DNA of 34,340 nucleotides from Candidatus Peribacteraceae bacterium (GTDB lineage: Bacteria; Patescibacteriota; Gracilibacteria; JAHISY01), in NCBI GenBank assembly GCA_021734705.1, contig JAIPIJ010000006.1, positions 1 to 34,340 of the forward strand, written 5' to 3'. Within the stretch, counting starts at the first letter, position 1, and each line of letters begins with the position of its first letter. Shown piece by piece: positions 1 to 34,340 of this stretch. Made by a program: the position numbers and the translations under genes. The notes beneath the pieces are model-generated. The model did not search any database. It was not told where the DNA came from and saw nothing but the letters and a program-made list of their open reading frames with translations.

Positions 1-1271
1 TCCCTCGAAATCTTAAACACATCCCCCGCGCCCATTACTAGTACAACATCAGCTTGGGACAAATTTTTCTGTAGCCAAATAACCGTTTTGGGAAAGTCTT
101 CGGTAAAGACGGTCTCCACTCCAGATTTACTGATCTCATCGGCCAAATCCTTTCCGGAAATTTTATTTGCCGAATCAGTCTCATCCCGCACCGCGTAAAT
201 ATTCGGGATCACGACTTGGTCGGCATCGAGGAAACTAACCCCAAGCTCCTTCAACATTTTTTGTGCACGATCCAGCTGGTGCTGTTGATAAACCACGATA
301 ATTTTTTTGCCAGGAAATTTCTCTCGCGCGGCCTCCAAGGTCGCTAGTATTTCGGTGGGATGGTGGGCGTAGTCGTCGTAAATCTGCGCGCCGTTGAATT
401 CTCCGCGATGTTCGAAGCGCCGCTCCCCGCCTGTGAAATTCTCGACACCTGCCCGGAATTTATCTTCGTCGAGCGCGAGCAACTCACCGACGATGAACGC
501 TAATTTCGCGTTACGCCGATTCATCTCGCCCGGAATCTTGAGCGCGAAATGCTCGAGCAAGTCACCTGCATCGAAGAAATGCGGCGCGGCCGCGATAATC
601 TTCTCTAGATTCGGTTCGTGCGAATTCGCAACCAACACTCCGTCATCTGGAATCCTGGCAGCGAGTTCGATGAAGGCCGATTCGTAGTCCGCCCAGTCTT
701 TGTAATAATCTAAATGCTCGGCTTCGGCATTTGTAACTACGAGCACCTGCGGTGTGAAATTGAGAAAGGCGCGGCGATATTCGCACGCCTCGATAACAAA
801 CCATTCGGACTTACCTAGTCGCGCATTTTTATCGCCCAGAATACTGAGATTCGTGCCAACCAGGCAACCAATATCCGCTCCGGCGCTCAGGCAACCAGCG
901 ACAATCAGGCTGGTCGTGGTTGTCTTGCCATGCGTTCCAGCGACTGCCACGACTTTCTTCTCTTTGAGAAATTCACCCAAAGCTTCCGGATAGGACAAAA
1001 TTTTCAATCCGCGCTTCTGAGCTTCTTGAATTTCCGGATTATCCGCCTTCGCAGCGAGCGTGTGAATGACCACTTCACAATCTTCGGGAACATTCTCGGT
1101 CTTCTGTGGGATAGAAAGCTCGAAATCTTCTTCGCGCAATCTCGCAATAATTGGAGACTCTTCTAAATCCGACCCAGTTACATTTTTCCCAGAATCACGC
1201 AAAAGCCGTGCCAAACCGGACATGCCGATTCCCCCAATCCCCACGAAATGAAAATTATTCTCAGTAAACAT
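1..1271 (-). CDS. murC: UDP-N-acetylmuramate--L-alanine ligase MurC (partial, C-terminus off window)
   Basis: MurC is the cytoplasmic ATP-dependent ligase that adds L-alanine to UDP-MurNAc, the first step of the peptidoglycan stem peptide. I read 423 codons on the minus strand from ATG at 1271 with no stop before the window edge. The protein opens with the Rossmann motif GIGGIGMSGLA (residues 11-21). It has the Mur ligase P-loop GTHGKTTTT (112-120), the MurC-type EACEYRRAFLNFTP segment, and DDYAHHPTE in the C-terminal half. About 423 residues are visible, close to the usual 450-470, so only a short tail is missing. The start overlaps the last 11 bases of the transposase gene upstream, so the two are probably co-transcribed and perhaps translationally coupled. 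The usual division-cluster partners (murG, murB, ftsQ) are not on the upstream side. Confidence 0.96.
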   Translation of the reverse strand, partial: MFTENNFHFVGIGGIGMSGLARLLRDSGKNVTGSDLEESPIIARLREEDFELSIPQKTENVPEDCEVVIHTLAAKADNPEIQEAQKRGLKILSYPEALGEFLKEKKVVAVAGTHGKTTTTSLIVAGCLSAGADIGCLVGTNLSILGDKNARLGKSEWFVIEACEYRRAFLNFTPQVLVVTNAEAEHLDYYKDWADYESAFIELAARIPDDGVLVANSHEPNLEKIIAAAPHFFDAGDLLEHFALKIPGEMNRRNAKLAFIVGELLALDEDKFRAGVENFTGGERRFEHRGEFNGAQIYDDYAHHPTEILATLEAAREKFPGKKIIVVYQQHQLDRAQKMLKELGVSFLDADQVVIPNIYAVRDETDSANKISGKDLADEISKSGVETVFTEDFPKTVIWLQKNLSQADVVLVMGAGDVFKISR

Positions 1272-1848
1272 CGATTAAGTTTGGATAATTTAGAGAAGTA
1301 TAACGCCAGCTTGGCGATAGTTCATGTTTAAGAAAATTTTCAACTGTGTAACTTAGACAATTTTCGAAATCCCGATCGCTACGAATAAGGTGGTCATAGA
1401 AGGATTTTTGCCATGAAAATTTAGAGAAGGGATGACGTTTGCCATATTTTTGATGGAAATTCTTGCTCTGTTCCCGTAGGCGAAGATCCACATCTTCGCC
1501 GTCTATTTGGCGCGATTTAGAAATCGCGCCTACGGGTTTTTGGATGTCTTCATTGAATCCAAATAAAACACGATTCGCGTCACGAGAAAAATTTCGTTTC
1601 AATGAATGCATTACTTTAGAAACATCTTCTTTGCCTCGTGGCTTCACCACCATATGAAAATGATCCGGTAATAAACAAAACCCGAATAGCTGAAATCCTT
1701 TCAATTTTTTACAAAGTTTTAATTCCTCAATCCACAACCTGCAAAATATCTCTTCTTTGAAAAACGGGGAATTATCTCTAGTCTTGCAGGTCACAAAATA
1801 TTCTCCACCCTCTTCGTAAATCCGCTTTTGAGAATTCCTATGAGGCAC
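1261..1848 (-). CDS. REP-associated tyrosine transposase (RAYT / Y1_Tnp family)
   Basis: This 195-residue protein has the HUH-nuclease layout of the IS200/REP transposases. The metal-binding HFH triad lies at residues 63-65 in PDHFHMVVKP, and the probable catalytic tyrosine is Y151 in KSFYDHLIRSDRDF. Family members act as single-strand DNA nucleases on palindromic REP elements. The start is GTG at 1848; a TAAAAT box ends 6 bases upstream, so the message may be leaderless. Residues 105-126 are encoded by a three-armed palindrome (1473-1536) between the two conserved motifs, which looks like an in-frame insertion. No terminal repeats or target duplications were seen, and the gene runs straight into murC with an 11-base overlap, so it appears settled in a host operon. 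All visible catalytic residues are intact. Confidence 0.88.
   Translation of the reverse strand: MPHRNSQKRIYEEGGEYFVTCKTRDNSPFFKEEIFCRLWIEELKLCKKLKGFQLFGFCLLPDHFHMVVKPRGKEDVSKVMHSLKRNFSRDANRVLFGFNEDIQKPVGAISKSRQIDGEDVDLRLREQSKNFHQKYGKRHPFSKFSWQKSFYDHLIRSDRDFENCLSYTVENFLKHELSPSWRYTSLNYPNLIDVY
1473..1536. repeat. Three-armed palindrome (REP-like) inside the transposase ORF
   Basis: An outer 7-bp inverted repeat (CCCGTAG at 1473-1479, CTACGGG at 1530-1536) encloses two complete hairpins. The first pairs GGCGAAGAT (1479-1487) with ATCTTCGCC (1492-1500) around a 4-base loop. The second pairs GGCGCGATTT (1509-1518) with AAATCGCGCC (1521-1530) around a 2-base loop. The whole can fold as a three-way junction in DNA or RNA. 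It is translated as residues 105-126 of the transposase. No second copy was found in this window. Confidence 0.8.
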
Positions 1849-1854
1849 CGATTT

Positions 1855-1860
1855 ATTTTA
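1855..1860 (-). promoter_or_regulatory. -10-like TAAAAT box before the transposase-murC operon
   Basis: TAAAAT ends exactly 6 bases before the GTG start at 1848, which would put the transcription start on the start codon. The box lies in the loop of a small inverted repeat (CCGAT 1848-1852 / ATCGG 1860-1864). No clear -35 was seen. Confidence 0.45.
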
Positions 1861-1874
1861 TCGGCAACTCTAAA

Positions 1875-4800
1875 TTAATACACTTTCTCCACCTCTACCC
1901 CGTCGAAAAAATAATTCAAAATTTCTTCGGCAGTTTTGCCTTCACGCGCCAAGCCAGCCGCACCTTTACCCGACACGCCGACACCGTGTCCGCGGGCATT
2001 AGCTGGGCAGCGCATCCCAGCATCAGACAAAGTTCCGCCGCAGCTCCACGGATCTTCGACTGCTTTGACGAATTGAAAATCCGCCACGTTCCAACCAGCT
2101 TCAGCAGCAGTTTTGGTGGTTCCGGACGAACTCGTGAAGTAAGGAGTTTTCACAACTGCGCCATCGTAAGTCACGACTTCCCCGCGCGTCGCTTCTGTGA
2201 ATTCCCGAAAGCTGCCGATAATTTCGTAATTGTAACCAAGGTATTGCTGAAATTCTGCTGGAGAATCAGATCCGTCCCAGGGTTTGCCCGGAAATTTACG
2301 ATGGGCTGCGTCAGTGTAATAAAGCGCATAACTGCGAGCCAGCAGCGCCATTAATTTTTTCTTCTCGTCAGGATCACTCGGTGCCGGTTCGGCGATTCCC
2401 GCTAGGTAACTCTCTAATGGCAATTCATTAATCACGACTAACTTATCACCAACCCGCCGAATCTCGAGCGTTCCGCGAAATTTGTTGTAATTCCAAGTTC
2501 CGTTCCAATTGGGATTACTGAAATTTGGAATTTCGAGAATCGTATCACCCTCTGGGAAAACCCGGTAGTACTCGCCGTCAGAAAAATCAGCGAGTTTAAA
2601 ATCGGCATAATTTCCGCGGAAAAGCGTCTGGCCAAATTGTTCAATCGCAAACGGCCCGCCGCCGAGCTCGATTTTGTCAGATTCAAAGGAAAGTTTTACT
2701 CGAATACTAGGCTCATCCGAACTTTCTGTGGGCTTGGCGAGCTCTTGTGCCAAGTTCTCAGTCTGAGCAACAATTTTCGAGTTCGGATTCTTAAACTCTA
2801 GATTAATTTCCTTACCGCGAATCCGACCCAAGCCACGTAGCATTGGGACAACCCGTAAAGTCTCGACTGATGCATCTGAGCTTTTTTGGACCACAAAACG
2901 AAAAGTACCAATTTCTCCAGCAGCAACGGATGATTCAATCAGCTTTGCTGGCTGCACACTCGAAAGCCAAGCACTGGTCGCCAAAACTGATGGCTCAGCC
3001 GGTAAAGTTTGTAGCACTACATCGCGTGAATTCCAGACTACGTTACCAGTGTTTTTGAGTTGTAGCTCAATCTCTGCTGTAGCGCCTTTTTCGAGAAAAA
3101 GTGTCTGAGGGTCTTCAAGCAATTCCCCCATCAAGCGCGCTGGATTGACCTCGACCAAAAAATCGATTGGTTCCATTTCCTTGATCTTGCCAGCCGTCCA
3201 ACGTGGCTGGAGCGTTAGTAAATATTTCCCGGCACGGGTTGAAGCCGTTACTGGGAATTGAATCTTAACCACGGCATTTTGGGCGACCTTACTGGGAACC
3301 GTCAGATCTTGGGTCCCAACTTTGACACCCTCGTTAGTCAGGATCTTCAGTTCAAAAGCTTCCGGGGTCCAATCAACCTGTGAAGTGTTACGGAACTCGA
3401 TTGATAAGTTTTTGGTTTCACCCGGTTCAAAACGCATTTGCGAACCGGCTGACTTACCCAGCAATTCTCCGGAGAACCTAGGCTCTCGGACGGTAACATG
3501 AAATTGCATACCGTAGTCCGGCAGGACGAGCCCTCCCCGGGCAGCTGGCTGAAATTCCAAATAATAACGGCCGGCCTTGGCTGGAGCAGTGAGATTCATT
3601 TTGAACTGGCCGTTTGATCCCGGCGGAGTATCTTCCTCGAGATAGCCGACAATTGCTGAATTGGTAAATGGCGAAATCGATCCGTCCGGAGTCTGCAGGA
3701 CCATCCGATTAGACCCACTCGCGCGCCAAGTAAAATCCGATTTATTGCGAATCGAAACGAGTGCTACGCCTGTGGTAGTCGGCGCAAAAGGCTGTGGTGG
3801 CCAAGTCGCTTCGACAAATTCATAATTAAGCTCAGTCGGCTCCAAAACATTTACAACCAGATAAAACTTACGCAGCTCTTCTCCTCCGATCTTGGGGATC
3901 AACCCAAAACGATAGCGACCAGGTGTAGCATTGGCAGCTAAGGGGATTTTGAGTACGGCTGTATCACCGCTCGCAACGGAGGACCCCAGTTCGACAGCAA
4001 ATTCTGATCCACCAGCAATCGTAACACCACCCTGATTGCGCCTGATTTCGGCTTTCGACACTAAGATCTGGCTGCCAACTGGCCAGGCTTGGCGACCAAC
4101 GTTTTTGAGGCGGAACTTCGCCACAGACTCGTCAAATGGTTTGAGATTGAGTGGTGAATCTTTTTCTAAGATACTGAAGTCGAAGTCCGCATCGGAGATC
4201 TTATTGCCACGCGCATAAGTCATCGCGTCAGATGCCAAAGTTGGCAAATAGCCATAAAGTGCATCTCCCGGACAAACCGTTGCCCCATAATCCCGATGGC
4301 CCACCAAATTGCGCGTATTTTTTCCGTGAAAATCAGCAAATTGGTCTAGTGGTAAATCGTAAAAATTAGCGAGCTCACCTAGCAGCCGCGCACCCGATTC
4401 TAGAGCCGAACCGCTTGGCAAAGCATCTTCGAAATTGCCAACGAAAGCCACACCGATTGTTTGTGTGTTGGCACAGTAGACGTGTCCCCCGATGACGTAA
4501 TCACCACCACTGCGGCCCTCGTAAATATTGCCCAACGGATCAACCAGGAAGTTATAACCAATATCACCCCAGCCACGTGTCCGCGTGTGGTAGTAATAAA
4601 TTGCCTGAACAATAATCTCGGCATCTTCCTTGTCGAACTTATTGTCCCCGTTGAGATCGCGCTCACCGCTTTCAGCCGAGTGATGAATTACAATTTTTTT
4701 AATCTCAGGCGAATAGGTCCTCGGCCATTGCAGCTCTTCTCCAACAGAATTCACAGAAATTCTGCGGCCATCAGTGCGAAATTCTCCGGGTGAATTTTCT

Positions 4801-5351
4801 TGCCAAGCTTCACATCTAGCGTTAGCTGAGCTTGAAGCACTCGCCGTTGCATCACTAAATTTAACCAGCAAGCCCTCATCCGCACCCCATTCTTCACGAG
4901 AGACGATCCCCAGCTCGTCTAGCTGGGCAGCCGCGGACGGAATCAAACTCCAGGGCTTGGCAACAGAAATATTTTTGGTTTCAACCTCAAAATCGTAGGC
5001 TCGGCTAGTTCCTGAGCCTTCAAGATTAATTTCAAATTTCCAAGCGTCCGACAGAGGCGTAACAGTAAAACCCGTACACTCCGAGTCATTGCACTCAATT
5101 CCCAGATCACGGGCAACCAGTTGGCCGCTACCGGCAGATTCGCGAAACCAAGCGCGTGCATCAACCTCAGCAGATCCGTCAAGCTGAAACTTAAAGAAAA
5201 AAGCGTTGAACTTCTCAGCCTCAAGCAGGGGAGAAGCAAAATTAGCCGAAGTTGAATCATTTTGAATCTCAACGACCAGAGTCTCAATATCAAAGCTTTG
5301 GCATGCAGAAAGCAAAAATAGTGAAAGTAGAACGAATATTGTTTTTTTCAT
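1875..5351 (-). CDS. Giant lipoprotein: N-acetylmuramoyl-L-alanine amidase (PGRP) + Ig-like repeats + SpoIID domain
   Basis: A predicted 1158-residue lipoprotein of the cell surface. I use ATG at 5351 rather than TTG at 5360 because it gives a clean signal, MKKTIFVLLSLFLLSAC, with lipobox LSAC (acylated C17). An amidase_2/PGRP domain (about 145-370) keeps the zinc ligands H223 (VIHHSA), H352 (GHRD) and C360 (TVCPG) with T7-lysozyme-like spacing. A calcium-loop-like stretch DLNGDNKFDKED (232-243) is inserted in it. Four Ig-like repeats of about 100 residues follow (roughly 402-504, 522-623, 641-737, 754-854), each with an N-x-x-x-x-W motif; they resemble NBR1-type or CARDB-type domains. The C-terminus (952-1157) is a SpoIID/LytB domain (NELPLESYLAGIAEP, ALLARSYALYY, GHGVGVSGKGA). 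SpoIID proteins cleave glycan strands after an amidase has removed the stem peptides, so the fusion may carry two successive steps. Substrates are inferred. Confidence 0.88.
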   Translation of the reverse strand: MKKTIFVLLSLFLLSACQSFDIETLVVEIQNDSTSANFASPLLEAEKFNAFFFKFQLDGSAEVDARAWFRESAGSGQLVARDLGIECNDSECTGFTVTPLSDAWKFEINLEGSGTSRAYDFEVETKNISVAKPWSLIPSAAAQLDELGIVSREEWGADEGLLVKFSDATASASSSANARCEAWQENSPGEFRTDGRRISVNSVGEELQWPRTYSPEIKKIVIHHSAESGERDLNGDNKFDKEDAEIIVQAIYYYHTRTRGWGDIGYNFLVDPLGNIYEGRSGGDYVIGGHVYCANTQTIGVAFVGNFEDALPSGSALESGARLLGELANFYDLPLDQFADFHGKNTRNLVGHRDYGATVCPGDALYGYLPTLASDAMTYARGNKISDADFDFSILEKDSPLNLKPFDESVAKFRLKNVGRQAWPVGSQILVSKAEIRRNQGGVTIAGGSEFAVELGSSVASGDTAVLKIPLAANATPGRYRFGLIPKIGGEELRKFYLVVNVLEPTELNYEFVEATWPPQPFAPTTTGVALVSIRNKSDFTWRASGSNRMVLQTPDGSISPFTNSAIVGYLEEDTPPGSNGQFKMNLTAPAKAGRYYLEFQPAARGGLVLPDYGMQFHVTVREPRFSGELLGKSAGSQMRFEPGETKNLSIEFRNTSQVDWTPEAFELKILTNEGVKVGTQDLTVPSKVAQNAVVKIQFPVTASTRAGKYLLTLQPRWTAGKIKEMEPIDFLVEVNPARLMGELLEDPQTLFLEKGATAEIELQLKNTGNVVWNSRDVVLQTLPAEPSVLATSAWLSSVQPAKLIESSVAAGEIGTFRFVVQKSSDASVETLRVVPMLRGLGRIRGKEINLEFKNPNSKIVAQTENLAQELAKPTESSDEPSIRVKLSFESDKIELGGGPFAIEQFGQTLFRGNYADFKLADFSDGEYYRVFPEGDTILEIPNFSNPNWNGTWNYNKFRGTLEIRRVGDKLVVINELPLESYLAGIAEPAPSDPDEKKKLMALLARSYALYYTDAAHRKFPGKPWDGSDSPAEFQQYLGYNYEIIGSFREFTEATRGEVVTYDGAVVKTPYFTSSSGTTKTAAEAGWNVADFQFVKAVEDPWSCGGTLSDAGMRCPANARGHGVGVSGKGAAGLAREGKTAEEILNYFFDGVEVEKVY

Positions 5352-5417
5352 CTTGAACAAAATTTTTATCCAAAAATGATTCTGCCAAAAATAATCTGGG
5401 AACTCAACTCTAGCTTT

Positions 5418-5446
5418 TTGCTTTCACAGGTGTGCAAAACTAAAAT
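5418..5446 (+). promoter_or_regulatory. Sigma-70-type promoter for the membrane protein / LCP operon
   Basis: TTGCTT (5418-5423), 17 bases, then TAAAAT (5441-5446). The predicted start of transcription is near 5453, only about 6 bases before the ATG at 5459. It lies in the short divergent region between this operon and the amidase lipoprotein. Confidence 0.6.
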
Positions 5447-5458
5447 GCTTCGGAATTT

Positions 5459-6379
5459 ATGAAATGTAGTGAAGTCATCCGTATCGCTTGGGGTCTCACA
5501 AATGCCAAAAAGGGACTGATCTGGTTCGGCGTAATCCCAGCTTTCTTTACTATGCTGGTTGGCCTCGGCTACCTTTCCTACCAATTTTTCGCTTTTGAGA
5601 TTTCACCATTTTTTGGGAATAAAAGTTTTGATTTCTCCAAAATTAAAGCTTTGATTTTTGGCTTCGCAGGAAACCACACCACCCTTTTAGTCATATTCTT
5701 GGTCGTAGCGATTATCGTAGTGCTGGGTTATTTTTTGATACCGCCATTGACCGAGGGAGGCCTGATCGGGCTAGTCTCAGCTTTTTATAAAAAGAAAGAA
5801 GGCGTACGCATAAGTGATGGGATTGCCATCGGCACACACCATTATCTAAAAATGTTTGAATATGGGATGGCGGTAAGCACTTTCAGTTTTTTCGAATTCG
5901 CTACTGTCACGTCTCTGAGTATTCGGCACCTGGGAATCCCAACCTGGCTCGTAATCCTCTTGGCGATTTTATTCTTTGTTTCCTTTTTATTAGGTTTCCT
6001 GTTTATTTACGCTCAGAATTTTATTGTACTCGAAAGTCGCGGTTTGATCGGCTCATTTAGCGGTAGCGCTAAGTTGGTGGTTTCTAACTTAGGGAAAACT
6101 TTTTTGATGTGGCTGCTAATGCTCCTAATTTCGATCCGGGTGATTATCAATGTGGTTTTAATCTTTCTGATACCACTCTTCGTGGCCTTCGTCGCCAATT
6201 TTTTCGTTAGTACAATTGCACTTACGCTTGGCATTATCCTCGCCGTTGTAGCTGGTTTTGTGGTCGTTTCAATCGCTGCCTATCTCGGAGGCGTGCTGCA
6301 TGTTTTTACTACAGCTGCTTGGACGATTACTTTTCTGGACCTGGATTACCAACGGGCTGAAAAATTGCTTGAAGAGTAA
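5459..6379 (+). CDS. Multi-pass membrane protein of unknown function
   Basis: This 306-residue protein is strongly hydrophobic, with about six membrane segments. Examples lie near residues 22-45 (VIPAFFTMLVGLGYL), 75-98 (TTLLVIFLVVAIIVVLGYFLIP), 160-185, 210-235 and 240-275. It has few charged residues outside short loops and ends in a soluble tail (DYQRAEKLLEE). I do not recognise a named family with confidence; the arrangement resembles CysZ/EI24-like or DUF4013-like proteins, but no diagnostic motif is visible. It is the first gene after a clear promoter and lies 23 bases upstream of the LCP gene, so the two are likely one operon and a role in the envelope is plausible. The ATG start gives an almost leaderless mRNA. 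Confidence 0.8.
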   Translation: MKCSEVIRIAWGLTNAKKGLIWFGVIPAFFTMLVGLGYLSYQFFAFEISPFFGNKSFDFSKIKALIFGFAGNHTTLLVIFLVVAIIVVLGYFLIPPLTEGGLIGLVSAFYKKKEGVRISDGIAIGTHHYLKMFEYGMAVSTFSFFEFATVTSLSIRHLGIPTWLVILLAILFFVSFLLGFLFIYAQNFIVLESRGLIGSFSGSAKLVVSNLGKTFLMWLLMLLISIRVIINVVLIFLIPLFVAFVANFFVSTIALTLGIILAVVAGFVVVSIAAYLGGVLHVFTTAAWTITFLDLDYQRAEKLLEE

Positions 6380-6402
6380 TTTGAAACTAAACTCCCCGCT
6401 CG

Positions 6403-7698
6403 ATGTTCCGAAAATTTTCCGCTTTCGTCCGTTGGGGTCTAGTTTTGATAGGTATTTATGTAGTCTTCCAAATTCTGAGCGGGTTTTATGCAATCGTCAG
6501 TGGAGGTAGTTTTCTAGACTTAGTTTGGTTTTTCGCCGGAAATCTGCACACTGATGCTGAAGAGCGAACGAATTTTTTGCTACTCGGAACTGGCGGTGAA
6601 AACACCGACGGCGGTGGCGGAGAGCTCACAGACTCTATTTTAGTCGCAAGTTACAACCATGAACTCAATACCCTCTCGATGCTGTCAATTCCACGAGATT
6701 TTTGGGTAGAGTCTGGAAACGGAATCGGCATGCGGGTAAATAAAATCTACGAATACGAAAAAGACCGGTTTGGCGATGAAGAAGAGGCTTTGGAATCGGT
6801 GGCAGAGATTGCTAGTGCGATAGTCAATCTGCCAATCCATTATTACGCCAAGATCGATTTCACTGCTTTCATCGACCTAGTCGATACAGTTGGGGGCATC
6901 AAAGTAATAGTTGAAGAGCCAATTGATGACCCCTTCTATCCTTGCGATGACCTGATTGAATTTTGCCCATTCTCACTTGCAGCTGGTATCCAAACCCTCG
7001 ATGGTGAGACCGCCTTGAAGTACGCCCGCAGCCGTAAAACTACTAGTGACTTTGACCGGGCAGCGCGCCAGCAGAAGATTCTCGAAGCCTTACGTGAGAA
7101 AGCTTTTGAAAATGATATTCTGACGAGCCCAAGCAAACTGAAAGACATCTGGGATATTTTCAATGCACGAGTCGAAACAAACTTACGCTTTCGCGAAATC
7201 CTGATGCTCGGAAAAATTGCTGACGAATTCGATAAACAAAATCTAGCCACAATCGTATTAAATGATGAACCGACGTTTACCGGCGGAATCCTCTACGCTC
7301 CCAATCGAGAAGACTATGGTGGAGCGGCAGTATTGCTGCCCAATGGCGACGACTTCCGCCGCATCCACGCCCTCACCGAAATTCTTTTCGACCATCCCAG
7401 CGCTGCAATCGAACAGCGCACCATCGAAGTCCTAAATGGTAGCGGACGCGGTGGCATCGCTGAACGGGCAGCTTATGCCTTGAATCGCTACGGGCTAAAC
7501 ACTGCTCGAATCAACAACTACCCTAGTGAAGACTTAGAAAAAACCACAATCTACATCTATGATGAAGGTTCCCGTGAAACGGCAGAACTCCTCAGGAATT
7601 TCACCGGCGGCGAAATTGAGTTCGGTCCTGTTGAGCTACGCCGAAGAGGCTTCGATATCTCATTAGTCCTGGGTGAAGACTGGCGGGAGATTGAATAG
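6403..7698 (+). CDS. LytR-CpsA-Psr (LCP) family glycopolymer transferase with LytR_C domain
   Basis: LCP proteins transfer lipid-linked glycopolymers onto peptidoglycan outside the cytoplasmic membrane. This 431-residue protein has one N-terminal membrane anchor (about residues 10-35). The LCP catalytic domain runs from about 55 to 235: LLLGTGG (59-65), TDSI with D77, SIPRD with R98 and D99, and the signature YARSRKTTSDFDRAARQQ (207-224), whose arginines bind the pyrophosphate. A LytR_C domain follows near 345-430 (IEVLNGSGRGGIAERAAYAL). Every family key residue I looked for is present. With manC, wecG, a GT2 enzyme and a Wzy-like protein also in the window, it is a likely final step in attaching a surface glycan. 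A hairpin terminator follows the gene. Confidence 0.93.
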   Translation: MFRKFSAFVRWGLVLIGIYVVFQILSGFYAIVSGGSFLDLVWFFAGNLHTDAEERTNFLLLGTGGENTDGGGGELTDSILVASYNHELNTLSMLSIPRDFWVESGNGIGMRVNKIYEYEKDRFGDEEEALESVAEIASAIVNLPIHYYAKIDFTAFIDLVDTVGGIKVIVEEPIDDPFYPCDDLIEFCPFSLAAGIQTLDGETALKYARSRKTTSDFDRAARQQKILEALREKAFENDILTSPSKLKDIWDIFNARVETNLRFREILMLGKIADEFDKQNLATIVLNDEPTFTGGILYAPNREDYGGAAVLLPNGDDFRRIHALTEILFDHPSAAIEQRTIEVLNGSGRGGIAERAAYALNRYGLNTARINNYPSEDLEKTTIYIYDEGSRETAELLRNFTGGEIEFGPVELRRRGFDISLVLGEDWREIE

Positions 7699-7714
7699 TG
7701 AGATATGAAATATT

Positions 7715-7743
7715 AGACAAGGGCATAACTCCCTTATCTTTTA
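7715..7743 (+). terminator. Intrinsic terminator after the LCP gene
   Basis: AGACAAGGG (7715-7723) pairs with CCCTTATCT (7731-7739) with one mismatch around a 7-base loop and is followed by a short T-rich run. It sits between convergent genes, 16 bases past the LCP stop, and could work in both directions. Confidence 0.5.
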
Positions 7744-7786
7744 TTCTGTTGTTCATTATTCTATTCGTCCCTTATTCCAACATTTC

Positions 7787-8218
7787 CTAGTGTCGGCCTC
7801 GCAGTTTGCGGTTTTTTTCGGCAATCCGTAAACGAGCCAAAGCCCGCAATAAAGCAGCCTGAGCTTCAGCAACCTCCGGTTCGGATTCGGCTTCTTCAAT
7901 AGCTTTCTGGGCGCGTTCACGAGCAGCTTCAGCTCGTTTGGCATCAATCTCTTCAACCCGTTCAGCTGCGTCAGCCAAGACTCGACACTCGTTTTCTGGA
8001 GTAAATTCGAGCACCCCACCTCCAGCAAATAGATAATCATTACCTCCACCTGCTTTTTGGATCGTCAATTCCCCAGCGTGGAGATTAGCAACTAGTGGTA
8101 TGTGATTTGCCATTACGGTCACTTCACCCAGCTCGGTCGGTGCAGTCAGCGCGGCAGCCTCACCCGAATAAAGTTCGCGCTCAGCCGACAAGACGGTAAG
8201 TTTAAAAGCTTTAGTCAA
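7787..8218 (-). CDS. atpC: ATP synthase F1 epsilon subunit
   Basis: The epsilon subunit couples and regulates the F1 motor. The 143-residue product has the family beta-sandwich (LTVLSAERELYSGEA, TELGEVTVMANHIPLVANLHAGEL, FAGGGVLEF), then the LADAAERVEEID turn and a long charged two-helix C-terminus ending in KNRKLRGRH. The frame is open further upstream to an ATG at 8299, but homology begins at KAFKLTVLS. I therefore place the start at TTG 8218, which overlaps the end of the small gene upstream by 8 bases and suggests coupled translation. No other ATP synthase gene lies in the window; the upstream neighbour is manC rather than atpD. The subunit is thus either separated from its operon or the operon is elsewhere. 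The start choice is inferred. Confidence 0.9.
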   Translation of the reverse strand: MTKAFKLTVLSAERELYSGEAAALTAPTELGEVTVMANHIPLVANLHAGELTIQKAGGGNDYLFAGGGVLEFTPENECRVLADAAERVEEIDAKRAEAARERAQKAIEEAESEPEVAEAQAALLRALARLRIAEKNRKLRGRH

Positions 8219-8372
8219 TTTCAGGAGTCTTTTTGAAAGCTTCGTTAATTTCCTTAAGTGTTTTTTGCTTAGATTTATTGAGCTTAGCTTTACGCGCACG
8301 CTTTGAAGTATTTGATTTGATACGACGCGAAGAAATGCCAGTAAGTCCGTGAAATTTAGAGCTAGATCCCAT
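8211..8372 (-). CDS. Small basic protein (53 aa), function unknown
   Basis: A 53-residue frame (ATG 8372, TAA 8213-8211) lies between manC and atpC. It starts MGSSSKFHGLTGISSRRIKS and is rich in lysine and arginine, with a helical middle (TSKRARKAKLNKSKQKTLKEI). Its stop overlaps the proposed TTG start of atpC, and a TAAAAT box with a GC-rich discriminator lies about 57 bases upstream, which together support a real gene. The basic helix faintly recalls the N-terminus of ribosomal protein bS20 but is far too short for it. I do not assign a function. Confidence 0.55.
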   Translation of the reverse strand: MGSSSKFHGLTGISSRRIKSNTSKRARKAKLNKSKQKTLKEINEAFKKTPEID

Positions 8373-8429
8373 AGTTCAGTGGTTAATTTTCAATGCATTC
8401 TCAATGCATAGAGTGCGATGAGTGCGCGG

Positions 8430-8435
8430 ATTTTA
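8430..8435 (-). promoter_or_regulatory. -10-like TAAAAT with GC-rich discriminator, before the small gene and atpC
   Basis: TAAAATCCGCGCAC on the minus strand; the TAA of the box is also the stop codon of manC. The same box plus CGCG discriminator recurs before rpmH, rpmE and the aminotransferase. A direct repeat of CAATGCAT (8391-8398 and 8402-8409) lies in the presumed leader. No clear -35. Confidence 0.35.
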
Positions 8436-9515
8436 AATTAGTCTGCGGCGAGCAGCAACTCCACTTTCCAGCTTTTGAACAACTTTCTTTATCTCACCAC
8501 TCTTACCCTTCTGGCAAACCAGTAGCGCATCGGCGGTCTCGACGACAATCAAGTCTTTGATGCCGACTAGGGCAACGAATTTTTTAGTGGCAGTTTTAAC
8601 CAGATTTCCGGAAGCATCTAGCGCAATAAAATCATTCTCAATCAGATTCTCCGAAACTTTAGAGAGCTCATTTTTGAGGCTCTCCCAGGTACCCACGTCA
8701 CTCCAACCGAGTTTGGCTGGCAGGATTGCAATCTCGTTCGGCGGCACTTTTTCGAGGATAGCAAAGTCAACCGAAATCTTTTGGCAAGCTGAATACTCAC
8801 GCCGCACGACACGAGCTGAGAAATTAGCAGCCAGTACATTTTGGAGCCGGCGAAAAGTCTCAGGTAAATGAGCCTGAAACTTAGAAAGCAAATAGTCTGA
8901 ACGCCAAACAAAAAGTCCTGTGTTCCAAAAATGCCTTTTAGAGGCGTGGAATTTCTTAGCCTGGGGCAGCTTTGGTTTTTCAATAAATTTCTTGAGCGCG
9001 AAAACTCTTTGCCCGCGCGCGTCTGGCAAACGTTTAGCAACCTCAGCCCAACCGAATTGAGTCGCCGGAAATTCCGACTCGACCTCAACAATCGCGATCT
9101 TCCCGGATCGAGCAATCTCGGCAGCTGCACAGACTTTTTTTGTGAAGGCTTTTTCGTCGCGGATCAGGTGGTCGGCGTACACTACAGCGAAAACTCCACC
9201 CGGATTACGCTTCTCTAGAATTGCTGCAGCAAAACCAAGGCAAGTCGCCGTATCGCGAAAAGCTGGCTCGGCGATAATATTTTTAGTTGGAATCATTGGA
9301 GCCTGCGCTTTGACGATCTTCGAAAACTCACGATTAGTAGCTACAAAAATATTGCGCGGCGGAGCTAATTTACGCGCCCGCGCAACAGCCAACTCAAAGA
9401 GTGTTTTCTGATCAACTAGTTTCTGAAACTGCTTAGGCAACCGTTTCCGGCTCATCGGCCACAGCCGAGTTCCGACTCCCCCAGCCAGCACCAAAATCTG
9501 AAGATCTTTAGACAT
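8433..9515 (-). CDS. manC: Mannose-1-phosphate guanylyltransferase
   Basis: The enzyme makes GDP-mannose from mannose-1-phosphate and GTP in the cytoplasm, a donor for surface glycans. The 360-residue protein opens with the nucleotidyltransferase signature LAGGVGTRLWPMSRKRLPKQF-type loop (from residue 10). It has YADHLI (metal-binding aspartate), FIEKP, WNTGLFVWR, and SVDFAILEK followed by GWSDVGTW, all typical of ManC/GMP. The length matches the single-domain form without the phosphomannose isomerase fused in some bifunctional versions. It is transcribed away from infA; a TAAAAT box ends 7 bases before the ATG. It heads a short minus-strand group with the 53-residue gene and atpC, whose functions are unrelated. 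The symbol follows family convention. Confidence 0.93.
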   Translation of the reverse strand: MSKDLQILVLAGGVGTRLWPMSRKRLPKQFQKLVDQKTLFELAVARARKLAPPRNIFVATNREFSKIVKAQAPMIPTKNIIAEPAFRDTATCLGFAAAILEKRNPGGVFAVVYADHLIRDEKAFTKKVCAAAEIARSGKIAIVEVESEFPATQFGWAEVAKRLPDARGQRVFALKKFIEKPKLPQAKKFHASKRHFWNTGLFVWRSDYLLSKFQAHLPETFRRLQNVLAANFSARVVRREYSACQKISVDFAILEKVPPNEIAILPAKLGWSDVGTWESLKNELSKVSENLIENDFIALDASGNLVKTATKKFVALVGIKDLIVVETADALLVCQKGKSGEIKKVVQKLESGVAARRRLI

Positions 9516-9522
9516 TGGCGGA

Positions 9523-9528
9523 ATTTTA
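9523..9528 (-). promoter_or_regulatory. -10-like TAAAAT before manC (leaderless type)
   Basis: TTTTGCTAAAAT includes a TG extended -10; the box ends 7 bases before ATG 9515, so the transcript would start at or next to the start codon. Confidence 0.5.
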
Positions 9529-9628
9529 GCAAAATCTATTTTTTGATTGGAAAATAATTTTATTTAACAATATTTTTATTTTTTAGCAAGACGTTTTTTA
9601 CAATTTTCAGAAAAAAGTCCCCCAAAGT

Positions 9629-9657
9629 TTGATTTTGCGCTTACTCATCAGTATAAT
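9629..9657 (+). promoter_or_regulatory. Strong sigma-70-type promoter of the infA-ribosomal protein operon
   Basis: TTGATT (9629-9634), exactly 17 bases, then consensus TATAAT (9652-9657). Transcription should start near 9664, giving a leader of about 13 bases before ATG 9677. The 90 bases upstream are very A/T rich and could serve as an UP element. Confidence 0.8.
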
Positions 9658-9676
9658 CTTCCGGCTTTATTTTTTT

Positions 9677-10027
9677 ATGGCCCGTCATTTCAAAATTCAA
9701 AAACAAGTCGTTCCAAATAAGAAAAAGAACGCTCCGAAAGCCGACAAGGAAGTGATTTCCGCACTCGGCCGGGTCACCGAGACCCTCCCGAACGCTGAGT
9801 TTTTGATTGAATTGCTAGACGAAATTTACCAGGGCCACAAACTCAAAGCTCGTATCTCCGGAAAGATGCGCATGCATCATATCAAGATCATCCTCGGGGA
9901 TTACGTCAAAGTCGAGCTAAATCCTTACGATCTCAACCGAGGTCGTCTCACGTTCCGTTTCCGTAGCAAAGTCGAAGCACTCCGTGAATCTCAAACTAAC
10001 TCCTCATCTGAAGAGAATGAAAGTTAA
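9677..10027 (+). CDS. infA: Translation initiation factor IF-1
   Basis: IF-1 binds the 30S A site during initiation. The OB-fold core is clear: [17 protein letters not shown], then [42 protein letters not shown] choose ATG 9677 ([10 protein letters not shown]) because a more upstream TTG at 9629 falls on the promoter -35. The product is 116 residues against about 72 in most bacteria. The extra length is a lysine-rich N-terminal extension of about 28 residues, a short DEIY insertion where others read ELDNGH, and an acidic tail ending EENES. It is the first gene of the operon and overlaps rpmJ by 11 bases, suggesting coupled translation. There is no ribosome binding site; a T run precedes the ATG. 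Confidence 0.94.
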
Positions 10028-10130
10028 ACCATCTGTCAAACCACGCTGCCCGAAATGTAAGGTCATTCGCCGCAAAGGCGTCGTGCGTGTGATCTGCCAA
10101 ACCAAGCGCCATAAACAGCGCCAAGGTTAA
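10017..10130 (+). CDS. rpmJ: Ribosomal protein bL36
   Basis: A 37-residue product of the 50S subunit, [20 protein letters not shown] and so on, ending KRHKQRQG. Zinc ligands are C11, C14, C27 and H32, the classic CxxC...C...H form. The start codon lies inside the last codons of infA in another frame. Length and sequence are normal for the family. It is too short to be found by simple ORF length cut-offs. Confidence 0.96.
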
Positions 10131-10164
10131 TTCAATTTTCAATTCACGGTGTACCAATAGGCAA

Positions 10165-10210
10165 TTAAGTTCCTAAACCTAGAACCTAAACCCTAATCCC
10201 TAAAACCTAG
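10165..10210 (+). repeat. Heptanucleotide array, CCTAAAC type, between rpmJ and rpsM
   Basis: Units of 7 bases, consensus CCTAAAC, begin at 10178, 10185, 10192, 10199 and 10206, preceded by a 6-base unit at 10172 and a degenerate one at 10165. Almost every unit holds TAA or TAG, so stops occur in all three frames. The array ends 2 bases before the rpsM ATG and fills most of the otherwise empty 82-base gap. Confidence 0.75.
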
Positions 10211-10212
10211 AT

Positions 10213-10593
10213 ATGGCTCGCATAGCTGGAATCAATCTCGCCCCAGAAAAACGCATCGAAGCTGCCTTGCTAGCAATTACTGGTATCGGCCGCTCCCTCG
10301 CCGGAAAAATCTGTATGAACAGCAAAATTGATCCTAATAAAAAAGTAAAAGATTTGTCAGAAAAAGAGGAGGAGGCTCTCCGTGCTGAAATTGCTAAACG
10401 ACCGACTGAAGGCGACCTACGCCGAATTGTGAACCAAAATATCAAGCTACTGCAGGATATCGGGACCTACCGGGGCGGTCGGCACAAAAAGAGACTCCCC
10501 TCTCGCGGCCAACGCACACGCAATAACGCTCGCACTAAACGCGGCAAGAAAGTCACCATGGGTAGTGGCCGTGCCAAGGTCGAAAAGAAGTAA
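10213..10593 (+). CDS. rpsM: Ribosomal protein uS13
   Basis: A 126-residue head protein of the 30S subunit that contacts 16S rRNA and the P-site tRNA. MARIAGINLAPEKRIEAALLAITGIGRSLA is the typical N-terminus, with the helix-two-turn-helix segment. The C-terminal GTYRGGRHKKRLPSRGQRTRNNARTKRG is the tRNA-facing tail. There is no Shine-Dalgarno; the start follows the heptad array directly. Third gene of the operon in the usual order S13-S11-S4-alpha. Confidence 0.97.
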   Translation: MARIAGINLAPEKRIEAALLAITGIGRSLAGKICMNSKIDPNKKVKDLSEKEEEALRAEIAKRPTEGDLRRIVNQNIKLLQDIGTYRGGRHKKRLPSRGQRTRNNARTKRGKKVTMGSGRAKVEKK

Positions 10594-10623
10594 TCCATTT
10601 AACTAACCTATTAATTAACCCAA

Positions 10624-11055
10624 TTGGCCGAAAAAGAATCTAAAAAGACCGAATCGAAAAAACCAGCTAAAAAAATAGTGAAGGCTAAGAAGCGCAAGAT
10701 TCGCCGTACCGTACCTCACGGCTGCGCTCACGTCCTAGCTGGTATGAATAATACCCTCGTAACAATCACAGACGAAGCGCACGCAGTGCTCGTTTGGGCC
10801 AGCAGCGGCGCCAGTGGATTCAAGGGCACTCGCAAATCAACTCCCTACGCCGCTCAAGTCGCCGCAAAAAACGCCGCCGAAAAAGGCAAAGAATTCGGAC
10901 TCGAATCTGTCGATGTTTTTATCAAAGGCATTGGTCCGGGCCGCGAACAGGCTGTGCGCGGACTTTCTTCTGCTGGTATTGAAGTCACTTCTATCACTGA
11001 CAAAACCTCTGCCCCGCACGGCGGCTGCCGCAAGCGCCGACCGCGCCGTGTTTAA
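10624..11055 (+). CDS. rpsK: Ribosomal protein uS11
   Basis: A 143-residue protein of the 30S platform. The core ILAGMNNTLVTITD-like segment appears as LAGMNNTLVTITDEAHAVLVWASSGASGFKG, followed by TPYAAQVAAKNAA, IKGIGPGREQAVRGL and the C-terminal PHGGCRKRRPRRV. The start is TTG at 10624: an in-frame TAA at 10612-10614 rules out anything upstream, and no ATG lies between it and the basic N-terminal extension AEKESKKTESKKPAKK. The extension is longer than in E. coli. The 30-base gap after rpsM is full of TAA/TTAA words that look like a decayed heptad array. Confidence 0.96.
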   Translation: MAEKESKKTESKKPAKKIVKAKKRKIRRTVPHGCAHVLAGMNNTLVTITDEAHAVLVWASSGASGFKGTRKSTPYAAQVAAKNAAEKGKEFGLESVDVFIKGIGPGREQAVRGLSSAGIEVTSITDKTSAPHGGCRKRRPRRV

Positions 11056-11075
11056 TTACTAATTTTTCACTCAAT

Positions 11076-11687
11076 TTGCTTTACAACGGACCCAAATGCC
11101 GACTCTGCCGTCGCGAAGGCAAGAAATTGTTTTTGAAAGGCGAACGCTGCAATACGCAAAAATGCGCTTTCGCCCGCAAACCAGAGGTCCCTGGCAAATA
11201 CGGCAAGAACTCAATGGGCAAGAAAACTGAGTACCACGGTCAGCTCCGCGCCAAACAAGCTGGTAAGCGCGCTTTTAATCTGACCGAAAAGCAATTCAAA
11301 AAATACTACGACGAGGCTAATCGCCGCGAAGGCACAACTACCGACAACTTCATCATCCTACTGGAAACTAGGCTGGACAATGCTGTCTATCGCGCTGGAT
11401 TTGCTGATTCTCGCAATCAAGCACGCCAGCTAGTCAGCCACGACTTTATCAGCATCAATGGCAAACGCGCCAAGACTCCTAGCATTCAGGTAAAAATCGG
11501 CGACAAGCTTGAAGTCAAAAAGTCCGACTCTCCGCTTTTTTCCGGGATCGCTAAGCGCAAGGACAACTCCCCCAACTGGCTCAAGGTCGACCTAGCCAAG
11601 TTGGTCGCCGAAGTCGTCGCTCTGCCAGAAGCCGTCGAATGCGAACAGATCGATACCCAGACAATTGTTGAGTTCTATTCACGTTAA
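11076..11687 (+). CDS. rpsD: Ribosomal protein uS4 (zinc-binding form)
   Basis: A 203-residue primary binder of 16S rRNA in 30S assembly. The N-terminus YNGPKCRLCRREGKKLFLKGERC followed by NTQKC has the four cysteines of the zinc-type (C+) S4. The S4 RNA-binding domain follows (LETRLDNAVYRAGFADSRNQARQLVSHDFISINGKR). The start is TTG at 11076, giving MLYNGPKC; the family usually reads MGRYTGPKC, so this fits. Fifth gene of the operon. Confidence 0.96.
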   Translation: MLYNGPKCRLCRREGKKLFLKGERCNTQKCAFARKPEVPGKYGKNSMGKKTEYHGQLRAKQAGKRAFNLTEKQFKKYYDEANRREGTTTDNFIILLETRLDNAVYRAGFADSRNQARQLVSHDFISINGKRAKTPSIQVKIGDKLEVKKSDSPLFSGIAKRKDNSPNWLKVDLAKLVAEVVALPEAVECEQIDTQTIVEFYSR

Positions 11688-11708
11688 TAACTTTTAACCC
11701 CCACCGAA

Positions 11709-12719
11709 ATGCATATCATCCAGCAAGAAATCGGTTTGCCAAAAATCACGGCAAAAAAAGTGGGAGACGATCACACGCTGTTTACAGTGGCACCATTGCC
11801 AAATGGTTACGGCATGACGCTCGGCAATGCCTTTCGGCGTGTTTTGCTGTCGAGCTTGCCCGGTGCGGCCGTTGCAGCAGTCAAAATCAAGGGTGCAACT
11901 CACGAATATACCGCTCTTTCTGGAGTGAAAGACGATATCTTGGATATGCTGCTCAATCTCAAACAACTTAATCTTAAAAAGCATTCGAAGAAGCCGGCCA
12001 CCTTGAAGTTGGAAGTTAAAAATCGCAGCGGGGAAATTAAAGCTAGCGATATTGAAAAAAATTCCGATGTGGAAATTCTTAACCCAGACCTGGTTATCAC
12101 GACTCTAGATAAAAAAGGTGAACTCAAGATGGAGATTATCGTCGAAAAGAATGTCGGCTATCTCCCGGCCGCTGAACGCCAAAAAAAGAACAAAGAGGCT
12201 GGATTGATCTACCTCGACGCAATGTTCTCACCGATCGAACGCGTACGTTACGACGTCACTGCTACACGTGTCGGCCAAATGACCAACCTCGACAAGCTTG
12301 AGATCGAAGTAAAAACCAACGGATCTATGAATCCGGAAGATTCAATGAAATTTGCCAGTAACATTCTGAAATCTTATTTCGACCTCTTCAATCAAAAGAA
12401 TGAACCGATCGAAGAAGAGTTTAAGACTGACCCAGAGAAAGTTGCTGCTGCAGAAAAGATTGAAGCCGAGCAACCACTCGCCAAAGATGAATCTGTTGGT
12501 GAACCTAGCACTGAAAAATACACTCCGATTGAAACCCTGCAATTCTCACCACGCACACTAAATGCACTGATCAACGGCGGTATCGGTTCGGTCGAGCAAC
12601 TCGTCAAATGCAGCCCAACCAAAATCGGAGAACTGCGTGGCTTCGGTTCCAAAGCTCTGGATGAAGTCGCCGAGAAACTAGCCACCAAAGGCCTCAAGCT
12701 CGAAGGCGAAGAAGAATAA
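11709..12719 (+). CDS. rpoA: RNA polymerase alpha subunit
   Basis: A 336-residue alpha subunit with both domains. The N-terminal assembly domain contains PLPNGYGMTLGNAFRRVLLSSLPGAAV, the usual dimer segment, and later VGYLPAAERQ and DAMFSPIERVRYDVTATRVG. A charged linker (about 235-270, EEEFKTDPEKVAAAEKIEAEQP) leads to the C-terminal helix-hairpin-helix domain (FSPRTLNALINGGIGSVEQLV...GFGSKALDEVAEKL), which binds UP elements and activators. A working C-terminal domain fits the A/T-rich region upstream of the infA promoter. Confidence 0.97.
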   Translation: MHIIQQEIGLPKITAKKVGDDHTLFTVAPLPNGYGMTLGNAFRRVLLSSLPGAAVAAVKIKGATHEYTALSGVKDDILDMLLNLKQLNLKKHSKKPATLKLEVKNRSGEIKASDIEKNSDVEILNPDLVITTLDKKGELKMEIIVEKNVGYLPAAERQKKNKEAGLIYLDAMFSPIERVRYDVTATRVGQMTNLDKLEIEVKTNGSMNPEDSMKFASNILKSYFDLFNQKNEPIEEEFKTDPEKVAAAEKIEAEQPLAKDESVGEPSTEKYTPIETLQFSPRTLNALINGGIGSVEQLVKCSPTKIGELRGFGSKALDEVAEKLATKGLKLEGEEE

Positions 12720-12742
12720 ATTAGCAACTATCAACCACTCAA

Positions 12743-13102
12743 ATGCGTCACCGCGTTAAAAAAATCTCGAGACTCGGCCGCCAAGCGGATCACCGCGGAC
12801 TATTGATTCGGAATCTCGCAACCAGCTTGGTCGTCCACGGCAAAATCCAGACTAGTGCAGCCAAAGCCGCTGCCCTACAGTCTAAATTCGAAAGGGTGAT
12901 CGCTAATCTGAAGAAAAAAAGTGACGATCGCGAAGCTGTCCGTTATCTCAAGTCGATCCTGCTGACTGAAAAAGCTCAGAAAAAAGTACTTGGTGAGCTA
13001 AAAGCCAAATATGCTGATCGTAAGAGCGGCTTCACGCGCATCACCCCAATCAGCATTCAGAAAGGCGATGCAACTCCTAAAGTCCAAATCGAATTGATCT
13101 AA
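12743..13102 (+). CDS. rplQ: Ribosomal protein bL17
   Basis: A 119-residue 50S protein found next to rpoA in nearly all bacteria. MRHRVKKISRLGRQADHRG and LIRNLATSLVVHGKIQTSAAKA are the family N-terminus. The usual ending is kept (GFTRITPISIQKGDATPKVQIELI). ATG start; the 23-base gap behind rpoA shows no ribosome binding site. Confidence 0.97.
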   Translation: MRHRVKKISRLGRQADHRGLLIRNLATSLVVHGKIQTSAAKAAALQSKFERVIANLKKKSDDREAVRYLKSILLTEKAQKKVLGELKAKYADRKSGFTRITPISIQKGDATPKVQIELI

Positions 13103-13104
13103 AA

Positions 13105-13539
13105 ATGAAAACTACTCTTCCAAAAATTTCCGAAATTCCAGCACAAGCCAAGTGGTACCTGATTGATGCAGCTGGCAAAACTGTCGGTAAAGTTGCGACT
13201 GAGGCTGCCCGCAGGTTGACCGGCAAACATCGTCCTGATTTCACTCCACACCTTGATCTTGGTGACGGTGTGATCGTCATTAATGCTGAAAAAGTAGTAC
13301 TGACTGGCAAGAAGCTGACTGACAAACTCTACCGTAGCCACTCGGGCTACCGCGGACATCTGAAAGAAACCTCTGCCAAAGACGTGCTTGAGAAGAAACC
13401 AACCAAGGTCGTCGAGCTAGCAGTCACGGGCATGCTGCCAAAAAATAAGCTGCGCTCAGCCAAACTCAACCGCTTGAAAATTTTCGTTGGCGCAGACCAC
13501 ACGCACGAAGCGCAGCAACCTGAAAAAATTGAAATTTAA
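13105..13539 (+). CDS. rplM: Ribosomal protein uL13
   Basis: A 144-residue 50S protein. AKWYLIDAAGKTVGKVATEAARRLTGKHRPDFTPHLDLGDGVIVINAEKVVLTGKK is the standard N-terminal half, then YRSHSGYRGHLKE and VTGMLPKNKLRSAKLNRLKIFVGADHTHEAQQP. The stop of rplQ is only 2 bases upstream. rplM-rpsI normally form a pair; here they are joined to the alpha operon, as in several other phyla. Confidence 0.97.
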   Translation: MKTTLPKISEIPAQAKWYLIDAAGKTVGKVATEAARRLTGKHRPDFTPHLDLGDGVIVINAEKVVLTGKKLTDKLYRSHSGYRGHLKETSAKDVLEKKPTKVVELAVTGMLPKNKLRSAKLNRLKIFVGADHTHEAQQPEKIEI

Positions 13540-13547
13540 TCCCTCCA

Positions 13548-13985
13548 ATGGAAGCTAAAGCTATTAAAAAAGACGCCGAGAAAAAAGATACCCGACCGTA
13601 TGTCTTCGCTGTCGGCAAACGCAAGACTGCCGTCGCCCGCGTGAAACTCTTTCCGGGCGGCAAAGGTGGAGTCACCGTCAATGAGCGAGAGCTGAAAGAA
13701 TACTTCACGGTTGGTAAAGACGTTTCCATATTCCTCGCACCATTCAAAGCGGCCGAAGCTAGCGACAAGAGCTATGATGTCGAAGTTAAAATCGTCGGTG
13801 GTGGCATCTCAGCCGGAGCAGCCGCCTGCCAACTCGGCATCGCCCGCGCCCTGGTCAAAGAAGACGAAACTCGCAAAGGCATCCTGCGCAAAGCTGGATT
13901 CCTGACTCGCGACGGCCGCACCAAAGAGCGCAAGAAGCCAGGCCTGAAGAGAGCGCGTCGCGCACCACAGTGGAGTAAGCGTTAG
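13548..13985 (+). CDS. rpsI: Ribosomal protein uS9
   Basis: A 145-residue 30S protein whose C-terminal tail reaches the P-site tRNA. VFAVGKRKTAVARVKLFPG, the GGGISAGAAACQLGIARAL helix and the ending RDGRTKERKKPGLKRARRAPQWSKR are all canonical, including the final KR. It starts with ATG and carries a short charged N-terminal extension (MEAKAIKKDAEKKDTRP). It is the last gene of the operon. Its TAG stop is the first three bases of a TAGTTAC heptad array that also folds into the terminator. Confidence 0.97.
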   Translation: MEAKAIKKDAEKKDTRPYVFAVGKRKTAVARVKLFPGGKGGVTVNERELKEYFTVGKDVSIFLAPFKAAEASDKSYDVEVKIVGGGISAGAAACQLGIARALVKEDETRKGILRKAGFLTRDGRTKERKKPGLKRARRAPQWSKR

Positions 13986-14024
13986 TTACTAGTTACTAGC
14001 CACTAGTAACTAGTTTTTAGTTGC
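13983..14024 (+). repeat. Heptanucleotide array, TAGTTAC type, starting at the rpsI stop codon
   Basis: Six consecutive 7-base units all begin with TAG (13983, 13990, 13997, 14004, 14011, 14018). The first TAG is the rpsI stop codon. Because 7 is not a multiple of 3, successive TAGs fall in all three frames within 21 bases. A seventh, degenerate unit (CAGTGTT) follows. Confidence 0.9.
13988..14018 (+). terminator. Intrinsic terminator of the infA-rpsI operon, built from the heptad array
   Basis: ACTAGTTACTAG (13988-13999) and CTAGTAACTAGT (14003-14014) form a perfect 12-bp stem with a 3-base loop (CCA), followed by four more T. The stem arises because one unit reads TAGTAAC in place of TAGTTAC. 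The position right behind rpsI and before a convergent gene fits a terminator. Confidence 0.75.
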
Positions 14025-14050
14025 CAGTGTTTTTGGTATGTATAGTTTGT

Positions 14051-14071
14051 TCCATGCTTCATGTTTCATAC
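14051..14071 (-). repeat. Heptanucleotide array, CATGAAG type, after purT
   Basis: Three 7-base units (plus strand TCCATGC, TTCATGT, TTCATAC) abut the TGA stop of purT (14072-14074) with no gap. Read on the purT strand, two of the three units carry TGA. Confidence 0.8.
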
Positions 14072-15250
14072 TCACTCCTCCACTACTTTTATCTGCTCCA
14101 ACATCCTCCCCGTCTTCTCGCGGGCTTTTTCGACATCTACATCCGCGGCGAGACAGACTCCGAGGCGGCGGTTCGGACGGGAGGACGGCTTGCCGAAAAG
14201 GCGGATGGCTGTGTCTTTCTCCTTCAGAGCTTCATCGATGCCTTCGAAGGAGATATTTTCTGAGTTTTTGGCAGCTAGGATTACTCGCGAAGCTGCTGGA
14301 CGGACATTTTTGATCTCCGGGATAGGTAAACCGAGGATTGCCCGAACGTGTAGCTCAAATTCGCTCAGATTCTGTGAGATCAAGGTGACCAATCCGGTAT
14401 CGTGAGGGCGTGGGGAAACTTCACTGAAGATAACGTCATCGCCGGCGATAAATAATTCAACGCCGAAAATACCACGGCCACCGAGATTCTCGACGACGGC
14501 TCCGGCAATTTCCTCACACTTCTTGATAACTGCATCAGAAAAACCCTGGGGCTGCCAACTCTCGCGGTAATCCCCCGCGATCTGGACATGGCCCACCGGC
14601 GGACAGAAAGAAATACCGTCGACGTGGCGAACAGTCAGCAGAGTGATCTCTGTGTCGAATTTGACGAACTCTTCGATAATTACTTTCTCGGACTTACCGC
14701 GTGATCCAGAAAGTGCATACTCAAAGGCCTTTTCGATATCTTCTTCGCTTTTAATTGTAGATTGGCCCTTGCCGGAAGAAGACTGGATCGGCTTCACGAC
14801 ACAAGGAATCCCGATCTCTTCGACCGCAGCCTTGAATTCATCCAGATTCTCTGCGAAAGCATATTTGGCGGTCGGCAATTTCAATTCCTCAGCGGCGAGC
14901 CGACGAATCCCCTCGCGGTTCATCGTCAGGTTGGTCGCCCGAGCAGTTGGGATGACGTTGAAGCCTTCCTTTTCTAATTCGAGCAGCAACTCAGTATTAA
15001 TCGCCTCAATCTCCGGAACGATATAGTCTGGCTTTTCAGACTCGATCACTTTGCGCAGTTCCTCGTCTGACTGCATATCAATCACAAAGCTCTTGTGGGC
15101 AACCTGCATCGCCGGAGCGTTTTCGTAGCGATCCACACCGATGACTTCGACACCAAGCCGTTGCGCTTCAATCACGACTTCTTTGCCAAGTTCGCCGCAG
15201 CCAAGCAGCATTAGTTTGGTAGCTGTTGAGGTGAGCGGAGTGCCGAGCAT
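14072..15250 (-). CDS. purT: Formate-dependent phosphoribosylglycinamide formyltransferase
   Basis: PurT is an ATP-grasp enzyme that makes formyl-GAR from GAR, formate and ATP in purine synthesis, without folate. The 392-residue length matches the family. [25 protein letters not shown] is the N-terminal dinucleotide-type fold. ATP-grasp motifs follow ([62 protein letters not shown]), and the C-terminus has [21 protein letters not shown]. The closely related PurK lacks the SPRPHDTG form seen here. No other purine gene is in the window; small-genome Patescibacteria often lack this pathway, so it points to a less reduced member. ATG start, 17 bases after the Wzy-like gene. Confidence 0.95.
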
Positions 15251-15267
15251 AATAGGAGAGGGTTAAA

Positions 15268-16551
15268 TTATTTCGCTGATTTTACCGTACTTTTCGAGAA
15301 ATTCGGCTTAATTGTGATCTCAGAAATGGCCAATGCCAACGCAATCCAGAGGAAAGCCTCACCGGAAAAATTGGAGGCAAAGTAATGGTCTAGATTGGCA
15401 AGTATAAAAAGTCCGATCGTGAGAGCCAAGGCTTCAAATTTCTTTTTTCGAAAAGCATAAAACCCGAGTGACGCAAAAATAGCTAGCCAAACTAAAGCTG
15501 TCAGGACAGATTCCTCAGCGGCTTTGAGCACGAAAAAATTGTGGACCGGCTGGATTTCATAGAATTCAAACTGAGGAAAATTCTCGGCCAGTTGCGCAGT
15601 ATAGCTCCCCCGCCCTATTCCAAAAATATTCTCCTGGGAAATTTCGAGCGCACCAGACAATTGGCCTAAACGGGAAATAGATTCTCCGGAATTCTCAAAA
15701 CGGACAAAAAACGGAGTACCGAAGAAAAACAAAAGCGCGGCGAAAATTCCGACCGCAGCAGACGTGGAGAAAATTCTGCGCCGAAACTGAAAAGTCGTGA
15801 GAATTGCTAAGCCAGCAAAAAAGGCCAGCCCTGCCGCACGGGAAAAAGCAAAGAACATTCCTGTCAAAATAACGACCGCAACAAAGTAAACTAAGGGATT
15901 TTTACGGGAGTAGTTTGTGAGCATCAGTAGGGTCAGGGCAGCCAGCCCGGCAAAAATATTAGCATGCGCTAGTGTGCCCATCCCACGCACGAGAGTCTCG
16001 CCCGTAGAGGAAAAAGTCTTGGCGACATTAAAAGTCGCAGCATCAAAAAATGATTCTCCAAGGAAGTGCAGCCCAATATCACCCCGGGCAAGAAACTGGG
16101 CCAGTGCCAGGGCCGCCTGAAAGAAAAGTGCCGCCGCCAAAATCCGTACCACCGAGCGCGCACCAAAGACACCACTGGCGATGAAAAATCCCGCTCCCGC
16201 CAACTCAAGGGTACGCCAAAAATGCAGCAGTGCCAGCAGAGGATCCCGAGCGAAAGGCACAGCGATAATTTCGACTAGCAATAATCCGGCAAATGGCAGC
16301 AGAAATTTTTTAGGTGGAACTTTCAACTCGACCTTTTGCAGCGCAAAAGCCAACCCCAACAAAGCAAAAGCTATAAGTAAAGTAATTTCGCTGGCGTGGA
16401 CGAAAAAAGCTAGGTACTCATCGAAAAATCCGTGGCTGTAAGATTCTCCAAAGTAGACTAGGGAACGAATCCGGAGCGGCAATAAAAAAAGCGCAAAACC
16501 AAAGAAAATCTGCGCTAGTCGGAGGAAATTAAATTTACTAAGAAATTTCAC
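15268..16551 (-). CDS. O-antigen ligase / Wzy_C-type polymerase-like membrane protein
   Basis: A 427-residue polytopic protein with about ten to twelve membrane segments. Members either polymerise glycan repeat units or ligate glycans to a lipid or protein acceptor outside the membrane. The Wzy_C signature is present: RGMGTLAHANIFAGL, then FSRAAGLAFFAGLAIL and the loop GIGRGSYTAQLAENFP...QPVHNFFVLKAAEESV, whose histidine and glutamate are typical. The sequence does not tell ligase from polymerase. The start is GTG 16551, with a TAAAAT box ending 6 bases upstream. The neighbours, a solute-binding protein and a GT2 enzyme, have the same orientation. Confidence 0.85.
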   Translation of the reverse strand: MKFLSKFNFLRLAQIFFGFALFLLPLRIRSLVYFGESYSHGFFDEYLAFFVHASEITLLIAFALLGLAFALQKVELKVPPKKFLLPFAGLLLVEIIAVPFARDPLLALLHFWRTLELAGAGFFIASGVFGARSVVRILAAALFFQAALALAQFLARGDIGLHFLGESFFDAATFNVAKTFSSTGETLVRGMGTLAHANIFAGLAALTLLMLTNYSRKNPLVYFVAVVILTGMFFAFSRAAGLAFFAGLAILTTFQFRRRIFSTSAAVGIFAALLFFFGTPFFVRFENSGESISRLGQLSGALEISQENIFGIGRGSYTAQLAENFPQFEFYEIQPVHNFFVLKAAEESVLTALVWLAIFASLGFYAFRKKKFEALALTIGLFILANLDHYFASNFSGEAFLWIALALAISEITIKPNFSKSTVKSAK

Positions 16552-16557
16552 GCGAAG

Positions 16558-16563
16558 ATTTTA
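16558..16563 (-). promoter_or_regulatory. -10-like TAAAAT, 6 bases before the Wzy-like gene
   Basis: TAAAATCTTCGCGTGAAA: the box is 6 bases from GTG, so transcription would begin on the start codon. The smpB start has nearly the same sequence. No convincing -35. Confidence 0.5.
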
Positions 16564-16565
16564 CC

Positions 16566-17912
16566 TCACTCTGATTTTGAAATCGTCGTCTGGAAAATCG
16601 TCGATAGTTCGCTCGCACCCTCTGTCGGAGTAATCTCCCCGTCGGCAATCCGATCCAAGACATTCGCGACTGCGGTATCAAGAACTTCGTCGTCAGCGAG
16701 CTGCAAAGTATCGGCATAGACAGCCTGCTCGGCAAACACGCCAACATTTTTGTCGGTTTTTTCGGAATTAATCAGATCCCGGCGCGAAGTCGGCTTTTTG
16801 GTTGCTGCGAAATACTGTTCCTGCGCTTCGCGAGAAGTCAGATTGAGAATCAAACTCCAAGCATCTGCCGAGTATTGTGAAGATTTGGCAACGGCTAGGG
16901 TGAAAAAGTCTGCCACTGCCAGCTTCGGATTACCTTCGAGAGGATCACCAATCTGCGGTAGCGGTGCGACACCCACTTCGGATATATCAATTGTGTCTTC
17001 ACGGGATTGAATAGCTGCTTTGATCGCATCGTAATAGTAAGAAAATCCAAAAATCATCGCCACCCGGCCGCGGGAGAAAGCTGAAATTTCCTTATTAGTC
17101 AGCTCAGAGGTAATCCGTGAACTCCAAGAATATTCCTGATTACGGCTATTACGGGAAAACGCAGTCAAGTAATTAAGCGCCTCAGCGGTCGGCTGATAGA
17201 AACCGTCAGTATTCTCAGCAGTCAAATCGGGTCCGCCAAGCTGATGGTAAAGCGTGTAAAAGATATCAACTCCGCGTGTGATATTATCCGCCCGTCCCAA
17301 CGCAATTCCCGCCAACTGAAAACCAGTCGATTCGCCAGAACTAACTTGGGTGAGACCAATCGCGTCACTACGCAGTCCATTCCAGGTCAGTTCCGGAGCT
17401 GGATAGGCTTTCGAAAGAATATTGCGGAAGTAGGTTTTGTTATAAAAAACTGCGAGCGAGTCGAGATACATCGGCAGGCCAAAGAGCTGCTGCACTCCAT
17501 CAGAAGTTTCAAGAATCAGAGTATCAGCTACAGCATCAACAAAATCAGTTGCTACATTTTCCAACGAATAACCTATTTCAGCCGGCAGCGGTTTAAGAAA
17601 CTTTTTATATTTCGGGATCCAAGTATTGTGAATCGCAAATACGTCTGGACCTTCCCCGGAGGCTAATTCGATCAAGAGCGCGTCACGATAATCCCGCAGA
17701 TCCGTAAAACTACGATAATTCACTTTAACCCCGGTCTGAGCAGTGAAATCTTCGAGTAAGGGCTCCATCTGTTCACTCGTATCAAAAACACTCCAAAACT
17801 CTAAAGTGGTTTTGGATTGTTGAGCGTTATTGCCGAAAAGCAAAAAAACCGCCACCCAAGCCAAGATTATTCCGGCTAGGACCAATCCGATTTTCATTAA
17901 TTTCTTTTGCAT
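16566..17912 (-). CDS. Extracellular solute-binding protein (ABC sugar-type, SBP family 1)
   Basis: A 448-residue protein anchored by one N-terminal hydrophobic segment (residues 6-26, IGLVLAGIILAWVAVFLLFG) with no lipobox cysteine. It is followed by the substrate-binding fold: LEFWSVFDTSEQMEPLLEDFTAQTGVKVNYRSF, ELASGEGPDVFAIHNTWIPKY, FGLPMYLDSLAVFYNK and RVAMIFGFSYYYDAI. These match bacterial extracellular solute-binding proteins that feed ABC importers of sugars or oligosaccharides. No permease or ATPase gene is nearby, so the transporter is elsewhere or the protein has another surface role. It starts at ATG 17912; a TAAAAT box 9 bases upstream includes the stop codon of the GT2 gene. Confidence 0.85.
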   Translation of the reverse strand: MQKKLMKIGLVLAGIILAWVAVFLLFGNNAQQSKTTLEFWSVFDTSEQMEPLLEDFTAQTGVKVNYRSFTDLRDYRDALLIELASGEGPDVFAIHNTWIPKYKKFLKPLPAEIGYSLENVATDFVDAVADTLILETSDGVQQLFGLPMYLDSLAVFYNKTYFRNILSKAYPAPELTWNGLRSDAIGLTQVSSGESTGFQLAGIALGRADNITRGVDIFYTLYHQLGGPDLTAENTDGFYQPTAEALNYLTAFSRNSRNQEYSWSSRITSELTNKEISAFSRGRVAMIFGFSYYYDAIKAAIQSREDTIDISEVGVAPLPQIGDPLEGNPKLAVADFFTLAVAKSSQYSADAWSLILNLTSREAQEQYFAATKKPTSRRDLINSEKTDKNVGVFAEQAVYADTLQLADDEVLDTAVANVLDRIADGEITPTEGASELSTIFQTTISKSE

Positions 17913-17921
17913 TCGCCGGAA

Positions 17922-17927
17922 ATTTTA
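17922..17927 (-). promoter_or_regulatory. -10-like TAAAAT made from the GT2 stop codon
   Basis: The TAA stop of the GT2 gene (17927-17925) is the first half of TAAAAT, which ends 9 bases before ATG 17912. Confidence 0.4.
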
Positions 17928-18773
17928 ACTTTCTCGCCGCACTTCGGCAATTCCGCGCAAAAAAGCTTTTTTGGCACGGCCGTAAAAAGTGAAGGGCAGT
18001 AGATTGGCCACCAGTTTTTGCAAGAGCAATTTCAAGCCTTGCGGAAGAATACGCAGCTCTGGGTGCATTTTCTGAAACTTGTAGAAATTTTTACCAGCCT
18101 CAAACTGCCGCTGAGCTAATGAATCGGCGGAAATCTCATGATAGTGCTCAACGATAGCCTCCGGCTCAAAAAGTAACTTGAGGCTTTTTTGCTGTAAGCG
18201 GTAACCAAGCTCAGCGTCTTCGAAACCCCAGCCAGAAAATTCCTCGGAAAATTTTTCGCTGCCCAGAAAATCGCTCTTGAGTGATAAATTAGCAGTATAG
18301 AAACGCCAGAAATCAGTTTCAGAGTTTTTCTCAAGATCGTTAAATTTGAACTGAACACCGGACTGCGTCAGCCAGCGCATGAAGCGTGAAACCCGGATCT
18401 CTGGGTGCCAGCGTACCAGACCCAGACAGGCAAAATTCTGATCCGGGAATTTCTTGTGAAAATTCGCGTGGACTTCTAGCAAGTTATTTTGCGGCAGCAT
18501 ATCGTCACCAAGGAATAATACGATCTCACCAGAAATTTTCTCTAGCGCGCGGTTGCGCGCCACCGCCTGGCCCTGATTTTCTTGGGAAATAAATTGCAGT
18601 AGGAAATCGACTTTCTTTTGAAATTCAGCCAGCAGGCGCGCAGTGGTATCAGTCGAACCGTCATCGACGACGACGACTTCAAAGTCTGGGTAAGTCTGAG
18701 TCGCGAGCAGGTTCAAAGTTCGCCGCAAGACTTCAGCACGGTTATAAGTCGGGATAACGACAGAGATTTTCAC
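17925..18773 (-). CDS. Family 2 glycosyltransferase
   Basis: A 282-residue GT-A enzyme that would add a sugar to a surface glycan on the cytoplasmic face. It begins KISVVIPTYNRAEVLRRTLNLLATQTYPDFEVVVVDDGSTD, the family nucleotide-sugar site. GQAVARNRAL and LFLGDDM follow, the latter a DxD-like metal site in the form GDDM. The acceptor-side segment GWGFEDAELGYRLQQ carries the ED pair typical of GT2. No membrane segment is obvious, though the last 50 residues are hydrophobic and basic. The start is GTG 18773 with TAAAAT 10 bases upstream. The donor and acceptor sugars cannot be told from sequence. Confidence 0.88.
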   Translation of the reverse strand: MKISVVIPTYNRAEVLRRTLNLLATQTYPDFEVVVVDDGSTDTTARLLAEFQKKVDFLLQFISQENQGQAVARNRALEKISGEIVLFLGDDMLPQNNLLEVHANFHKKFPDQNFACLGLVRWHPEIRVSRFMRWLTQSGVQFKFNDLEKNSETDFWRFYTANLSLKSDFLGSEKFSEEFSGWGFEDAELGYRLQQKSLKLLFEPEAIVEHYHEISADSLAQRQFEAGKNFYKFQKMHPELRILPQGLKLLLQKLVANLLPFTFYGRAKKAFLRGIAEVRRES

Positions 18774-18783
18774 AGACGCGGGA

Positions 18784-18789
18784 ATTTTA
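18784..18789 (-). promoter_or_regulatory. -10-like TAAAAT before the GT2 gene
   Basis: TAAAAT ends 10 bases before GTG 18773, in the 18-base gap after the MEMO-CapA gene. Confidence 0.4.
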
Positions 18790-18791
18790 AC

Positions 18792-20414
18792 TCAAAAATC
18801 AGTATAAAAATTAGGGATTCCGTGAGTTTTGAGGAAGTAGTTCCCATTTTCGAAAAAGTCGATTTCCAGAATTTTCCCCGAAGTATAATCCCAGGGCTGG
18901 TCGAAAATAAAATTACCGAGTGAAAATATCTGGCAAAAATCTAGATCGCATTTGAGTTCACTCGCCCGGTGCGAATGGGAACCGATAATTAGCTCGACAC
19001 CACGCTCGCGCAACCAGGCAGCAAGCTCACGGTCACGGCTATTTGGCTCGATAACGAATTCCGAACCCCAGTGGATAAACGCAAAACGCGGCTTGGAATT
19101 GGCAGATTCGCCTAGAAAATCCAAATCGGACTTTTGGATAATCGGCTGGTAACGCGGGATACCGTAATTATCAAGATCAGTGAAAGCTGCCAGCTCAAAC
19201 TCGGGAAACTCGACTGGCTCGTCAGATTCAAAAAAAGCGATTGAATTATCCGAGAGTAGCCTTTTCATCTCTGTATAACCGGCCTCGCCAAAATCATGGC
19301 GGTGGTTATTCGCTAGGCCAACGGCAACAATATTCAACCTTTGGAATATTGGCAGCGCAAAATCAAGCGGGATACATAATTCGTAGGGATTAGCCGCTTC
19401 GCCGCAGGACGCGCGTATGACACCTTCGAGATTAATAATCATTTTCGCACCATGCGTAATTTCAAGAATTTTTTGCAGCATTTTTTCGCGTCTAGCCTCA
19501 TTAGAAAATTTTTCCCAAATCCCGCGGCCAAAAAAAGTATCACCGGCGAAAAAGTATTTTTCATTAGGAAAATCAAGCGGCTCAGCGGACCAAAATTGGA
19601 CCAGATAACTCGTCGTCTCGGCAACTGGCTCGTCAGAATAAAACTGCGAATTACGATTAGCAAAAACCGCCGGCGATGCTCCAAAAAAATTCTTTTGCAG
19701 CGAAAACTGGACAAACTGGGCACCACGCGAGTCGAGGTTGTCCGGCTCGTCCAGAGCGAAAATCACATCTGGGTTCCCGCTTGCAAGCGCACGCAGCGTT
19801 TTTTGATCCTGAATTTCAGCATTTTCCTCAGGCAAATAATGGCTAAAGTCAGTCGATTGTAAAATCAAAGTTGCAGGCGTGAGAATCTCCGGGAGCGAAC
19901 TAATAAGATTTCTCAATTCCTCCGGCGTCGCTGAAATTTTGATCGCAAGTGGAGCAATCGGTGTGTCGGGAAAATATTTCCGTAAAAAAGGCAGAAAAAC
20001 GCGGACGCCGTGCTCGTGGGAAAAAAGATTGGATTCCGTGATTAGCGGATTAGATAGCAGCTGACTGGCAGAATCCTGATCGACCGATACTGCTCCAAAA
20101 ATTGTCCTAAAATTTTTCTTCGTAGTGCTAAAAACAGTTCCCCCGCGCCCAAAGTGATCAGGGGTAATAATCACAATCTTGTCATATTTTTGCTCAGAAA
20201 TTTGCGCCAATCCAGCGGCGATCAAGTCGGCGGCAAGTAGGTGGTGCGGTAGTGTGATTCCCGAAACCTTCTGCGTGGTTGTGGGCGAATCAGCGGCAGC
20301 CAGCGCATTCTCGAAGACTGCCGCGTCAGAATAGAACGGCGCAAAACTATCAGTCAAAGGTGCCGAAAAACCTGTATTTAGCAGAAACGCAAATGCCAGC
20401 AAACGAAGCATCAT
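18792..20414 (-). CDS. MEMO-like domain fused to CapA-type metallophosphatase-like domain, secreted
   Basis: A 540-residue protein with a probable signal peptide (MMLRLLAFAFLLNTGFSA). Residues 50-275 match the MEMO / AmmeMemoRadiSam protein B family: LPHHLLAADLIAAGL, ITPDHF (H87), SHEHGVRVFLPFL and STDFSHY (D189, H192). The conserved Cys-Gly of that family reads Arg-Gly at 230-231, so the metal site is altered. Residues 285-540 match CapA (PGA_cap): FFAGDTFFGRG, INLEGVI, GLANNHRHDFGEAGY, FIHWGSE and IIGSHSHRAS. CapA proteins are linked to poly-gamma-glutamate or other capsule export. The ATG overlaps the DUF3160 stop in an ATGA, so the two genes are coupled. Function is unknown; a joint surface role with the lipoprotein is my inference. 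Confidence 0.85.
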   Translation of the reverse strand: MMLRLLAFAFLLNTGFSAPLTDSFAPFYSDAAVFENALAAADSPTTTQKVSGITLPHHLLAADLIAAGLAQISEQKYDKIVIITPDHFGRGGTVFSTTKKNFRTIFGAVSVDQDSASQLLSNPLITESNLFSHEHGVRVFLPFLRKYFPDTPIAPLAIKISATPEELRNLISSLPEILTPATLILQSTDFSHYLPEENAEIQDQKTLRALASGNPDVIFALDEPDNLDSRGAQFVQFSLQKNFFGASPAVFANRNSQFYSDEPVAETTSYLVQFWSAEPLDFPNEKYFFAGDTFFGRGIWEKFSNEARREKMLQKILEITHGAKMIINLEGVIRASCGEAANPYELCIPLDFALPIFQRLNIVAVGLANNHRHDFGEAGYTEMKRLLSDNSIAFFESDEPVEFPEFELAAFTDLDNYGIPRYQPIIQKSDLDFLGESANSKPRFAFIHWGSEFVIEPNSRDRELAAWLRERGVELIIGSHSHRASELKCDLDFCQIFSLGNFIFDQPWDYTSGKILEIDFFENGNYFLKTHGIPNFYTDF

Positions 20415-22681
20415 TCGGCAAGCAGGTCCTCATACCAAAAGTTTTTGGCCGGCAGCTCGCTGGGGTTTTCGTAAACTTTTTGCTGCCAATCTTGGTCAGC
20501 CAGTCTTTTTTCGATCGGACCAGTGAACTCAAAGTGGTTGAAAACAATCCCAATCGTGATCCGTTCCACCCCACCGGAATCGACCAACGCTAACATCACA
20601 TAAGGCCGACCGGTAGCTTCATAAAGAATCTGACCGAGTAAAGCATCCGTGTGGATGTCAGCAATTAATTCGGAACGCCGATCTTCATCGGTCAAAACTT
20701 TGCCCGGATCCAGCGGTTCAGCAAGATAATCGAGTTTGAGCGAACGCAATTCCTCAAATTCTGCGTCAGAGATAGGCTCACCTGCCATTTCTTTTTCGGC
20801 AATCGCAAGGCAAAAATCGACCTGTTTCTCAAATTGCGACAGCGCGCCCCACTCTTCCATTTCCCGCGGGAGCAAATTATTTTCAGCAAAAAGTTTTTGC
20901 GTGAATTCGACGAGGCCCTTCAGCTCTTTCCAAAAATCAAGATTCGGTTCGACAAATCCGCGCGGGACCGGCGGCGGTTCGTCACCCCCGCCCCCACCAA
21001 GCTCGGCGTAACTCTGCTTAGCGTACAGCAGCGTATCGTGTTTCAGCTCGGTATAGGAACCGAGGAAAGTTTGGATCTGTTTGAGCGGGAAAAGTTCCGA
21101 CTGCATGAAAAGCGGATACTCTGCGCCGAATTTTTGGGTAAGCGTGCCGAGCAATTTCGTCCAAGCTGTACCGAGCGATCCGTGCCACTCATCCGAAGTT
21201 ACTTTTGCAATATCGTTCGCCACTTCGTCGAGCTTTTGATTGAATCCCACAATGTCATCATCAGAAAAATTGAAAGTTTTTTGTAAAAATTTATCAGCCA
21301 GCTCACGGGCGGTCACATCACCGAACGCTGCTGGCACGAAAAGCGCACTCGGCGTCGACGGTAATTTCGTATCGGTTTGCTCTTGTCCGGCAGTCAGCCG
21401 GTTGAGAATCCACGCATCGAAAGTGAAGCGCTGCCCGAAAGTCCGCACGGATTTCGATTCGTTGAGCAGATCATCTTTCGTTTGGCCAAAAACCGCGGGG
21501 TCGACAATCACATCGGACAAAATTTTCGGTGGCGCTAACTCATCGAGTCGTCCGCGAATCGCCCCCAAAACTTCCGAATCAAATGGGTTGATGTTTTGAA
21601 ATTCGGCGAGGAACTCGTGCCAAGCCTCAAGCGTAACATCATCAGACTCACCCGCGAAAAAACCCGTGATTTCCATTATCTTCGCCCAATTTTCGCGAAT
21701 CGCCGCGTCGTCGAAAATCACATCGAGCAAGATCGCATCGGAAAGTCCGACATTGTTTTTGAAAAAATAAGAATTGCGGCCGAAGAACATCATCGTCCGA
21801 AAATACGCCCGCAGTTTCGAATTTTTGGAGTAATGGCTGCGCGGGGTGAACTGGGTGAAGTCGGCAAAATTTTCCGGCTTGTATTCGCCGAAAAGCGGTG
21901 ACACAGCCATAGTGTCGGCGGCGTAAATTAATTTAAGTTCCTGTTCAATCTTCGCGAGCATTCCCGAAGAAAAATCCTCCGAATAGTTGGCTAACAATTT
22001 TTCGGCATTTTCGAAAGTGTCAGTCGCGTCGGCCGCTTTCTCAGCTTCGGATTGAATTTTCAAAACTTCAGCGTAATCAAGATTTTCCGCAAAATCCGGC
22101 TGGACAGAAACTCCATCCCAGTTAGCATTTTCGATCAAAATCTGCGCGGCGGCGAACTGCGCGGCTAGCACTTCATACCGTGCGGCAACGGAAGAATCAT
22201 TTGAATTTTTTAACTCAAGCAATTTCGCGAGCGCATCCGCGGTGAAATTTTTGAGCGTGTCGGCAAGCTCGTTTTGTTCTAAATATTCAAGCGAATTTTC
22301 GAAAAATTTGTGGAACCCGTGCAGCACGACGTCGGGCGTGATTAATTTCGAATTTTCAGGTGCACGGGTGGAATACGATCCGCCGATTGCGTCAAAAGCG
22401 GCGAGCATCTCGTCGAAGGAATTGAAGCCGATTTTGTCGACCAATTTTGTCGACTCAAGCGGGACGAGGAGAAAATAATTTTCGGCAAGAAAATTTTGCT
22501 GATTTTGCGAAAGCTCGACCCCAAGAAAGTTGAAAACTTCATCTCGGTTTTCAGCTTCAAAATCGAGAATTTTAGTCGGCTGCTCATCAGCTGGCGGCGG
22601 CTCAATCGTAGAACCCGACCAGCATCCGGCTAGCGAAAAAAGCGCCAAAATCGTAGCAAGCAGTTTTTTTGAGATAGACAT
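20411..22681 (-). CDS. DUF3160-type lipoprotein
   Basis: A 756-residue surface lipoprotein: the signal MSISKKLLATILALFSLAGC has lipobox LAGC (C20). The mature part opens with a proline-rich spacer. It then carries the large mostly helical region typical of DUF3160 proteins (LITPDVVLHGFHKFFENSLEYLEQNELADTLK, SHYSKNSKLRAYFRTMMFFGRNSYF, LNRLTAGQ). The C-terminal part RPYVMLALVDSGGVERITIGIVFNHFEF is the other familiar block. The glycine/proline run GGGGGDEPPPVPRGF (near 569-583) is a flexible linker. No catalytic residues are known for the family. It is 9 bases downstream of tsaD and translationally coupled to the MEMO-CapA gene by a 4-base overlap. Confidence 0.82.
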   Translation of the reverse strand: MSISKKLLATILALFSLAGCWSGSTIEPPPADEQPTKILDFEAENRDEVFNFLGVELSQNQQNFLAENYFLLVPLESTKLVDKIGFNSFDEMLAAFDAIGGSYSTRAPENSKLITPDVVLHGFHKFFENSLEYLEQNELADTLKNFTADALAKLLELKNSNDSSVAARYEVLAAQFAAAQILIENANWDGVSVQPDFAENLDYAEVLKIQSEAEKAADATDTFENAEKLLANYSEDFSSGMLAKIEQELKLIYAADTMAVSPLFGEYKPENFADFTQFTPRSHYSKNSKLRAYFRTMMFFGRNSYFFKNNVGLSDAILLDVIFDDAAIRENWAKIMEITGFFAGESDDVTLEAWHEFLAEFQNINPFDSEVLGAIRGRLDELAPPKILSDVIVDPAVFGQTKDDLLNESKSVRTFGQRFTFDAWILNRLTAGQEQTDTKLPSTPSALFVPAAFGDVTARELADKFLQKTFNFSDDDIVGFNQKLDEVANDIAKVTSDEWHGSLGTAWTKLLGTLTQKFGAEYPLFMQSELFPLKQIQTFLGSYTELKHDTLLYAKQSYAELGGGGGDEPPPVPRGFVEPNLDFWKELKGLVEFTQKLFAENNLLPREMEEWGALSQFEKQVDFCLAIAEKEMAGEPISDAEFEELRSLKLDYLAEPLDPGKVLTDEDRRSELIADIHTDALLGQILYEATGRPYVMLALVDSGGVERITIGIVFNHFEFTGPIEKRLADQDWQQKVYENPSELPAKNFWYEDLLAE

Positions 22682-22690
22682 TTTGAAAAA

Positions 22691-23776
22691 TTAAATTGCC
22701 AAATTAGGGTTGACTGTGATCATTTTACTCCATTTTTTACGGGAATTTTGTGCAAGCCAATATCCAGCCGCCGCAACCATCGCCGCATTGTCCGTGCAGA
22801 ATGCAAACTTCTCCGGATGGCGAAATATAATATTCAATTCCCCAGCGTAGCCAGATAAACGCTCGCGCAAGGCCAAGTTCGCACTCACACCACCAGCCAG
22901 ATGAATCTCTTTAGCTTTAAATTTTTTAGCAGCGAGGAAAGTTTTCGTAGCCAGTACGTCAACGACCGATTCTTGGAACCCGGCGGCAATATTCCTCTTC
23001 TGCTTCATGTTACGTGCTTCATGCTTCATAGTGGTAGTTCTACGCCGGACTTCTGATTTCAAACCTGAAAAAGAAAAATCAAAATTACGCAGCTGCATTT
23101 TTCCGGAACGCAACCGTTCCCCCACTTCGACTGAATCAAAGTTCCTAGCAATATCCTTCGGCAGCAGCCACGCCCGCGGAAGATTCTCCGGATTTTTCGC
23201 TTGTTGGGAAATCCGCTGGATCTCCGGACCACCGGGATACGGCAAGCCAATTAGCCGGGCGACTTTATCAAAAGCCTCGCCAGCTGCATCATCCAGCGTT
23301 TCCCCAATCAGTTTTGGCTTAGATTTGGCGTTTTTCAGTAAAACCAACTCATTGTGCCCCCCACTCGCAGTAAGGACAATGATTGGGTATTTGAAACTCT
23401 TGGTATCACGCTCTAGCCAATTAGATCGGACATGGGCGAAGATATGGTTAACTGGAATTAATTTCTTGCCAGAAACCCCTGCCAAAGTATTGGCCGTAAT
23501 TACACCGGCTAAAAGGGAGGAATTCAAACCCGGACCTGCCGCTACAGCTATCGCCTTAATTTCTGAAAATCTTGTTTTAGCCTTTCGCAAAGCTTCTTCA
23601 ATCACCGGTATGATCTTACCAACATGAGTCCGAGCAGCCACCTCGGGAACGACTCCCCCGGTTTTGCGGTGTAAGGCAATCTGCGAAGCCACGACGTTAG
23701 CCAAAACTCGCGAGCCGTCTTCGACGACAGCCGCCGCGGTTTCATCACAACTCGTTTCTATGCCAAGAATTTTCAT
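22691..23776 (-). CDS. tsaD: tRNA threonylcarbamoyladenosine transferase TsaD, with a repeat-encoded insertion
   Basis: TsaD transfers the threonylcarbamoyl group to A37 of ANN-decoding tRNAs. The 361-residue protein has MKILGIETSCDETAAAVVEDG at the start, the metal-binding histidines H111 and H115 in HIFAH, GPGLNSSLLAG, LDDAAGEAFDKVARLIGLPYPGG, HLAGGVSANLALRE and the CTDNAAM aspartate. After FDFSFSGLKSEVRRRT the usual loop is replaced by residues 250-259 (MKHEARNMKQ). These are encoded by four 7-base repeat units, after which IAAGFQESVVDVL resumes the family sequence. The unit that would give an in-frame TGA if it matched the consensus reads ACGTAAC. The gene starts at ATG 23776 inside a small inverted repeat. 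Partners tsaB, tsaC and tsaE are not in the window. Confidence 0.95.
   Translation of the reverse strand: MKILGIETSCDETAAAVVEDGSRVLANVVASQIALHRKTGGVVPEVAARTHVGKIIPVIEEALRKAKTRFSEIKAIAVAAGPGLNSSLLAGVITANTLAGVSGKKLIPVNHIFAHVRSNWLERDTKSFKYPIIVLTASGGHNELVLLKNAKSKPKLIGETLDDAAGEAFDKVARLIGLPYPGGPEIQRISQQAKNPENLPRAWLLPKDIARNFDSVEVGERLRSGKMQLRNFDFSFSGLKSEVRRRTTTMKHEARNMKQKRNIAAGFQESVVDVLATKTFLAAKKFKAKEIHLAGGVSANLALRERLSGYAGELNIIFRHPEKFAFCTDNAAMVAAAGYWLAQNSRKKWSKMITVNPNLAI
23002..23029 (-). repeat. Heptanucleotide array, CATGAAG type, translated inside tsaD
   Basis: On the coding strand the units are ATGAAGC, ATGAAGC, then ACGTAAC, then ATGAAGC. It encodes MKHEARNMKQ in a variable surface loop of TsaD. 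The deviant third unit is the one whose consensus form would create a TGA stop in frame. Confidence 0.85.
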
Positions 23777-23783
23777 CCCGCCG

Positions 23784-23789
23784 ATTTTG
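23784..23789 (-). promoter_or_regulatory. -10-like CAAAAT in the loop of an inverted repeat before tsaD
   Basis: CCGCC and GGCGG (about 23778-23793) flank the box, which ends 7 bases before ATG 23776. It could be a weak -10, or the hairpin could hide the start region in a longer mRNA. Confidence 0.3.
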
Positions 23790-23818
23790 GCGGAAAACTA
23801 ACAGAAAGTGAAACTCAT

Positions 23819-24346
23819 TTACCATCTTGCTGAAACCCCCGCATTCCGCGCTGACCGAACAACTTCCCGGTGCGGAGCCCCATTCTCATAATTTTCTACT
23901 TGTCGGTTTGTTTTTGCTACCCGGACTATCTTTCTAAAGTTTTCCAAAGTATATTGACTCGTTCTTAATTTAATAAAACCTATAATCGCCCGCAAAATAA
24001 TTTTCGGTCGGCCTTTGTCTGGATCATAATGAAAACCCTTTAAGGCATCGTTCAAGACTGCCACAAAAACTAGAAGTCCTTTTTGCCTTGGAATGAGAGC
24101 ACGAGGATCACTTTCATGCTCCGGGATAAGAGCGTCCGCTATATTTTTCCTAACCTTCTTGACTCCCCTAACAACCGGCTTTTCTGCCCAAGGAAAACCC
24201 ATTTGATCCGATCTGAACAAGGAAACAATGGATCCTTTAGTGTCTGTTTGTGATTGCGCAACAACAGAATCTACCGCACGCTCCTGACCCACTTCTCGTG
24301 GAGGCTGTTCTTCGAACAAAAAATCTAACTGTTCTGATTTTTTCAT
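23819..24346 (-). CDS. Hypothetical protein (175 aa)
   Basis: I do not recognise this protein. It starts MKKSEQLDFLFEEQPPREVGQERAVDSVV, has a basic middle (KPVVRGVKKVRKNIADALIPEHESDPRAL), then a more ordered C-terminal half that is probably helical and basic (GRPKIILRAIIGFIKLRTSQYTLENFRKIVRVAKTNRQ). No signal peptide or membrane segment is apparent. It has its own promoter with a consensus TTGACA and a leader of about 15 bases, unlike the leaderless style of its neighbours. It is separate from tsaD by 42 bases. A DNA- or RNA-binding role is possible from its charge but is only a guess. Confidence 0.65.
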   Translation of the reverse strand: MKKSEQLDFLFEEQPPREVGQERAVDSVVAQSQTDTKGSIVSLFRSDQMGFPWAEKPVVRGVKKVRKNIADALIPEHESDPRALIPRQKGLLVFVAVLNDALKGFHYDPDKGRPKIILRAIIGFIKLRTSQYTLENFRKIVRVAKTNRQVENYENGAPHREVVRSARNAGVSARW

Positions 24347-24367
24347 CTCTAAACCTAAACAGTTATT

Positions 24368-24396
24368 ACCTTAACCAAAATTAAGTGTTTTGTCAA
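24368..24396 (-). promoter_or_regulatory. Sigma-70-type promoter of the 175-aa hypothetical gene
   Basis: TTGACA (24396-24391), 17 bases, TAAGGT (24373-24368). The -35 lies just after the aldolase stop codon; transcription would start near 24361, about 15 bases before the ATG. Confidence 0.55.
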
Positions 24397-24398
24397 AT

Positions 24399-25196
24399 CT
24401 ACTTCAAAAACTCCTTCACTGCCTCCTCAGCCGTCTTGCCACCGTGGACTACTGCCGCTGTGGCCTTGATGAAATCTGCTGGGTTTTTGTGCTGGAAAGC
24501 ATTGCGGCCCATCGCGACACCCGCACCACCAGCCTTGATCGCACCTTCGACATTTTTGAGCGCAGCGAGATCGTCGCCTTTCGCCCCGCCCGCGATCACA
24601 ACCGGCACACCGAGCGCGCCGTCCACGACTTCTTTGAAGCTCTTCGAATCACCCGTGTAGGGCACTTTAATAATGTCGGCACCAAGCTCAGCCGCGATAC
24701 GGGCGACTTTCTTGACGTTCTCGACGTCGTTCGGATTCTCAATCTTCGGTCCACGCGGGTAAGCCATGACCAGCAGTGGGACTCCCCATTCGAGGCAGTT
24801 CGTCGCGATCTTGCCGAAAACTCGCAACTGCTCAGCCTCTGTCTCGCTACCGAAATTCACGTGAATCGAAACAGCGTCAGCACCGAGTTTGAGGGCTGTC
24901 TGAACGTTATTTACAGAAACTTTCGCATCTCCGTCGGTTGGGTTGAATTCAGTCGAGACAGAAAAGTGGAGGATTAGACCAACATCTTTCCCAGCGCTGC
25001 GGTGTCCGTGGAGCGCCAGTCCGAGGTGCCCGAGTACTGCATTCGCACCACCTTCGGCTGCCGCATCGACTGCAGTTTTGAGATCTACCAAGCCTTCGAT
25101 CGGGCCCATACCCGCTCCGTGATCCAGCGGAAGAATCACCGTCTTGCCAGTATTGCGGTCGATGATCCTTTCGAGGCGAATTCTTTTGCCGAGCAT
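24399..25196 (-). CDS. Class I (archaeal/DhnA-type) fructose-bisphosphate aldolase or ADH synthase
   Basis: A 265-residue TIM-barrel aldolase of the DhnA family. Fructose-bisphosphate aldolases of this type cleave FBP in glycolysis; close relatives make 2-amino-3,7-dideoxyheptulosonate for aromatic amino acid synthesis in archaea. Visible motifs are ILPLDHGAGMGP (D25, H26), LLVMAYPRG (Y146), DIIKVPYTGD with the Schiff-base lysine K177, VVIAGGAKG and GVAMGRNAFQH (phosphate binding). The lysine and tyrosine positions equal those of the Thermoproteus enzyme. No shikimate gene is nearby, so I favour the glycolytic role, but the sequence alone does not decide. It starts at ATG 25196, downstream of ispH and probably from its own TAAAAT box. 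Confidence 0.88.
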   Translation of the reverse strand: MLGKRIRLERIIDRNTGKTVILPLDHGAGMGPIEGLVDLKTAVDAAAEGGANAVLGHLGLALHGHRSAGKDVGLILHFSVSTEFNPTDGDAKVSVNNVQTALKLGADAVSIHVNFGSETEAEQLRVFGKIATNCLEWGVPLLVMAYPRGPKIENPNDVENVKKVARIAAELGADIIKVPYTGDSKSFKEVVDGALGVPVVIAGGAKGDDLAALKNVEGAIKAGGAGVAMGRNAFQHKNPADFIKATAAVVHGGKTAEEAVKEFLK

Positions 25197-25219
25197 ATTA
25201 GGCTTGTTAAAACAGGATT

Positions 25220-25225
25220 ATTTTA
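25220..25225 (-). promoter_or_regulatory. -10-like TAAAAT made from the ispH stop codon, before the aldolase
   Basis: TTGTAAAAT; its TAA is the stop codon of ispH (25225-25223). It lies 23 bases before ATG 25196, so the leader would be short but not absent. Confidence 0.35.
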
Positions 25226-26050
25226 CAATTTTTTAAGCGTTCGGCAAACCCGCTCAATCGTCTTTTCCGGTGTCGAAGCCCCGGCCGTAACACCGACTTT
25301 ATTGAATTTTACAAAATCTTTTTTTTGAATTTCAGACTCATTTTCAATCCAGAAAGTCGGCTTAATTTTGTTAGCCAATTCAAAAAGTTTTTTCGTATTA
25401 TTAGATTTTTTCCCACCGACTACCACAACTGCATCAACTTTACGGGCCAATTTGCTAGCCGCCTTTTGTCGGTCCAGCGTCGCTCCGCAGATAGTATTTT
25501 GGGAAATTATTTTTGCGCCGACCTGGTCGAGTGCGGTAAGCAATTTCTCGAAATTTTCCGGGCTTTCCGTAGTCTGTGCCAAGACTCCAATCTGCTGGCC
25601 TGCGAATTTCTGCAACCTTTTCAAAGCGATCTTCTGCACAACTTCAACCCCAGGAAAGTCCTCAACTACTGCCCGCATCTCTGGATGTCCACGGCGGCCG
25701 AGGATGACGACAGGAATTTTCTGGACCGAAAGTTTGGCAACTTCGGCGTGGATCTTTTTCACGAATGGACAACTCGCATCGATAATTTTGATTTTCTTTT
25801 TTTTGATCGCCGTCAGCTTCTTCTGGGAAATTCCGTGAGCCCGAATGACAATTACTCCGTCATGGATTTTAGAAATTGCTGCAATCGTACGCACTCCCCG
25901 AGCGTTCAATTCTTCTAGAATTTCAGGATTGTGAATTAATTCACCCAGGGTTGCGACTCGATCGGAGTCCTTGGTCGCCGAACGCGCCAGCTCAACAGCC
26001 CGCTGTACACCGAAACAAAAACCTGCGTGATCAGCCCGAATAACTTGCAT
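25223..26050 (-). CDS. ispH: 4-hydroxy-3-methylbut-2-enyl diphosphate reductase
   Basis: IspH is the last enzyme of the MEP pathway and makes IPP and DMAPP with a 4Fe-4S cluster. The 275-residue protein keeps the three cluster cysteines C12 (HAGFCFGV), C94 (DASCPFV) and C188 (NTICGAT). It also keeps the substrate residues H40 (LIHNPE), H72 (RAHG), H122 and E124 (GHPEM). Length is a little short of E. coli (316) but covers the three-domain core. A TAAACT box ends 6 bases before ATG 26050. No other isoprenoid gene is in the window. Confidence 0.95.
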   Translation of the reverse strand: MQVIRADHAGFCFGVQRAVELARSATKDSDRVATLGELIHNPEILEELNARGVRTIAAISKIHDGVIVIRAHGISQKKLTAIKKKKIKIIDASCPFVKKIHAEVAKLSVQKIPVVILGRRGHPEMRAVVEDFPGVEVVQKIALKRLQKFAGQQIGVLAQTTESPENFEKLLTALDQVGAKIISQNTICGATLDRQKAASKLARKVDAVVVVGGKKSNNTKKLFELANKIKPTFWIENESEIQKKDFVKFNKVGVTAGASTPEKTIERVCRTLKKL

Positions 26051-26056
26051 GCAAAG

Positions 26057-26062
26057 AGTTTA
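26057..26062 (-). promoter_or_regulatory. -10-like TAAACT, 6 bases before ispH
   Basis: The spacing matches the leaderless pattern of several other genes here, with the transcription start predicted on the ATG. No clear -35. Confidence 0.35.
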
Positions 26063-26102
26063 CCGCTAACAGCCTAGATTTAGCATAGCTAACAACAAGC
26101 TG

Positions 26103-26130
26103 CTTCATGCTACATGCTTCATGCTACATG
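26103..26130 (-). repeat. Heptanucleotide array, CATGAAG type, after rpmE
   Basis: Four units that alternate CTTCATG and CTACATG on the plus strand, giving a 14-base higher-order period. The array ends 3 bases from the TAG stop of rpmE (26134-26136). Confidence 0.85.
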
Positions 26131-26133
26131 CGA

Positions 26134-26604
26134 CTACTCTGCTTTCTTCTGCTCAGGAGCCTCCGCCTGCTCAGCTGGAGCAGCAGCCTCGGCACTTTCT
26201 GCCTCTACTTTCTCGGTGTCTTTTTTAGCTTTCACTTCCTCTTCTAGTCTTGCTTTCGCTAATTCACGCTTGGTAACGGCAGATTTCACTTTCTTAACGG
26301 CCTTCTTGGAGTCCACGGCGCTAGTGCGTGCCACAGAGCTAGCAGCCGCAGCCGCTTTGACGCTTTCGGAAATCTTGGTCTTCTTTTTGGAAACTTGAGT
26401 TTTCTTAGCGGCCTCCATACGCGCACGGAATTTATCAACCTTGCCGGCCGTATCGACTAGTTTTTGCTTACCAGTGTAAAAAGGATGGCAAGCTGAGCAA
26501 ACCTCAGTCTTGATCTCAGCTGCAGTGGATTCAAACACGAAGCTTGCTCCACAACCGCAGGTCGCTGTAGTTTTCTGAGTTTTGGGATGGATACCGGATT
26601 TCAT
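26134..26604 (-). CDS. rpmE: Ribosomal protein bL31 with a long C-terminal extension
   Basis: The N-terminal 65 residues are bL31: [27 protein letters not shown], then [29 protein letters not shown]. Cysteines at 16, 18, 36 and 39 form the zinc site of the C+ form. The remaining 90 or so residues are a low-complexity tail rich in K, A and E (for example [17 protein letters not shown] and the ending [12 protein letters not shown]). Normal bL31 is about 70 residues, so the product is twice the usual size. ATG start, with TATAAT ending 8 bases upstream and a second TAAAAT box further out. Confidence 0.94.
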
Positions 26605-26612
26605 TGTATAAA

Positions 26613-26618
26613 ATTATA
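26613..26618 (-). promoter_or_regulatory. -10 consensus TATAAT before rpmE
   Basis: CTATAATTTTATACAATG: TATAAT ends 8 bases before the ATG. No good -35 at 16-18 bases. A second box (26667-26672) could start a longer leader. Confidence 0.45.
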
Positions 26619-26633
26619 GTTAGAACTCGCTTA

Positions 26634-26660
26634 GAGCTTGCCCTGAGCCTGCCGAAGGGC
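26634..26660. repeat. Dispersed-type inverted repeat upstream of rpmE
   Basis: GCCCT (26640-26644) and AGGGC (26656-26660) form a short stem around GAGCCTGCCGA. From memory, the GCCTGCCGAAGGGC type of word is a common interspersed repeat in many bacterial and metagenomic genomes. It lies in the possible rpmE leader. Confidence 0.45.
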
Positions 26661-26666
26661 CGCGTG

Positions 26667-26672
26667 ATTTTA
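26667..26672 (-). promoter_or_regulatory. -10-like TAAAAT with CGCG discriminator upstream of rpmE
   Basis: TAAAATCACGCGGCC on the minus strand, about 62 bases before the rpmE ATG; same form as the boxes before rpmH and the aminotransferase. Confidence 0.35.
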
Positions 26673-26695
26673 GAGATTTAATGGTAAAAATGCAA

Positions 26696-27679
26696 CTAGC
26701 GCTGTTTTGCGTCCCCCGCTTGTGCATTCTTCAGATATGTATCCCAAAATTCCCTATCGAGAGTGTGTCCGCCACAAAAACGCGATATTTCTGCACCCAC
26801 AGGTCGACCTGGTAAGAAACCAGCTAAACCCAAAAAATCAGCTGCTGCATGGAACGCTATCTCAAAATTAATACCATCTTGCATAAATTCTTTACGTTGC
26901 TCTGAAAAATCCGGTACAAAAATATTTTCCGCATTAAAAGCAACATGCCTTAAATCGGCAGTTCTCCCATAAACTTTCTGCATCAACGGATGGGCTAAGA
27001 ATTCCAACCGATGATATCGCCTAAAAAAATCGATAGCTGTCTGCATGAGCCATCCGTGATTAGATCGAGACTCTGCAACGGCATAAATAAATTCTGGGGA
27101 TAGGTTGGCTCGCAAAGCGGAAATTCCCCGCCTGTCTAAAATTCCCTTGAGGGGTCCGTCGAAATTAGAATCTATCTTAAGACTAACATCATCGCCCTCT
27201 ACTGGTTTGGCTGAAATACACCTACTTGAATCACCAACTTTAATCTCTTCTCTCAGGCGTAAGACTCGCAAAGGTCTTCCTATTTTTCGAGAACCAACAT
27301 TTTTGCATGAATCCAAAAGCGGTGATGCACATCTCCCATCCTCAAAAATCGGAACATAGCTGCTTGGAATTTGAACCGAAAGATCAGAGTAGAGCCATCT
27401 CAGCAGCCCAATATGTTCAATGTGGGCAACACCATCAGCTTCCACACAGCGATAACCGGGAGCCATTAACTCCTCCCATATCACCGACTTTCCGTTTATA
27501 TTTATAGCCGACTGTGGCGTATCATCGACCAAAGCACTCAGCACTACTTTAATTCGTTCACGGGAATCGATAATGTCATCACCAAAAATCTCTGTCTCGC
27601 CGAGAATTGTCTGTCTGTTGTCTGGAAATGGACTTCCATCCGGAAACTCAAAATTCGGAATGTCAGGCAGCTTACCCAA
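26696..27679 (-). CDS. Divergent LpxC-like deacetylase (UDP-3-O-acyl-GlcNAc deacetylase fold)
   Basis: A 327-residue protein that I relate to LpxC, the zinc deacetylase of lipid A synthesis, from motif order. VAHIEHIGLLRWLYSDL (E88, H89) matches the LpxC TVEHLLAAL site. PSSYVPIFEDGRCASPLLD matches its PEIPILDGSSAPF strand. PLRVLRLREEIKVGD looks like the start of domain II. INFEIAFHAAADFLGLAG (H277, D281) matches HKxLDxxGDL, and RFCGGHTLDREF (H305) matches SGHxLN. The three zinc ligands and the catalytic histidine thus keep family spacing, while the lysine after the second histidine (K239 in Aquifex) is alanine. Start is TTG 27679, with a TAATTT box 6 bases upstream. It may act on another acylated or acetylated sugar. 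No other lpx gene is present here. Confidence 0.65.
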   Translation of the reverse strand: MGKLPDIPNFEFPDGSPFPDNRQTILGETEIFGDDIIDSRERIKVVLSALVDDTPQSAININGKSVIWEELMAPGYRCVEADGVAHIEHIGLLRWLYSDLSVQIPSSYVPIFEDGRCASPLLDSCKNVGSRKIGRPLRVLRLREEIKVGDSSRCISAKPVEGDDVSLKIDSNFDGPLKGILDRRGISALRANLSPEFIYAVAESRSNHGWLMQTAIDFFRRYHRLEFLAHPLMQKVYGRTADLRHVAFNAENIFVPDFSEQRKEFMQDGINFEIAFHAAADFLGLAGFLPGRPVGAEISRFCGGHTLDREFWDTYLKNAQAGDAKQR

Positions 27680-27735
27680 ATAATAAAATTAGTCGGGTAG
27701 TTTATCAGAAAAACAGCCTTCTCAAAGCATTGATT

Positions 27736-28596
27736 TCAACGCTGCCGCCAAATCAGCTGAATAAACTTAAGCGTGGCGTTATGGATTCGCCCGATTCGTT
27801 TCGGCTGACGCAACAAACGCCAGAGCCATTCGAGTCCGAGTCCGCGGAAAATCTTAGGCGCGCGGGAGACTTTACCAGCGTGGAAATCGAAGGCACCGCC
27901 GATTCCAGCTGAAAATTTGACCGTATTTAATAAAGGTAAATTCCTAGCCAGCCACAATTCCTGCTGCGGCGCGCCGAAGGCCACGAAGAGGACTTCTGCT
28001 CCGCTCGTATTAATTCTTTCGCGAATAATTTTTTCTTCAGCTAAATCCGGCGATCCGGAGAACGTTCCCACAATTTCCAGACCTTGAATCCTCGACTCAA
28101 ACTTTTCTTTTAATTGTTCGGCGACTCCCGGAGCGGCACCTAGCAAAAAAACTTTTTTACGACGTGCGGCGGCTCGCTCAAGAATTTTCGGGAATAAATC
28201 CGTGCCTGTAATCCGCTCTGGCAAGATATCCCGAATCTGGCTCGGCTGAAAAATTATTGCCAGCAGTGAGGTCAGCAGTGTGACAAAATTACGCCGCGGC
28301 AAGTTCAGAAAGTGCGCCGCCCATAAAATCCCAATGCCGTCAGCAGTCGCCAGCGCAGCAGAGTTGAGGACTTTCTTGAAACCTTCATTTTCTTGGGCCG
28401 CCAAGATAATTTCTGGATTTGGCGTAACTAGTAAGAACTTTTGTGGCGAACGCGTGCTGCCCCAGGCTGACTGGAGTTTTTGATTTTCGGAAGTCCGACC
28501 ACCCAAAAAACTATCAACTTCAGCAAGAGCCTCGGCTTCAGTCAGCGCGTCTAGAGCGATCCCGGCAATGTAAACTTTAGCGATCTTAAAGATAAT
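27736..28596 (-). CDS. WecG/TagA/CpsF family glycosyltransferase, probably with a non-AUG start
   Basis: GT26 enzymes add N-acetylmannosamine-type sugars to lipid-linked GlcNAc in wall teichoic acid, enterobacterial common antigen or exopolysaccharide synthesis. The family core is complete: KFLLVTPNPEIILAAQ, LATADGIGILWAAHFL, VFLLGAAPGVAEQL, VLFVAFGAPQQELWLARN and AGIGGAFDFHAGKVSRAPK. The first ATG/GTG/TTG codon in frame is TTG 28506, yet the conserved N-terminus VYIAGIALDALTEAEALAEV lies upstream of it. An in-frame TAA at about 28613 limits the gene. I therefore place the start at ATT 28596 (or ATC 28593), just after a TATAAT box; a sequence error that hides an ATG is the alternative. Product about 286 residues. 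Confidence 0.85.
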   Translation of the reverse strand: MIFKIAKVYIAGIALDALTEAEALAEVDSFLGGRTSENQKLQSAWGSTRSPQKFLLVTPNPEIILAAQENEGFKKVLNSAALATADGIGILWAAHFLNLPRRNFVTLLTSLLAIIFQPSQIRDILPERITGTDLFPKILERAAARRKKVFLLGAAPGVAEQLKEKFESRIQGLEIVGTFSGSPDLAEEKIIRERINTSGAEVLFVAFGAPQQELWLARNLPLLNTVKFSAGIGGAFDFHAGKVSRAPKIFRGLGLEWLWRLLRQPKRIGRIHNATLKFIQLIWRQR

Positions 28597-28610
28597 AAAG
28601 AGCTTTAAAG

Positions 28611-28616
28611 ATTATA
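28611..28616 (-). promoter_or_regulatory. -10 consensus TATAAT before the WecG gene
   Basis: CGTTATAATC on the minus strand; transcription would start near 28604, 8 bases before the proposed ATT codon. No clear -35 at 17 bases. Confidence 0.45.
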
Positions 28617-28648
28617 ACGATTATTCACCCCTAAGGCTCTTTACAATC

Positions 28649-28670
28649 CCCCGAAGGGGCCCCTTCGGGG
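28649..28670. repeat. Perfect 22-bp GC palindrome after jag
   Basis: CCCCGAAGGGG (28649-28659) followed at once by CCCCTTCGGGG (28660-28670). Each half is a hairpin and the second has a UUCG tetraloop; the whole can also pair as an 11-bp stem. It touches the jag stop codon. There is no T run on the jag strand, so it is not a classic terminator. Confidence 0.7.
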
Positions 28671-29156
28671 CTAATCATCCTTCTTTTTGATCACAATCGC
28701 GCGAAATCCAGCCCGACCAGTCGATTCGGTTGCGAGATCCTCCCACTCCGGCTTAGCTAGCTCTAGATGCACCAAACGGCGCATAAAACCGCTCATGGGC
28801 GGCAATTTGACCGGATTCCCTGTTGAGCGGACTTGCAAAGCACGGCGTTTAGCGAGCTCAATCGCATCATCTTCTTTGCGCTTACGGTAACCATCGACAT
28901 CGACAAAAAGTGTCAATTGGCGATTTAATTCAGTAGCTTGCTTGCTCGCTGCCAGACGCAGTAAATGCTGAAAGGCTTCGAGATTATCACCGCGGCGGCC
29001 AATCAGAAGCGGCGCATCAGTCGTCTTGATCTCGACCAAATAATGTTCGAGTTCTTCACCGTCTTCCTCAACCCGGCGCGTTACCGAGCAGCTAGCTTCA
29101 TCTAGTTGTAATCCCGCGAGAAAATCCTCCGCGAGGGTTTTGATCTTGAGCTCCAT
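28671..29156 (-). CDS. jag: Jag/KhpB-type RNA-binding protein (KH + R3H)
   Basis: A 161-residue cytoplasmic RNA-binding protein, partner of YidC in gene order and linked in other bacteria to cell-wall growth control. It has a short N-terminal Jag-like part (MELKIKTLAEDFLAGLQLDEA), a KH domain with the loop LIGRRGDNLEAFQHLL (GRRG at 53-56), and a C-terminal R3H domain with FMRRLVHLEL (RxxxH) followed by ATESTGRAGFRAIVIKKK. The N-terminus is shorter than in Firmicutes Jag. Start ATG 29156, fourth gene of the rpmH-rnpA-yidC-jag group. Confidence 0.93.
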   Translation of the reverse strand: MELKIKTLAEDFLAGLQLDEASCSVTRRVEEDGEELEHYLVEIKTTDAPLLIGRRGDNLEAFQHLLRLAASKQATELNRQLTLFVDVDGYRKRKEDDAIELAKRRALQVRSTGNPVKLPPMSGFMRRLVHLELAKPEWEDLATESTGRAGFRAIVIKKKDD

Positions 29157-29210
29157 TTTAGTTAATTATTAGTTAAGAATAATTGATGACTGATATAAAC
29201 AATTAATTTG

Positions 29211-29231
29211 CTTCATGCTTCATGCTTCATG
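29211..29231 (-). repeat. Heptanucleotide array, CATGAAG type, after yidC
   Basis: Three identical 7-base units (plus strand CTTCATG) abut the TAG stop of yidC (29232-29234) with no gap. TGA recurs every 7 bases on the coding strand. The remaining gap before jag holds decayed TAACTAA-like words. Confidence 0.9.
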
Positions 29232-30413
29232 CTATTTAATTTGCCGATTGACAACGATCTGCTGGCCGATACCAAAGAGCGTCGAAGTACCCCAGTAAAT
29301 ACCTACACCCGCTGGCATTGAGACAGCGAAAAATCCGATCATAATCGGCAGGAAGTAGGGCATCACTTTAGTCATTGACTGCATCGCATCAGCCATCGCA
29401 TTCTCTCCAGGTTTCTTCTGAGGCTGGTTCTTCTTCGAGTGGTGCATCGCCAGCTTCATTTGCGCAAATTGTGCCAGGGCTAGGAAGATCGGTAAAGCGA
29501 AATAGAACTGTGCGCCCGGAGCCAGAAGTTCAATACCGAAGAAATTAGTCGTAACAGCAGCGAGATTAAAGTCTGAAAGAAAAGGATAGAGTAAAACAAA
29601 AGTGTTTTCACCGAGACCATCGCGGGTCACCCAAAACAGCGCGATCAAAAAAGGCATCTGGATCAAGATCGGCAGACAGCTGCCAAAAGGAGAAACTTTA
29701 TTTTTCTTCATCAGCGCCATTGTTTCCATAGCGATCATTTGTTGGTTGCCTTCGTAACGCTTCTTGATCTCGTCTAGCTGCGGCTGAATTTTTTGGAGCT
29801 TGCGTTGAGACTTCAAACTTTTTTGGAATGGCACGAAAAGTAAAGCCCGCAACAAAAGTGTCAATAAAACAATGCCCCAGCCGAAACTGTGTCCGGCTAA
29901 GTCAGTCAGAGCCACGAGCAAATTGTAAATCGGTCGGTAGACGATCGTACGCCAGATCTTGCCAAAAAATCCCGGATTGGAAATTTCGATTTCTTTGAAG
30001 AAAGTTTTATCAGCTACAGGAATTTCAATACGATATTGACCAGCTTCTGCGAATAAATCTCGCTGCCAAGGCTGATAACTGACTCCGATATGGGCCCCTG
30101 GTTCAATTTCAAAATTTGCTTCAGCACACCTGCTAACGTCAGCTGTCGCTGTGACTAGCTGCCATTCACCATTTAAATACTGCGACACTTGAAAAGGCTC
30201 GCCGGGGCAATCATTGGCTAGTGCCATCGGCTTAGCCGTGTTGTTTTGTAGCGTGAGAGTCACTGCATTACCGACGGTAATTTCATCGCGTGCCACAATT
30301 TGCAAATCGTCACGCTCGGCCGGATCAGCTTCCTGTTTGTTGGAGAAAGCCTGAACCAGCAAAATTGTAATTACCGCGATCAGCGCATAATTCAGCAACT
30401 TCTGTTTATTCAT
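29232..30413 (-). CDS. yidC: Membrane protein insertase YidC
   Basis: YidC inserts proteins into the cytoplasmic membrane, alone or with Sec. The 393-residue protein has an N-terminal membrane segment (7-23, LNYALIAVITILLVQAF) and an extracytoplasmic domain of about 130 residues. The five-helix 60KD_IMP core follows: NLLVALTDLAGHSFGWGIVLLTLLLRALLFVPFQ with the groove arginine R189, the KIQPQLDEIKKRYEG hairpin, SPFGSCLPILIQMPFLIALFWV and MSTMPAGVGIYW-like SMPAGVGIYWGTSTLFGI. The outside domain is smaller than in Proteobacteria. Start ATG, 9 bases after rnpA. Confidence 0.95.
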   Translation of the reverse strand: MNKQKLLNYALIAVITILLVQAFSNKQEADPAERDDLQIVARDEITVGNAVTLTLQNNTAKPMALANDCPGEPFQVSQYLNGEWQLVTATADVSRCAEANFEIEPGAHIGVSYQPWQRDLFAEAGQYRIEIPVADKTFFKEIEISNPGFFGKIWRTIVYRPIYNLLVALTDLAGHSFGWGIVLLTLLLRALLFVPFQKSLKSQRKLQKIQPQLDEIKKRYEGNQQMIAMETMALMKKNKVSPFGSCLPILIQMPFLIALFWVTRDGLGENTFVLLYPFLSDFNLAAVTTNFFGIELLAPGAQFYFALPIFLALAQFAQMKLAMHHSKKNQPQKKPGENAMADAMQSMTKVMPYFLPIMIGFFAVSMPAGVGIYWGTSTLFGIGQQIVVNRQIK

Positions 30414-30422
30414 TCTAATAAG

Positions 30423-30758
30423 TTAATTAATTTTGGATAGCAGCTCGAGAAACTTACGTGTCAGCTCTGCAAAATCGATTTCTCGGAGTTTAAGGTCCCG
30501 AGCAATGACGAGCAAATCAATATCGCTCGGGATTTGTTCTAGATGGTTACGGGCAATCTCGCGGAGGCGGCGGCGAATTCGATTGCGGTCAACCGCCCGA
30601 GGGCTCAATTTCTTACCTACGATAACCGCAATCCGCGGATGAGCGAGTGAATTTTTCAGAAAACGGAAAGCCAGCCCTGGAATCGCGACAGTCTTACCGC
30701 TCCGGAAAACTAGGTCCACCTCCTCCTTTTTGCGGAGACGGAATTTGTTAGTAAACAT
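30423..30758 (-). CDS. rnpA: Ribonuclease P protein component
   Basis: The protein subunit of RNase P, which trims the 5' ends of tRNAs with the catalytic RNA. I use ATG 30758 ([22 protein letters not shown]), giving 111 residues; a longer frame runs through rpmH but has no homology there. The family signature RNRIRRRLREIAR lies at about 70-82, after VIVGKKLSPRAVD. The ATG overlaps the rpmH stop by one base (TGATG), which suggests coupled translation. The RNA subunit is not in the window. Confidence 0.95.
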   Translation of the reverse strand: MFTNKFRLRKKEEVDLVFRSGKTVAIPGLAFRFLKNSLAHPRIAVIVGKKLSPRAVDRNRIRRRLREIARNHLEQIPSDIDLLVIARDLKLREIDFAELTRKFLELLSKIN

Positions 30759-30886
30759 CAGACCGAGAGCTTGGCACGACCTTTCGCACGGCGGCGAGCA
30801 ACTACCTTGCGTCCGCCGGGAGAACGCATCTTTGAGAGAAATCCATGTGTGCGGGCGCGTTTGCGGTTGCGAGTCTTGGAAAGCAT
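30758..30886 (-). CDS. rpmH: Ribosomal protein bL34
   Basis: A 42-residue 50S protein, [20 protein letters not shown] followed by [22 protein letters not shown]; this is the normal length and sequence. It sits in the conserved rpmH-rnpA-yidC-jag order. That order often lies near dnaA and the replication origin, but no dnaA or DnaA-box cluster is visible here. It has a promoter with a GC-rich discriminator. Confidence 0.96.
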
Positions 30887-30924
30887 TTCTAAGGGAGTTA
30901 TTTTTCAGAAAAAGTGGTGCGCGG

Positions 30925-30930
30925 ATTTTA
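30925..30930 (-). promoter_or_regulatory. -10-like TAAAAT with GC-rich discriminator before rpmH
   Basis: TTTTGCTAAAATCCGCGCAC on the minus strand with an extended TG. The leader to ATG 30886 would be about 32 bases. It starts just past the thioredoxin-like gene stop. Confidence 0.5.
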
Positions 30931-30937
30931 GCAAAAT

Positions 30938-31915
30938 TTAAGAACATTCACCTCCGCTGGCCGCTCCTTCAGTCTGATCCCAGCCAAATCCGCTCGAAGT
31001 AGTCGCTGTCGAAAGCTCAGTCGAACAGCTTTTTGGAGCATTCTCGAAACCAGCACAGATCGTCTCCAGCATAACCGCTGGGGTGCGCTGAACTTTTTCG
31101 ATAGGCTGCCCATTGATCACGATAGTCGGCGAACCTTCCACCCCGTATTTCAAATTATCTTCGTTGTTGATATTAAAAAGCGGATACTGCGAATTGCCAG
31201 CGGCATCTTTCAGCCATAGATCCTGATTGTTCAGATTTTCGGCAACCTGATACTGCTCATCGGCAGCTGCCATTGTAGCTGCCAGATCATCTTCCGATAA
31301 ACCTACTGCTACCAATGACGCTACTGAATCTCCAGCTGTCAAAAATTCCTTAAGGTAGGGCAGCAGTTTTTCAGGATAATCCTGAGAAATCGCGTATTGG
31401 CGCATATTTTCATCAATTTCTTGATCGTAATGCATCGCATAATTCACAAATTTAAGCTGAAAATCAATGCTATCCCCCAAAGCCTCGAGCGCGGGAATCA
31501 TCGCTTTTTCAGCTTGTGTCCCAAATGGGCAGTAACTCATTACGAAAAGCTCTACGACCGGTTTTTCAGTCTTTGGTATAGAGGCCAGTGTTTCCTGCTG
31601 CGCATTTTCCAGAGCCTCCTGTTCTGCAGCTACGGCGGCCTCAACTTCTTCGATATAAATCGCCTCAGGCACAAAAATCTTACCGTCTAAAGACATCAGC
31701 GACTTCACCTTGCGACCATCGGAAAGTTCAACGTCGAGATTCCATAAACCTGACTCCTCCTCGATATTCAAAACTTTAGCCGAGAGTCCGCCGGACACTA
31801 AATTATCATTAATAAACTGCTCAGCGAGATATTTCGCATCAATTTCAGAAAGTCCCCCACAACCGACTAGCAAAGTGGCTAGAAGCGCCACGGTAAAAAT
31901 TTTTTTAAATTGCAT
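30938..31915 (-). CDS. Thioredoxin-fold (DsbA-like) lipoprotein with a single active-site cysteine
   Basis: A 325-residue surface lipoprotein: MQFKKIFTVALLATLLVGCGG has lipobox LVGC (C19). A small N-terminal domain (about 22-85) precedes a coiled, glutamate-rich linker (EEVEAAVAAEQEALENAQQE). The thioredoxin-like domain then begins VVELFVMSYCPFGTQAEK (C129) and includes the cis-proline loop GSPTIVING (P263). The usual CxxC is CPFG here, so only one redox cysteine remains at the site; further cysteines at 287, 297 and 324 might serve as partners. It could be a disulfide isomerase-like, glutathione-like or peroxiredoxin-like enzyme. The role is not known. Confidence 0.83.
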   Translation of the reverse strand: MQFKKIFTVALLATLLVGCGGLSEIDAKYLAEQFINDNLVSGGLSAKVLNIEEESGLWNLDVELSDGRKVKSLMSLDGKIFVPEAIYIEEVEAAVAAEQEALENAQQETLASIPKTEKPVVELFVMSYCPFGTQAEKAMIPALEALGDSIDFQLKFVNYAMHYDQEIDENMRQYAISQDYPEKLLPYLKEFLTAGDSVASLVAVGLSEDDLAATMAAADEQYQVAENLNNQDLWLKDAAGNSQYPLFNINNEDNLKYGVEGSPTIVINGQPIEKVQRTPAVMLETICAGFENAPKSCSTELSTATTSSGFGWDQTEGAASGGECS

Positions 31916-31963
31916 CTTAAAAAAGTTAAAACGAATCCAATTTACACTCCACTTTGTCGAGAT

Positions 31964-33043
31964 TCAAGCCGCGGTTAGCTCGTCAATCCACTGCAGCAGC
32001 TCACGGACACCATCCGGAGTGTGGTCACCCATATGGCCAATCCGGAAAGTCTTTTCTTTCAAGTCTTTGTAGCCATTAGCGATCTCTGTATCATGCTCAG
32101 CTTTCAGCTTTTCGTTTAGTTCTCCGATATTCCAGTTGAGTGAATTCTGCAGTACCGAAACTCCCGGCGAGTGAAATCCAGCCTCAGAGAAATATTCGAT
32201 GCCTTTTTTATCCGCCCACTCAATTGTGATCTTTTGCATTTCAGCATGGTCCGCCCAACGCTTCTCGATCCCACCGTTTTTTTCAATTTCGCCTAATTGG
32301 AAATCGAGCGCGAACATCAAGGAAAGCGCCGGAGTAATGATTGTGTTGTTTTTCGCAGCTGCTTTTTCCCATTCTGTGAAATCGAAATAATAGCCTTTGC
32401 GTCCCTGTGGCTGATCTTTAGAACGTTCCAAAATCTCTGGAGTAACTGAGCAGAAGGCTAAGCCGGACGGCAGCGCCAAAGCTTTTTGCATACCGAAAAG
32501 CAAGAGATCAATCCCCCACTCGTCCACGCGGATTTCCGCAGCCGCAAAGCTCGAAACTGCGTCGACTAATAAAACCACATTTTCAAATTTCTGGACAACC
32601 GCAGCAATTTCTTTAAGCGGAGAGAGGACTCCTGTCGAAGTTTCCGAATGCGTCAGCATCACCGCATCAATTTCCGGATCTTCTGCTAGCGCCTTTTCAA
32701 TATCTTCCGGCTTTACCGCTTTACCAAGTTCATACTCAAGGCGAACAGCCTCCAGGCCGCAACTTTCCGCGACACTAGCCCACTTCTTGGAAAAAGCGCC
32801 ATTACTAGGAACCAGCACCTTCTTTTTCACAGCATTTTTCAGCGCGGCTTCAATCACACCAGTCGCCGAGGAAGTAGATATGAAAACACGATTTTCTGTA
32901 AACATTATTTTTTTTAGGCGTTCTTCAATCGAAGCGTGCAGGGCGGCATAATCCTTGCTACGATGCCCGATCATAGGCCGTGTCTGCGCTTCACGCTGCG
33001 GCAGCAAGACTTCGGTTGGTCCGGGAATGAAAAGTTTAGGCAT
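31964..33043 (-). CDS. Class V PLP-dependent aminotransferase (SGAT/AGAT-like)
   Basis: A 359-residue fold-type I enzyme of the serine-glyoxylate / alanine-glyoxylate / phosphoserine aminotransferase group. It starts KLFIPGPTEVLLPQR, the family opening, with RPMIGHRSKDY. TSSATGVIEAAL binds the PLP phosphate, VDAVSSFAA has the PLP aspartate D161, and FGMQKAL holds the Schiff-base lysine K187. RIGHMGDHTP at the end is the substrate arginine region (R-x-G-H-M-G). These do not settle the substrate. Start ATG 33043, directly after an AATTAAA heptad array. The neighbours smpB and the thioredoxin-like gene give no pathway clue. Confidence 0.88.
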   Translation of the reverse strand: MPKLFIPGPTEVLLPQREAQTRPMIGHRSKDYAALHASIEERLKKIMFTENRVFISTSSATGVIEAALKNAVKKKVLVPSNGAFSKKWASVAESCGLEAVRLEYELGKAVKPEDIEKALAEDPEIDAVMLTHSETSTGVLSPLKEIAAVVQKFENVVLLVDAVSSFAAAEIRVDEWGIDLLLFGMQKALALPSGLAFCSVTPEILERSKDQPQGRKGYYFDFTEWEKAAAKNNTIITPALSLMFALDFQLGEIEKNGGIEKRWADHAEMQKITIEWADKKGIEYFSEAGFHSPGVSVLQNSLNWNIGELNEKLKAEHDTEIANGYKDLKEKTFRIGHMGDHTPDGVRELLQWIDELTAA

Positions 33044-33048
33044 TGAAA

Positions 33049-33076
33049 AAATTAAAAATTAAAACTGCAAATTAAA
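33049..33076. repeat. Heptanucleotide array, AATTAAA type, before the aminotransferase
   Basis: AATTAAA begins at 33050 and 33057 and, after a divergent unit, again at 33070 (one base out of register). It lies 5 bases upstream of the aminotransferase ATG. TTAA gives stops on both strands. Confidence 0.6.
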
Positions 33077-33087
33077 AAAGCCGCGCG

Positions 33088-33093
33088 ATTTTA
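33088..33093 (-). promoter_or_regulatory. -10-like TAAAAT with CGCG discriminator, or part of an smpB terminator
   Basis: GCTAAAATCGCGCGGC followed by a T6 run. It could be the -10 of the aminotransferase (leader about 40 bases) or the loop of an imperfect smpB terminator hairpin. Confidence 0.35.
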
Positions 33094-33109
33094 GCGAGCT
33101 TTCTGATTT

Positions 33110-33568
33110 TTAGCGAATCTTGGCAGAGCGGCGCAGATCACGCTCGACATCGCGTTTCTTAATCACTTCCCGCTTATCCCACTTCTTCTTACCTCGAGCG
33201 AGAGCTATTTTCGCTTTAATCAGGCCTTTCTTGAGGTGCAAGTCTAGTGCTACGACTGTATTGCCCTTCTCGTTCAGGCTTTTTTGAATAGTTTTGATTT
33301 CCCGTGCATTCAAAAGGATTTTGCGATCCCGGCTCTTCTCGTGCGCTGCACCCTTAGCAAAACGATAAACCGGAATATTGAGTCCTATCAGCCAAAGTTC
33401 ACCGTTTTTAATCTTCACAAAACTGCCAGTCAGCTTGGCCCGGTGAGTTTTGAGTGATTTGGTCTCAACCCCGGTCAAAACCAAACCTGCCTCGAATTCA
33501 TCCAAAATTTCGAAGTGAAAACGCGCAGCGCGGTTTTCGGCGAGAATATTGGCAGGCAATTTTTTCAC
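33110..33568 (-). CDS. smpB: SsrA-binding protein SmpB
   Basis: SmpB binds tmRNA and brings it to stalled ribosomes. The 152-residue protein has the OB-fold core LAENRAARFHFEILDEFEAGLVLTGVETKSLKTHRAKLTGSFVKI. The later NGELWLIGLNIPVY, LLNAREI and VVALDLHLKKGLIKAKIALARGKKKWDKRE strands follow, with a basic C-terminal tail (KKRDVERDLRRSAKIR) that enters the decoding centre. Length is normal. GTG start, with a TAAAAT box exactly 6 bases upstream. The ssrA gene is not in the window. Confidence 0.96.
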   Translation of the reverse strand: MKKLPANILAENRAARFHFEILDEFEAGLVLTGVETKSLKTHRAKLTGSFVKIKNGELWLIGLNIPVYRFAKGAAHEKSRDRKILLNAREIKTIQKSLNEKGNTVVALDLHLKKGLIKAKIALARGKKKWDKREVIKKRDVERDLRRSAKIR

Positions 33569-33574
33569 GCAAAG

Positions 33575-33580
33575 ATTTTA
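33575..33580 (-). promoter_or_regulatory. -10-like TAAAAT, 6 bases before smpB
   Basis: CTAAAATCTTTGCGTGAAA; nearly the same as the box before the Wzy-like gene, with the GTG at the predicted first transcribed base. No clear -35. Confidence 0.5.
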
Positions 33581-33621
33581 GCTGAAAGCTCGCTCCTTTG
33601 ATAAACTTCCTTCACTTTTGC

Positions 33622-33670
33622 TGCATGTTACGTGTTCCATGTTTCATGCTTCATGTTCCCTGCTTTATGA
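33622..33670 (+). repeat. Heptanucleotide array, TTCATGC type, containing the metK start codon
   Basis: Seven consecutive 7-base units (starts at 33622, 33629, 33636, 33643, 33650, 33657, 33664). Four have ATG at unit positions 4-6 and two have GTG or CTG there; the last unit, TTTATGA, provides the metK ATG (33667-33669). Confidence 0.85.
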
Positions 33671-34340
33671 TCTTTACTTCAGAATCAGTCACGATCGGCC
33701 ATCCCGACAAGCTCGCCGATCAGATCAGCGACGCCATTGTCGATGACTTGATCCGCCAAGACCGCAATTCGCGCGTGGCTGTCGAGACTTTGGTAACCAA
33801 CGGCCTCGCACTAGTCGCCGGAGAAATCACGACGAGTGGTTTTGCGGACATTCCAAAGCTCGTACGCGAGACAATCAAAAACGCCGGTTACGATGATGCC
33901 CGTTTCGGCTTCGACTACAAAGCCTGCGCAGTCCTGACATCGATCCACGAGCAATCCCCCGACATCGCCCGTGGCGTGAACGCCAAAAAAATGGGCGCTG
34001 GCGACCAGGGTTTGATGTTCGGCTACGCTTGCCGCGAAACTCCAGAGCTCATGCCATTGCCGATTATGCTGGCACATAAGCTGACCACCAAACTAGCCGA
34101 AGTCCGCCAGAAAAAAATTCTGGATTTCTTGCGCCCCGACGGCAAAAGCCAAGTCTCCGTTGAGTACGACGAGGCAGGCAAACCCAAGCGCGTCACAACG
34201 GTCGTAGTTTCGACCCAGCATGATGAACGCGTCACCAACGGCAAGCTGAAAAAAGCCGTGATTGAAAAAGTTATCCGTCCGGTTTTAAAAAATTACTTAG
34301 ATGCCAAGACTGAAATTCTCGTGAATCCGACCGGGCGCTT
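33667..34340 (+). CDS. metK: S-adenosylmethionine synthetase (partial, C-terminus off window)
   Basis: MetK makes S-adenosylmethionine from methionine and ATP. The first 224 codons are present: [28 protein letters not shown] with the ATP site GHPDK (11-15), [18 protein letters not shown], and the flexible-loop motif [47 protein letters not shown] follows, and the window cuts within VNPTGR. The ATG is the last unit of a heptad array and no ribosome binding site is visible. It is divergent from smpB, with about 98 bases between the two starts. Confidence 0.97.

Follow-up and report, generated by a model that had tools for sequence, protein, structure and literature searches.

A stop-codon-led array of seven-base units after rpsI in a Candidatus Peribacteraceae genome and its apparent recruitment as an intrinsic terminator

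The rpsI gene of a Candidatus Peribacteraceae bacterium ends in a TAG codon that is followed by further TAG triplets at intervals of seven bases, and the question raised by this locus is whether the array is an element selected for ending both translation and transcription, as the original prediction had it, or a repeat of another origin that has come to serve one of these functions. Heptad repeats, which are reported as the leading longer microsatellite in many bacteria, prove in this genome to be linked with stop codons and the borders of genes. The window (the whole stretch of DNA analyzed, 34,340 nucleotides) belongs to a genome of 854,022 bases in 51 contigs, designated G000, which was read in stretches and compared with four other members of the genus, G001 to G004.

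The run of ribosomal-protein and rpoA genes closes with rpsI (30S ribosomal protein S9; 13548-13985, plus strand), which scores 141 bits against the NCBIfam S9 equivalog with a cut-off of 112. Its TAG stop (13983-13985) is the first of six units, TAGTTAC, TAGTTAC, TAGCCAC, TAGTAAC, TAGTTTT and TAGTTGC (13983-14024, plus strand), TAG standing at offsets +0, 7, 14, 21, 28 and 35, and the predicted TAG-led units were thereby confirmed. The lag-7 self-match score is 15.5 over 13983-14022, all other lags from 4 to 11 giving at most 3, and Tandem Repeats Finder reports period 7 over 13983-14015. The periodicity is far beyond chance (p = 2e-4 in 5000 dinucleotide shuffles). Starting 5 nt past the first base of the stop codon, the array can form a perfect 12-bp stem (13988-14014, plus strand; arms 13988-13999 and 14003-14014) with the 3-base loop CCA (14000-14002) and a predicted energy of -13.9 kcal/mol. 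It is followed by the T-rich tract TTTTAGTT (14015-14022, six T in eight bases, plus strand), which derives from the fifth and sixth repeat units, marks the predicted RNA 3′ end and flanks the hairpin on the rpsI strand only. The perfect hairpin and its T residues were thus correctly foreseen, the one amendment being that it is shaped by two variant units, the third and the fourth, and not by one.

The convergent neighbour of rpsI is purT, encoding formate-dependent phosphoribosylglycinamide formyltransferase (14072-15250, minus strand), whose stop ends at 14072 and whose orthologue also adjoins rpsI in G004 and G001. The 86 bases between the two genes hold two different heptad arrays facing each other head-on, the second one (14048-14071, minus strand) comprising about three units of the CATGAAR family and beginning beside the purT stop; Tandem Repeats Finder recognizes it at 14048-14069 with a score of 30 and, on the plus strand, the unit TGTTTCA. 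No credible Rfam match was obtained for 13800-14300, and a tRNA search of the window found none. In the corresponding gap of G004 (L024) there is, about 60-85 bases past rpsI, an inverted repeat, ATTCCCGCGTAGGCGGGAAT, that looks like a dispersed REP-type element.

As a prediction, the role of the array as operon terminator is supported. When the 480 operon-type gene ends of the genome were scored alike, the rpsI hairpin with its T-tract ranked 24th; values of -12 kcal/mol or below were reached by 6.2% of these ends and by none of 480 shuffled ends. Like known intrinsic (rho-independent) terminators it has a stem, a short loop and a T-tract directly after the last gene of the operon, and unlike them its stem is A+T-rich and built from tandem repeat units. 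Four of the twelve pairs are G-C, a composition weaker than that of the usual G+C-rich terminators of this genome, and the stability of the stem is due to its length. Seven other members of the class carry strong terminators (-11.5 kcal/mol or better), formed by unrelated hairpins, just 3′ of rpsI, which indicates that operons commonly end at this place. Conservation of the hairpin in relatives, run as a check, was found in none of the four sister species: at the rpsI 3′ end of G001 to G004 the hairpin is absent and no terminator scores better than -6.3 kcal/mol. From these folding scores the rpsI hairpin is likely to be the intrinsic terminator of the rpsI operon, specific to this species.

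Such folding is not a general property of heptad arrays at gene ends. A hairpin with a T-tract occurs in 3 of 25 gene-end arrays of G000 and in 1 of 36 in G004, and as a class the gene-end arrays of G000 show no enrichment in terminators (3/25 against 11% of all operon-type ends). Within the window, CATGAAG arrays start at the TAG stops of minus-strand genes at 26101-26134 and 29209-29233, and the former is at the same time a predicted terminator in the sense direction (-12.0 kcal/mol, with a TGTTGTTA tail). On contig 36 (L065) of the same genome a TAGTT-type array at 1337-1366, 2 nt past a TAA stop, makes a terminator consisting of AGTTACTAGTGACTGGTGGCTAGTTGCTAGAACT and then TTTCTTTT (-14.3 kcal/mol); at this gene end G004 has a TAAGTCA-type array instead.

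The propensity of the rpsI array to fold is contained in its unit, since CTAGTTA consists of a CTAG palindrome and three more bases. An array of TAGTTAC units alone already folds on itself: CTAG equals its own reverse complement, so that a single T-T mismatch remains in every 7 bp, and the best 27-mer of the pure repeat reaches -10.0 kcal/mol against -13.9 kcal/mol for the rpsI hairpin. The fourth unit (TAGTAAC) removes the mismatches and perfects one arm; the third (TAGCCAC) provides the loop. A direct repeat of TAGTTAC is therefore hairpin-prone without design. Several further CTAG arrays of this genome fold too, mostly without a T-tract.

The array belongs to a large population. Among intergenic arrays scoring at least 10, lag 7 accounts for 55 in G000 against 2-8 at lags 6 and 8-13, and for 86 in G004 against 4-28 at other lags. 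With the score set at 13, 32 of the 41 lag-7 arrays of G000 are intergenic, other lags giving 0-3 intergenic arrays with the exception of the harmonic 14. The unit families centre on CTAG/TAGTT, CATG, TTAA and AATT, with units including CATGAAG, AACCTGA and CTTAATC; these palindromic tetramers are present in 39 of the 55 units of G000 (22 expected) and in 51 of those of G004 (42 expected). When genes were taken as the longest open reading frames of at least 80 amino acids, a definition by which 5′ distances may be off or biased, 41 of 55 arrays in G000 and 49 of 86 in G004 lay no more than 6 nt from a gene boundary, against 19.4 and 21.9 expected if the arrays were scattered at random over those gaps.

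The link to the stop codon is likewise not confined to rpsI. A gene's own stop codon recurs at +7, 14, 21 or 28 in 60 cases in G000 (38.9 expected, p = 0.001) and in 84 in G004 (63.2 expected, p = 0.005), the expectations being derived by permuting stops among genes. Of the remaining six phases, five are without effect and one, 6/13/20/27, is slightly elevated. The excess is driven by TAG in G000 and by TAA in G004, and its presence in two genomes makes the stop codon as first unit a tendency of the genus and not a peculiarity of rpsI. Of 17 TAGTT-family arrays in G000, 15 read away from the gene (p = 0.003), that is, on the coding strand after stops (7/8) and on the non-coding strand before starts (8/9); in G004 this orientation is weaker (5/8). 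The outward strand of each unit family was named post hoc, and the orientation rule should be taken as a lead.

Arrays also abut the 5′ ends of genes. An AACCTAG array (10176-10209, plus strand) ends 3 nt before the first open reading frame (10213) of the same ribosomal run, and both this array and those at genes A_29_8, A_8_24 and A_32_6 stop 1-4 nt short of the start codon. In these cases the start was confirmed by aligning orthologues from residue 1, a confirmation that some starts have and others do not. Such a distance leaves no room for a Shine-Dalgarno site, and these genes may use leaderless or Shine-Dalgarno-independent initiation. Before starts, the coding-strand sequence of the arrays of G000 and G004 is often CTTAATCC or CTTACTCC, similar to the anti-Shine-Dalgarno sequence and not to the Shine-Dalgarno sequence itself. 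Further heptad stretches of the CATG family lie in the window at 33619-33669 (TGCTTCATGTTACA), where the stretch overlaps the start of an open reading frame called as coding, and at 22997-23029 (CTTCATG).

Comparison of G000 with G004 (557 reciprocal best pairs, median identity 76%) revealed that array positions are more constant than array sequences. Within 15 nt, seven positions are common to the two species at 5′ ends (1.7 expected, p = 7e-4) and five at 3′ ends (1.4 expected, p = 6e-3), as judged by permutation within gap-length classes, and most of the arrays sharing a position differ in their unit: the AACCTAG array before the first open reading frame of the ribosomal run, for example, is matched in G004 by an AATTTTA heptad array. 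Selection for period 7 could be an alternative explanation of replaced units at common positions. After rpsI, TAG occurs every seven bases for six units in G000, five in G003 (a genome covered in part only) and, following a first TAG, four in G004. Conservation of the TAG period, also run as a check, was accordingly found in two of the four sister species, G003 and G004, and not in G001 and G002. At rpsI, G000, G003 and G004 thus retain the TAGTT family, with spacers that differ, and it is missing from G001 and G002, a sister pair placed with G003 (support 0.87); the array may be ancestral with one loss or may have been gained twice.

What is observed, then, is a period of seven, flush placement at genes, the gene's own stop recurring every seven bases, and positions common to species with turnover of the units. 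We consider it fairly probable that the rpsI array is a slippage-type heptad array drawn from this genus-wide gene-boundary population and co-opted as a terminator. Arrays would arise and be re-homogenised by replication slippage or similar copying in DNA tolerant of indels; their growth would begin with the first free base between the genes, at 3′ ends the stop codon. With CTAG in the unit, the direct repeat would be almost its own inverted repeat, and the variants TAGTAAC and TAGCCAC together with the T-rich TAGTTTT would have yielded the 12-bp hairpin with its T-tract, by which the rpsI operon of this species is most likely terminated. A more far-reaching version is put forward only tentatively: some process in the genus extends arrays of 7-base units away from gene ends, with the gene's own stop codon as template at 3′ ends, selection or continuous copying keeps the period at fixed boundaries while units change, and self-complementary arrays are recruited as terminators.

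The reading offered originally, in which selection favoured the TAG array for a double role, that of a three-frame translational fail-safe and that of terminator to a highly expressed operon, seems to us quite improbable; high expression is itself an assumption from gene content. All three frames are closed within 21 bases, as had been claimed, with the correction that the frame of rpsI itself next closes at the fourth unit, 21 bases on. This closure falls at the 1.7th percentile of the genome and speaks for a dual-purpose element, as do the strength of the hairpin with its T-tract, the persistence of the TAG period after rpsI of G003 and G004 despite different spacers, and the TAG stop of rpsI in all five genus members when TAG ends 162 of 785 genes here (TGA ends 173 of 785, and some class members have an rpsI with TGA codons that are read through). 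Yet all-frame closure arises because 7 is not a multiple of 3 and would hold for any stop-containing 7-base repeat; it is a by-product, mostly arithmetic, and not a special safety device. The next in-frame stop of rpsI comes no earlier than codon 7, at the 31st percentile of a genome whose median is 15, and in neither of two genomes do in-frame stops just 3′ of genes outnumber those of the other frames (0.58 per 10 codons in frame, 0.68 in each of the other two frames), which leaves the translational fail-safe unsupported. Array units are found, moreover, far from stops and reversed before start codons, all sister species lack the hairpin, and most gene-end arrays lack a terminator. Nor is the design unique, as dozens of heptad arrays with other units stand at other gene ends and few of them make a hairpin with a T-tract. 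We rejected the view that the array owes its existence mainly to selection for closing frames, the in-frame stop statistics being against it together with the sense/antisense balance of TAGTTNC arrays at 3′ ends in other bacteria, where no TAG-in-sense orientation was seen (36 sense, 30 antisense).

That the locus is a plain intrinsic terminator, its period an accident of an A+T-rich palindromic stem, is very improbable indeed: the hairpin and T-tract do lie at an operon end, but the periodicity runs past the stem on both sides at the p value given above, the rpsI ends of G003 and G004 keep the period without the hairpin, and the genome-wide excess at lag 7 refutes an accidental period. Unlikely, too, is the proposal that a regulatory, nucleoid or RNA-binding protein binds the heptad arrays and that these are selected for 7-base spacing at gene ends, with unit change reflecting co-evolution or loose specificity. 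Positions conserved beyond what gap length predicts while units change would suit it, as would the family-specific orientation of TAGTT arrays, the surplus of palindromic tetramers in G000, though this is small in G004, and MacGregor's proposal of translational regulators for the TAACTGA repeats that precede start codons (PMC4679880). The unit sets differ, however, between two genomes of a single genus, which makes a single sequence-specific binder unlikely; the genes adjoining arrays showed no common function on an informal look, and TAGTTNC arrays occur in many unrelated phyla.

These TAGTTNC arrays, found in at least 118 stretches, are nearly all non-coding (122/128). Within the class, exact arrays are present in 9 of 288 genomes, with 13 matches in G000 and none in the other genomes of the same genus, and the exact unit is therefore not a lineage marker. 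Viral contigs carry such arrays in 32 cases and never at a sense stop, which argues against a phage link. For a co-opted heptad array, the meaning lies in arrays keeping their position and not their sequence between species, one of them having apparently become an operon terminator; this offers a testable route from simple repeats to regulatory elements in a lineage whose terminators are poorly known.

A literature search for the unit sequence returned nothing on such repeats, its letters occurring by chance in papers that were unrelated as judged by title. Several tandem heptanucleotides in one genome are known from the STRR heptads of Calothrix, which the arrays described here resemble in this respect and differ from in unit sequences; we know of no stop-codon anchoring described for them. 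The heptanucleotide long SSRs, as they are summarized in later papers, form the closest general class. Mrazek et al. 2007 are cited there (PMC4679880, PMC4692102) for the dominance of heptanucleotides among the 5-11-base repeats of prokaryotes, and an origin by slippage at a 7-base polymerase contact has been proposed for them (via the same papers). So far as these summaries go, our arrays share with them the head-to-tail 7-base unit above chance, the intergenic enrichment and the prominence of period 7 over other periods, and differ in being degenerate, in comprising several unit families per genome, in abutting gene ends and in holding a stop codon. In the literature located, no description of heptad SSRs in this lineage was found.

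Two families are documented more fully. The GGGAATC repeats of Xanthomonas and Nostoc are under-represented between divergent genes, and an outward-reading orientation rule has been stated for them as well (PMC4692102). They are G-rich and form G-quadruplexes (PMC4692102), whereas the rpsI unit is A+T-rich with CTAG, has no G-tracts and forms a hairpin; whole unit families are, in addition, exchanged between species here. The TAACTGA direct repeats of Beggiatoaceae, Cyanobacteria and Bacteroidetes lie between genes and have a stop codon in their heptad unit; they are often located one to a few nucleotides before starts that lack a ribosome-binding site, mixed with related heptamers and in some cases overlapping the end of the upstream gene (PMC4679880). 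Other arrays of G000 resemble them in ending a few nucleotides before a start codon; the rpsI array does not, and its unit is TAGTTAC and not TAACTGA. The TAACTGA repeats have a single dominant unit, lie mostly before starts and have no predicted structure (PMC4679880), in contrast to the many units, the presence at both gene ends and the self-complementary unit found here. Already on record are heptads as the leading longer microsatellite, their proposed slippage origin and intergenic location, the occurrence of variant units at shared positions, and a location immediately before starts (PMC4679880, PMC4692102). New, as far as we have found, are the phase effect of the gene's own stop codon, the wholesale exchange of units at fixed gene ends within one genus, and a putative terminator assembled from heptad units.
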